From NCBI GenBank assembly GCA_012729635.1, contig JAAYCT010000011.1, forward strand, positions 1 through 45,337: 45,337 bases of DNA, in the 5' to 3' direction. The DNA is from Clostridiaceae bacterium. Its GTDB lineage: Bacteria; Bacillota; Clostridia; Saccharofermentanales; Saccharofermentanaceae. The translations under genes were made by a program, and so were the position numbers. Shown here in pieces: positions 1-45,337 of the stretch. Each line of letters begins with the position of its first letter. Within the stretch, counting starts at the first letter, position 1. Below the pieces are notes generated by a model. The model made no database searches and had not been told where the DNA came from. It worked only from the letters and a program-made list of their open reading frames with translations.

Positions 1-248
1 GGCGAGATGTGAAGATTCTGGTGCTGGCGGATAAGCTTTCCAATATCCGGTCGATTCACCGGGATTTTCGGGCGTTGGGCGAGGCGCTGTGGGAGCGGTT
101 CAATATGAAGGATCCGGATCAGATCGGGTGGTATTACCGGTCGATCGGTGAGGCGCTCGAGAACGAACTCGGGGAGACGCTCGCGTGGAAGGAGTATCGG
201 GGGTTGGTGGAGGAGACGTTCGGGGGAGGGGCGAGTATAACGGCGTAA
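1..248 (+). CDS. HD-domain (p)ppGpp hydrolase-like protein, C-terminal part (5' end outside window)
   Basis: The reading frame is open to the left edge, so the gene starts before the window and the GTG at 9 is probably internal. The visible ~80 residues begin KILVLADKLSNIRSI, the typical segment of SpoT/MESH-like HD hydrolases in which the Asp of LADKLSN follows the catalytic HD pair. The segment RFNMKDPDQIGWYYRSI and the ending AWKEYRGLVEETFGG also match stand-alone guanosine polyphosphate pyrophosphohydrolase-like proteins as I know them. The catalytic HD residues lie outside the window, so activity cannot be judged. The last ~87 bp are repeated downstream of the next two genes. Family call fairly sure; substrate inferred. 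Confidence 0.65.
   Translation, partial: RDVKILVLADKLSNIRSIHRDFRALGEALWERFNMKDPDQIGWYYRSIGEALENELGETLAWKEYRGLVEETFGGGASITA
141..227 (+). repeat. Direct repeat copy A (3' end of HD gene)
   Basis: This 87-bp stretch is matched by 2074-2160 in the same orientation with 6 mismatches counted by eye. The two copies bracket the abiEi/abiEii pair. It lies inside the HD-hydrolase reading frame, so the cassette sits exactly behind the 3' end of that gene. Confidence 0.85.
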
Positions 249-596
249 CGGCTTCTGCGGGAGGCGCCGGGTCTGAGGTCTGATATTTATTTCTATTTTC
301 TTCTCTTGACTGATGTTACCGGATTGGCGTCGGACATAGTTGACTAAATTCTGTTCCGATTTATCCCCTTGCCGGTTATTAAAGCTATTGTCGAAAATTC
401 AAGCAATGTCTATTTGGCTCCCGGTCTATAATGAACACATACGGGGCGAGAATGTTCCGGTTGTATATATTTCGGATGATTAGTTTTTTGCATTGCTTAT
501 CCGGGCTTCCCAAAAGCTCTTATATGGAATACAATGTAAGAGCAAACGGGAATTCAACGGGAGATCTTTTCGAGCGATCGTCAAGAGGGCAAAGCG
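249..596 (+). promoter_or_regulatory. 348-bp intergenic leader with weak promoter of the AbiE pair
   Basis: There is no convincing gene here. A TATAAT box lies at 427-432 but has no good -35 hexamer 16-18 bp upstream. A 62-codon frame at 431-619 runs into the abiEi start and has no recognisable content. AGAGGG just before the ATG at 597 serves as the ribosome binding site. AbiEi antitoxins autorepress by binding inverted repeats in their promoters, but I could not pick out a clear pair. Confidence 0.3.
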
Positions 597-1190
597 ATGA
601 CTTATATGATGAAACTTGAAAAACTTGTCGATGAAAATGACGGGTTGATCCGAACAAGGGACGCGGAGGCGGCAGGCATTCCTCGTAAATATATTTCGAT
701 GATGGCACGAGCGGGGAAACTGGAACGGTTGTCTCAGGGGATCTACCTTTCCCCGAATGCTTTTGAGGATCGATTGTTTCGACTGCAACTCCGATGCTCC
801 TATGGCGTTTATTCGCATGAGACCGCTCTTTTTCTCGCTGATCTGTCTGACAGGGAGCCGAAAATCAGCATGATGACAGTGCCCAGCGGTTATAATGCCC
901 GCCATCTTGCCGGAGAGCCGATTAAGTTGTTTTATATTCAAAAAGAGCTTTTGGACTTGGGTAAAACGACGGTTAAAACATCATTCGGGCGTACGGTTAA
1001 CTGCTACAATCGTGAGCGGACATTGTGTGATTTACTGCGCAGTCGCTCGCAAATGGATCCGGCTTTAGTCAACGCGGCTTTTAAAACGTATATCAGGAGC
1101 AGCGAGAAGAACGTACTCTTGCTCTTCGAATATTCCGCTCGACTTGGTGTTCAAAAACTCATGAGAAGTTACTTGGAGGTGCTGTTGTGA
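597..1190 (+). CDS. abiEi: AbiEi-type antitoxin (type IV toxin-antitoxin)
   Basis: The 197-residue protein opens with a winged helix-turn-helix of the AbiEi_4 type: LVDENDGLIRTRDAEAAGIP, then a second helix and the wing-like LERLSQGIYL. This is followed by the conserved YSHETAL... segment and a C-terminal domain. In this family the protein is the antitoxin and transcriptional autorepressor; it counters the toxin without binding it stably. AGAGGG lies 6-7 nt before the ATG at 597; an in-frame ATG at 609 is a weaker alternative. The stop overlaps the toxin start by 4 bp, the usual translational coupling of this pair. Family assignment is confident from motif order and gene context. Confidence 0.88.
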   Translation: MTYMMKLEKLVDENDGLIRTRDAEAAGIPRKYISMMARAGKLERLSQGIYLSPNAFEDRLFRLQLRCSYGVYSHETALFLADLSDREPKISMMTVPSGYNARHLAGEPIKLFYIQKELLDLGKTTVKTSFGRTVNCYNRERTLCDLLRSRSQMDPALVNAAFKTYIRSSEKNVLLLFEYSARLGVQKLMRSYLEVLL

Positions 1191-2032
1191 ATACAGCAAA
1201 ACAAGTCAAAGACTTGATTCGAAATTTATCCCGAAAGAACGGCGTCGATCCGCAAATTTTGATTCGGCAATATACGTTGGAGCATCTTCTTGAGAGAATT
1301 TCACTTTCATGTTACAACGAATGTTTTATTCTGAAAGGCGGGCTGCTCATATCGGCTCTTGTCGGTATTGCGTTGAGGTCTACACTCGACATGGATGCAA
1401 CGATCAAAGGCTTCCCGCTGGATCAGAACACCCTCATGGAAATGGCGAATGAAATCATTGGGATCAAAATGGATGACGGCATTCGTTATCAAATCAACTC
1501 AATCGATCCGATTCATGAAGATTCTGAATACAATGGGTATCGTATTTCGCTCACAGCCTTTCTGGACGAGTCAAGGATTCCGCTTAAGATGGATATCACG
1601 ACGGGAGATCGAATTACCCCCAAAGAAATCGATTTTTCATACCCGATGTTACTTGAAAAGCGATCGATCAGAATATTCAGTTATAACCCGGAAACCGTAT
1701 TGGCCGAGAAACTGGAGACGATTCTAAGCCGCAGCCTCGCGAATACGCGTATGAGAGATTTCTACGATGTATATGTTTTGACGGAAATGAAGTGGAATAC
1801 CATTGAACCGAAAATACTGCGGTCTGCTTTTTTAGCAACATGCAATGATCGGGGCAGTCAGAGTGCTCTAAATGAAAGCGATCGGATTTTCGCGAACATT
1901 AAGGCAAGTGTTGATCTCGAGCAAAGTTGGCAGGGGTATCAGCAAAAATATGATTATGCCCGGGAAATATCGTTTGACGCGGTTTGTTCGAGTCTGGAAA
2001 AAATACTGAACATTATGATGTTGAGGAAATAG
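1187..2032 (+). CDS. abiEii: AbiEii/AbiGii-type nucleotidyltransferase toxin
   Basis: The 281-residue protein is a DNA polymerase beta-like nucleotidyltransferase of the AbiEii family. Visible motifs are FILKGGLL (GG at residues ~51-52), RSTLDMD (~65-70, the hG-S...DxD-type metal site) and KMDITTGD (~134-141), followed by the Lys-rich helix AEKLETILSR. Characterised AbiEii enzymes transfer nucleotides to tRNA and arrest growth, which gives phage abortive infection. It starts at GTG 1187, overlapping the abiEi stop. The length is normal and the frame intact, so the module may be active. Its 3' end is followed within 60 bp by a copied fragment of the upstream HD gene. Confidence 0.9.
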   Translation: MNTAKQVKDLIRNLSRKNGVDPQILIRQYTLEHLLERISLSCYNECFILKGGLLISALVGIALRSTLDMDATIKGFPLDQNTLMEMANEIIGIKMDDGIRYQINSIDPIHEDSEYNGYRISLTAFLDESRIPLKMDITTGDRITPKEIDFSYPMLLEKRSIRIFSYNPETVLAEKLETILSRSLANTRMRDFYDVYVLTEMKWNTIEPKILRSAFLATCNDRGSQSALNESDRIFANIKASVDLEQSWQGYQQKYDYAREISFDAVCSSLEKILNIMMLRK

Positions 2033-2055
2033 ATAGAGACAATGATACGCCGTTC

Positions 2056-2163
2056 CGGTTTCACCAAAGCATTTCGATCGCCGGGGCGCTCGAGAGCGAG
2101 CTCGGGGAGACGCTCGCGTGGAAGGAGTATCGGAGGTTGGTGGAGGAGACGTTCGGGGGAACA
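2056..2163 (+). pseudogene. 3'-end remnant of an HD-hydrolase gene (direct repeat copy B)
   Basis: Bases 2074-2160 nearly duplicate 141-227. In frame they read AGALESELGETLAWKEYRRL followed by VEETFGG, the end of the HD protein at the left edge. The frame then runs on for another 15 codons without similarity to the first copy. There is no start codon or N-terminal part, so this is a fragment. It was either carried in with the AbiE cassette or regenerated when the cassette inserted. Confidence 0.8.
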
Positions 2164-2300
2164 AGGGCAAAATTCGAGAACACACTGCCGAATGAACAGT
2201 TATAATTAAAATAGATAGCCGGAGCAGAAATGCACACATGCAAAAAAGGCACATGTATCGAACACAGGTGTCCGTTCGTTACTGTTGCAAGGTAAATGTA

Positions 2301-3125
2301 ATGAGTAAAATGAATTTTTCCAATTCACCCGGGAAAATCGTCCCGATTCCCGAGCACGAGGCGCTGAGGGAGGAGCTTGAGAAACTCCGCACGGAACTTT
2401 CCATGCTCGTACTCGAGCGCGATGAGCTTCTTTTTGTCGAATGCAAAAACATCGAGATGGCCTACATGCTCTCCGTCGGCGGACTGGAGTACAAGGCCTA
2501 TGAAATCGAGTGCGCGGTCTTGCGCCTGAAGCGCAAGGCGGAGATGATCCAAGCCAAGAAGAACCGGCAGGAGAAGGTGATCCTTTCTGAGATCGAGACG
2601 GCGCTGGATAAGGAGTTCGCCGATTACCGGGCTAAGCTTGATGAGAAGATCCGGAAGATGAACGACGCACTGGAGCGAAGCAAAGGGCAAATACTGACGG
2701 ATGAAGAGAACGCGGAACTGAAAAAACTCTACCGCGCGATCGTGAAGGAGCTGCACCCCGATCTGCACCCGGATCTGAGCGAAGCGAAAAAGCGGCTTTT
2801 CCAGAGTGCAGTCGATGCTTACGAATTCGGAGATTTGGAAGGGCTTCGTATCATCGCCGGGATGGTCGGCGGGCCGGTGACGCAGGAAGAAAATAAGGAC
2901 ATGACGGGGCAACTCATTAAGGAAAAAGAACGACTCACCAAGCTGATCCAAACGGTGAATAAACGCATTGCGTCGATCAAGTCGGAATACCCGTATATCT
3001 TGAAACCCCTTGTTGAAGATCCGGACAAAATCGAGGAGAAAAAGGCCGAGCTGCAAGCATACACTCAGGAGCTCAAAGAAGTGCTGGCCGCATACACATC
3101 GAAGATTGCGGAAATGCTGAGGTGA
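2301..3125 (+). CDS. J-domain-like coiled-coil protein
   Basis: The start at 2301 is supported by AAGGT 7 nt upstream; an in-frame ATG at 2238 lacks this. The 274-residue protein is hydrophilic. Its N-terminal part (residues ~15-130) is a long charged coiled coil, including ELSMLVLERDELLFVECKN. Residues ~140-185 read like helices II-III of a J domain, with LYRAIVKELHPD at ~143-154 and a second HPD directly after. The C-terminal ~60 residues are again heptad-like. J domains stimulate Hsp70 ATPase through HPD, which suggests a client-specific DnaK partner; the client is unknown. It is spaced 4 bp from the HIRAN gene, so the two are surely co-transcribed. A degenerate copy of its N-terminal part lies near 13.6 kb. 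Confidence 0.65.
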   Translation: MSKMNFSNSPGKIVPIPEHEALREELEKLRTELSMLVLERDELLFVECKNIEMAYMLSVGGLEYKAYEIECAVLRLKRKAEMIQAKKNRQEKVILSEIETALDKEFADYRAKLDEKIRKMNDALERSKGQILTDEENAELKKLYRAIVKELHPDLHPDLSEAKKRLFQSAVDAYEFGDLEGLRIIAGMVGGPVTQEENKDMTGQLIKEKERLTKLIQTVNKRIASIKSEYPYILKPLVEDPDKIEEKKAELQAYTQELKEVLAAYTSKIAEMLR

Positions 3126-3129
3126 AAAT

Positions 3130-3528
3130 ATGGGCGATTTGATTAAGGGCGAAAGCGGCGGACTGGTTGGTCTTTTTCACGGGAAGGGCGGCGAGGTTGC
3201 GATCCCTAAGCCGTTTGAGCGGGACATTTTCCTTTTCGATACGCATGTGGCCGGGACAAGCCACGTTGAAGGAATACTGGACCTGGAGCCGCACCTGCAC
3301 GACGACGACCGACTTGATTTTTTTCGAGAGCCCGACAACCCGCATGACCCGAAAGCGATCGTGATCAAGAATGCCGACGGGGTGAAAATCGGCTATGTGC
3401 CCGAGAGGGACAACGCGATTTTCGCGCGCCTTATGGACGCCGGGAAGTTGATTTTCGGAAGAATTACGTCTAAAGAGATTGCGGGGAAGTGGCTCAAGAT
3501 CAAGATTAAGGTTATGCTTAAGGAGTAG
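3130..3528 (+). CDS. HIRAN-domain protein
   Basis: This 132-residue protein is almost entirely a HIRAN domain: the beta strand VAGTSHVEGIL (~40-50), the signature REPDNPHDPKAI (~66-77), then KIGYVPERDNAIFARLMDAG. HIRAN domains bind 3'-OH ends of single-stranded DNA in eukaryotic HLTF, while stand-alone bacterial ones are mostly uncharacterised. GAGGTGAAAAT before the ATG overlaps the stop of the J-domain gene, showing translational coupling. The pairing suggests that the two products act together, perhaps at damaged DNA; that is inference only. Confidence 0.8.
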   Translation: MGDLIKGESGGLVGLFHGKGGEVAIPKPFERDIFLFDTHVAGTSHVEGILDLEPHLHDDDRLDFFREPDNPHDPKAIVIKNADGVKIGYVPERDNAIFARLMDAGKLIFGRITSKEIAGKWLKIKIKVMLKE

Positions 3529-3591
3529 GGAGCGGGTTGCACCTGCTCGATGATAAAAAAGTGCCTCAATCCATCTGTCAGGAGGTTTCCC

Positions 3592-4338
3592 ATGGCGTCA
3601 CACCCGATTTATCAATTCAGAGCTGAGCTCAGTGATTACAGGCCGAAGATTTGGCGGCGGTTTCAGGTAACAGATGATTTTTCGCTTGCGCGACTGGCCT
3701 ATGTTGTCATGGCGATGTTTGAGATGCAGGCGAGTCATCTTTTCGCGGTGGAGGTTTTCAAACGTAAAAATCTGGCGCGCTTTCTGGAGAAGGATTATCC
3801 GAAGGCAGAGGTGTCGAAGGTACTTTCGCGGAATCCGGTGGAAGAGGTCGTGCGATATGAGATCATCGGGGATGATTTCGATTACCCGGGTCATGAGCCG
3901 ACGGATCCGGTCGGTGTGAAGTTGAAGCACGCGGTCGGTCGTGTGGGAGATGAACTTTGTGTGGAGTATGATTTCGGGGACGGGTGGCGGGTCCTTTTGA
4001 CGATTGAGGATGTTTTCGAGGATAAGGATCTTCCGGGAAAAGAACTGCCGCGCGTTCTGGCGGGCGAAGGTTTCGGGATCATCGAGGATTGCGGCGGTCC
4101 GGACGGTCTGAAGCAACTGGCGCGCTCCTTTTCGAGAAAGAAAGGCGTCGAATATCGGGAGAATCGGGAGTGGCTCGGCGTGGATGATCTGGATCTTTCG
4201 GCGTTTGACGTGGAGGATATGAATTTTCGCGTCAAGAAGATCCCGCGCATTTATGCGGATGTCTATGAGCGCGATCTCCCGCCGACAAAGGCTTCGATGG
4301 ATTTACTGTTGAGGAAGTATAAGGATAAAGCGAAGTAG
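3592..4338 (+). CDS. Plasmid pRiA4b ORF-3-like family protein
   Basis: The start at 3592 has AGGAGG at 3580-3585; the in-frame ATG at 3550 has none. The 248-residue protein has the family hallmarks: an N-terminal FRAELSDYRPKIWRRFQV, the LARLAYVVMAMFEM helix with SHLFAVEV, then DFGDGWRVLLTIE and ILAGEGFG-like and EDCGGPDGL segments. Function in this family is unknown; members are common on mobile DNA and near toxin-antitoxin and defence genes. A diverged copy of its first ~100 codons follows the fic gene at 5432-5806. Confidence 0.85.
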   Translation: MASHPIYQFRAELSDYRPKIWRRFQVTDDFSLARLAYVVMAMFEMQASHLFAVEVFKRKNLARFLEKDYPKAEVSKVLSRNPVEEVVRYEIIGDDFDYPGHEPTDPVGVKLKHAVGRVGDELCVEYDFGDGWRVLLTIEDVFEDKDLPGKELPRVLAGEGFGIIEDCGGPDGLKQLARSFSRKKGVEYRENREWLGVDDLDLSAFDVEDMNFRVKKIPRIYADVYERDLPPTKASMDLLLRKYKDKAK

Positions 4339-4404
4339 CGTTCGGGTGAGTGGAGGATCACGGCGTAATGAATTCTTTTAGTGAGCATCGACTGCTTTTT
4401 AACT

Positions 4405-4431
4405 TTGACCGCCCGTGACTTATGTTAGAAT
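4405..4431 (+). promoter_or_regulatory. Probable promoter of the fic gene
   Basis: TTGACC at 4405-4410 and TAGAAT at 4426-4431 are separated by 15 bp, with a TGn extended -10 (TG at 4423-4424) that could compensate for the short spacer. The start codon is ~55 bp downstream. Confidence 0.45.
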
Positions 4432-4486
4432 GTTTTTAGATCATCTAAACGGAATCATTTGAGTTGTAATTTGTGTTACCGAACGG

Positions 4487-5404
4487 ATGCGGGGAGTGAT
4501 TCTGATCAGTAAAATATCCATTCGTTTTTTTGATGATAAAGAAGTGCGTGCTGTTTGGGACGATGAAAGATCCAAATGGTGGTTTTCTGCGTTGGACATT
4601 ATCGGTGTTTTACGAGACGAGGACAACTATGCGAAAAACAGGAACTATTGGAAGTATTTAAAAGCGAAACTTATAAAAGAAAACAACGAGTTGGTTAGTG
4701 TGACTAACCAACTCAAACTGACAGCTTCCGACGGGAAGAAATATCGGACCGACACATTTGATTATGACGGAGTCATCGAACTTGCGAAAAACTTTCCAAG
4801 CAAACAGGCAAATCGCTTTATCGAATGGTTCACCTATAGCGATGAAACGATTGACGGGAAGAGCAAATCAAAGGCATATGCTCTTTTCGACAGTTCCTTG
4901 CTGAATACGATAGAGATCGGTACGGTCAAAGGCTTAAAGCAGATTCACGGCTATTTGTTCGGAGGGCTTTATGATTTTGCGGGACAAATCAGAACGCTTA
5001 ATGTTGCAAAGAGTGGTTTTCAATTTGCTTTGGCACGTTTTTTGCCGGAAACGCTGAAAAAAATTGAAGAAATGCCCGCGAGCACTTTTGATGAAATTGC
5101 AGATAAGTATGTTGAGATGAACGTAGCCCACCCTTTTATGGAAGGCAACGGCAGGAGTGCGCGTATTTGGCTTGACCTGATTCTGAAAAGAAATCTGAAA
5201 CTCTGTGTGGACTGGAGCAAAATCGACAAAAAGGCTTATCTCGACGCGATGAAAAAGAGCGTTTCGGATTCCTCGCAAATTAAGGTGCTTTTACAAAACG
5301 CCTTGACCGATAAAATAAACGACCGTGAAATGTTTATGAAAGGCGTGGATTACTCCTACTATTACGAACAGGAAAATGAAATAACTGAAGGGAAAAGTGA
5401 ATAA
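4487..5404 (+). CDS. fic: Bro-N/Fic fusion protein, probable protein adenylyltransferase
   Basis: The 305-residue protein combines two domains. Residues ~10-115 resemble the Bro-N (BRO/ANT-type DNA-binding) domain of phage proteins: VRAVWDDERSKWWFSALDII, a NYWKYLKAKL helix and FIEWFTY. Residues ~125-300 form a Fic domain with the active-site loop HPFMEGNGRSAR at 215-226, matching HxFx(D/E)GNGRxxR, and a flap-like GLYDFAGQIRTLN. Fic enzymes usually transfer AMP to Ser, Thr or Tyr of a target. I see no (S/T)xxxE(G/N) inhibitory helix in the protein and no separate FicA-like antitoxin beside it. No good ribosome binding site precedes ATG 4487; GTG 4496 is an alternative. Confidence 0.85.
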   Translation: MRGVILISKISIRFFDDKEVRAVWDDERSKWWFSALDIIGVLRDEDNYAKNRNYWKYLKAKLIKENNELVSVTNQLKLTASDGKKYRTDTFDYDGVIELAKNFPSKQANRFIEWFTYSDETIDGKSKSKAYALFDSSLLNTIEIGTVKGLKQIHGYLFGGLYDFAGQIRTLNVAKSGFQFALARFLPETLKKIEEMPASTFDEIADKYVEMNVAHPFMEGNGRSARIWLDLILKRNLKLCVDWSKIDKKAYLDAMKKSVSDSSQIKVLLQNALTDKINDREMFMKGVDYSYYYEQENEITEGKSE

Positions 5405-5431
5405 TAGTAAAATTCGAGCGGCCGCTTTTTC

Positions 5432-5806
5432 ATGAGAAGGTTCCCCACGGCGTCGCATCCGATTTTTGAGTTTATGGCTGAACTCAGTGATTACAGGCCG
5501 AAGATTTGGCGACGGTTTCATGTGAGCAGTGATATTTCGCTGGTACGACTGGCCTATAGTGTGATGGCGATGTTTGAGATGGAGGCGAGTCATCTTTTTG
5601 CGGTGGAGGTTTTCGAGCGTAAAAACCTGACGCGCTTTCCGGAGAAGGATTATCCGAAGGCGGAGGTGTCGAAGGTGCTCTCGCGGAATCCGGTGGAAGA
5701 GGTCGTACGATATGAAATCATCGGTGATGATTACGATTACCCGGGCGTGATTATTAATCCGTTCCCGTGGAGACGGCGCAGAAATTGTCATTCTTCTAAG
5801 ATGTAG
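5432..5806 (+). pseudogene. Truncated pRiA4b ORF-3-like paralogue
   Basis: From 5439 to ~5744 the sequence parallels 3583-3888; about 85 of 100 residues agree between the two encoded proteins. The position of the functional ATG is ACG here (CCCACGGCG against CCCATGGCG), and the AGGAGG has decayed. After DYPG the similarity stops, and ~20 unrelated codons lead to a stop. The C-terminal 60 percent of the family fold is missing. The divergence argues against a very recent duplication. Confidence 0.8.
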
Positions 5807-5863
5807 AAGGGCTGAAATCACCCTCAATCATTCTTTGCTCTAATAAAGAAGAATATTCATGAA

Positions 5864-5898
5864 ATGTAAACATTACATCATTGTATCCATTGTATAAT
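5864..5898 (+). promoter_or_regulatory. Promoter region of msrAB with inverted repeat
   Basis: ATGTAA (5864-5869) and TTACAT (5873-5878) form a perfect inverted repeat around ACA. A TATAAT box lies at 5893-5898. No good -35 hexamer stands 17 bp upstream of it, so an activator or an alternative sigma factor is possible. A related TGTAA...TTACA dyad stands upstream of the sugar dehydrogenase gene at 17.2 kb. Confidence 0.4.
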
Positions 5899-5933
5899 AG
5901 GTGGAGAAACCTTGCACAGAATGGAGATCATAG

Positions 5934-7034
5934 ATGAGAAAATTTCTTTTAATCGCAATGTCAGTGCTTCTTACGGTAACGGTTGGCGCCTGTGCTTCGG
6001 TATACGAGTCGCCGAAGCAAAGCCCGGCAGTGACAACTACCGGTGAAAAGGGGATGGATGCTGTTGACAACACATATATTAAACGTGACGGCGTGGAAGT
6101 CATATATGTTGCCGGCGGTTGTTTCTGGGGCACCGAGAAACTCATGCAGACAATACACGGGGTCATAAATGCTACGAGCGGATATGCAAACGGACAGGAA
6201 GGTGACGTGCCTGCCTACGCAACCGTCTCTGATACGGGATTCAAAGAAACGGTACGCGTCGAATACGATCCTGATCAGGTAAGTCTCGACACGATCTTGT
6301 TTGCCTTTTTTCGATCCATTGATCCGACGGTAACAAACAGACAGGGCAACGATGTGGGTTCCCAATACCAAGCGGGCGTATACTGGTCGGACGACAAGGC
6401 GAAAGAAACGGTTATGCGCATAGCAGATGTAGAGAGAGGACGCTACGATGATTTTGCGGTGGAGATAGAGCCTCTTCGTAATTTTTACGACGCGGAGGAG
6501 TACCACCAGAACTATCTTGATAAAAACATCAATGGCTACTGCCATATATCTTTCGAGGAATTTGAGCGCGTTCGCAATATAATCGTTGACCCGGCTGATT
6601 ATCCGCGCCCGTCTATTGATGAAATCAAGGCGGCGCTGACCGATGTGCAATATAACATAACGCAGGACGCGGGAACGGAGCCTCCGTTCCAAAATGAGTA
6701 CTGGAATTCATACGAGAGAGGCATCTATGTCGATATCGTAACCGGCGAACCGCTTTTCTCGTCCGGGGATAAGATCGACAGCGGTACCGGCTGGCCGAGC
6801 TTTTCCAAAGGCATCGACGAGAATACGTTCGTATATTTGACCGATGATTCTTTGGGCATGGACCGCATTGAGGTTCGCAGCCGTTCGGGCAATACACATC
6901 TCGGGCATATTTTTTACGGCGAAACGGAATCTCCGACCGGAATCAGGTTCTGCATCAACAGCGCTGCACTCCGATTTGTTGCTTATGATGATATGGAAAA
7001 AGAGGGTTACGGTTACCTCACTGATTATGCTTGA
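5934..7034 (+). CDS. msrAB: Secreted MsrA-MsrB fusion lipoprotein (peptide methionine sulfoxide reductase)
   Basis: The 366-residue protein has a lipoprotein signal peptide ending VTVGAC (Cys20). MsrA follows (~55-215) with the catalytic GGCFWG (Cys63), QYQAGVYW and an EEYHQNYL segment. MsrB (~235-366) has GTGWPSF, THLGHIF and RFCINSAALRF with the catalytic Cys at ~340. I see no CxxC zinc pairs in the MsrB half. Together the domains reduce S- and R-methionine sulfoxides, and the lipid anchor places the repair outside the membrane, as in streptococcal MsrAB lipoproteins. It would need an extracytoplasmic thioredoxin-like partner, which is absent from this window. GGAG at 5923 supports the start. 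Confidence 0.93.
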   Translation: MRKFLLIAMSVLLTVTVGACASVYESPKQSPAVTTTGEKGMDAVDNTYIKRDGVEVIYVAGGCFWGTEKLMQTIHGVINATSGYANGQEGDVPAYATVSDTGFKETVRVEYDPDQVSLDTILFAFFRSIDPTVTNRQGNDVGSQYQAGVYWSDDKAKETVMRIADVERGRYDDFAVEIEPLRNFYDAEEYHQNYLDKNINGYCHISFEEFERVRNIIVDPADYPRPSIDEIKAALTDVQYNITQDAGTEPPFQNEYWNSYERGIYVDIVTGEPLFSSGDKIDSGTGWPSFSKGIDENTFVYLTDDSLGMDRIEVRSRSGNTHLGHIFYGETESPTGIRFCINSAALRFVAYDDMEKEGYGYLTDYA

Positions 7035-7185
7035 ATATTTTTCGAAAGGCCTTTGCCCTTGCTCAACCAATCCACAGGCGTCCGGATTTTCAATCATCCA
7101 CATCCTCGGATGATCATATCCGTTCGGTTTCAAAGCAAGGTCTTTTCGATCTGCCGTTTCCCGGAAATGAACGAGATAAAACACA

Positions 7186-7214
7186 TTGTAATTGATTCCA
7201 TTTTTTAATATCAT
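7186..7214 (+). promoter_or_regulatory. Possible promoter of the LacI-GGDEF gene
   Basis: TTGTAA (7186-7191), a 17-bp spacer and TATCAT (7209-7214) would start transcription within a few bases of the ATG at 7221. That fits the lack of a clear ribosome binding site and raises the possibility of a leaderless message. Confidence 0.35.
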
Positions 7215-7220
7215 TAGAGC

Positions 7221-9167
7221 ATGAAGAAATTTGAAGATATCACCATCGCGTTGTTGCTGAACGATTTTCATAATGAATACAGTATGGCCGTCTATCGGGG
7301 GGCTCGGTTTGTAGCCGAGGAAATGGGTATTTCGCTCGCTACTTTCGGCGTCGGTTCCATTGACAGCCCTGTTCAGCATATGGGAATGAGAAACCGGTTG
7401 TTTTCTTTGGTCAATCCCGATGACTTTGACGGGATCTTTTATGTTTCTTCTTCACTTTCCAACTATATCGGGGCGGAACGTTTTTTGGAGTATACGGCGG
7501 GTTTCGGGGATATCCCTTCCGCGCATGTCGGCATCCGGCATGATTCGGTTCTGACCTTCGGCATTGATAATTATTCCGGCATGTATGATGCGGTCCGTCA
7601 TTTGATTACGGAGCATGGTCGCAACAAGATTGCCTATATCGGCGGAACGCAGGGTGTTTATGAAGCGGATGAGCGGTTCCGGGCGTATCGGCAGGCTTTA
7701 CTGGATCATCATATCGAGTACGATGATCGCTATGTCTATCACGGTTCTTTTATTCGCGAGGACGGCTTTTCGGCGGTTCAAGCCTTTCTGGATGAACGTA
7801 AGCTTGAGATGGACGGTTTGGTCGGGGCCAATGACCACATGACCTTGTATGCCATGAAGGCATTACAGAAAAGAGGTATTTTGGTACCGGATCAGGTGAG
7901 TGTTGTCGGCTTTGACGATTTGGTCAGTGCCAGAAGTTGTACGCCCGCGTTGACGACGGTCCATCAGTCCGCCTTCGACCTGGGCGCGTTTGCCATGCGT
8001 CGCCTGACGGAAGGGATCCGGGATGACAGCATTGAGATAAGGCATGAGCAGTTACCTGCGCCGTTGACCGTGCGACAATCCTGCGGCTGTAGGGTCGGTC
8101 CGACAGAACCATTCGGTGCAGGTAATGAAGCGTCGCCGGACATGATGTCGGAACAAGACAGAAGCGAATGGGAAGAGCAGAGATCCTTTGTGAATTTAAT
8201 GACGCGGGACTTGATCGGAAATTTTGAAATCGATGAAATTCTTTCGGTTCTGCGCGGTCAATTGAATTATCTCGGCATCAATGATTTTTCATTGGCTCAG
8301 TACGTGGGGAAGGACCAGGCGGAAGTTTTGTTCGATCAGGCCGGTCACCGCGGAGATCAGTTTCCGGAAAAGCAACTGATCGGCGGCGGTCTTGCCCGTT
8401 TACCCCGCCCGTATTATCGCCATGTTTTGCCGCTTTTCTATCGGAATGAGGATATCGGTTTTTTTGTCTCCGATGCAGGATCAAGAGATGTTCCTGTTCT
8501 TGAGATTATCAGAGACCACCTTTCCGGTGCCTTAAAGGGCGCGCGCCTTCTGGAAGCGGCGAAGAGGCATGCCGATTTTCTGCGGATCGAGGTTGAGGAG
8601 CGGACCAAAGAGCTGGCAGACCGCACGATTGAACTGGAGAAAGCGCTGGATGTGGTTCAGGAGACCAGCGAAAAACTCGAACGCCTGTCGGTCATGGATG
8701 AGCTGACCGGACTTTATAACCGGCGCGGCTTTTTGACGCTTGCCAAACAGCAGATCGCGCTGAGAAAGCGGAAAAATAACGATCTCCTGCTGGTCTTTTT
8801 CGACATTGACGGGATGAAGAAGATCAATGACACGTTGGGGCACCCGGTTGGCGATTACGCCCTAACGTCTTTTGCCGACCTGCTCAAAAGTGTTTTTCGC
8901 AGTTCGGACATTATCGCCCGTATCGGCGGCGATGAGTTTGTCGTTTTTGCCATTGACTGTACGATCCGTGAATATAAAAAAATTAAGGGGCGGTTGGATC
9001 ATGCGATCGATGAATTTAATGCATCGAAAAATCAGCAGTTTCAATTGTCCGTCTCCGCGGGTGCCGCTCCGTGCGACCCCGATTCCACCTTTACCATTGA
9101 GCAGTTAATGGAAGAAGCGGATGCCGAACTCTATAAAGAGAAGAAGAAAAAAGGCGCCAATCGGTAG
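7221..9167 (+). CDS. LacI-type periplasmic-binding-like sensor fused to GGDEF diguanylate cyclase
   Basis: Residues 1-290 form a LacI/GalR-type sugar-binding fold without the DNA-binding helix-turn-helix: DGIFYVSS, FGIDNYSGMYDAVRHLI, KIAYIGGT, DGLVGANDHMTLYAMKAL and VSVVGFDDLVSA. There is no signal peptide or membrane segment, so sensing is cytoplasmic. After a linker region and a coiled coil (~450-480) comes a GGDEF domain with DELTGLYNRRGF and GGDEF at ~569-573. RSSD sits five residues upstream, which is a product-inhibition I-site. The enzyme should make c-di-GMP in response to a small ligand, probably a sugar or nucleoside (inferred). It seems to be monocistronic. Confidence 0.9.
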   Translation: MKKFEDITIALLLNDFHNEYSMAVYRGARFVAEEMGISLATFGVGSIDSPVQHMGMRNRLFSLVNPDDFDGIFYVSSSLSNYIGAERFLEYTAGFGDIPSAHVGIRHDSVLTFGIDNYSGMYDAVRHLITEHGRNKIAYIGGTQGVYEADERFRAYRQALLDHHIEYDDRYVYHGSFIREDGFSAVQAFLDERKLEMDGLVGANDHMTLYAMKALQKRGILVPDQVSVVGFDDLVSARSCTPALTTVHQSAFDLGAFAMRRLTEGIRDDSIEIRHEQLPAPLTVRQSCGCRVGPTEPFGAGNEASPDMMSEQDRSEWEEQRSFVNLMTRDLIGNFEIDEILSVLRGQLNYLGINDFSLAQYVGKDQAEVLFDQAGHRGDQFPEKQLIGGGLARLPRPYYRHVLPLFYRNEDIGFFVSDAGSRDVPVLEIIRDHLSGALKGARLLEAAKRHADFLRIEVEERTKELADRTIELEKALDVVQETSEKLERLSVMDELTGLYNRRGFLTLAKQQIALRKRKNNDLLLVFFDIDGMKKINDTLGHPVGDYALTSFADLLKSVFRSSDIIARIGGDEFVVFAIDCTIREYKKIKGRLDHAIDEFNASKNQQFQLSVSAGAAPCDPDSTFTIEQLMEEADAELYKEKKKKGANR

Positions 9168-9175
9168 GCGGGTTG

Positions 9176-9268
9176 TTTGAGCCGCCGGAGGCGGCGATCA
9201 CCGGCGATTACATGGTGATTGCGGCGACGGTGAGCCTGGTTTTGCTCTCCGTGCAGTATCCGTATTGA
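9176..9268 (+). pseudogene. Small C-terminal coding remnant
   Basis: One frame reads FEPPEAAITGDYMVIAATVS then LVLLSVQYPY and a stop. Pro-rich, then TGD, then a hydrophobic stretch is the layout of cell-wall sorting or membrane-anchor tails. There is no start codon or basic tail. It also contains the hairpin GCCGCC/GGCGGC near 9181-9195, which could help end the preceding message. Remnant status is a guess. Confidence 0.25.
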
Positions 9269-9330
9269 GCCGTTTTTCATCACAACTCAACAGACTCAAT
9301 TATTTTTCACCTTAATCGATGAATTTGGAC

Positions 9331-9375
9331 TATAATGAACTGCACGACCGGAACACAAGGCGCCGCTTGCGGCGC
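9331..9375 (+). promoter_or_regulatory. -10 box and leader hairpin of the flavodoxin gene
   Basis: TATAAT lies at 9331-9336, with no strong -35. A perfect 6-bp hairpin with loop CTTG (9360-9375) lies just ahead of the GGAGG at 9384-9388, so it could affect access to the ribosome binding site. Confidence 0.35.
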
Positions 9376-9396
9376 AGGATTATGGAGGCACAGCGC

Positions 9397-9876
9397 ATGA
9401 GATCCGTCGTCTTTTACTACTCCCTTGAGGGCAACACAGAGAATATTGTCAATCGAATTGTCGAGGGGACCCAAAGGGATGTATGCCGTCTCGTTGCACA
9501 TCGGTCCTATCCGAAGAACGGTCTGAAGTATTTTTTCGGCGGTATGGATGTCATGCTTAAAAGGACCCCGAGGCTCGAGCCTTTGACGAAGCGCCCGGAA
9601 TCCTATGATTTAATTGTTTTGGCGACTCCGGTCTGGGCAAGTTCTTTTGCTCCGGCGATTCGCAGTTTCCTTAAGGAACATAACCTGTCCGGAAAGAAGA
9701 TCATACTCGTTGCGACCACCGCCGGCGGGGATGCAAGCAAATGTTTTAAAGCGATGAAAGCATCTCTCGGCGAATCGGAGATCGTGGGTGAGTTTACCGT
9801 GAAGTCTCCGGTTGCCGGCCATGCGAAAGCGGCTGATGCCGTCGTGGAGAAGATCCGGAAACGTTTGGGCGAGTAG
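9397..9876 (+). CDS. Flavodoxin family protein
   Basis: GGAGG at 9384-9388 selects ATG 9397 over the in-frame ATG at 9319. The 159-residue protein has the flavodoxin fold: a strand and phosphate loop VVFYYSLEGNTENIVNRI (residues ~3-20), YDLIVLATPVWASSFAPAI with the second FMN-contacting loop (~68-86), and KKIILVATTAGGDASKCFKAM (~97-117). It should bind FMN and act as a cytosolic electron carrier or quinone or nitro reductase; the partner is unknown. A strong terminator follows at 9934-9980. Confidence 0.85.
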   Translation: MRSVVFYYSLEGNTENIVNRIVEGTQRDVCRLVAHRSYPKNGLKYFFGGMDVMLKRTPRLEPLTKRPESYDLIVLATPVWASSFAPAIRSFLKEHNLSGKKIILVATTAGGDASKCFKAMKASLGESEIVGEFTVKSPVAGHAKAADAVVEKIRKRLGE

Positions 9877-9933
9877 GCGGAGAAGATCCGGAGACGGACA
9901 GGCAACGTAACGAATTCCGCTCCGAAATAAAGG

Positions 9934-9980
9934 GCTGTCTCAAAAGACTTGTAACAAAGTCGGATGAGGCAGCTTTTTTT
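9934..9980 (+). terminator. Intrinsic terminator after the flavodoxin gene
   Basis: GCTGTCTC (9934-9941) pairs with GAGGCAGC (9966-9973), including one G-U pair, with an inner stem GACTT/AAGTC. Seven T residues follow at 9974-9980. On the other strand the stem is followed by CCTTTATTTC, so weaker action there is possible. The left arm GGGCTGTCTCAAAAG also resembles ends of some insertion sequences, but no partner end was found. Confidence 0.75.
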
Positions 9981-10186
9981 CGAAGCAGATGGATCATGGG
10001 TCTGAACCCAATACGATGCGGCAAACGTTCAAGCGTCTCACCACTTGATTGAAAAAGAGCCCATGAAACCTACTCTGAATCCATTCTGATACAGTAGTAG
10101 TTTATTTGCAGCGTTTTGAGATGTGAATAGAACCGGATTCGACAAGACCGTATGGGGGTTGGAGACTGCACTTGCGTGACGGCGAG

Positions 10187-10234
10187 GAAATACCGACTAA
10201 ATCGATGAAGCGCTTCGTTTCGTCGGTAATCATT
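10187..10234 (+). repeat. Dispersed hairpin repeat, copy 1
   Basis: TACCGAC (10191-10197) pairs with GTCGGTA (10222-10228) around AAATCGATGAAGCGCTTCG. The arms and loop follow the same order as the copies at 30.2 and 44.0 kb (ATACCGGC...AAGTGCTTCGTTTGCCGGTAT), with compensatory changes in the arms. Confidence 0.6.
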
Positions 10235-10250
10235 AATCAAAAACGAGATC

Positions 10251-10310
10251 GCCGGTATGTTCGGCTTTTCGAGCGGCGCGGATACCGGCAAATTCGAGAA
10301 AAGTGCTCCG
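10251..10310 (+). repeat. Dispersed hairpin repeat, rearranged copy 2
   Basis: GCCGGTAT (10251-10258) and ATACCGGC (10282-10289) form a perfect inverted repeat. The segment from 10278 (GCGGATACCGGCAAATTCGA, then GAAAAGTGCTCCG) matches the left half of the 30.2-kb copy, but its right arm is missing. Confidence 0.6.
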
Positions 10311-10604
10311 GACCCTCTCGATAATGGAATAATATCGACAAATCCGAGTGTTTATGGCATTTTGTCTGTAATTTCAAGCCGCGACGGTCCTTCGTTGGTC
10401 AGGTGGCCTCGGCCGGATTCAAGTTTAGTTATACACACTTCATATAACCTCTGTCCAAAATCCGGGCGTATATTGTTTTGGGACTGCCCCGTTAACGATG
10501 CTCTGTTTGACCGGTCACGGTTATCAGCGGCGTACCGTTTGATTTAACCTGGCCGTCTGTTTTTACATGCCATGAAAACTGCGGAAATGACTTTTCGTTT
10601 AAGC

Positions 10605-11585
10605 TCAGACCTCTCTTCCGTACAGATCCTTGATAATGGTCTCGATCTCCAGATTTTCGATGGACATGTCGCTGATGACGGATTCCTCGTTCAATCTTTT
10701 GATAAACTCGTTCAGTTTGAGCCGGGACAGATCCAGCTCGAACTCGGCCTCCCGATCGGAATGCAGTTTGCGGATGAGGATGCCCGGCTGATTCAGGGAA
10801 GAAAGCGGGTTGTGCGTCGTTACACGGACGGATTTTTTGTTTCCGAGATGCATCCGGAGTCGATCCATGGTATTGTCAAAAACGATCTCGCCGTGATTAA
10901 CGACGATTACGCGCCTGGCGAGGTGTTCCACGTCCTCAAGATCGTGTGTGGTCAATATGAATGTGGTTCCCTTTTTGTTCTGTTCGAGAATAAACTCGCG
11001 GATCTTTCCTTTGGCGATGACATCCAGTCCGATAGTGGGCTCGTCCAGAAATACGATCTTGGGCTGATGCAGCATTGCCATGATAAACTCGCACTTCATC
11101 CGCTCGCCTAAAGAAAGCTGTCGCGTGGGCTTACGAACGATCTTTTCGAGATCCAGCATTTCAACCATCTCTTTCATCGTTTTCCGAAAGGTTTGTTCCG
11201 GTATGTTATAGATGGACTGATTCAGGAGGAAGGAATCGAGCGGCGGGATATCAAAAAGGAGCTGGGATTTCTGTCCGAAAACCGCGCCGATATTCGCCAC
11301 ATATTTTCTTCTGTCCTTCCACGGAACATAGCCCATGATCTCAACCGATCCGGAGGTCGGATAAAGGATGCCGGTAAGAATCTTGAGCGTCGTCGACTTG
11401 CCGGCGCCGTTGGGTCCCAAAAAACCGATCAGCTCGCCTTCGCCGATTTCAAACGAGACCGCTTTCAGCGCCTCCACGATCTTCTTTTTGCGGATGATCA
11501 GGCTTTTCAGGGCTTCCCGAAAAGTGCCGCCTCTTTCGTACGTGGTAAAGGTTTTGGTCAGTTTGTCCACTTTAATGATGCTCAT
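10605..11585 (-). CDS. ABC-2 type exporter ATPase
   Basis: The 326-residue ATPase has Walker A GPNGAGKST (~56-64), the Q-loop region AVFGQKSQL, signature LSLGERMK, Walker B IVFLDEPTIGLD and the switch His in ILTTHDLEDVEHL. The Q-loop and signature variants are typical of ATPases working with the DUF990/ABC-2 (PF06182-like) permeases encoded just upstream. The C-terminal ~80 residues form an extra regulatory-like domain. CAGGAGCG supports the ATG at 11585. The gene is last of three on the minus strand, 106 bp after the permease. Substrate unknown; drugs, lipids or peptides are all possible. Confidence 0.92.
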   Translation of the reverse strand: MSIIKVDKLTKTFTTYERGGTFREALKSLIIRKKKIVEALKAVSFEIGEGELIGFLGPNGAGKSTTLKILTGILYPTSGSVEIMGYVPWKDRRKYVANIGAVFGQKSQLLFDIPPLDSFLLNQSIYNIPEQTFRKTMKEMVEMLDLEKIVRKPTRQLSLGERMKCEFIMAMLHQPKIVFLDEPTIGLDVIAKGKIREFILEQNKKGTTFILTTHDLEDVEHLARRVIVVNHGEIVFDNTMDRLRMHLGNKKSVRVTTHNPLSSLNQPGILIRKLHSDREAEFELDLSRLKLNEFIKRLNEESVISDMSIENLEIETIIKDLYGREV

Positions 11586-11691
11586 GGTTCGCTCCTGTAT
11601 GGTGAGAGGTTTCTGTGATCGGATCGATGTCGTTTATTGTCAGGCCCCCATTTCGGTGCGTGTGGGGGGCCGTTGCTTTTCGCGCGGCGCC

Positions 11692-12498
11692 TTAACCGCC
11701 CGCGCTGGTATAGTTACGTGCCATTCGGTGAAAAAACCAAAGTCCCAAAAGAAGAAATCCGATCGAGCAGGCCATTGCGCCGAATACGCCGGTCATTTCT
11801 TTTCCCAGAAGCGCCGAAGCCGGGAATGACCCGAGAAGACTGATCGGGATCACCCAGGTGATGATGGATTGAAATACCTTGGTGAAGATCGATCGGGGGT
11901 ACAAGCCGAAATCCATGGTCGATATGAAAATTTCATAGATCCGGTAATTGCCGACCCACACGATTCCGAGCCCCGTCATAAAAAGCCCGAAGGCAAACAT
12001 TGTGATCAGGGAGAACACAAAGAGGAGAAGGAAGACCCCCCAGTTTACAAGCGGCAATGCCGGCACGGATTTGAGGGCATAGAAGAATAGAAGCAGTCCG
12101 CCGATCAGTTTTCCCAGGTCCTCACTGTCAAAGGCCGTAATGATGGACATCTGGAGGATCGACCGGGGTTTGATCAGGAGAAGGTCATAGGTTCCTTCCT
12201 GAACCCGGCGGATGGTATTCCAGACCATACCCATGAAAAACGGAAACGCGATGCCCCTCGAAAGAAGAAAAGTTCCCTGAAGCAGAAGCACTTCATGTCT
12301 CTCCCAGCCCGGAAAGGACGCTCCGTTGTGATAGATCAATAGCGTAACGAGGGGCCCGAACAGCTCCACCACCATCATGATGATCATGCTCATGAAAAAA
12401 TCGCCGCGATAGGCCATGCGGGAAGCCAGTGAGGTCTTCATACCGTGAAAGTATATTTTGATCCACTGATATATTGAACTTGTTTTTTTTCGCATCAT
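11692..12498 (-). CDS. ABC-2 family exporter permease (second subunit)
   Basis: This 268-residue protein has about six membrane segments, starting near MSMIIMMVVELFGPLVTLLI, and conserved cytoplasmic stretches RRVQEGTYDLLLIKPRS and FPASALLGK. That pattern is typical of PF06182 (DUF990) ABC-2 permeases. It overlaps the preceding permease gene by 4 bp (ATGA), so the two are co-translated and probably form a heterodimer that pairs with the ATPase at 10605-11585. The length is normal for the family. Confidence 0.88.
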   Translation of the reverse strand: MMRKKTSSIYQWIKIYFHGMKTSLASRMAYRGDFFMSMIIMMVVELFGPLVTLLIYHNGASFPGWERHEVLLLQGTFLLSRGIAFPFFMGMVWNTIRRVQEGTYDLLLIKPRSILQMSIITAFDSEDLGKLIGGLLLFFYALKSVPALPLVNWGVFLLLFVFSLITMFAFGLFMTGLGIVWVGNYRIYEIFISTMDFGLYPRSIFTKVFQSIITWVIPISLLGSFPASALLGKEMTGVFGAMACSIGFLLLGLWFFHRMARNYTSAGG

Positions 12499-13328
12499 GC
12501 TCCGACCCCGGTAAAGCGCTTAATCCCGAAAAACCACACCAGTCGGTTCAGTAAGTAAGTAATAAGTACCATGAGCGCCTGCAAGCCGACAATCGCCGGA
12601 ATCGAGAGGGTGAATCCGGCGAGCTCATAGCTTCCCATGAAAACCCTTGCCGGCACATAGGAAATGAACTGAAACGGCAGGAAAAACAAGACCTTCTGGA
12701 TGCCTCCGGGAAACAACGTCAGCGGCACGAATATTCCCGAGCAAATATCCTTAAAGACCAGTACCGCACGGCGGATTCCGTCGGTTTTCACGAGCCAGAA
12801 CGCCATCGTGCCGATGGTGTGATTGATCAGGAACGCGAGAATAAAGCTGAGTGCCACGGAAATGATTGCCCAAAGCGGCATTGCCGGAATCGGCTTGATT
12901 CCGAAAAGCAGGTAGAAGCCGATGATCGGAACCATTTCAATCCAGAATGCCAGGATCCGATGTCCCACTTTTTGAAAAAAGGCATAATACAAATGGTGGA
13001 TCGGCCGCAGTTGAAAAGTGATGAACTTGCCGTTTTGCACAAGCCTCTGAAGCGTCCCGTCGGTATCGTCCCAGTTCAGGAAGCCCAGAAGGGAGGAAAC
13101 CGCAAAATAATAAAGCATGGTTTGAAACGTGAATCCGGATACCGTGTCGTGTACTTGAAAAACCGCCCGCCATATGAAATATTGCACCAGAAAATAGATC
13201 GGCTGAACAATCAGCGAAACCGCCATATTGCTTCGAAAAGCAAAATTTTCCTTATACGTGGCTTGAATCACGGCCCGAAAGACCGGCTTCGCCTTTTTAT
13301 GTACCGGCGTCTCCGAAACAGCCTGCAC
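12495..13328 (-). CDS. ABC-2 family exporter permease (first subunit)
   Basis: I place the start at GTG 13328 because GAGGAG lies 6 nt upstream (13335-13340). An in-frame ATG at 13424 would add 32 poorly conserved residues and has no ribosome binding site. The 277-residue protein has about six membrane segments, with family motifs TLQRLVQNGKFITFQLRPIH in the first cytoplasmic loop and PLTLFPGGIQKVLFFLPFQF near the end. The motifs are of the same DUF990 type as the following gene but clearly paralogous. It is the first gene of the exporter operon. Confidence 0.85.
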   Translation of the reverse strand: MQAVSETPVHKKAKPVFRAVIQATYKENFAFRSNMAVSLIVQPIYFLVQYFIWRAVFQVHDTVSGFTFQTMLYYFAVSSLLGFLNWDDTDGTLQRLVQNGKFITFQLRPIHHLYYAFFQKVGHRILAFWIEMVPIIGFYLLFGIKPIPAMPLWAIISVALSFILAFLINHTIGTMAFWLVKTDGIRRAVLVFKDICSGIFVPLTLFPGGIQKVLFFLPFQFISYVPARVFMGSYELAGFTLSIPAIVGLQALMVLITYLLNRLVWFFGIKRFTGVGA

Positions 13329-13612
13329 TGTTGTCTCCTCTCTCAGAAGCGAATGGAACGGCTCGTCTCCGAAATCGCTACTCGCGTAGATTTTCGCGCG
13401 ATTATCTAAATAGTTTACTCCCATGGTCCCGCGGACTCAAGTATCCGTGCGTCGGAATTAAATATATCCAAAAAATTTGCTTCGATGCCCGGAAAACCGG
13501 GCGATGCCGGCAAGACGATGTGTTTTAGACGGTATTTATGTGTTTGTTTCTCGTCCGCCGAGTTGGTAATATTTGCGAAACGGGACAATCACCGTTTCCC
13601 GCCGGCATTTTT

Positions 13613-13702
13613 ACTCCGCCCGTGCGGAGCTTTCCATGCTATTTTTCGAGCGCGATGAACCGATTCTTATTGAATGAAAAAACTACGCCGATGAATATCA
13701 TG
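13613..13702 (+). pseudogene. Degenerate fragment of a J-domain coiled-coil paralogue
   Basis: From 13621 the frame reads RAELSMLFFERDEPILIE, stop, KNYADEYHV. The intact gene at 2301-3125 reads RTELSMLVLERDELLFVECK then NIEMAYML. The Cys codon TGC has become TGA. The DNA also matches over CTTTCCATGCT and CGAGCGCGATGA. No further part of the gene survives. Confidence 0.65.
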
Positions 13703-13800
13703 TCCGATTGTTATTGACCGGAACGAACAGTGTCGTATACTTAAAATAATCTACTTTCTTTGTGATCGTTTCATCAATTTATTACTACGGGGAGGGCTTG

Positions 13801-14550
13801 ATGATGAGCGGCACGAATCAAACACGGTTTTTTCAGTATAAGGTGGTCTGGGGAATCATCGGTCTTGCCTATATCGTGGTCTGGATCCTTCCGTTTATCG
13901 GAAATTTCTCCGGACAAGCCAATGGGTCGGCGGAGAGTCTTGCTGTCTTACGGGACTATTCACGCTATCAATGGTATGTCATCGCGTTGTTCGGGCTGGT
14001 TTCATTTGCTTATGCAAAAGAGGTGGAAAAGAAAAACTGGTCCGCTGTTTTCGCCGGATTGACCTTTGTTTTTGTTAATTTGTTTAATGAATTGTGGAAC
14101 GGGCTGATCTTTACATTCACGGGCGGTTATTCCGCGTATTGGATGCTGGGTTATCCGTCCGCATACAATCCGCTGATCGGGTGGTGTGTGGAGATCATAT
14201 GCTGTTTCCTTTTATTCGGTTTGGTCATCACAAAAGGAATCCCCGAAGACAAGAACAAGAAGTTTTTCGGGTTTCTAAACAATCGAATTGTCATCGCTTT
14301 TGCCTGGGCAACGACTGCGGTTGTGCTGGAGATGATTCTTAATTCCTTCGGAGCCTTGATCTGGAACTATTGGTGGTGGAGTACGCGTTTTCCTTTCTTT
14401 CTCTTGATTCTTGCGTATTTCCCTTTTGCTCTGGCTGCCTATTTTGTCTATGACATGAACGACACAAAAAAGCAGGCATGGTTTACGGGCATTCTCGGGG
14501 GAACGCTTACCGTCGCGTATGTGGTCCTCACATTAACCGGACTGGTATAA
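13801..14550 (+). CDS. Polytopic membrane protein of unknown function
   Basis: GGGGAGGG just before ATG 13801 fixes the start; an in-frame ATG at 13762 is less likely. The 249-residue protein has about seven membrane helices, beginning VVWGIIGLAYIVVWILPFIG and ending GGTLTVAYVVLTLTGLV. Aromatic and charged motifs in or near the membrane include FNELWNGLIFTFTGGYSAYW and ILNSFGALIWNYWWWSTRFP. I do not recognise the family. It is a single gene facing the pyrophosphatase gene, with remnant DNA upstream. Confidence 0.75.
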   Translation: MMSGTNQTRFFQYKVVWGIIGLAYIVVWILPFIGNFSGQANGSAESLAVLRDYSRYQWYVIALFGLVSFAYAKEVEKKNWSAVFAGLTFVFVNLFNELWNGLIFTFTGGYSAYWMLGYPSAYNPLIGWCVEIICCFLLFGLVITKGIPEDKNKKFFGFLNNRIVIAFAWATTAVVLEMILNSFGALIWNYWWWSTRFPFFLLILAYFPFALAAYFVYDMNDTKKQAWFTGILGGTLTVAYVVLTLTGLV

Positions 14551-14574
14551 ACTCGGATCATTCGTGTTTGTGTA

Positions 14575-14602
14575 CTCAAAAATCAAAACGGATCAGGATC
14601 CG
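14575..14602 (-). terminator. Probable terminator of hppA
   Basis: On the minus strand CGGATCCTGATCCG (14602-14589) forms a tight hairpin overlapping the hppA stop codon. It is followed by TTTTGATTTTTGAG. The stem is short (5-6 bp) but the T-rich tail is good. Confidence 0.5.
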
Positions 14603-16770
14603 AAGAAATCAAGCAGATTGGCATGGCTGTATATAGCCACCGAAATCAGCGAGACCGTGGACATAATCTTGATGAGAATATCCAAAGAAGGACCGACGGT
14701 ATCTTTTAGCGGATCTCCGACCGTATCGCCGACCACAGCGGCATCATGAATACCGGAGCCTTTTTCGGCGCCTTCGATTCCGCCGGATTCGATAAACTTT
14801 TTGGCGTTATCCCACGCACCGCCGCAGTTAGCGGAAAAGAGAGCCAGCAGAACGGCGGACAGTGTTGATCCGATGAGAAGGCCTCCGACAAATTCCGGTC
14901 CGAATACGAATCCCGATACGATCGGTACGACGACAGCCAGAATGACCGGCAGTTTCATTTCCTTCAAAGCGCCCGCCGCCGAGATCTGAATGCAACGCTT
15001 GTAATCCGGCTTGACTTCGCCCGTCAGTATCCCGGGATTGTTTTTGAATTGTCTTCTGACTTCAACGACCATCTCGCCGGCACTTTTCGCCACGGCGTCA
15101 ATCAAAAGCGCGGAAAACATGAACGGCAGTGCGCCGCCGATGAATGCTCCCGCCAACACAACGGGCTTAATGATATTGAGCTCGATAACGGTAATACTGT
15201 CGTTAATCCCGAGCTGAGCGTACATGAAGGAAACCAACAACGATAAAGAAGCCAGCGCGGCCGATCCGATCGCAAAGCCTTTGCCGATCGCCGCAGTGGT
15301 ATTGCCGACAGAATCGAGCTTGTCCGTAATGGAACGAACGGCGGGATCCAGTTTGCTCATTTCCGAGATGCCGCCTGCGTTGTCGGCGATGGGACCGTAG
15401 GTATCAACCGATACCGTGGCGGCGAGGAAGGAAAGCATACCGATCGCGGCCATTGCGACACCGTAAATTCCGCTGACATAACTGGCGACGATAACGCCTC
15501 CGGCCAAGGCGAGTACCGGCAGTAATACCGATTTCATTCCGACGGCCAAACCGTTCGTGATTGTCAGTGCGGTTCCGCCTGTTGCGGCCTGCGCCAATCT
15601 TTGGGTGGCTTTGTAATCGTAGCTGGTGTATCGCTCGGCGAAAATACCGATGGTTATGCCGACGACAATACCGACAATGGATGCCAGCCAGGGGGACATG
15701 ACTCCGAAACGAAAATCAATCATGGAAGTATCGGTGTTCCCGAAGAAGAAAAAGGTAAATACACCGCTTCCGAGAATGATCAGAAGAGCACTGACCCAGA
15801 GCGAGATGTTCAGCTCCATGTGGGGTTTATCGCTGGGCTTGCGAAGAAGAACGTATGCGATACCGATGACACAGGCTAAAAGACCGATTCCCGAAAATAC
15901 GATGGGAAAAGTCAAGAGCTTGCTGATCAGTTCTTGACTGATGGGCGCCGCCTCGTGAAGTTTTGTGAAAAACAGATAAGAGGCAAGAACAACGCTCGAG
16001 ATAATGGCACCGATGTAACTTTCAAGCAAGTCGCTTCCGAGTCCCGCGACATCACCGACATTATCGCCGACATTATCCGCAATGGTTGCCGGATTTCGCG
16101 GGTCATCTTCCGGAATGTGAACTTCGGTCTTGCCGACCAGGTCGGCACCCATGTCCGCCGCCTTGGTGTAAATACCGCCTCCGACGCGATCAAAAAGCGC
16201 AACAACGGAACAACCCAAAGAGTATCCGGTTACGGACATTGTAAACGGTATAAAAGATATACCGATTGCGTTTTGAACCACAATGATATTTTCGGGACTG
16301 GTTTGTCCCATGATGATTCCGAATACCAAATATACGAGAACCAGACCGAAAAGTCCCAGTCCCGCCGCGCAAAGTCCCATGACACTGCCGCCGCGAAAAG
16401 CGACTTTCATGGTCTTTCCGAGACTTTGAGTCTCGCGTGCTTCGTTGGACACGCGCACATTTGCGATGGTGGCGATCTTCATGCCGATCGCACCCGCCAG
16501 TGCACTCATCATTGTGCCGACCAGGAACGCGACACCGGTATACCATGACACAACCAGCCACAATACCGCCGCGATTCCGACGGCGGCAACCGTGATGATT
16601 TTGTACTCGTGAGCAATAAAAGCGCTGGCGCCTTCTTGAATGGCCGATGCAATCTCTTGCATTTTTTCATTGCCCGGAGACATTTTTTTGACTTTGATGT
16701 AGTTAAATGCTGCAAATGCCAGCGTTACTAGTGCAACCACGGCCACCGGAATAAGATAAGCGTACATCAT
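14593..16770 (-). CDS. hppA: Membrane-bound ion-translocating pyrophosphatase
   Basis: The 725-residue protein has ~16 membrane segments and the hallmark pyrophosphate-binding motif EDDPRNPATIADNVGDNVGD (221-240), followed by GSDLLESY with Glu250. A second Asp-rich motif near the C terminus includes GDTVGDPLKDTVGPS. It hydrolyses cytoplasmic pyrophosphate and pumps H+ or Na+ outward. In GNTTAAIGKGFAIGSA an Ala stands where K+-independent enzymes have Lys, so this is the K+-dependent class. I cannot tell H+ from Na+ transport by eye. GGGAGAG lies 9 nt before ATG 16770. It is monocistronic. Confidence 0.97.
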   Translation of the reverse strand: MMYAYLIPVAVVALVTLAFAAFNYIKVKKMSPGNEKMQEIASAIQEGASAFIAHEYKIITVAAVGIAAVLWLVVSWYTGVAFLVGTMMSALAGAIGMKIATIANVRVSNEARETQSLGKTMKVAFRGGSVMGLCAAGLGLFGLVLVYLVFGIIMGQTSPENIIVVQNAIGISFIPFTMSVTGYSLGCSVVALFDRVGGGIYTKAADMGADLVGKTEVHIPEDDPRNPATIADNVGDNVGDVAGLGSDLLESYIGAIISSVVLASYLFFTKLHEAAPISQELISKLLTFPIVFSGIGLLACVIGIAYVLLRKPSDKPHMELNISLWVSALLIILGSGVFTFFFFGNTDTSMIDFRFGVMSPWLASIVGIVVGITIGIFAERYTSYDYKATQRLAQAATGGTALTITNGLAVGMKSVLLPVLALAGGVIVASYVSGIYGVAMAAIGMLSFLAATVSVDTYGPIADNAGGISEMSKLDPAVRSITDKLDSVGNTTAAIGKGFAIGSAALASLSLLVSFMYAQLGINDSITVIELNIIKPVVLAGAFIGGALPFMFSALLIDAVAKSAGEMVVEVRRQFKNNPGILTGEVKPDYKRCIQISAAGALKEMKLPVILAVVVPIVSGFVFGPEFVGGLLIGSTLSAVLLALFSANCGGAWDNAKKFIESGGIEGAEKGSGIHDAAVVGDTVGDPLKDTVGPSLDILIKIMSTVSLISVAIYSHANLLDFFGS

Positions 16771-17218
16771 GGATTCAGTCTCTCCCTTCTGTCCTCAGTT
16801 ATTCATATGGGGTATACCCCTTTTTTCACAACGGAATGAATTCTACCACAAATTAGGCTTTTCGAAAATGTATACACGAAATATTTTGAATATCCAATTA
16901 TTATGGAAAGGGAGCCGGAGGGGATTATTGGATCGACGGGTGAACAAAATTGTAGCGAGTCGCATCCGGTCAAAGGAAGCTCAACGGATCGGTTCCAAAG
17001 CCCGAAAAGCAATTCCAAGCGCTACGTTTTGCATGTATCAGAAGAAATTTCTTTGACGAAAAAGCGTCAACGAGGCCATCATCGAATCCGCTACGCGAAT
17101 ACTCGCACGGACATTTGAATGATCAGGTAGTGATGGGTTGCCATGTGGGAAAAAACCGGACAAGGTAGACAGCGGCTGGCTCCCGGGCATTATTTCATCG
17201 GATTTGAAAAACAGTAAA
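16771..17218. other. Intergenic region upstream of hppA with palindrome
   Basis: The perfect 12-bp palindrome GGGGTATACCCC (16809-16820) is followed on the plus strand by six T residues; on the minus strand it lies in the hppA leader ~40 nt before the start codon. TAGAAT on the minus strand (near 16845-16850) could be a -10 box for hppA. From ~17050 one frame reads SVNEAIIESATRILARTFE before a stop, which looks protein-like but cannot be assigned. Otherwise nothing was seen. Confidence 0.35.
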
Positions 17219-17298
17219 GATTGTAAGAATGAAAACATTACAATCGTGTGGTATAATCTAGTTATATTCTTTTTAGCTGCGCCCCGTTTTCGGCGCAG
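17219..17298 (+). promoter_or_regulatory. Promoter, operator-like dyad and leader hairpin of the sugar dehydrogenase gene
   Basis: GATTGTAA (17219-17226) and TTACAATC (17238-17245) form a perfect 8-bp inverted repeat with an 11-bp spacer. TATAAT lies at 17252-17257. In the leader, CTGCGCC (17277-17283) pairs with GGCGCAG (17292-17298). The dyad shares AACATTACA with the dyad before msrAB. Confidence 0.45.
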
Positions 17299-17354
17299 TC
17301 GTATTGAATCGAAACGAACATTTGACCTTTCTTGATAACAGGGCGGTGATGAAT

Positions 17355-18728
17355 ATGAGCGGGAAAAAATATAGAAACGAAAAAATGAACTTTTCAAAAA
17401 GAACGTTGTGTTTTCTTATGAGCGCCGTAATTGTCGGGCTTGTTGCGACTTCCTGCACAACCGGTTCCGAAGTGACTCCGACGAAAGAAACGACAATGGA
17501 AGTATCGACGGTTGCGTCAGCGACGCCAAAAGAGTCCCGATCGGTTTCAGAGGGAACAACAACTCCGACCCCGACACCGACACCGACACCGATTGAATTA
17601 ATCCTGTTGCCACCGGTAGAAACGAATGCTCCGAATACCGATTATCAGCCCGTATCGGATGACCAGACACGGGCACCGGGCACGATTACTCAATCCGAGT
17701 ATTCGGTCGCAATCCTGACGGATGAGTTGAAGAAACCTTGGGCGATCGATGTATTGCCGGACGGCCGCCTCGTCATCACCGAAAAGGCCGGAGCACTTCG
17801 CATTTTTGCAACGGACGGAAAACTCGGAGATCCGATCGGCGGTTTTCCGAAAGTGGACGACCGAAATCAGGGAGGGCTTCTGGATGTAGCACCGGCACCG
17901 GATTTCGATTCGAGTCGGATGCTGTTCTTCACGTTGGCCGAGTCAACCGATGAAGGTTCGTTGACTGCGGTGGGTCGCGGCCGTTTGTCAGAAGACGAGA
18001 AGATTGTCGAGAATTTCGAAATCATTTGGCGTGCCATTCCATATTTTGATAACAGTATGCATTTCGGAAGCCGACTGGAATTTGATCGGGACGGCAACCT
18101 TTTTGTAACGACCGGCGAGCGCTCAAGTCTTGCGACCCGTCCGAAAGCTCAATTGCTCGATAACGGCTACGGTAAGGTCGTACACATCACGGCGGACGGC
18201 GATCCCGTAGATGGAAATCCGTTTATCGGTGTACAGGGAGCCTTACCGGAAATCTATTCTTACGGACATCGCAATGTTCAGGGTCTGGCAATCCATCCGG
18301 TAACCGGGGACGTATTTATCAGCGAAATGGGTCCGCGCGGAGGCGACGAACTGAATCTTATCCTTGCGGGAGGAAACTACGGGTGGCCGGCAATCAGTTA
18401 CGGTATCGAATATTCCGGAAACCCTGTTTCCGACGGCCTGACGGTGACAGACGGCATGGAACAGCCGGTTTATTATTGGGATCCTTCGCCGGCGCCCTCC
18501 GGAATGATTTTTTACACTTCCGGTATTTTTGCGGAGTGGCAGGGAAACCTCTTTATCGGGGCATTGGCCGGTCGGCATATCATTCGCCTGGTACTCGAGA
18601 ACGGACGAGTCGTTGCGGAAGAAAGACTTTTGGAGGAGGAAGGACAGCGCATTCGGGATATCTGCGAAGGTCTTGACGGAGCGCTTTACGCCATTACGGA
18701 CGACGGGCGCTTGTATCGAATCGGATAA
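17355..18728 (+). CDS. Lipoprotein, PQQ-dependent sugar dehydrogenase-like beta-propeller
   Basis: The exact start is uncertain: ATGs at 17349, 17355 and 17385 are in frame, and 17355 is best spaced from AGGGCGG. The signal peptide ends LVATSC (lipobox), followed by a linker with (TP)n repeats. The catalytic part has KPWAIDVLPDGRLVITEKAG, RNQGGLLDVAPAPDF, GYGKVVHITADGDPVDGNPF, YSYGHRNVQGLAIHPVTGDV and GGNYGWPAISYG. These are the hallmark blades of soluble glucose/sorbosone dehydrogenase-type (Asd/YliI-like) proteins. It should oxidise sugars at the outer face of the membrane using PQQ. No PQQ synthesis genes are in the window, so the cofactor would be imported or another electron system used. 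Confidence 0.9.
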   Translation: MSGKKYRNEKMNFSKRTLCFLMSAVIVGLVATSCTTGSEVTPTKETTMEVSTVASATPKESRSVSEGTTTPTPTPTPTPIELILLPPVETNAPNTDYQPVSDDQTRAPGTITQSEYSVAILTDELKKPWAIDVLPDGRLVITEKAGALRIFATDGKLGDPIGGFPKVDDRNQGGLLDVAPAPDFDSSRMLFFTLAESTDEGSLTAVGRGRLSEDEKIVENFEIIWRAIPYFDNSMHFGSRLEFDRDGNLFVTTGERSSLATRPKAQLLDNGYGKVVHITADGDPVDGNPFIGVQGALPEIYSYGHRNVQGLAIHPVTGDVFISEMGPRGGDELNLILAGGNYGWPAISYGIEYSGNPVSDGLTVTDGMEQPVYYWDPSPAPSGMIFYTSGIFAEWQGNLFIGALAGRHIIRLVLENGRVVAEERLLEEEGQRIRDICEGLDGALYAITDDGRLYRIG

Positions 18729-18927
18729 CGGATCGCATCGGATCTCACTTGGTGTTGCGTGTCGGAAGTAATCGTACGACTCCCGCAAAATCGAAAGCTT
18801 GCTCCGACTCGCAGTTTGATCCGATACCAGAGCTCAACCGGTTTTGTTTGGGTCATAGTTTACATACATACATGCGTAAAGACATCGATCGAAAAGAAAC
18901 TACTGTTCGAATAACAAACAAAGGAAT

Positions 18928-19569
18928 CTATTCGTACGGCCGGTCATTTCGTTTCGAATACGCCCCGTTTTTCCTGAGCTGAAGAATCCAAGGCATTTGG
19001 ACCAGAGGTGTGAGCCCGAGAATACCCACAAGTACGCGAGCCGGCAGCGGGATGGTTTCCATCGGCGTTGTGAGGGCAAGGGTTTCTTTTGTGAAGCGCT
19101 TATCCGGAAGAAATTCGCGTCCCAGCCGATGAACAAGCGCGATGCGCTTTTCGTTCATGCCCATTCCGCCGCCGAATACGGCGGTCCCCGCATAACGGGC
19201 GCCGAGGATTTCGGTCAGGCGCTCAAGATATTTTTCAACCGCTCGGGATTGAATGTGCTCGGGGAATCCGGACTGAACGATAAAACCGAGAGAGATGTTT
19301 TCGAGCGATCCGATATACGGTTTCAATTCTTCGAAAAACGCCATTGTCATTCCCGGCATGGCGTCGGTGTAAAGCGGAAAGATGACGACGGCGCAGTCCG
19401 CCCCGGCGAGGCGCTCGGCAGTCTCCCGGTGCCCGGCGATACGATTCAGATTCACTTTTTCGATTTGTACGTTGGGATGCTCGGCAAGACCCTTCGCCAA
19501 TGCGTCGGAATATTTTTCTGAAAAGCCGCGGATACCTCGCGGTGAGCCGTTACAGAGAAGAATATACAT
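18928..19569 (-). CDS. NAD(P)H-dependent flavodoxin-like oxidoreductase
   Basis: CCTCC on the plus strand (GGAGG, 19576-19580) sets the start at ATG 19569. The 213-residue protein starts MYILLCNGSPRG, the FMN phosphate-binding loop of NAD(P)H-dependent oxidoreductases. It also has DCAVVIFPLYTDAMPGMTMAFFEEL and ISLGFIVQSGFPE, then a C-terminal extension of ~80 residues including a hydrophobic stretch LPARVLVGILGLTPLVQMPW. It is the last gene of the TetR operon and overlaps the preceding flavoprotein gene by 20 bp. Substrate unknown. Confidence 0.8.
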   Translation of the reverse strand: MYILLCNGSPRGIRGFSEKYSDALAKGLAEHPNVQIEKVNLNRIAGHRETAERLAGADCAVVIFPLYTDAMPGMTMAFFEELKPYIGSLENISLGFIVQSGFPEHIQSRAVEKYLERLTEILGARYAGTAVFGGGMGMNEKRIALVHRLGREFLPDKRFTKETLALTTPMETIPLPARVLVGILGLTPLVQMPWILQLRKNGAYSKRNDRPYE

Positions 19570-20098
19570 CGTTAGCCTCCTTTTCGGAACCGGCAATATG
19601 AAGTGCCAGGGTGAGATCCGTTTTCAGATTGATGGAAAGACGGGAAAAGATTCTCCGCGTATTCTCGAAGTCGATTGCGCTTTTATCCGGATCGATCAGG
19701 ATTAATCCAAGCTTCGGGTACTTCTTGTATCGACTCTTGTGATGCAGCTCTTTTTTGTAGAAAACGATATAGGGATGAACGATCGGAATCATCCGGTCGC
19801 ATGTTTTTTTCAGAAGCGAACCGACAAAGCCCAGAGAAGCAGGGGAGAGGAAAACCGTCAAATCCGATTGAATAACGGACCTGTAAACGATTTCCATATC
19901 GTCTTTTTGGGCGCAAATCCCCGGAGTCTTGACCCAACAGTCCCAACATCCGGTGCAGTAGCGGATATCGAGATCGCGCAGACGGATGATATTGATTTTT
20001 CGTTCCGAAGCTGCGTCTTTTGCCAATCGGTCCAATTCGGACTCGAATTCGGTGTATGAATCATCGGAAATTCCGTTTAGGATCGTGATGGTTTTCAT
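19550..20098 (-). CDS. Flavodoxin-family protein with CxxCWxCW motif
   Basis: The start at ATG 20098 follows AGGGAGAAAATC; it overlaps the tetR 3' end by 38 bp and the next gene by 20 bp. The 182-residue protein has MKTITILNGISDDSYTEFES, INIIRLRDLDIRYCTGCWDCWVKTPGIC and SDLTVFLSPASLGFVGSLLKKTCDRMIP. CTGCWDC...C resembles the Cys cluster of iron-sulfur flavoproteins of the NADPH-dependent FMN reductase superfamily. The two flavoproteins of this operon may form one redox pathway (inferred), controlled by the TetR protein encoded first. Confidence 0.8.
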   Translation of the reverse strand: MKTITILNGISDDSYTEFESELDRLAKDAASERKINIIRLRDLDIRYCTGCWDCWVKTPGICAQKDDMEIVYRSVIQSDLTVFLSPASLGFVGSLLKKTCDRMIPIVHPYIVFYKKELHHKSRYKKYPKLGLILIDPDKSAIDFENTRRIFSRLSINLKTDLTLALHIAGSEKEANDVYSSL

Positions 20099-20708
20099 GA
20101 TTTTCTCCCTTCCGTTCTTGAAAATACCCGGAATATTCGGGCCATTTGCCGGACATAAATGCGGTGGCACCGATGATGTCTCCGCCGGTCTGAGCAAGAC
20201 GGGCGGAAAGGCTCTGCATTGAAGTGTCTTCGATAATTCCGGCACAGATCATTGCGGCGAGACCGTGCGTATAGACCGTGAGTTTATCGAGGATGGATTC
20301 GATCTCTCCGTCACTGAAAATGGCAAGGCTTTTTTCCTTTCTCATCTGGATCCTGTTCGTCTCCGAAAAGCGTTGAAACATGTCACGTCCGCGCGCGTCC
20401 TCAAGGAAAATCGTTCGATACACAACCGGAAAGTCCTTGGCGAATTCAAGCATCCCGACACCGATATTCAGAAAAATATCTGCGGTATAACTTTTTTCCG
20501 TGTAGCGTATCAATCTTTCGAAGGCTTCACGCATCAGTGATTCCCGAATCTCGTCGATGCCCGAAAAGCAAGAGTACACCGGAGCCGTGGAGGAGCCGAC
20601 CCGTCCGGCGATCTTCCGAACGGAAAGCGCGTACAGCCCCTCTTTTCGGAAAAGATCGAACGCGGCTTCCAGGATATCCTCACGGGAGAATTGAATTTTC
20701 TTAGGCAT
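20061..20708 (-). CDS. TetR/AcrR family transcriptional regulator
   Basis: GGAGGAAAG supports ATG 20708; the in-frame ATG at 20726 is less likely. The 215-residue protein has a TetR helix-turn-helix (residues ~8-50: FSREDILEAAFDLFRKEGLY, SVRKIAGRVGSSTAPVYSCF) and a ligand domain with a WHG-like LTVYTHGLAAMICAG. The gene heads a three-gene operon with two flavoproteins. Two adjacent palindromes overlap its promoter, so it very probably represses itself and the operon until an unknown ligand, perhaps an oxidant or quinone-like compound, is bound. Confidence 0.9.
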   Translation of the reverse strand: MPKKIQFSREDILEAAFDLFRKEGLYALSVRKIAGRVGSSTAPVYSCFSGIDEIRESLMREAFERLIRYTEKSYTADIFLNIGVGMLEFAKDFPVVYRTIFLEDARGRDMFQRFSETNRIQMRKEKSLAIFSDGEIESILDKLTVYTHGLAAMICAGIIEDTSMQSLSARLAQTGGDIIGATAFMSGKWPEYSGYFQERKGENHENHHDPKRNFR

Positions 20709-20720
20709 CTTTCCTCCGAA

Positions 20721-20774
20721 TAACAATTGTTATATAACAAATGTTATAATATGACTTGCAAAGGATTTTGTCAA
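20721..20774 (-). promoter_or_regulatory. Promoter and twin TetR operators
   Basis: On the minus strand TTGACA (20774-20769), a 17-bp spacer and TATTAT (20751-20746) form a near-consensus promoter. The perfect palindrome TAACAATTGTTA (20721-20732) and the 16-bp dyad TATAACA-AA-TGTTATA (20733-20748) lie end to end, covering the -10 box and start site. Both contain AACA/TGTT half-sites. Confidence 0.8.
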
Positions 20775-20793
20775 TCGTATGAGTCGGGAAGTA

Positions 20794-20823
20794 ATAAAAA
20801 AGCGCGCCTCATTCGAGACGCGC
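20794..20823 (-). terminator. Intrinsic terminator of the 20.9-kb lipoprotein gene
   Basis: On the minus strand GCGCGTCTC-GAAT-GAGGCGCGC (one T-G pair) is followed by TTTTTTATTAC. It stands between the lipoprotein stop and the convergent-free upstream region of tetR. Confidence 0.85.
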
Positions 20824-20856
20824 AGAGGATACGTATGTTTTCCGATTAGGGAATAG

Positions 20857-21852
20857 TCAGTTAAATCCCGTATACCTAAATGTCGTATTGCTGTTTACGG
20901 TACGTGTTATACTGCTCATCCCCAAGGTAGCTTCGATCGTTTCTCCGTTGATCAGCCAAATGACCGGATTTCCGAGTGCCGTTGTACCGGTGACCGTTAC
21001 CGACGTACCTTTCGGCACGGTGCCGCTGGTTGCATTGGTATAGCCGCCGCCGGAGAATGTGCAGTTTGTACAGGAAATGGTCACGGTTTCGACCGGCACG
21101 GGTGTGGTTGTCGGCGTCGGCGTGGGTGTCGGATTCAGCTTCTTGAAAACCGGCTCATAAACGGTAGCTTCATTCAGATCATAGACCGTGAAGGAGTTGA
21201 CGGTACGGTTGAAATGGTAGGGGATGTTATTGATCAGCCAATGGCTGACGTAATGGTTGGCCGGAACCTCCGCCTCGACGAAAACCGTAATCCGACCGTC
21301 TTTTACGTTTTCGTCATCCTCTTCGAAAATGTACTCTTCAAACGGATTCCCCGTCGGCTTGCCTTTCTCATCCAAAAACTGCATCGTGGCGTTTATCGAG
21401 GTGACCTTTCGCTCTTCGCGAAGAACCGCTTCGATGGTATAACCGTCTTTGACTTGGAAGGAAGCGCTTTCCGATGCGTTGTCAATCGGATCATTGTTGT
21501 ATTTCCAGCAATCGATGACCATACCCTCGGGTACGATGGGAATGGCAACCACGGAAATTTGAACATCAAAGAATACAACGGGCGCCGCATCTTCAGGTGA
21601 ACCGCCGACCGGATAGAGCAAGGCATTTACTCCGACTGCGAAGTCTTTCGCAGGTGACGCAGTTGGCGAAGGAACGATTGTTTCACCGGCCGCATTCAAC
21701 TGTGATTCCAGTTCGGAGATCCGGCTGCTGAGAACCTGGTTTTCCAAAAGAGCTTCTGCCAGTGCATCATTGTCTTTCGGCGCACATCCCGCCGCGAAGA
21801 CGTTTGTTAACAGGATTGCGACAAAAAGGATTGTAAGTATCTTTTTCCACAT
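20857..21852 (-). CDS. Lipoprotein with coiled-coil stalk and repeat-like domains
   Basis: The start at ATG 21852 has GGGAGG upstream. The signal peptide ends VFAAGC. A short coiled coil follows (ALAEALLENQVLSSRISELE), then a linker, a ~150-residue domain rich in acidic residues, a (TP)n linker (~ residue 250) and a C-terminal domain. That domain has CTNCTF and YTNATSGTVPKGTSVTVTGT, resembling bacterial-repeat or Ig-like surface modules: the segments HYVSHWLINN and NPVIWLINGE echo each other. It is probably a surface-exposed lipoprotein. No enzymatic motif was seen and the family is not recognised. Confidence 0.7.
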   Translation of the reverse strand: MWKKILTILFVAILLTNVFAAGCAPKDNDALAEALLENQVLSSRISELESQLNAAGETIVPSPTASPAKDFAVGVNALLYPVGGSPEDAAPVVFFDVQISVVAIPIVPEGMVIDCWKYNNDPIDNASESASFQVKDGYTIEAVLREERKVTSINATMQFLDEKGKPTGNPFEEYIFEEDDENVKDGRITVFVEAEVPANHYVSHWLINNIPYHFNRTVNSFTVYDLNEATVYEPVFKKLNPTPTPTPTTTPVPVETVTISCTNCTFSGGGYTNATSGTVPKGTSVTVTGTTALGNPVIWLINGETIEATLGMSSITRTVNSNTTFRYTGFN

Positions 21853-21931
21853 ATTTATAAAATCCTCCCGCTTCGGCGAGCTCGTTCGCCTTCTTTTTTC
21901 CCAATGTCTCATCGCAAAATATTACGGAATT

Positions 21932-21961
21932 AGTATAGCGGAATAATCGTTAATAATACAA
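21932..21961 (-). promoter_or_regulatory. Probable promoter of the lipoprotein gene
   Basis: On the minus strand TTGTAT (21961-21956), an 18-bp spacer and TATACT (21937-21932) stand ~80 bp before the start codon. Confidence 0.5.
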
Positions 21962-22028
21962 TAGAGATCCATTTGAAAACGGACAGTTTTCATCATCGCA
22001 AATCCTTTCGATATACAACACCTTTACG

Positions 22029-22078
22029 AACGGAGTCATGGGCTCGATTACTTATGCCCATTACACCGACTCTCCGTT
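22029..22078. other. Nested inverted repeats in the gap 21853-22174
   Basis: AACGGAG (22029-22035) pairs with CTCCGTT (22072-22078), and inside it ATGGGC (22038-22043) pairs with GCCCAT (22056-22061). The structure lies in the otherwise featureless ~320-bp gap between two minus-strand genes. It could be a processing or termination structure for the XRE operon, but it has no T-run. Confidence 0.35.
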
Positions 22079-22174
22079 GAAAAGAGTGAAATCACCTGAG
22101 GAATCGTCGGAGTGGTTATAGGGTAACGTGAAGTCATGCGAAGTAGTCGATCAATGCGAAAAACGAGGGTATCA

Positions 22175-22507
22175 TTACTTCAAACTGACGCTCCGGATGC
22201 TTTGGATGCGCACCAGTTTTTCTTCCCGATGATTGCCGATTGTGACCAGCGCCCACTCTTCGTCGACTTCCCGGATCAGGCAATCCGACAGCGTCGCGGT
22301 CAATATGAAGTCGCTGCTTTCGAGCTTCAGGTCGGCGGTCTTGCCGATGCTTTTTGTGAGAATCTCGCGAAGCGAGGCCGTTTCCGTGTGGCCGATGCCG
22401 GCCTCCTGAATCGTGTGTTTCAGTCCCCGGATCTGCGCGGTCAGACCTGCACACCAGATAAATGCGACTAATCCCCAAATAAAACCTAAATAACCCATGT
22501 ATTCCAT
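22175..22507 (-). CDS. Small membrane-anchored protein, partner of the XRE regulator
   Basis: The 110-residue protein starts with one membrane segment (GYLGFIWGLVAFIWCAGL) followed by a short helix and a ~55-residue C-terminal domain (IGKTADLKLESSDFILTATL ... REEKLVRIQSIRSVSLK). That domain aligns with the C-terminal part of the XRE protein encoded 13 bp upstream. GGGGGAG precedes ATG 22507. The shared domain suggests that the two proteins interact or respond to the same signal at the membrane; function unknown. Confidence 0.7.
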   Translation of the reverse strand: MEYMGYLGFIWGLVAFIWCAGLTAQIRGLKHTIQEAGIGHTETASLREILTKSIGKTADLKLESSDFILTATLSDCLIREVDEEWALVTIGNHREEKLVRIQSIRSVSLK

Positions 22508-22520
22508 AATGATCTCCCCC

Positions 22521-22955
22521 TTACTTGACGATGCTGATCGATTGAATGGAAGATACCGGGAGGATCTTCATCATCGTCTTTTTGCTCTTTTGAAACTCGA
22601 CGCTCATCCACGGACCGTCGAAATCGATGATCGTGCAGACCGCGTTGACGATCTCGTAATCCGTCTCGAAAAGCGTCAGTTTCACCGTCTTACCCTTAAG
22701 ACCGTAAAGAAGGCGGGTGACGGAGCTCTTGCCGACCGTGCCCGGTTTGGACCGGTCATAACTGTCGTTTAAAAGGTAGTCACAACTCACGTCCAGTACC
22801 TCTGAAAGAAGAACGACCTTCTCCATCTCCGGGTAGGAAAGATCCGATTCCCAGCGCGAGATCGACTGCCGCGTGACCGACATCATGTCGGCGAGCTGTT
22901 CCTGCGTCAGGTTTTTTTCTTTTCGCGCATCCGCGATTTTACTTCCGATGCTCAT
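22521..22955 (-). CDS. XRE-family transcriptional regulator with C-terminal sensory-like domain
   Basis: GGAGG supports ATG 22955 rather than the in-frame ATG at 22985. Residues ~4-60 are a classical XRE helix-turn-helix (IADARKEKNLTQEQLADMMS, VTRQSISRWE). A linker leads to a ~60-residue domain (LKGKTVKLTLFETDYEIVNA ... MMKILPVSSIQSISIVK) that is repeated in the downstream membrane protein. There are 144 residues in all. It is the first gene of a two-gene operon, which a leader dyad may control. Confidence 0.85.
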   Translation of the reverse strand: MSIGSKIADARKEKNLTQEQLADMMSVTRQSISRWESDLSYPEMEKVVLLSEVLDVSCDYLLNDSYDRSKPGTVGKSSVTRLLYGLKGKTVKLTLFETDYEIVNAVCTIIDFDGPWMSVEFQKSKKTMMKILPVSSIQSISIVK

Positions 22956-23031
22956 ATCTTTTTCCTCCGTTCTTGATGAGTTCATGATACGGGCAAGCCC
23001 ATTTCGATACCATCAAGTCCTGATTTCAGAA

Positions 23032-23105
23032 TGTAACATTTGACGTGCGTTTCGTGTTACACGGGTCTTTTCGCTTATTATAGACAAGGAAAGCAAGATG
23101 AGCAA
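23032..23105 (-). promoter_or_regulatory. Promoter and dyad upstream of the XRE operon
   Basis: On the minus strand TTGCTC (23105-23100), 17 bp and TATAAT (23082-23077). Downstream of the start site TGTTACA (23055-23061) and TGTAACA (23032-23038) form a perfect 7-bp inverted repeat with 16 bp between, a plausible operator for the XRE protein. Confidence 0.55.
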
Positions 23106-23198
23106 AGCCCGAAGAGCAATCGAAAGCGGCGGTGAAAAGAAAAGGGATGAATCCGGCCGGGGCGGGATCAATCCGGATTGGCGGCGCTTCCGGTGTCT

Positions 23199-24857
23199 TC
23201 AGTTTCTCTTCTGTTTCCGTAGAAGAGGGAAAAACTTCGCGTCTTCCAGCATCAGGTGATCGTGGATGACCTTGTTGATCAAAAAGGCGTAGAAGGCTCC
23301 GGTTCGAAAAGACTCTTTTTTCTGAAGCGAGTTCCAGAATGTCGCGCTCGACAAAAGAGAATTGTGGATCTCCCGATGCGCGTCCAGATCCAAATAGCCG
23401 GCGTCCGCCAAGATCTGTTCTTCATGCGCAAAATGCTCGGGTAAAAGGCGGCACAATTCTTCAAGAAGGCGAGCCTCTTCCTCGGGATATTGATAATAGT
23501 ATGCTTCCAAGAGTCTTTTGCCGGTTTGGAACAACGCTTTGTGCTCCGAATCGATCGCGGTGTTTCCGGATTCGAATTCGCTCTGCCACGGGATGACCTC
23601 GATCCGCTCCTTCGAGAGGTAGAGCATGTCGGAGGTGACGGTTCGGTTGCGGCCGTTGTTTTTGGCCAAGTACAGGGCGGTGTCGGCGCGCGTGTACCAG
23701 CGCTGAAGGTCGTCTTCCGCGAAAAGTTCCGCGACCCCGAAGCTCGCGGTGACATGCCCGACGCCTTTGAAATCAAAGGCTTCGACGGCCTCGCGCATTT
23801 TCTCCGCGACGGTGAACCCGCTGGCGGTCCCGGCGCCCGGCAATAAGACGGCAAACTCTTCGCCTCCGACGCGCGCGACCGTGTCCGTGGTCCGGCAATT
23901 TGCGGTAAGGAGCTTTACCAGAGAGATCAGGACGCTGTCGCCGACCGGGTGGCCGTAGGTATCGTTCACATTTTTAAAGTGATCGAGATCGACCATCAGG
24001 AGCGTAGAGATGATGCCCTTTTTGGAGAATTGACCGATCAGGCGTTTCGCCTCGTGCTCGAAAAACTTGCGGTTGGCGGCGCCGGTCAGCGCATCCGTAG
24101 TAAATTCCTTCTCAAGACTCAGGGACAGCGAAAATGCATCGGAAATATCCCGCGCCGATGCGATGATGTAGGGCGGGAAGGGGATCGACTTCCACTGCAG
24201 ATACCGGTACTCGCCCGACTTGGTACGGTACCGGTTGATAAAATGCGGCACCGGTTTGCCCGAATTGAGGCGCCGTACCGCATCCAGCGTCGGCTTCAGA
24301 TCATCCGGATGAACATATTCAAGGAGCGGAGTACCTTCGACATCCCCAATCGCATAACCCAAGCTATTTGAAAACTCTTCGTTTACGCGAACAAAGCGCC
24401 CTTCCGCGTCCGCAATGCAGAGAATGTCCGTCGAGACAGTCAGGAAAATATTCAGCGGGAAAGCGCGCTGTACATCTTTACTGCCGCGCAGTACCACACC
24501 GACATAGTGATCCCCCATGGAAAACGCGTCGATCACGACAAAATGATCCTCTCCCTCGGCAAAAAGCGAGGAGAAGGTGCTCCCGTCCCGGCGCGCGTCC
24601 TCCAGAACTTTCCGATACTCCGAAAGGACGCCCCACGACTCGAACACGGATTCGACACAAGGCGATACGCCCCCGCCGGAATCATCGTCGCAAATCCCCG
24701 GTTTCCCGTCGCATGCATTTTCCCGGATCCAACGCTCCGCCGCCGCATTCATCCGCTCACAGCGAAAGGTCGTGTTTTCGACGTCGTCGTCGGGATCGAA
24801 GGCGTAGACCAACTTCGGAGAGTGTGCCTGATCGAAAAAAAGTTCGGTGATATTCAT
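23199..24857 (-). CDS. PAS-GGDEF-hemerythrin protein, probable oxygen-responsive diguanylate cyclase
   Basis: The 553-residue cytosolic protein starts at ATG 24857. Residues ~145-255 are a PAS domain (DILCIADAEGRFVRVNEEFS, EYVHPDDL, ASARDISD). Then comes a GGDEF domain with TDALTGAANRKFFEHEA and GGEEF at ~332-336, with RTTD five residues before it as an I-site. Residues ~423-550 form a bacteriohemerythrin with di-iron ligands visible as DSEH (His440), HFAHEEQIL (His476, His479, Glu480/481), DAHREIH (His495, His499) and HDHLMLED (His533, Asp540). It should couple O2 or redox state to c-di-GMP synthesis. The -10 box TATAAT is at 24890-24885. Confidence 0.93.
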   Translation of the reverse strand: MNITELFFDQAHSPKLVYAFDPDDDVENTTFRCERMNAAAERWIRENACDGKPGICDDDSGGGVSPCVESVFESWGVLSEYRKVLEDARRDGSTFSSLFAEGEDHFVVIDAFSMGDHYVGVVLRGSKDVQRAFPLNIFLTVSTDILCIADAEGRFVRVNEEFSNSLGYAIGDVEGTPLLEYVHPDDLKPTLDAVRRLNSGKPVPHFINRYRTKSGEYRYLQWKSIPFPPYIIASARDISDAFSLSLSLEKEFTTDALTGAANRKFFEHEAKRLIGQFSKKGIISTLLMVDLDHFKNVNDTYGHPVGDSVLISLVKLLTANCRTTDTVARVGGEEFAVLLPGAGTASGFTVAEKMREAVEAFDFKGVGHVTASFGVAELFAEDDLQRWYTRADTALYLAKNNGRNRTVTSDMLYLSKERIEVIPWQSEFESGNTAIDSEHKALFQTGKRLLEAYYYQYPEEEARLLEELCRLLPEHFAHEEQILADAGYLDLDAHREIHNSLLSSATFWNSLQKKESFRTGAFYAFLINKVIHDHLMLEDAKFFPLLRKQKRN

Positions 24858-25021
24858 AATCAAACCCCGGCGCTTTTTTCTTACATTATAGCACCGGGGC
24901 AGTTCAATTATTACGACCAAATTATATGTCGTCTCTCGTTTCCTTTGAAAGGCTTCAAATAGAAATCCTCGGACAGGAAGTGTACAACGATTGCGAACTC
25001 GATTACTGAAGGAGTTTGCCG

Positions 25022-27271
25022 TTACCCGGGGAAATACATCTCCCTGATTACCGCGTCGACCTCTGCACGTACCGCGGCTGCTTCGGTATCCGAGAGGTTC
25101 GTCAGATCGCCCCAGACCATGGCATACCATATCGTACGATTGAATGGACCGTTATACGGTGTTTCAAGGCCGGTCGCGTCAAAGTACACGGTGATACAGT
25201 AAGAATTCTCGCTGTTATGAATAATCATCTCATATGAGTCCGAGCAGTGATATTCATAAGTCGAATTTATGAACCAGTAGTCGTCTTCGGGTATATTCAT
25301 CCGCATAAGGAAGTCCTTGCCCGGAGAGAAATCCTCCCCCTTAAGCCCGTTGCAAAAGCGTACCCCCATTTCTGTGTTTTCGGCCTCGTACCACTCCCAG
25401 TCAAAATTGGAGTCGTACAGTTCTACCTCATACCCGCGTTCGGTAAGAACATTGACGAAGTCCGAAGAAAAGTCGAATGCTGCGTTTTCCGGCCATTCGG
25501 AGGGGTTTTGATTGGGATTATATGCACCGGGGAAGTTTAGCCCCAGCTTTTCTGTCGCTGTAATGAAAGTCTGGAGGCGCGGAACTTCCATGACTATTTC
25601 GGCATGAATGACACTGCTTCCGGTTTGGTAAGTGATATACAAAGTGTTATTTTTTTCGTAGTAACCGTCTGTGTCGAAAAACAGGAGAGCAGAATCGGTA
25701 CTCATGAAGCGTAAAACAAAGCTGTCGTACGGATACGGATTCAGTGAATCAGCGTAGTAATATTCCATTATCATTTGAACGACTGCCTGATTTGCGTCCT
25801 CTTCCGAATTAAAATTGTGGCAACGAACTACATCCTTACCGTCTGAACTTTTGGCTTCCCATCCGTAGATAATTTTCTCGTTGTGTATGCCTGTGCTTTC
25901 TTCCACCACATATCCGGCTTCCGAGAATACTGTCTGAAAGTTACTGACATCGACCGGCGAAGTGGTGATATATTCGAGCGGATTGAGACCGTCGAAATTT
26001 TGAGAGGATTGCATATTTAGCACGTCACGGTAACTGATTCTCTCGCCGTCCACATCGATAAACAGGTTGTCGTATGGGTCATTCGGGTCATCCCAAACCG
26101 GATTTGTCACAGTGGGCTCTGCCGAGGTCGTCGGTGTTGTTTGCGAAGCATCGGCTGTGCTCTCGATGAGCGAAGCGGTTGTTTCCGTGGTCTGATTTGC
26201 AGCTTTAACATTCTGAAGCGGATTGAAAATCAGCCCGAGTACGACAATGCCGACGAGGACGGTAGAAGCAAGAATAATCCACAGAGCCGGCTTTCGGTAA
26301 CCGAGGACATTTTTGATGCGGCCTTTAAGGTTTCCTTCACCGAACGCAAGGGGAGTCGCGTGTAATAAGCTTCTACCCGTCGCCAGAGACAGAAGGGAAG
26401 AGGAATAATTCTTTTTGATCCCGTAACCCAGCTCGCGGATTACCTTCTCGTCGCATGACATTTCCATATCGCGACTCATGAACGCAAACGCGAGCCAGAC
26501 AAGAGGATTAAACCAATGGATACAAGTGATCGCGAAAAGGATCGCCTTTACGACATAGTCGCCCCTTTGGATATGGATTTGCTCATGTCTCAAAATGTGG
26601 GCACGTTCGGAATCCTCAAGGCCCGAAGGGATGAAAATTCCGGGTCGGAAAATGCCAAACAGAAACGGTGAGGGGATGCTCGGAGATTCGAAAATATTGG
26701 CTTCAAGCCAAACAGATGAGCGGAGACGCTTTTTTAGATTAATATATGCGATGAAATTATACGACAAAAGTGAAATCAACCCGACCAGCCAAACGATCGA
26801 AAAAATCTGCGTCATTGACGGGTTCATTGTCCCGGAATTGCCGGTTTCCGTTGCGCCTTCCGAAGAAGTCACCCGATCGCGTGCCGTAATCTGTGCTTGC
26901 GGCAGGTTCTGTGTCGCGGGAAATGCATTGATCTCCTGGTTCTCAGAATCTATCGGAGAAACATCACCATTTGCTTCCCGGATCGGATTGATTTCACCCG
27001 CTTCCGCAGTGAAAGAAGGATCGAAGACCGGGTTTGCCTTTTCGCTCACCCATGCGGTAACGCTGTGATCGCTGACCGCTTGAGGAACAAGGCTGACCGG
27101 ACTTTCCGGAGTGAAGGGTAATGCCAGACGAATGAATACGGCAATCCACAAAATATAGGAGAACGATTTGGGCGCTTTTCGTAAAAACAGCCGAATCAGT
27201 AAGACGATTGCGATACAATAGGCGGAGACTAGGCTCATATCCAGGATTTTCAAAAAAACGGCTTCCATCAT
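25022..27271 (-). CDS. BlaR1/MecR1-like M56 membrane metalloprotease with unusual sensor domain
   Basis: The 749-residue protein has four membrane helices (~13-30, ~37-52, ~157-176, ~325-347) and an M56 zinc protease site HEQIH at 229-233 with a downstream SRDMEMSCDE. In BlaR1 proteins this cytoplasmic protease is switched on by an extracellular sensor and leads to loss of BlaI. Here the ~400-residue outer part lacks the penicillin-binding SxxK/KTG pattern. It seems to hold two related units (VSNFQTVFSEAGYVVEE and SDFVNVLTERGYEVELY). It overlaps blaI by 4 bp. The ligand is unknown; beta-lactam sensing should not be assumed. Confidence 0.9.
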   Translation of the reverse strand: MMEAVFLKILDMSLVSAYCIAIVLLIRLFLRKAPKSFSYILWIAVFIRLALPFTPESPVSLVPQAVSDHSVTAWVSEKANPVFDPSFTAEAGEINPIREANGDVSPIDSENQEINAFPATQNLPQAQITARDRVTSSEGATETGNSGTMNPSMTQIFSIVWLVGLISLLSYNFIAYINLKKRLRSSVWLEANIFESPSIPSPFLFGIFRPGIFIPSGLEDSERAHILRHEQIHIQRGDYVVKAILFAITCIHWFNPLVWLAFAFMSRDMEMSCDEKVIRELGYGIKKNYSSSLLSLATGRSLLHATPLAFGEGNLKGRIKNVLGYRKPALWIILASTVLVGIVVLGLIFNPLQNVKAANQTTETTASLIESTADASQTTPTTSAEPTVTNPVWDDPNDPYDNLFIDVDGERISYRDVLNMQSSQNFDGLNPLEYITTSPVDVSNFQTVFSEAGYVVEESTGIHNEKIIYGWEAKSSDGKDVVRCHNFNSEEDANQAVVQMIMEYYYADSLNPYPYDSFVLRFMSTDSALLFFDTDGYYEKNNTLYITYQTGSSVIHAEIVMEVPRLQTFITATEKLGLNFPGAYNPNQNPSEWPENAAFDFSSDFVNVLTERGYEVELYDSNFDWEWYEAENTEMGVRFCNGLKGEDFSPGKDFLMRMNIPEDDYWFINSTYEYHCSDSYEMIIHNSENSYCITVYFDATGLETPYNGPFNRTIWYAMVWGDLTNLSDTEAAAVRAEVDAVIREMYFPG

Positions 27272-27648
27272 TTCTCCTCCTCGTACTCGTTGATGATTCT
27301 CATGATTGCCTCGTATTCGGCTTTGCTGATTTTCTTCTTCGGGACAAATGCGGCCAGGAAGCGGGGAATAGAACCGCCGAAATTTGTCTCGACGAATTGT
27401 TCGCTTTGAATTCGAAGATATTCTTCCTTGCTAACGAGAGAACTCACGGTTGCGTCGATATTCTGAAATAAACGCTGATCGCACAGCTTTTTAAGAAATG
27501 TATAGGTCGTCGATTTTTTCCACGCAAACCGGTCGGCACAGAGGCGAACCAGGTCGCCGGAATTGATTGGCTCGTTCTTCCAAATCAAGTCGGCAAACTT
27601 TCTCTCGGTTTCGGTCATGTTGTAATCCGGGCATTGAACCTCATCCAT
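27268..27648 (-). CDS. blaI: BlaI/MecI-type repressor
   Basis: The start at ATG 27648 follows AGGAGG; the upstream TTG at 27666 is not needed. The 126-residue protein has the Penicillinase_R winged helix: MTETERKFADLIWKNEPINS, RFAWKKSTTYTFLKKLCDQR, then the wing and a C-terminal dimer helix including FVPKKKISKAEYEAIMRIIN. It should bind the two dyads upstream and be released when the M56 protease encoded downstream is activated. No beta-lactamase or PBP gene lies in the window, so targets beyond its own operon are unknown. Confidence 0.93.
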   Translation of the reverse strand: MDEVQCPDYNMTETERKFADLIWKNEPINSGDLVRLCADRFAWKKSTTYTFLKKLCDQRLFQNIDATVSSLVSKEEYLRIQSEQFVETNFGGSIPRFLAAFVPKKKISKAEYEAIMRIINEYEEEK

Positions 27649-27669
27649 GTGAATATCCTCCTGCAATGG

Positions 27670-27724
27670 GGTCGGTAAATTACCGACCTAATGCAAGTCT
27701 ATAACTTACCGACCTGCTTGTCAA
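27670..27724 (-). promoter_or_regulatory. blaI promoter with two BlaI-type operators
   Basis: On the minus strand TTGACA (27724-27719), 17 bp and TAGACT (27701-27696). Operator 1 is the perfect dyad GGTCGGTAA-A-TTACCGACC (27670-27688). Operator 2 (27696-27714) has TTACCGACC on one side and the imperfect AGTCTATAA on the other, with the same 19-bp layout. The centres are 26 bp apart; operator 2 covers the -10 box and spacer. Confidence 0.85.
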
Positions 27725-28068
27725 GAGTTGATTTTCGCCGGCTTTTCAATTGTTTCCGTAAAAAAATGTAAAATAGTCCGGTAGGTGGCCCACTTGGATT
27801 TTTCCCTCAGCCGTGCCGATTTTGAACTCATCGAAAAACAGTTTGACTTCGGGCATCCGTTTCTCTATTATCCGCCAAACAATTAAGCTCCTCTCGCAAC
27901 TTCAGGTTGCGTCACGGATAAAAAGCGGAACCGGAGGTTGGTGGATGTATTGATGAAGTGGCGCGACAATGACTATGAGATTTGAAAGATCAGGAAAGGG
28001 GTATTGAATATGAGTAACGAGATTCCGGTTCAATTCGAAAAACGGAGACCCCCGGCTTTTCGAAAAGA

Positions 28069-28200
28069 AACCACCACTTCTACGTGAATAAGTGCGGCTT
28101 TCATGTGGTTCGTATCGATCATCCGAAAGACCCCCGCGAGGAAAGTTATATACTGGAGAAAGATATGAGCCGTGATATCGGCAAGGAGGGATCAAAATGA
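28069..28200 (+). pseudogene. C-terminal remnant of a GNAT acetyltransferase
   Basis: One frame reads HHFYVNKCGFHVVRIDHPKD then PREESYILEKDMSRD and a stop. The FYxNxCGF...H...ILEKDM layout is the C-terminal end of GNAT N-acetyltransferases as I know them. The start and acetyl-CoA-binding part are missing or frameshifted. A frame from the ATG at 28011 (MSNEIPVQFEKRRPPAF) ends after 26 codons. The stop overlaps the start of the XRE gene (ATGA), so the two were once coupled. The rest of 27725-28068 shows nothing. Confidence 0.6.
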
Positions 28201-28898
28201 GCTTTGGTGAAAATCTTCAGTTTCTTCGTAAAATGCATCGGTCGATGACACAGGAGGAGCTCGCGGAGCAAATGGGCGTTTCACGCCAGACCGTGTCGAA
28301 GTGGGAGATGGGCAGCGCTTTTCCCGAGACGGAAAAGGCAATCGCACTGTCACGGCTTTTCAACTGCTCGCTCGACGAGCTCCTTTGTCAGGACATGAAT
28401 TCCGGAAACGACGCATACGAGAATCTTCGCGTCGAGACGGTCCCTGCGTTCGCAACCGTTCGCTACGCGGTGATCAGCCATGAACCTGAGGATGACGCGA
28501 TGCACCACATCCGAGGGTGGGCGGTACGGGCCGGGATCGAAGAACCGGAGGTCATCGGGTGGGATTTCCCGTTTGTATCCCAGGAGCAGATCAATGTCTT
28601 TCACATGCACGGATATTGTGCCGCATGTGTCCTTCCCGAAAAGCAGGCGGGCGTTGATTATGCCGGCTTCGGCCTCGAGGTCATCCGCCAGTCCGAGTCG
28701 AGGTACGCGGTCATCACGATCCGTGAGCCTTTTACCGCACCCTTCGTATTGATTCCGAACGCCTACAAAACCCTTCTGCGCTTCATTGAGGTGAACGTCA
28801 TCGCGAAAAAGGCGCCCCCGGAGGCGATCGGGTGCTTTGAGAAAGTCTACCGCAAGGATGGCATAGAATTTATGGACGTGTATATGTGCGTCGGATAG
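28197..28898 (+). CDS. XRE-family regulator with C-terminal effector-binding-like domain
   Basis: AAGGAGGG precedes ATG 28197. The 233-residue protein has an XRE helix-turn-helix (residues ~5-60: LQFLRKMHRSMTQEELAEQM, VSRQTVSKWEMGSAFPETEK). The ~155-residue C-terminal part has VETVPAFATVRYAVISHEPE, YCAACVLPEKQAGVDYAGFG and EVYRKDGIEFMDVYMCVG-like ends. This resembles GyrI/AraC effector-binding folds that bind small hydrophobic compounds. It probably controls neighbouring genes in response to such a ligand. Its former operon partner, a GNAT gene, is decayed. Confidence 0.8.
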   Translation: MSFGENLQFLRKMHRSMTQEELAEQMGVSRQTVSKWEMGSAFPETEKAIALSRLFNCSLDELLCQDMNSGNDAYENLRVETVPAFATVRYAVISHEPEDDAMHHIRGWAVRAGIEEPEVIGWDFPFVSQEQINVFHMHGYCAACVLPEKQAGVDYAGFGLEVIRQSESRYAVITIREPFTAPFVLIPNAYKTLLRFIEVNVIAKKAPPEAIGCFEKVYRKDGIEFMDVYMCVG

Positions 28899-29094
28899 GT
28901 TTTATGGACTATAATGTAGGAACGGGTGCGCCGTGACGTGGACGCTCGAGACGAATTTTCTTCCGAAGGAGCCGATCGCCCTTTGACTCCGGAGGGGGGG
29001 CGACAAGGCAGTCTTTTGAAAAAGACCCAAGGAGAGATAACAGCGGGAAAGTCTTTCACAGAAGACCTGTTTATCAGTAAAGCGATCCCTGCGT

Positions 29095-30129
29095 TTACCA
29101 GATCTTCAACTTGATCTCCCCGGATCCGTTCGGGATCAGGGGCTCCTTATGGTTCGGGTCGAAGTAAGGGAGCAGGCGATTCCAGCTCGGCATCGGCTTT
29201 CCGGAGGCGCGAAGCACGGCGTCAAGGACCGAGGCCTGGCCGCCGATCTCGGAACGGCCGCCGGGGGCGTTCGCGTGGCCGAACATCGCGATACGGGCAG
29301 ACTCGCCGCGCATCTTTTTGGAAAGAAGAGATACGATATATCGCTCGGGCATCATGATGAGCGTCCGGAGACTTTTGGGCTCAAGCGGGTAGCCGAGGGC
29401 GCGCAGTGCGGCAAAGCATTCGTGACAGCCGCGCACTCCGAGTACGATCGCGTCGCGTGTGTTGCAGAAACGTTCCTGATCGCCGCCCGCGGCGTACATC
29501 GCCCCGGCAAGCGGGAATACGAGCGCCGCGTGGTACAGAAGATAGGAACGGATATTGTTGTTTTCGACCGTCGGAATGCCGGCTCCCGAAAAGATCTCGT
29601 GAAGGAGCGTGAGCGCCGGTCGGGCGGAGGCGTCGATGATGCCTGTAGTGGTCTTGGAGCGTCGGCTGTTTTCGCTTTTTTCGCGCGTGCGTCCGTCCAG
29701 ATAGCAGATGACACCGTCTTCCTCGTAACCGCCGAAGGCGCCGAAACCGGCGATGAATCGATCGTTTCCGACAAGACCGGCCTGTTCATCCAAATTTCCG
29801 AGATTGTTTCCGATCACAACAAATGCGCGGGCGGTGATGCGCTCTTGCTTCAGTCGAACAAGTACGTCCGTAATCTGTCCGGAGCGTACCGTGACCAGAA
29901 CGGCGTCGAATTCCGTGCCGGGCGCGAGGGTCTCGGTCACTTGGATTCCGGCGGTCTCTTCGCCCTCGTCCAGAAACAGGTTGCGGATCCGCAGGCCGCC
30001 GCTATGAAGGGCTTCGAGGCGCTTTCCGCGCGCCAGAACGGTCACGTCGTTTCCGGCCTCAGCCAGTCGGACCGCGTAGACGCTTCCGATCACACCCGCA
30101 CCGAAAATCAGTATTTTTTTGGACATCAT
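29095..30129 (-). CDS. Ketopantoate reductase (PanE/ApbA)-like oxidoreductase
   Basis: The start at ATG 30129 has GGAGGAGG. The 344-residue protein has an N-terminal Rossmann fold KILIFGAGVIGSVYAVRLAE (GxGxxG at ~9-14), then VLARGKRLEALHSGGLRI, FDAVLVTVRSGQITDVL and FVVIGNNLGN. This matches the NADPH-binding half of 2-dehydropantoate 2-reductases. The C-terminal half is less typical and lacks an obvious KxxxN...N/S catalytic block. It may reduce another 2-keto acid rather than ketopantoate. No pantothenate genes are nearby. A TATAAT on the minus strand lies ~25 bp upstream. Confidence 0.8.
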   Translation of the reverse strand: MMSKKILIFGAGVIGSVYAVRLAEAGNDVTVLARGKRLEALHSGGLRIRNLFLDEGEETAGIQVTETLAPGTEFDAVLVTVRSGQITDVLVRLKQERITARAFVVIGNNLGNLDEQAGLVGNDRFIAGFGAFGGYEEDGVICYLDGRTREKSENSRRSKTTTGIIDASARPALTLLHEIFSGAGIPTVENNNIRSYLLYHAALVFPLAGAMYAAGGDQERFCNTRDAIVLGVRGCHECFAALRALGYPLEPKSLRTLIMMPERYIVSLLSKKMRGESARIAMFGHANAPGGRSEIGGQASVLDAVLRASGKPMPSWNRLLPYFDPNHKEPLIPNGSGEIKLKIW

Positions 30130-30177
30130 AACGCACCTCCTCCATGAGGATATTATACTCCTCCGATGCGGGCGAAT

Positions 30178-30225
30178 GCGGATACCGGCAAAATCGGCGA
30201 AAAGTGCTCCGTTTGCCGGTATTTT
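30178..30225 (+). repeat. Dispersed hairpin repeat, copy 3
   Basis: GCGGATACCGGCAAAATCGG begins the unit. ATACCGGCAAA (30182-30192) pairs with TTTGCCGGTAT (30212-30222), and TTTT follows. It lies upstream of the ketopantoate-reductase-like gene and downstream of the helicase gene. It is the best preserved copy together with the one at 43998. Confidence 0.75.
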
Positions 30226-30381
30226 GGGCCGGAAGAAGCCTCACAGGGACTTCACTTCGAGATTCATAGCGGACAGATAATCTTGTCTCTGCGCCGCAAA
30301 AGGCTTGCTTTACGCGGATTTTCCGAACAAAAACATCGCCGGACTCTTTGGGGTAAAAACAGGAAATTCCGTTTTATTATC

Positions 30382-31719
30382 CTATATGGCCTCTTCCTGC
30401 CCGACGTATCGTCGGCGGGGATGACCTTTCCGTGAACGGGGGGATCCCGGTCCGTTTTTCTGCGAATTTTTGAACCGTGTACTGCTAGGATTTGCATGAT
30501 ATGATCTCGGTGCCGATCGGCTTTGCGAGCGGGCGGCGTAGGGAATGGGCGGTGCGGAAATCACGTCGGATTCGGTTATCGGGTAGGGGTGGTCCTTTTC
30601 GACCGGAAGTTCTTTTTCTATAAATTTTTGTATATCTCGAAGTAAAGGATACTCCTCGCCGCTGCAAAACGAGTATGCGGTTCCTCCGAGCCCCGCGCGA
30701 CCGGTTCGGCCGATGCGGTGAACGTAGGTCTCCGGGACCTCGGGAAGATCGAACTGAATGACATGGGAAAGTTCCTCGACATCAATGCCGCGGGCGGCAA
30801 TATCCGTCGCGACCAGGATTCGGGTGGTTCGACTTTTAAAATTTCCGAGTGCGTTCTGGCGTGCGTTCTGGGATTTGTTTCCATGAATGGCCTGGGCGGA
30901 CAGGCCGGCTTTTTCGAGAGACCGGACGATTTTGTCCGCACCGTGTTTGGTTCGCGAAAAGACCAGGGCCGAGTCGGCGTTGACGTTCTTCAGAAGGTGA
31001 GTCAACAGATTTATTTTATTCCCTCGGTCGACCCGGAATACTTTTTGCCGAATGGAATCCACCGTCGATGTGGGCGGCGTAATCTCAATGAGAAAGGGAT
31101 CCGACAGGATGGTTCCCGCGAGTGCTTCAATCTCGGACGGCATCGTCGCCGAGAAAAACATCGTCTGTCGCTCGGAGGGAAGACAGGAAACAATGCGCCG
31201 AACGTCATGAATCATGCCCATGTCGAGCATACGATCCGCTTCATCCAATACAAAAAATTCGATGTGATGGAGCCGGATATGGCCCTGATCCATCAGATCC
31301 AGAAGGCGACCCGGGGTCGCGACGAGGATATCAACGCCGGTCTGGAGGCTTCGCACCTGCGGATTCTGCGATACGCCGCCGAAAATGACCAGAGAGCGTA
31401 ATCGGAGATGCCGTCCGTAGGCCATAAAACAGTCGTTAATCTGAATGGCGAGCTCGCGCGTCGGAGCCAGTACCAGGGTGCGGATTTTGCGACGACCGCC
31501 GGAAATATCCGCGGTCCCCGGGTTCTGTCCGAGCTGTTGAAGGATCGGCAGGGCAAACGCGGCGGTCTTACCGGTGCCTGTCTGCGCGCAGCCGAGCAAA
31601 TCTCGGCCGGAAAGCAAAACCGGGATCGCGGCCTCCTGAATCGGCGTAGCCGAAGAATAGCCCTGTTCGTCCAGCGCCTTCAAAATGCGGGGCATCAGCC
31701 CCAATGTCGAAAAATTCAA
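30382..31719 (-). CDS. DEAD-box ATP-dependent RNA helicase
   Basis: The start is TTG 31719: AAAGGAG lies 6 nt upstream (31726-31732) and translation begins NFSTLGLMPRILKALDEQGY, the usual N terminus of RhlE/CshA-like helicases. An in-frame ATG at 31806 would add 29 odd residues. The 445-residue protein has all motifs: TPIQEAAIP (Q), AQTGTGKT (I), PTRELA (Ia), TPGRLLD (Ib), VLDEADRMLD (II), FSATMP (III), ALVFSRTKHGAD (IV), VATDIAARGID (V) and HRIGRTGRAG (VI). The basic, Ser/Arg-rich tail (~375-445) should bind RNA. Likely roles are ribosome assembly or cold-shock RNA remodelling. Confidence 0.95.
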   Translation of the reverse strand: MNFSTLGLMPRILKALDEQGYSSATPIQEAAIPVLLSGRDLLGCAQTGTGKTAAFALPILQQLGQNPGTADISGGRRKIRTLVLAPTRELAIQINDCFMAYGRHLRLRSLVIFGGVSQNPQVRSLQTGVDILVATPGRLLDLMDQGHIRLHHIEFFVLDEADRMLDMGMIHDVRRIVSCLPSERQTMFFSATMPSEIEALAGTILSDPFLIEITPPTSTVDSIRQKVFRVDRGNKINLLTHLLKNVNADSALVFSRTKHGADKIVRSLEKAGLSAQAIHGNKSQNARQNALGNFKSRTTRILVATDIAARGIDVEELSHVIQFDLPEVPETYVHRIGRTGRAGLGGTAYSFCSGEEYPLLRDIQKFIEKELPVEKDHPYPITESDVISAPPIPYAARSQSRSAPRSYHANPSSTRFKNSQKNGPGSPRSRKGHPRRRYVGQEEAI

Positions 31720-31858
31720 ATGAAACTCCTTTGAGCCGACGTACGTGCGGCGGCATGAATGTTGTATTCCATATATGACCAACAAAAAAGATGCCTGATT
31801 GAGCATCCCGTTGTCTCCGTTACATCCAATGCTTCGTTCATATACTGAACCGGAAAAG

Positions 31859-31887
31859 AGTATACCACATATTATGTGTCAACGAAA
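31859..31887 (-). promoter_or_regulatory. Possible helicase promoter with palindrome
   Basis: On the minus strand TATACT (31864-31859) lies 17 bp from TTTCGT; a TTGACA at 31882-31877 is too close (12 bp). CACATATTATGTG (31867-31879) is a perfect 13-base palindrome here, and GTTCATATACTGAAC follows downstream. A ~140-nt leader would precede the TTG start. Confidence 0.35.
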
Positions 31888-32166
31888 CCATACGAGGACA
31901 CAAAAGAGAATAAACAGGAGATATCCGACCACAAAGACTGCGGTGACTAAAAGGATCGCCTTCAGAACGCCCCACGCGACGGCCAGATTCTCCGCTTTGC
32001 CGAAGCTTTCCGATCCGGAAGCCGGCGATGTTCCGGATTTTGACTCGGATTCTGTCGGTTTTCGCTTCGAACGGGAGGGAGAAGACGCGTACCACGGCAT
32101 GCCGTCGACATTCATGTCGGCGATCGTGCGGCCGTCGTCGTCTTCAAATTTCTTGCGTTTTCTCAT
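31879..32166 (-). CDS. Small single-span membrane protein at the end of the opp operon
   Basis: The 95-residue protein begins MRKRKKFEDDDGRTIADMNV followed by DGMPWY. A Ser/Lys-rich spacer and one membrane helix follow (AILLVTAVFVVGYLLFILFC). The start overlaps the oppF 3' end by 23 bp, so it is translated with the operon. The GRTIADMNVDGMPWY motif looks conserved-type rather than random, and I recall similar small proteins in Clostridia. Function unknown; an accessory role for the transporter is possible. Confidence 0.65.
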   Translation of the reverse strand: MRKRKKFEDDDGRTIADMNVDGMPWYASSPSRSKRKPTESESKSGTSPASGSESFGKAENLAVAWGVLKAILLVTAVFVVGYLLFILFCVLVWFR

Positions 32167-33223
32167 CGATCGGTTCCTCTTGCGGTTCCGTTGTTCCTTC
32201 CTGCGCCTGGATCCGAATCATTTCCTCCTTCAGCTCAATATCGCGATCGGGCTCGTTGTGGAGGTGACAGGCGCAGAAATGACCCGGTTCAATCTCTCGA
32301 AAATCAGGCGTGACGTACTTGCAGATTTCCATCATTTCACGACAGCGGGTATGAAATTTGCAACCTTTCGGCGGATTAGCCGGCGAGGGGATACCGCCCT
32401 CCAAAATGATACGTTCCATTTTATAATCGGGATCGGGCATCGGGATAGCGGAGAAGAGCGCTTGAGTATAAGGGTGCAGAGGCTTTTCGAAAAGCTTGGC
32501 TTTATCCGCGTATTCGACGATAACGCCCAGGTACATCACTCCGACCGTGTCGGAGATGTGTTCGACGACCGAAAGATCGTGGGATATAAACAGGTACGTG
32601 AGGCCGAACTGCTTCTGAAGTTTCTTCAGAAGATTGATGATTTGAGCCTGGATCGATACGTCCAAAGCGGAAACCGGCTCGTCACAGACGATAAAATCCG
32701 GATTCAAGGCGAGCGCGCGGGCGATGCAGATTCGTTGGCGCTGACCGCCGGAAAACTCATGCGGGTAACGATCCTTATGATATTCCTGCAGACCGCAGGC
32801 ATGCATGATCCGGGTGATATATTCGTCGAATTGCTCCTTCGGCACAATCTCGTGCTCGCGTACCGCCTCACCGATGATTTCGCCGACCGGCAAACGGGGG
32901 GAGAGGCTGGAATAAGGATCCTGGAAAATGATCTGCATGCGCGGACGCATCTTTCGCAACTGTTCACGGGTAAGCGTAAAGATATCCTGTCCGTCGAAAA
33001 GGATGTCGCCGTCGGTTTTCTCGATCAGACGGAGCAGTGTCCGCCCAATGGTACTTTTCCCGCAGCCGGACTCGCCGACCAGGCCCATCGTCGTTCCGCG
33101 TTTGATCCGGAAGGAAACGCCGTCAACCGCTTTGACCTGGCCGATGGTATTGCGGAAAAACGCGGAGCGGATCGGGAAGTATTTTCGGAGATTTTTAACC
33201 TCGATGATGAATTCTTTTTTCAT
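32144..33223 (-). CDS. oppF: Oligopeptide ABC transporter ATPase OppF-like
   Basis: The 359-residue ATPase has Walker A GESGCGKST (~54-62), IFQDPYSSLSPRLPVGEII, signature LSGGQRQRICIARAL, Walker B FIVCDEPVSALD and the switch His in LFISHDLSVVEHI. The C-terminal oligopeptide/dipeptide domain carries Cys residues in GCKFHTRC...C...C, as in OppF/DppF proteins with a 4Fe-4S-type site. AAGGAG precedes ATG 33223, 1 bp after oppD ends. It powers peptide uptake together with OppD. Confidence 0.95.
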   Translation of the reverse strand: MKKEFIIEVKNLRKYFPIRSAFFRNTIGQVKAVDGVSFRIKRGTTMGLVGESGCGKSTIGRTLLRLIEKTDGDILFDGQDIFTLTREQLRKMRPRMQIIFQDPYSSLSPRLPVGEIIGEAVREHEIVPKEQFDEYITRIMHACGLQEYHKDRYPHEFSGGQRQRICIARALALNPDFIVCDEPVSALDVSIQAQIINLLKKLQKQFGLTYLFISHDLSVVEHISDTVGVMYLGVIVEYADKAKLFEKPLHPYTQALFSAIPMPDPDYKMERIILEGGIPSPANPPKGCKFHTRCREMMEICKYVTPDFREIEPGHFCACHLHNEPDRDIELKEEMIRIQAQEGTTEPQEEPIDEKTQEI

Positions 33224-33224
33224 G

Positions 33225-34412
33225 TCACAACTCCTTCACATCGACGGTGAAAGGGACGGATGAGATATCTCCTTGATCCCGGAACAAATAGCAGGAAGTG
33301 CAATGGGTGTCACCGACCTTATATTCCGGAGGATACCCTTCGCTGAAGCAGGTATCGACGGCAAAATCGCATCGGTCCCGAAAATAGCAATAATTTGGCA
33401 TTTCGAGGGGATTCGGAACGCTTCCCCGGATGTTATACAGCTCATCGACCTTTTTCCCGACAACCGGTTTGGAGTTCATCAGCCCGATGGTATAGGGGTG
33501 CTTCGGGTCATGGAAAATTTCATGAGCGGTTCCTTTTTCGATAATTCGTCCGGCGTACATGACGACTACATAATCCGCCATATCGGCGACCACCCCGAGG
33601 TCGTGGGTAATCAGCATAATCGAGGCTCCGATCCGGCTTTTCAAATTTCTTAAAAGATCAAGAATCTGGGCTTGAATCGTCACATCGAGTGCGGTGGTCG
33701 GCTCATCGGCGATAATCAGGCCGGGATCACAGGCGAGTGCCATAGCGATCATGATCCGTTGGCGCATGCCTCCTGAAAGCTCATGCGGATACATCTTGTA
33801 CACGCCGTCGGGGTTTGCGATCCCGACCAGCTTCAGCATATCGATTGTGCGTCGCTTGACCTCCTGATCGGGCATTCTCGGATTGTGAAGTTTAATGACT
33901 TCGTCGACCTGATCACCGGATTTGAATACCGGATTTAAGCTGGTCATCGGCTCCTGGAAAATCATACTAACCTTGTTTCCGCGGATATGGATCATTTCTG
34001 AGGTCGGCGTATTGACGATGTTATAAGCTTTTCCTTCTCCGAGATTGAATCGTATCTCTCCGCCGACGGTTTGGCCCTGCGGCCGCTGAAGTAATTGCAT
34101 GAGCGACAGACTGGTGACGCTCTTGCCGCAACCGGATTCGCCGACGATACCGACCGTCGCACCCGTGGGTACCGAGAAGGAGATTCCGTCGACCGCTTTT
34201 ACGGTACCGATATCGGTAAAAAAGTAGGTGCAAAGATTCTCAAACTCGACAATATTATTCGGGTCCTTCATGACAGTCGTGTATTGCTGAGGATCCGAGC
34301 CGCTGTTTGCCCGCTGCTTTTCAAGCCTGCGCGTAATCTTCCGGTTAAAGCGAGTGATGCGGGCTGATTCCCGGGTGCTGATATAGTTGGCTTTCTTCGC
34401 GTCTTTCTTCAT
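33225..34412 (-). CDS. oppD: Oligopeptide ABC transporter ATPase OppD-like
   Basis: The 395-residue ATPase has an N-terminal basic extension of ~50 residues (MKKDAKKANYISTRESARIT onward). Walker A GESGCGKS, FQEPMTSLNPVFKSGDQV, signature LSGGMRQRIMIAMAL, Walker B LIIADEPTTALD and ITHDLGVVADMADYV follow. The C-terminal region has YCYFRDRCDFAVDTC, typical of peptide-transporter ATPases. It lies 13 bp downstream of oppC and directly upstream of oppF. The basic N-terminal extension is unusual for OppD; the rest is standard. Confidence 0.95.
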   Translation of the reverse strand: MKKDAKKANYISTRESARITRFNRKITRRLEKQRANSGSDPQQYTTVMKDPNNIVEFENLCTYFFTDIGTVKAVDGISFSVPTGATVGIVGESGCGKSVTSLSLMQLLQRPQGQTVGGEIRFNLGEGKAYNIVNTPTSEMIHIRGNKVSMIFQEPMTSLNPVFKSGDQVDEVIKLHNPRMPDQEVKRRTIDMLKLVGIANPDGVYKMYPHELSGGMRQRIMIAMALACDPGLIIADEPTTALDVTIQAQILDLLRNLKSRIGASIMLITHDLGVVADMADYVVVMYAGRIIEKGTAHEIFHDPKHPYTIGLMNSKPVVGKKVDELYNIRGSVPNPLEMPNYCYFRDRCDFAVDTCFSEGYPPEYKVGDTHCTSCYLFRDQGDISSVPFTVDVKEL

Positions 34413-34425
34413 CTTTCGCTTCTCC

Positions 34426-36474
34426 TCACTGCTTCATCTTCGGATCGAAGGCGTCCCGTAAACCGTCGCCTACGAAATTGAAGGCAATAACCGTCAGGCA
34501 GATCAGAAGTCCGACCGGTATCCAGATATATGCGTAACGGATCAGGTTTTCGTTGGAGCTGGTGATCGAGTTAATCATGGTGCCCCACGTGGCGAGCGGG
34601 TGTTTGACACCAAGGCCGAGAAACGAGAGGGTGGACTCCATGATGATTACGGAACCGAGTCCCATCGTTGCCGATACAATCAATTGAGGCATAACATTGG
34701 GAATCAGATGGCGGAATATTTTGCGTCTGGAGGATATCCCCGTGGATTCCGCCGCGGTCATAAATTCCTGTTCGCGGAGCGAAAGAATCTGACCGCGCAC
34801 CAAACGAGCGACGGGCGCCCATCCGAGGATGCCCATCACGACCATCATCCAGATAAGTCGCATATAGGAGCCCATTTTAACGCCGTCAAAAAAGGCTCCG
34901 AGGATAATCAGAATCGGATAGGTCGGTATACAGTAAAAAACGTCAACCAATCGCATGATTACCGTGTCGACCCAGCCGGCGAAGTAGCCGGCAATGCCGC
35001 CCATAATGACTCCGAGGATTACCTCCAGTATGACAACGACAAAACCGACCATCAGGCTGACTCTACCGCCGTACATCATTCGTGCCAGAATATCGAATCC
35101 GTCTGCATCGGTACCAAATATATGCTCGCGCGACGGCGGGGCGTAAATGTCAATCAGATGCGTAATCTGCTCGCAGGTCAGCTCCCATGTGCCGACCTTG
35201 AATGTTGCCGTAATTTCCGTATCGACCGCAGTCAGCTCTCCTTTCTCGTCGACGAGAAAATTGCCGTCCATGTCCATCCGAGGAAGCGGGAATGAGAAGA
35301 CCGCGGTCTTCTGTCCGGATTCCTCGGCTTCGAGGATCGCTTTTTCGGTTGCTTTTTTGAAATCCATCGAAAGGGTATCGCCACCCGTATACCGACGAAC
35401 CACAAAAGTGGAAAGGGAAGCGACCGGAGATTCTCCCCGGAGCACAACATAACCGTCATCGCGTTTCTCGACCGAAAAGGAATCTCCGTCCAATTCAAAT
35501 TCTCCGTCCGTATACATCGAAAGCAGAGCCAGAGGCTTATAATCCTCGCGGATGGAAGAACCGGATTCGAAGGCATCAAAGACAAAAAGTGAGAAAACAA
35601 GCACGGTGCTTGCTTCCCCGGAAAAAGTGATTCGGTATCCATCTTCGTCGTAGGAAATTTTGTATGAGATATCATTATATTCAAAAGAATTCGTCTCAAT
35701 ACCTTCGAGGAAGGCGTCCGTAAACCCGGAGCCCGGGTCGGTACCGGGAAAAATCATTTTACCAGTGGAAAGCTGGAGGGCGGAATACGCGTTTTTTGCG
35801 ACTGAGACCACATTATATTTTTCACCATCCGCCTCAAAGCTCTCTGCGTTCGACTCAATCGCGGACAAGAAAGATGCTTCGAATTCTTCACCCACGGGTG
35901 AAACGTGCAAAAAGGCTTTGATTCGAGTATTGTATGATGATACTTCCGTCATTCCCGAAAAATGAGCGACTTCGATTTCGGCTCCGCTGTCCAACGAATA
36001 TACCGATTCTCCAAGCTTTCGAATTATATAGGATGAGCCGTCCGATCCGGAGACCGGAAGATCTTTGAGACCGGTGGTTTCCATTTCGGTAATATAGGAA
36101 GTCATCCGGTTTCGGATTGTGAAATGTACATCAATGTTCTCATCAACAACATAGCTTTGGTAATCGGTCCGCTCGTTCGCCTGTGCGTAATTGACGACGA
36201 GCGAATCATACTTATAGAAAATTTCCGTTTGCCCGTACGGATATAATAACGGAATGAAAAAAGAGAAAATAAACATGATGATGAGAATGACGGAACCGAG
36301 AATCGCTAGCTTGTTCCGAAAAAATCTCTTGGCAACCAGCCGCCCCGGAGAAAGGACTTTAATTCTTTGCGTGTCTGAAAGCTCCATAACATAGTCTTCT
36401 GCGGTTTCCGCATCTTTGACTCTGCGTTCTTTTTCTTCCATTGCACGAAGGACTTCGTTGAAATTTTTCGTCAT
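34426..36474 (-). CDS. oppC: Oligopeptide ABC transporter permease OppC-like with large extracytoplasmic insertion
   Basis: At 682 residues this is more than twice the usual OppC size (~300). Residues ~20-75 are the OppC N terminus with helix 1 (KLAILGSVILIIMFIFSFFI). The normal permease core resumes at ~450 with HIFGTDADGFDILARMMYGG, then four or more helices and the EAA-type loop EQEFMTAAESTGISSRRKIF. The ~380 residues between lie outside the membrane. They contain related units such as FEYNDISYKISYDEDGYRIT and FELDGDSFSVEKRDDGYVVL. AAGGAGG precedes ATG 36474. The insertion may contact the oversized OppA or the cell wall (inferred). Confidence 0.93.
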   Translation of the reverse strand: MTKNFNEVLRAMEEKERRVKDAETAEDYVMELSDTQRIKVLSPGRLVAKRFFRNKLAILGSVILIIMFIFSFFIPLLYPYGQTEIFYKYDSLVVNYAQANERTDYQSYVVDENIDVHFTIRNRMTSYITEMETTGLKDLPVSGSDGSSYIIRKLGESVYSLDSGAEIEVAHFSGMTEVSSYNTRIKAFLHVSPVGEEFEASFLSAIESNAESFEADGEKYNVVSVAKNAYSALQLSTGKMIFPGTDPGSGFTDAFLEGIETNSFEYNDISYKISYDEDGYRITFSGEASTVLVFSLFVFDAFESGSSIREDYKPLALLSMYTDGEFELDGDSFSVEKRDDGYVVLRGESPVASLSTFVVRRYTGGDTLSMDFKKATEKAILEAEESGQKTAVFSFPLPRMDMDGNFLVDEKGELTAVDTEITATFKVGTWELTCEQITHLIDIYAPPSREHIFGTDADGFDILARMMYGGRVSLMVGFVVVILEVILGVIMGGIAGYFAGWVDTVIMRLVDVFYCIPTYPILIILGAFFDGVKMGSYMRLIWMMVVMGILGWAPVARLVRGQILSLREQEFMTAAESTGISSRRKIFRHLIPNVMPQLIVSATMGLGSVIIMESTLSFLGLGVKHPLATWGTMINSITSSNENLIRYAYIWIPVGLLICLTVIAFNFVGDGLRDAFDPKMKQ

Positions 36475-36486
36475 CTTCGCGCCTCC

Positions 36487-37476
36487 TTAATTGACCCGGA
36501 CTCGAGGGTCGACCACCGCGTACAGAATGTCTGCCATTAGGTTGCCCGCGAGAACCAGGACCGAACTGAAGGCGAGATAGAACATAGTAAACGGGATATC
36601 GCCATTGATCATCGCGTGAAAGGAAGTAAATCCGATTCCCGGTATTGCGAAAAGCGTTTCGGTAATGAGTGCTCCTCCAAATAAACCGGGGAGTGAAGCA
36701 CCGAGAATGGTGACTAAAGGAATCAGGGTATTGCGAAAAGCGTGATGACTGATAACGCGCTTCTCGGGAAGCCCTTTGGCTCGAGCGGTCCGAATATAGT
36801 CCGCGTTCAACACCTCCAGTGTGTTGGTTCTCGTATAACGCATCAGAGGACCGATACTGATAATAACCAAAGTCAGTGCCGGCATAATGAAATGTTTCAA
36901 CAAATCAACAAATTTCCCCCAATCTGAAAGTTGAAGGTAATATCTTCCCTGAATCCCGCTGATGTCGAGCCAGCCGAGCTGTACGGAAAATATCATCTTA
37001 AGGAGGGTTGCGACAAAAAAGGTAGGAAGTGACATTCCGATCAGTGCGATCACCGTTACCGAATAATCAATTCCGCTGTATTGCTTCTTCGCGGCAATGA
37101 CACCGAGCGGGACGGCGATTATGATTTCTAAGACAAAAGCGACAAACGCCAACGCGAAACTGTACCAGATGACATCATTGAATTTTTGCGTACACGAGAC
37201 CGTCCAAAACCAACTGTCGCCGAAATTGCCCTGTACAGCATTCTTTAACCAAGTGAAATATCCGAGAAAGATACCCTTGTCCATTCCGTATCGGGCGTTT
37301 AAATCCTCAATCCATTCCGCTGCGCTTTTTTGCGCGCCGGGCGCTTTTGCCAGTTGCCTTGCAGTCGTTTCGACATAACTTGAGGGAAGGCTGTACATGA
37401 TCACATAAACGATGAACATGACGAAAAAGAGAATCATTATGCTCATTAATATTCGTTTTGTCAGGAATCTTATCAT
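36487..37476 (-). CDS. oppB: Oligopeptide ABC transporter permease OppB-like
   Basis: The start at ATG 37476 follows GGGGAAG; the in-frame ATG at 37551 lies closer to the hairpin and lacks a site. The 329-residue protein has six membrane helices, the N-terminal IRFLTKRILMSIMILFFVMF, the periplasmic loop, and the EAA loop ADYIRTARAKGLPEKRVISH. ALITETLFAIPGIGF and the C-terminal DPRVRVN are standard for OppB/DppB. It forms the membrane channel with OppC, which starts 13 bp downstream. Confidence 0.95.
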   Translation of the reverse strand: MIRFLTKRILMSIMILFFVMFIVYVIMYSLPSSYVETTARQLAKAPGAQKSAAEWIEDLNARYGMDKGIFLGYFTWLKNAVQGNFGDSWFWTVSCTQKFNDVIWYSFALAFVAFVLEIIIAVPLGVIAAKKQYSGIDYSVTVIALIGMSLPTFFVATLLKMIFSVQLGWLDISGIQGRYYLQLSDWGKFVDLLKHFIMPALTLVIISIGPLMRYTRTNTLEVLNADYIRTARAKGLPEKRVISHHAFRNTLIPLVTILGASLPGLFGGALITETLFAIPGIGFTSFHAMINGDIPFTMFYLAFSSVLVLAGNLMADILYAVVDPRVRVN

Positions 37477-37596
37477 TTTTCTTCCCCAATCCGGATCACA
37501 ACATAACTCCGTATGCGGACCGTTAACGTTACCATTTTCGGAGGTCCGCACACGAAGCTGAAACTGAAACTAGCAAGTGTTTTTTTTTGCAGAGCA

Positions 37597-37620
37597 GGGG
37601 TGCCCCCGGAGGGGCACCCC
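37597..37620 (-). other. Very stable intercistronic hairpin between oppA and oppB
   Basis: A perfect 10-bp stem GGGGTGCCCC/GGGGCACCCC. On the transcribed minus strand the loop is UCCG closed by C-G, a UNCG-class tetraloop. No T-run follows in the direction of transcription, so this should protect the upstream oppA message or terminate only partly. That would give more binding protein than permease. Confidence 0.75.
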
Positions 37621-37632
37621 TTTAAGCTATAC

Positions 37633-40074
37633 TTAGTTCATTTCGAGTGTTTCAAGATCATGCATCCATCCCCAGTAAGTGGTGATGTCCGGTGTTAACG
37701 TGCTGATGTTGATGCGCTCGGTAGAGAAAAGAATTACGTTTTGTCTTTGATAGGTGGGAACTTCAACCGCCCAGTCCATAACGATTTCAAGACACTCTTT
37801 ATAAGTGGCTTTACGGAAGCTCTGATCAGTGGTTGCCCGCGCGGCGAGAATCAACTCGTCCAGAGTAAGATCGTTGATTCCGTAATAATTGGAATCGGTG
37901 CCGCCGTGTCCGACTGCATTATCGGAGGAGTATACCTGATACATGTCGGGATCCGGCGTAGCCTGCCAGGCCGCCGCCCACATTGCGCAGGTGCCGGCGT
38001 CCAAAGCGGTCCAGAGCACGGAACTGTTGGAAAGGTCGTTGATCTGAAGATCAATTCCTATGGTTGCCAAAGCAGACGAAGCGGCGGTTACAATTCCGAA
38101 TGCGGGATGGTCGCCCGTTCCGTCGGCCGGAATCATAAACTCGTAAGCAAGCGAGGCTCCTTGAGGTGCTTTTGTAAATTTTCCGGTTTCATCGTTAAAG
38201 GTGAAGCCCGCTGCCTTGAGATATCCGACGGCGGCATTCAGCGCCGCGTCAAATTTTTGACTGTCGGTCATATTGTCCGTATAGATAAGATTTCCGTCCA
38301 CATCTCTGGAGTAGGCGATCTGATAGCCTTCATCCGCCGGCTTGGGTGCCGCCCATGAAGTGTTGGAAATCGGGTATTGAATCACCGATGCGCGCTCCCC
38401 GTAGTAGGAACCGATAACGGAATCCCGGTATGCGGCAAATACGGTTGCGAAGGCTTTGCGCAGATTTTTTGAAGCCTCGGAGCCGCTGTCGCCCCCGACA
38501 CTCACAACATCGGCCTGAATGCCGATATAGCCGTATCCAAGATTATCAACGGAGTTCGTGGTAATCACATCACCGGTCATTTCACCGCCGTTATAGTCCT
38601 TGATCGATTTTACGACATCCGAACTGATCGACGGATCGGAGATGTCAAGCGTCCCGGTTGCGATACCGGTCAACTTGTCAGCATCGGTTACCTCTTGGAA
38701 CAGAACGTATTTGATTTTCGGCATACCTTTATAGTAAAGCTCGTTGGCTTCGAAGGTCACAACACCGTTATTGTAGGAAACGAATTTGTAAGGACCGGCA
38801 CCGATCGGTGTGGAGCTGACGGATTTGAGTTTGCTCAAATCACCCTTCGGAAAGCCGAACTGGTTCTGGTTGTAATTATACAGGCTCGGATCTCCGTAAT
38901 AGTGGAGCGGGGCGACGGCAAAGTTGAATTGCAGAATCGCCGTCGCGTCGAGCGAATCCATGGTTACACGAACGGAATAGTCGCCGGTTTTCTCGATTCC
39001 CGAGACATATTTGCGGGAGTCACCGGTTTGTACCGATTTTGCAAGTTCGGGGTAATCCGCAACCAAAGTGTCTCCGATAAACGCGATAATACCGGTACCC
39101 GCACTTTCATAATTGATCCCGTCATCGCTGAGATCATAACCGTAGGCTTCCAATATCATATTCCAATACTCTTCTACGGTCGGATACTCTCCGGCGGCCA
39201 AATCAAAGGATTTACCGGTTGCATCATAAAACAGACCGTCGTCCCCGAGACCGTCAGCATACCCCCAAAGGTATTCCCCCATCGCGACTTGCAGTCCGAC
39301 GTTGGCGCTGACTTCATCGGCTGTAAATCCGGTCGCCATCTCTGCGTAGGAAGAGTAATTTGCGACGCAGTAGTCAATAATCTCCTGCGTGAAGGCAATA
39401 CCGGCCGTTTTGAAGGCTTTTTCAAAATTCTGTGCATCGGCGGCCGAATAGAATGAACTTGCGGAAGTATCATTACCCGCCGCGATGTCGTCAAAAATCA
39501 ATTTCCAAACCGCAGCCATTCCGGATCGGTAATCCGCCATTCCGCGGATTGGCAGTGCGTAGAATGTTGCGCTCCCATCGTACGCGGGATCGGCATACAC
39601 ATACATATTGAAAATAACATCATCCGCGGTTAGGGGTTTCCCGTCGGAAAAAACGATGTCATCTCGAATATCAAAATCATATACAACGGATCCGTCGGCG
39701 TTTTCCGTAATGATGCAGTTCGCGATACCGTTATAGTAATGATCCGTTCCGTCATATGTGATGGTTTGGCCGTCCTTGCCGTTGAGAAGCATATTGCCCT
39801 CACGGTCGAAGTCGAGCAATGCGACGGACGCCATGGTGTAGACATCAACATCATAAGCGGACGACGCAAAAAACGGGCTGAACTTTTCCGAGAAATTCGA
39901 GTAGCCGACGACCAGTGTCTGATCCTTCACCGGATCGGGCGTCGTTGCCTCCGGTGTGGTCGTGGCTTCCGTGCCGGAAGTCTCGGTGGGGGTTTTCTTC
40001 TCGACACACGCGGTCAGAGAGAAAATCATGGTTAGGGACAAAAGCAATGCCAAGATTCGTAATCTGCCTTTCAT
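37633..40074 (-). CDS. oppA: Oligopeptide-binding lipoprotein OppA-like (SBP family 5)
   Basis: AGGAGG is 7 nt from the ATG at 40074; the ATG at 40080 is only 1 nt from it. The signal peptide ends IFSLTAC (lipobox), with a Thr/Glu/Pro-rich linker. SBP_bac_5 features are LVVGYSNFSEKFSPFFASSA, YDFDIRDDIVFSDGKPLTAD, GIEKTGDYSVRVTMDSLDAT, PIGAGPYKFVSYNNGVVTFE and NLRKAFATVFAAYRD. At 813 residues it is ~250 longer than typical OppA; extra segments are at ~195-330 (between helical TFYALPIRG and the GIEKTGDY strand). It captures peptides for OppBCDF. Confidence 0.93.
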   Translation of the reverse strand: MKGRLRILALLLSLTMIFSLTACVEKKTPTETSGTEATTTPEATTPDPVKDQTLVVGYSNFSEKFSPFFASSAYDVDVYTMASVALLDFDREGNMLLNGKDGQTITYDGTDHYYNGIANCIITENADGSVVYDFDIRDDIVFSDGKPLTADDVIFNMYVYADPAYDGSATFYALPIRGMADYRSGMAAVWKLIFDDIAAGNDTSASSFYSAADAQNFEKAFKTAGIAFTQEIIDYCVANYSSYAEMATGFTADEVSANVGLQVAMGEYLWGYADGLGDDGLFYDATGKSFDLAAGEYPTVEEYWNMILEAYGYDLSDDGINYESAGTGIIAFIGDTLVADYPELAKSVQTGDSRKYVSGIEKTGDYSVRVTMDSLDATAILQFNFAVAPLHYYGDPSLYNYNQNQFGFPKGDLSKLKSVSSTPIGAGPYKFVSYNNGVVTFEANELYYKGMPKIKYVLFQEVTDADKLTGIATGTLDISDPSISSDVVKSIKDYNGGEMTGDVITTNSVDNLGYGYIGIQADVVSVGGDSGSEASKNLRKAFATVFAAYRDSVIGSYYGERASVIQYPISNTSWAAPKPADEGYQIAYSRDVDGNLIYTDNMTDSQKFDAALNAAVGYLKAAGFTFNDETGKFTKAPQGASLAYEFMIPADGTGDHPAFGIVTAASSALATIGIDLQINDLSNSSVLWTALDAGTCAMWAAAWQATPDPDMYQVYSSDNAVGHGGTDSNYYGINDLTLDELILAARATTDQSFRKATYKECLEIVMDWAVEVPTYQRQNVILFSTERINISTLTPDITTYWGWMHDLETLEMN

Positions 40075-40132
40075 TTTCATTCCTCCTGTTTATTGGGCCT
40101 TTGTTCTGTTATCCCCCGGTATAGGTACTATT

Positions 40133-40675
40133 TTACCCCCCGAGTTCATACGATGCAATTCGTTCTTTGTGTCTAAAAAGCAAATATACGAGAAAAAGAA
40201 GCGTGAGATCGCAAACGAAAAAAATCGCGTCTCCGGGAAAAGTGAGTGAAGATACATCCGTGAGTCGAATTAAAAATCCCGCCGACGCAATGCCGGCAAA
40301 AAGCGCGATAAGCATCGCCGTAAGGGACGGTCTGCCGCGAAAACGATCGTTCTGCTCTCGGGTCAACGGAGGCTTTACCCGAAGAAGGGCCCAAGCCAGC
40401 ATGGAGACAAGGAAGAGCGGCACAGCAAGAAAAGCATGGGGAATGATAATAAAGAAAGTTCTTGCGGCTGACGATTCGATCCATAAAGGGAGAAGATACG
40501 CAGCCCACGATATGGCGGATATGATTGCAATCCGCTTTCCGGTCGCTCGAATTTCTTCTTCGGAAGCCGAAAAATCGAAGTATTTTCCTTTGTATACGAT
40601 CTTTTGCTTCGATTTCCCGTTTGGGTCCTCGATCCGTTCGATCTCGTAATCGTTCGCGTATTTTTTTGAAATCAT
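40133..40675 (-). CDS. Membrane protein of unknown function upstream of opp
   Basis: The 180-residue protein has an N-terminal soluble segment (IVYKGKYFDFSASEEEIRAT) and four membrane helices (IAIISAISWAAYLLPLWI, FFIIIPHAFLAVPLFLVSML, LTAMLIALFAGIASAGFLI, AIFFVCDLTLLFLVYLLF). It ends 59 bp before oppA on the same strand and has its own strong promoter, so it may be the first gene of the opp transcript. I do not recognise the family. Confidence 0.7.
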   Translation of the reverse strand: MISKKYANDYEIERIEDPNGKSKQKIVYKGKYFDFSASEEEIRATGKRIAIISAISWAAYLLPLWIESSAARTFFIIIPHAFLAVPLFLVSMLAWALLRVKPPLTREQNDRFRGRPSLTAMLIALFAGIASAGFLIRLTDVSSLTFPGDAIFFVCDLTLLFLVYLLFRHKERIASYELGG

Positions 40676-40716
40676 GACGTACCCACATGATTTGATAATA
40701 TAAAATTCGATGGCTT

Positions 40717-40746
40717 ATTTTACTCTCTTTTCCGAGTGCCTGTCAA
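40717..40746 (-). promoter_or_regulatory. Promoter of the membrane protein/opp transcript
   Basis: On the minus strand TTGACA (40746-40741), an 18-bp spacer and TAAAAT (40722-40717) stand ~40 bp before the start codon at 40675. Confidence 0.6.
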
Positions 40747-40884
40747 TCACAATGTCGTTATGCCGGTAGATTCCGTACACCTTATCTCATTGTATCACCG
40801 TATCGGACATCGTGCGATTTTTCGGATCGCGGTTTCATTTTTCTTTTTATGACATATAATAATTTCGCAACGGAGGGTTGAAAT

Positions 40885-41188
40885 ATGTTTTGTGTGCGAT
40901 GCGGAGCGGAACTGGCGGAACGCGATCTTTCAAGCCATCGATTTGGTACCCTTCACATACGCAAAAGTTATGCTTATATTGTTCTTTCTTGTCCTCGTAC
41001 TTTCTCTGATCCGCTTCCTGCTGGCGCTTCTTGTTCTTTTTAAATTACAATGGTCGCTTGACTTGTTTTACTGGTATTATCGAATTATGGATCCGCTTCG
41101 CCATAAACTCGAAAAATCGGAAAAAAAGCCGGAAGCTTTTTCGTCAATTTATGAGGAGTATGCCGCGATGTGGCGGGAATCCAAATAG
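40885..41188 (+). pseudogene. Zinc-ribbon/membrane protein gene, probably frameshifted
   Basis: GGAGGG stands 7 nt before ATG 40885, whose frame reads MFCVRCGAELAE, the usual start of zinc-ribbon proteins, and then becomes nonsense. The +1 frame, open from GTG 40892 to 41188, encodes a membrane helix (VMLILFFLVLVLSLIRFLLA) and a soluble tail ending KPEAFSSIYEEYAAMWRESK. A one-base indel between ~40920 and 40960 would join them. Alternatively the 98-codon frame is a gene starting at GTG. A TATAAT box is at 40855-40860. Confidence 0.55.
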
Positions 41189-41226
41189 AGGAACGATGAA
41201 CAATCAGTCGCAGTCGGAGGTTTTAC

Positions 41227-42240
41227 ATGAGAAGATTACGGTTTTTAGTATCGATTCTGGTCGTATCGCTGTTTCTTTCTTCCTGTTCGGGTGCTCTGGG
41301 AACCCCTTCCGGATCGGTACCTTCATCCGAAGTGCCGACTTTGGATGAATCGGCGGCATCCTCAACGACAAAGCGAACGCTTCCGACTCCGACGCCGGAG
41401 GTCATCCGGGTTTTTTCGGAATCGCTGACCGACAAGGAGCGCGAAAGCATCACGATCGGCTTGCTTTCCCCGGAACATGAATACTATGAAGGTGCTGTCG
41501 CCGATGATCCGCAAATTGTCGAGTACTTAACGGAAATATCAATCTATGACGAAGAAATCGACGATGAATTCATCATTCATGTCGCCTTGCCTTCGAACTA
41601 TTCGATCGAAAAGTCATACCCGACAATCGTTATGACCGACGGAATCTGGCGCTTGTACGACATTATTACGCTCCGGGGAATGATGGAAAACCGGGAGATC
41701 GAGGATCTGATTCTGGTCTCAATCGGGTATCCGAACGGATACGACTATGAGACGATCCGCGAACGAGACTTTACCGACGATCCGGAAAGCTTTCTTCATT
41801 TTATTGTCGACAATCTGGTTCCGTATCTTGCGGAGAATTACCCGATCGATACGAGTCGACTCACTTTGACCGGACACTCGCTCGGCGGATATTTTGCGTT
41901 CTATTCACTTTTCAACAGCGATCATATCGGAAAAGGGGTGTTCACGAATTATGTTGCGGCGAGCCCCTGGCTTCAGGCGATGACCGGCCTGAAAAACATG
42001 GATACCTTCGAGAAGGAGTATTTTGAACGCAATCAAACGCTTCCGGCCAGTATGTATGTCACGGCGGGAGGATTGGAGTCCGCCGGTTACAGGGCTCGAA
42101 TCAGTAATCTGTGTGCGACCGTGACGGCCCGCGGCTACGAGGGCTTGTGGCTGACCTACGAGGACATAGAAGGAGAGTCGCATAATTCGGTATTCGGACC
42201 GACGGTAACGGATGCGCTCCGATTTTTTTACGGGACGTGA
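41227..42240 (+). CDS. Lipoprotein esterase of the esterase D/enterochelin esterase type (alpha/beta hydrolase), copy 1
   Basis: The 337-residue protein has a lipoprotein signal peptide ending LFLSSC and a Ser/Thr-rich linker. The putative esterase fold (PF00756-like) shows EHEYYEGAV, FIIHVALPSNYSIEKSYPTI, VMTDGIWRLYD and the nucleophile elbow GHSLGGYFAFY (Ser ~217). A late acidic residue and the His of GESHNSVF complete a likely catalytic triad. It probably hydrolyses esters outside the membrane, such as acylated sugars or siderophore-like esters; substrate unknown. GGAGG precedes the ATG. The next gene is a tandem paralogue. Confidence 0.88.
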   Translation: MRRLRFLVSILVVSLFLSSCSGALGTPSGSVPSSEVPTLDESAASSTTKRTLPTPTPEVIRVFSESLTDKERESITIGLLSPEHEYYEGAVADDPQIVEYLTEISIYDEEIDDEFIIHVALPSNYSIEKSYPTIVMTDGIWRLYDIITLRGMMENREIEDLILVSIGYPNGYDYETIRERDFTDDPESFLHFIVDNLVPYLAENYPIDTSRLTLTGHSLGGYFAFYSLFNSDHIGKGVFTNYVAASPWLQAMTGLKNMDTFEKEYFERNQTLPASMYVTAGGLESAGYRARISNLCATVTARGYEGLWLTYEDIEGESHNSVFGPTVTDALRFFYGT

Positions 42241-42345
42241 GCGCCAGGAAAAGCGTTTTGAATAAATGCGTCCGCTTTTCGAGCCGGATTGAATTCAGGG
42301 ACGGTTACGTAGACGGTTGGTTCCGATGAGTGAAAAGGAGGTCCT

Positions 42346-43257
42346 GTGCGTAAACGATATTTGCTTATTTTTATGGTTTTGGTTCTTGCTTCGGCGACCG
42401 CTTCCTGCACATCCGACAAACCGAAGGTGTATGCCGATTCGCCGACGGACGGGGAGCGAAAGAGTATCGTCTTCGGTGACTTGTCTGTCGAGCATGAGTA
42501 TTACGAAGCGGCCGTCTTAGATGACCCGGAATGCGTTGATTACATTCGTGAGATGCGAATCAGGGATGAGGAAATCGGGGCGCAGTTCGTGGTTCATGTT
42601 TCACTTCCGCCGGATTATTCTGAGGGGGTAAGCTATCCGACAGTGGTTATGACCGATGGAATTTGGCGACTTACGGAGCATACCGGTCTGAGAAAAATGA
42701 TGAAGGACGGACAAATTCGGGAGCTGATTCTCGTAAGCATCGGCTATCCCGACGGTTATGACTATATGACGTTACGGGACCGCGATCTGTATAAGGATCC
42801 CGAGAGCTTCCTGCATTTCATTGTCGACAACCTCGTTCCGATCCTTTCCGAAAACTATTCCGTCGACCCGCGTGATATGACATTGACCGGCCATTCCAAC
42901 GGCGGTTACTTTGCTTTCTACGCTTTGTTTCAAAGGGATACGATCGGGAAAAACATCTTTCGGAACTATCTGGTCGGAAGCCCGGCGTTGGCCGCAAGAA
43001 CCGACGGAAAGAGTATGGATGATTTTGAAAGGGAATATTTCGCGCGAAAACAAACCCTGGACGCAAGGGTCTGCGTAACGGTGGGCGAATGGGAGCCGGT
43101 TGATTTTACCCGGCGAATCGACGATTTCGTGCGCACGGTTGACGCTCGCTTATACCCGGGGCTTTCGTTGACCTATGATGTGCTTGAAAAGCAAACGCAC
43201 ACGACTTCGTTCAAGCCAGCGATCGACCGGGCGATGCTGATGTTTTACGGCACATAA
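42346..43257 (+). CDS. Lipoprotein esterase of the esterase D type, copy 2
   Basis: It starts at GTG 42346 with AAAGGAGG 5 nt upstream. The 303-residue protein has a lipoprotein signal ending SATASC and the same fold and order of motifs as the preceding gene: EHEYYEAAV, FVVHVSLPPDYSEGVSYPTV, VMTDGIWRL, YPDGYDYMTLRDRDLYKDPE and LHFIVDNLVPILSENYSVD. The nucleophile elbow is GHSNGGYFAFYALF, and a late TTSF replaces the sibling's HNSVF, with the His kept in QTHTTSF. The two are clearly a tandem duplication with divergence of the substrate region. Confidence 0.88.
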   Translation: MRKRYLLIFMVLVLASATASCTSDKPKVYADSPTDGERKSIVFGDLSVEHEYYEAAVLDDPECVDYIREMRIRDEEIGAQFVVHVSLPPDYSEGVSYPTVVMTDGIWRLTEHTGLRKMMKDGQIRELILVSIGYPDGYDYMTLRDRDLYKDPESFLHFIVDNLVPILSENYSVDPRDMTLTGHSNGGYFAFYALFQRDTIGKNIFRNYLVGSPALAARTDGKSMDDFEREYFARKQTLDARVCVTVGEWEPVDFTRRIDDFVRTVDARLYPGLSLTYDVLEKQTHTTSFKPAIDRAMLMFYGT

Positions 43258-43323
43258 TCGGACCCGGATCCGTTCTGAAGCCGTTCATGAAATCCTTCGC
43301 TCATTCCCCGCAAAACGGAAAAA

Positions 43324-43749
43324 TTACATCAGCGATTCGACAATCCGTTCCGCGCTTTTTACACAACGCTCGCAGACCTTGATCAGGCCGCGTTCAGCGT
43401 ACTCGGCCTGTCCCTGATCGGTTTTCAGGTCGATGCCGCCGAGAAGATTTTTACATATGTAACTGCCGTTTTCACGCACAAATCGTTTGGTCAACTCGTT
43501 GACCTTCTCGTAGGTGTCATACGTTGCGGAAGAATCGGTATCGGAAGTCCGTCCGTAACGCAGTCCCAGCGCCATAATTCCGCCCGTCACCGCGCCGCAC
43601 ACCTCCTCATTTCTGGCCATTCCGGCCCCGAAACCGCTCGCGATTTTGAGCGCGGTATCGTAATCCAGGCCGTTCTCTTCCGCAAACCGGCCGAAGACGG
43701 CTTGGGAGCAGCTGAAGCCCGCTTCAAAGAGATCCGTTGCTTTTTTCAT
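43324..43749 (-). CDS. C_GCAxxG_C_C family redox protein
   Basis: GGAGG precedes ATG 43749; the in-frame ATG at 43818 is not needed. The 141-residue protein has FEAGFSCSQAVFGRFAEENG (first Cys), GFGAGMARNEEVCGAVTGGI (the GxGA/GC..xxG motif), YICKNLLGGIDL and the C-terminal CERCVKSAERI. The spaced Cys residues define the C_GCAxxG_C_C family (PF09719), thought to bind a metal or serve in redox. No partner gene is obvious. Confidence 0.92.
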   Translation of the reverse strand: MKKATDLFEAGFSCSQAVFGRFAEENGLDYDTALKIASGFGAGMARNEEVCGAVTGGIMALGLRYGRTSDTDSSATYDTYEKVNELTKRFVRENGSYICKNLLGGIDLKTDQGQAEYAERGLIKVCERCVKSAERIVESLM

Positions 43750-43997
43750 AATATGCCTCCGTATCATGAGAAGAACGTATGTTTGTTTTAGATTATCATT
43801 TGCATACGGGGAAATCAATATCGTTTGTTAGGAATCTTTTCACCTATTTGCGTCTTACGTATGTGAAGAACGGGTCTGGTGTCGATCATTTACTTTTTTC
43901 CCGTATACGGCAGACTATGACTGAAAATCCTCGGAGATTCGGCTGAATATTTGAAAATCGGAATCGATGCACGGCGCACTACTGCTTGACGGGCGGT

Positions 43998-44044
43998 GCG
44001 GATACCGGCAAAATCGACGAAAGTGCTTCGTTTGCCGGTATTTT
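43998..44044 (+). repeat. Dispersed hairpin repeat, copy 4
   Basis: The unit starts GCGGATACCGGCAAAATCGA. ATACCGGCAAA (44002-44012) pairs with TTTGCCGGTAT (44031-44041), followed by TTTT. It differs from the 30.2-kb copy by a few loop bases. It is the only feature I see in the 430-bp gap 43750-44180 apart from the promoter at 44111. Confidence 0.75.
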
Positions 44045-44110
44045 ACTGTTCCCGGAATATCGAAGGACTCTGTCTTCCGGATCGTGGTGAAGAGTCTCTT
44101 GAAAACGAAC

Positions 44111-44139
44111 TTGACTTTTCCGTATTATATTTAGATAAT
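44111..44139 (+). promoter_or_regulatory. Promoter of the zinc-ribbon gene
   Basis: TTGACT (44111-44116), 17 bp and GATAAT (44134-44139) stand ~40 bp before the start at 44181. Confidence 0.65.
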
Positions 44140-44180
44140 TATTCTCGGTAATGAATAACAGTCGGGGAGGAGATAAAATA

Positions 44181-44414
44181 ATGAGATGTACTTCTTGCGG
44201 ACATCAACTGGTCGGATCCAAAGTCTGTCCGTCTTGCGGTTATGATCATCGATTAAAGAAAATTGAAGCGGTTTCCAATGATACGACAAAAGATGATTTG
44301 ATCCTGAGAACATGGCTCTGGATCCTCTGTTGGTTAATCATTCCCTCTACGATCGGTAATCTGATGACTAAAACAAAGTCATCTTCATGGATTTTGCGGG
44401 TTCGATCCTCGTAG
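44181..44414 (+). CDS. Zinc-ribbon membrane protein, N-terminal part
   Basis: GGGAGGAG supports ATG 44181. The 77 residues comprise a zinc ribbon (MRCTSCGHQLVGSKVCPSCG, two CxxC pairs), a linker and one membrane helix (TWLWILCWLIIPSTIGNLM). The frame ends with an unlikely tail (KTKSSSWILRVRSS) that overlaps the start of the next membrane-protein frame by 28 bp. A frameshift near 44370-44410 may have split one zinc-ribbon/polytopic membrane gene. Two overlapping genes remain possible. Confidence 0.6.
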   Translation: MRCTSCGHQLVGSKVCPSCGYDHRLKKIEAVSNDTTKDDLILRTWLWILCWLIIPSTIGNLMTKTKSSSWILRVRSS

Positions 44415-44836
44415 GGCTGACATCTTTGGCATATTGTCTGATTCTCTTACGGTTATCGACCGTCGAAAAAGATTATCGAAAAGCGGGAATATTCTACCTG
44501 ATTATCGTGGGCGTATCCGCTCTTTCCGGGCTCGGCGGAACCACCTTGACTGCGATATTAGCTCTTCCCTTAGCGATTGTTTCTCTTCTCAGTCAGTATT
44601 TTGAGATGAGTAGTCACGCTTATGTTCTGGCCGGCGTTGATATCAACTTGTCGGATGCCTGGACCCTGCTCTGGAAATGGACGATCGGAGTATATTGCGG
44701 TTTGTTGGCCGGAGTTATTCTTGTAGTGCTCATTCCAATACTCGGCCTTATCGTAACGCTTGTAGCCTTGATCGGGATTTTAATCGTTAGCATTGTCAAA
44801 CTCGTTTTACTCTTTCGAACGGCCCGGTCATTCTGA
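44387..44836 (+). CDS. Polytopic membrane protein, possibly the C-terminal part of the zinc-ribbon gene
   Basis: The 149-residue frame has four membrane helices: GSILVGLTSLAYCLILLRL, AGIFYLIIVGVSALSGLG with TTLTAILALPLAIVSLLS, WTIGVYCGLLAGVILVVLIP, and LIVTLVALIGILIVSIVKLV. It has no ribosome binding site of its own near ATG 44387. It continues logically from the zinc-ribbon frame that ends at 44414, one base out of phase. Function unknown. Confidence 0.55.
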   Translation: MDFAGSILVGLTSLAYCLILLRLSTVEKDYRKAGIFYLIIVGVSALSGLGGTTLTAILALPLAIVSLLSQYFEMSSHAYVLAGVDINLSDAWTLLWKWTIGVYCGLLAGVILVVLIPILGLIVTLVALIGILIVSIVKLVLLFRTARSF

Positions 44837-44850
44837 TCGGTAGTGATTGA

Positions 44851-45215
44851 TTACGCTCCGTTCGCTTGGCTCAGGACCCAAAGCCCTTCCTCAAGAGCAG
44901 ATGTTTCCCACCCGATATATTCGCCGTCCGCTATGGTGTTGTCGTAATTTATCGGATCGGCGGCTTCGTGCGTGAATCGCCAACGGAACAGAATATTGTT
45001 ATCAAAGTAAAGGCGATGATCGGGATAGTATTCCGGACCGTCCCAAAAAGAAAAAATCAACGTTCCGTCTTTGTACTGATAGGTTCTTGCATAGACGTTT
45101 CCGCTCGTCCCTGCGGCAATATCGATCATGACGATTTCGGTTCCGTTATGGTATGAAACTACGCCCGGAGATACCGTAGTCTTGGTATATTCATTCGACG
45201 TTATTTTGTCGGGAC
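44851..45215 (-). pseudogene. C-terminal fragment of a secreted-type protein, cut at its 5' end
   Basis: The minus-strand frame is open from ~45215 to 44851, and the first ATG is at 45129. The residues before that ATG (TKTTVSPGVVSYHNGTEIVM) read on naturally, so the true start is missing. The fragment is rich in aromatic and acidic residues (GTLIFSFWDGPEYYPDHRLY, ADGEYIGWETSALEEGLWVL), as in beta-rich extracellular domains. The lost start coincides with the edge of the IS3-type element beyond 45190. Family not recognised. Confidence 0.5.
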
Positions 45216-45337
45216 CATGCTAAAATAATAGACAATTTGCTAAGATGGAACAGAGTGGGAGACACTCAGAAATCGGAGGCAAGAAATGGGAGGAATTCGG
45301 AAGCAATACGACGAGGAATTTAAGAAAAACGCGGTGA
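45190..45337 (+). mobile_element. Left end of an IS3-family insertion sequence with the start of its orfA
   Basis: GGAGG (45275-45279) precedes ATG 45286, which opens MGGIRKQYDEEFKKNAV at the window edge. That is the helix-turn-helix start of IS3-family OrfA transposases as I know them. Upstream, the stretch ending CTAAAATAATAGACAATT resembles IS3-type terminal DNA, but I cannot fix the exact end. The element continues beyond the window. Confidence 0.7.

Follow-up and report, generated by a model that had tools for sequence, protein, structure and literature searches.

The window, that is, the whole stretch of DNA analyzed (45,337 nucleotides), carries two closely spaced genes on the forward strand. 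Gene 1 (2301..3125) encodes a helical-hairpin protein of 274 amino acids with an internal J-domain core, resembling class C J-domain proteins, as judged from Pfam DnaJ, alignments and AlphaFold2 modelling. Gene 2 (3130..3528) encodes a stand-alone HIRAN-domain protein of 132 amino acids, assigned by Pfam HIRAN and by profile and fold matches to PDB structures. Reading of the open reading frames places the ATG start codon of gene 1 at 2301 and its TGA stop codon at 3123-3125, while gene 2 begins with an ATG at 3130, leaving a spacing of 4 bp. The approximate ribosome-binding site of gene 2, located on the same strand at about 3115..3120 (CTGAGGTGAAAATATG), has its AGGTGA at 3120-3125, where it runs into the gene 1 stop codon. 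The coordinates confirm both the 4-bp gap and this overlap, which had been reported in a preliminary description of the sequence together with two neighbors that are also present, AbiE upstream (597-2032) and Fic downstream (4487-5404). From this arrangement, translational coupling of genes 1 and 2 is likely. An alternative, longer open reading frame for gene 1 starts at 2238 and would add 21 residues that have no counterpart in homologues. Tight spacing is common to the family: the median distance between the J and HIRAN genes is 3 bp, 34 of 38 loci have a gap of 31 bp or less, and overlaps are common.

The match of the gene 1 product to Pfam DnaJ (PF00226) has an E-value of 2.6e-5 and a score of 24.7 bits, just below the cut-off of 27.8. 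The same model matches 16 of 20 gene 1 homologues at E ≤ 1e-3, with a best value of 3.5e-7. In the AlphaFold2 model (mean pLDDT 86.5), a long N-terminal helix and a hairpin are followed by J-like helices around an HPD motif and by a C-terminal hairpin. The N-terminal helix and hairpin (residues ~16-127, 2346..2681; predicted helices 17-88, 95-105 and 107-127) contain the best-conserved stretch of the protein among the 20 homologues (residues 38-106), in which D41, Y55, G60 and N88 are invariant, and may serve as a docking surface. The J-domain core (residues ~133-189, 2697..2867) is assigned by Pfam DnaJ, which covers residues 133-175, and by AlphaFold2; it comprises helix II, the HPD loop, helix III and an extra helix, with predicted helices at 134-151, 161-175 and 179-189. 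Located between the first two of these helices, the HPD tripeptide (H152-P153-D154, 2754..2762) is the predicted contact site for DnaK. It belongs to the only nine invariant columns of an alignment of 20 proteins (A3) in which identity goes down to 22%. The protein ends in a helical hairpin (residues ~201-274, 2901..3122; predicted helices 201-227, 232-239 and 241-273).

At the sequence level, the order of helix II, HPD loop and helix III and the invariance of the HPD agree with the earlier proposal of a J domain. Fold searches with the whole model returned generic helical bundles and, among the matches listed, no J domains, such searches being weak for an embedded region of 55 residues. The doubled HPD that had also been pointed out is indeed present in the window (HPDLHPD), but the second copy varies among homologues, where it is replaced (HPDLNTN, HPDINPA and others), and we consider it incidental rather than part of a doubled J motif. 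Matches of the J protein to PADLOC ZorB/LmuB and to PHROG Mu Gam (E between 0.0036 and 0.64) involve coiled-coil stretches only and were attributed to chance. In many genomes the family profile of gene 1 additionally finds DnaJ-sized proteins of ~380-400 amino acids, in which it matches the J region only; a clear score gap separates these from the full-length relatives in the genomes searched.

Gene 2 matches Pfam HIRAN (PF08797) with an E-value of 5e-20 and 71.5 bits, against a cut-off of 24.7, and profile searches of the PDB recovered lp_0118 (1.9e-12) and the HIRAN domain of human HLTF (5.6e-6). Its fold resembles the same two structures, the query model being of moderate confidence (mean pLDDT 68). 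In HLTF, Y72 and Y93 flank a dinucleotide pocket (PMC4666394), and the N90A-N91A substitution abolishes both 3'-end function and Cas9 removal (PMC11237066). The corresponding pocket residues of gene 2 (3262..3348) were compared across 38 homologues. N70 and D73, equivalent to N91 and D94 of HLTF, are kept in 38/38 homologues, and position 45, equivalent to Y72, is H, Y or F in 37/38, the alignment near Y72 being ambiguous. The equivalent of Y93 is mostly aromatic or His. That of N90, on the other hand, is mostly Asp and R71 is not kept, so the affinity of gene 2 for DNA could differ from that of HLTF. Because N70 and D73 are invariant and the HLTF pocket is known to matter for 3' ends, binding of DNA ends by the gene 2 product is plausible. 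HIRAN-like OB folds can also look like the RNA-binding protein SmpB (PMC11090510). The PADLOC model PDC-M03B matches gene 2 in the HIRAN part only; going by PMC8262856, this model appears to be HipN-like.

The J and HIRAN genes form a genuine, conserved two-gene unit, found at 39 distinct linked loci in Clostridia, related Bacillota and Leptolinea (Chloroflexota). In a first scan of public genomes, the HIRAN gene lay immediately 3' of the J gene in 13/13 relatives, except that it followed one gene later at one locus (L012). The pair was likewise intact in 6/6 further genomes of the phylum and in 3/3 contigs from a viral collection, two of which are near-identical. Full-length gene 1 members occur in 29 of 391 genomes of the window's class. 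Those bearing the HPD occur in 22 genomes, all at E ≤ 7e-42, with HIRAN adjacent in 21 and the remaining one (G755) at a contig edge. There, the HPD-intact J gene stops 250 bp short of the contig end and the remaining sequence contains no HIRAN gene; a divergent HIRAN gene lies ~130 bp from, and facing, the end of another contig, with which the first shares no overlap. Conversely, all 21 HIRAN relatives found at E ≤ 5e-31 in the 391 genomes adjoin a J gene, and weaker matches belong to other architectures, such as fusions of 641-667 residues. Linkage is thus well in excess of chance: co-occurrence across genomes gives a Fisher p of about 7e-34, a figure that ignores phylogeny, and the protein trees of J and HIRAN agree (mirror-tree r = 0.92 for 38 pairs, Mantel p = 0.001). 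Whether the two families co-occur had been named as a check on the preliminary description, and the answer is that they do so nearly completely. Synonymous sites are saturated, making dN/dS uninformative for the pair. One genome (Clostridiales UBA8153) carries the pair twice (L003 and L014), one copy having a separate ADP-ribosylglycohydrolase gene upstream. At two loci, HIRAN forms the C terminus of proteins of 614-621 amino acids (L077, reverse complement 316-2160; L078, 5124-6989); both have a helical N terminus of ~500 residues, for which the L077 protein shows no other Pfam match.

Conservation of the HPD follows the presence of HIRAN. The motif is kept in 39/39 HIRAN-linked copies of gene 1, while in 7/7 distant full-length relatives without HIRAN it reads HPE (six species, all from a single genus) or HPQ (a further genome). 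No recognizable HIRAN gene was found across the whole genomes of these seven relatives, which form two separate branches in the tree. The association between HPD and HIRAN has a Fisher p of 1.5e-7, which is overstated, as six of the seven relatives lacking HPD come from one genus. Replacement of the HPD aspartate (D to N) abolished stimulation of Hsp70 in every system tested (PMC8215388). Since the HPD has decayed in all seven HIRAN-less relatives, J activity seems to be required jointly with HIRAN; on a simple reading, J activity appears to matter only together with HIRAN. The six HPE copies of one genus (L104-L109) all occupy the same place, immediately after the gene of an ABC exporter; these degenerate relatives might have been domesticated for another task.

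No constant additional gene was found around the pair, the flanking genes varying across the loci examined. Restriction genes occur nearby at several loci, namely McrBC (L062), a LlaJI-like system (L081), type I restriction-modification (L008 and L079) and type III restriction-modification together with Fic (L005). AbiE is found near the pair only in the window and in L012, where AbiEii is broken and carries stops. Combined, AbiEii and N6-methyltransferase lay near the pair 3 times, where about 0.27 occurrences would be expected (Poisson p = 0.003), for families that were partly chosen post hoc. At roughly half of the loci examined, however, the neighbors are housekeeping or metabolic genes. 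Some pairs thus adjoin restriction or AbiE genes and many adjoin ordinary ones, and we regard clustering with defense genes as suggestive.

In the window, AbiE and Fic each look like a separate insertion bracketed by partial duplications of genes unrelated to them. Both were rejected as parts of the system: AbiE recurs at a single other locus, with the broken AbiEii, and the two modules have these duplications on their flanks. The AbiE module lies between 87-bp direct repeats that are 93% identical (141-227 and 2074-2160) and both resemble the 3' end of one gene, a third copy (91%) being present at G000:C8:1485-1571; this suggests that AbiE was acquired through an insertion event in which a gene end became duplicated. 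Fic is flanked likewise by 300-bp repeats of 87% identity (3580-3879 and 5435-5734), each representing the 5' portion of a PRiA4_ORF3 gene. The Fic protein (4487-5404) has an N-terminal Bro-N domain and matches PADLOC PDC-S04 (1e-161) as well as an NmFic-type adenylyltransferase.

The J protein itself is subject to fusion. An ADP-ribosylglycohydrolase-DUF6508 moiety is fused to its N terminus at two loci (L002 and L004), the C-terminal part of this moiety is seen at a partial locus (L011), and an unfused ADP-ribosylglycohydrolase gene is adjacent at L014. The J proteins of L008, L062, L081 and L083 have other N-terminal extensions; that of L008 looks like the retained tail of the same fusion, and the other three are unrelated. 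Being confined to four loci, ADP-ribosylglycohydrolase was discarded as a constant third gene. In one Tissierellia-like sublineage, an extra conserved gene of about 155-205 amino acids without Pfam match follows HIRAN or, in L012, separates the pair (L010:9212-9829, L012:8779-9321, L013:9210-9680 and, by eye, L120:8554-9165).

The copy in Leptolinea (Chloroflexota) is 62% identical to that of the window and nests among Clostridia, beside Syntrophomonas. In the window's own family, the version carried by two members is far more distant, and a full-length copy is absent from eight members sampled. To judge from these sequences, the pair moves between lineages. At one locus (L116 in G404), the pair lies behind excisionase, mobilization and replication genes identified by eye, apparently on an integrative element. 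No J homologue was found in isolate phages and plasmids.

We propose that both genes encode a single two-component machine, in which a HIRAN protein delivers a J-domain co-chaperone to DNA, and assign this reading a probability of about 0.45. Both proteins are co-produced from their coupled genes, as far as sequence and synteny show. The OB-like pocket of HIRAN, going by its fold and the residues equivalent to N91 and D94, would then grip a free 3' end or short single-stranded DNA, while the helical hairpin of the J protein, in view of the strict co-inheritance, may bind the HIRAN protein or another protein on that DNA. The invariant HPD loop would fire ATP hydrolysis by ordinary DnaK, so that the nucleoprotein complex is pulled apart and stuck or foreign proteins are cleared from DNA ends or stalled forks. 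Possible settings are DNA damage, attack by restriction enzymes or phages, and maintenance of mobile elements. The logic would be that of HLTF, with Hsp70 in place of the SWI2/SNF2 motor. The data establish gene order, domain identities, co-inheritance, the invariance of the HPD and of the central HIRAN pocket residues, and HPD loss in the absence of HIRAN. Complex formation between the J and HIRAN proteins, DNA binding, DnaK stimulation and the biological role are what we infer, and clearance of proteins from DNA ends, already put forward in the preliminary description, is the mechanism that we favor. Each half of the mechanism has a precedent, because DnaK and DnaJ dismantle both dimers of RepA and the O-P-DnaB complex of phage lambda (review, PMC8215388) and, in human HLTF, HIRAN finds the 3' end and so enables removal of Cas9 from broken DNA ends (PMC11237066). 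More tentatively, HIRAN may mark 3' ends or stalled forks at which its dedicated J partner makes DnaK strip proteins, the pair having spread horizontally and taken up plug-in domains such as ADP-ribosylglycohydrolase. As to its purpose, defense, repair and mobile-element maintenance carry comparable weight.

The pair could alternatively act in anti-phage defense, HIRAN detecting cut DNA or intermediates of phage replication while the J protein passes a client to DnaK, with growth arrest brought about by the variable N-terminal domain or a neighbor (ADP-ribosylglycohydrolase, AAA ATPase or unknown domains). Such a function would fit the attachment of variable N-terminal extensions and fusions to a constant J-HIRAN core, the McrBC, LlaJI-like, type I and III restriction-modification and AbiE neighbors, and the excess of AbiEii and N6-methyltransferase, with its partly post hoc choice of families. 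It also has parallels: for HipL/HipN, HIRAN has been put forward as a sensor of phage DNA ends (PMC8262856), and bNACHT25 senses phages by way of the host's DnaJ (PMC12169576). Nevertheless, the ordinary neighbors at roughly half of the loci, the lack of a constant effector gene among them and the absence of the pair from the isolate phages and plasmids searched make this explanation rather unlikely, and PADLOC has no model for the J protein.

A chromosomal accessory factor for DNA repair or replication restart, without any role in defense and patchily distributed because it is dispensable, appears equally doubtful. HIRAN is also tied to fork remodelling in Rad5, which would be in keeping with a repair function. 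The same link has been made for HLTF (PMC4666394), housekeeping genes adjoin the pair at many loci, and genes for Y-family polymerases lie near it in L079 and, by sequence inspection only, in L119. A repair factor, however, would sit uneasily with the patchy distribution and cross-phylum transfer of the pair, with the apparent integrative element at L116, which was read from sequence only, and with the variable fused domains. Finally, the J-like region might be a structural relic that does not engage Hsp70, leaving the pair as a scaffold that binds DNA or RNA. While the sub-threshold J score in the window and the loss of the HPD in distant family members are compatible with a relic, the HPD stands among the nine invariant columns of A3, is present in every linked copy and has been lost exactly where HIRAN is absent, making this explanation highly improbable.

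J-domain proteins set where Hsp70 acts, and to our knowledge no bacterial J-domain protein with a DNA-directed partner has been established. Stand-alone bacterial HIRAN domains, in turn, have been described as uncharacterized (PMC11090510). Strict co-inheritance with a J protein whose motif decays in the absence of HIRAN supplies a concrete partner for bacterial HIRAN proteins. If the proposed machine exists, it would tie chaperones to DNA-end processing or defense in bacteria and represent a bacterial counterpart of HLTF, with a chaperone in place of the SNF2 motor. No description of the pair was found in the literature searched, the founding HIRAN paper (Iyer 2006) and subscription papers lying outside that scope. 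The obligate combination of J and HIRAN, but neither domain itself, is thus undescribed in the literature searched, in agreement with the earlier suggestion of a possible undescribed two-gene system.

Several known systems share parts of this design. Class C J-domain proteins of the DnaJ/Hsp40 family include specialized co-chaperones such as CbpA, DjlA and HscB. Like them, the gene 1 product has an embedded J domain with an invariant HPD; it differs in that this domain is set within a long helical hairpin, in that neither a G/F region nor substrate-binding beta domains were seen and in that gene 1 has an obligate HIRAN-gene partner. Gene 2 is similar in sequence, fold and the N91/D94 pocket residues to the HIRAN domains of HLTF/Rad5 and to the stand-alone lp_0118 (PDB 3k2y), but in contrast to HLTF/Rad5 it is not fused to a SWI2/SNF2 motor, does not keep R71 and N90 of HLTF and is partnered by a J protein. 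The HipIN/HipL toxin-antitoxin systems (PMC8262856; PADLOC PDC-M03B) are likewise small bacterial operons with HIRAN. The J-HIRAN pair, however, comprises neither a HipA kinase nor a HipS-like domain, its partner being a J-domain protein, and in the window none of the neighboring or partner genes matched a HipA-type kinase. In CoCoNuT and other type IV restriction systems that contain Hsp70 (PMC11090510), Hsp70 elements occur with coiled coils and HIRAN/SmpB-like OB folds in a single predicted defense context; whereas these encode their own Hsp70 and McrB/McrC, the J-HIRAN pair encodes neither and should borrow the DnaK of the cell. The proposed logic is that of human HLTF removing Cas9 (PMC11237066), in which HIRAN finds the 3' end and an ATP-driven machine removes the protein, except that the motor would here be DnaK, recruited in trans.
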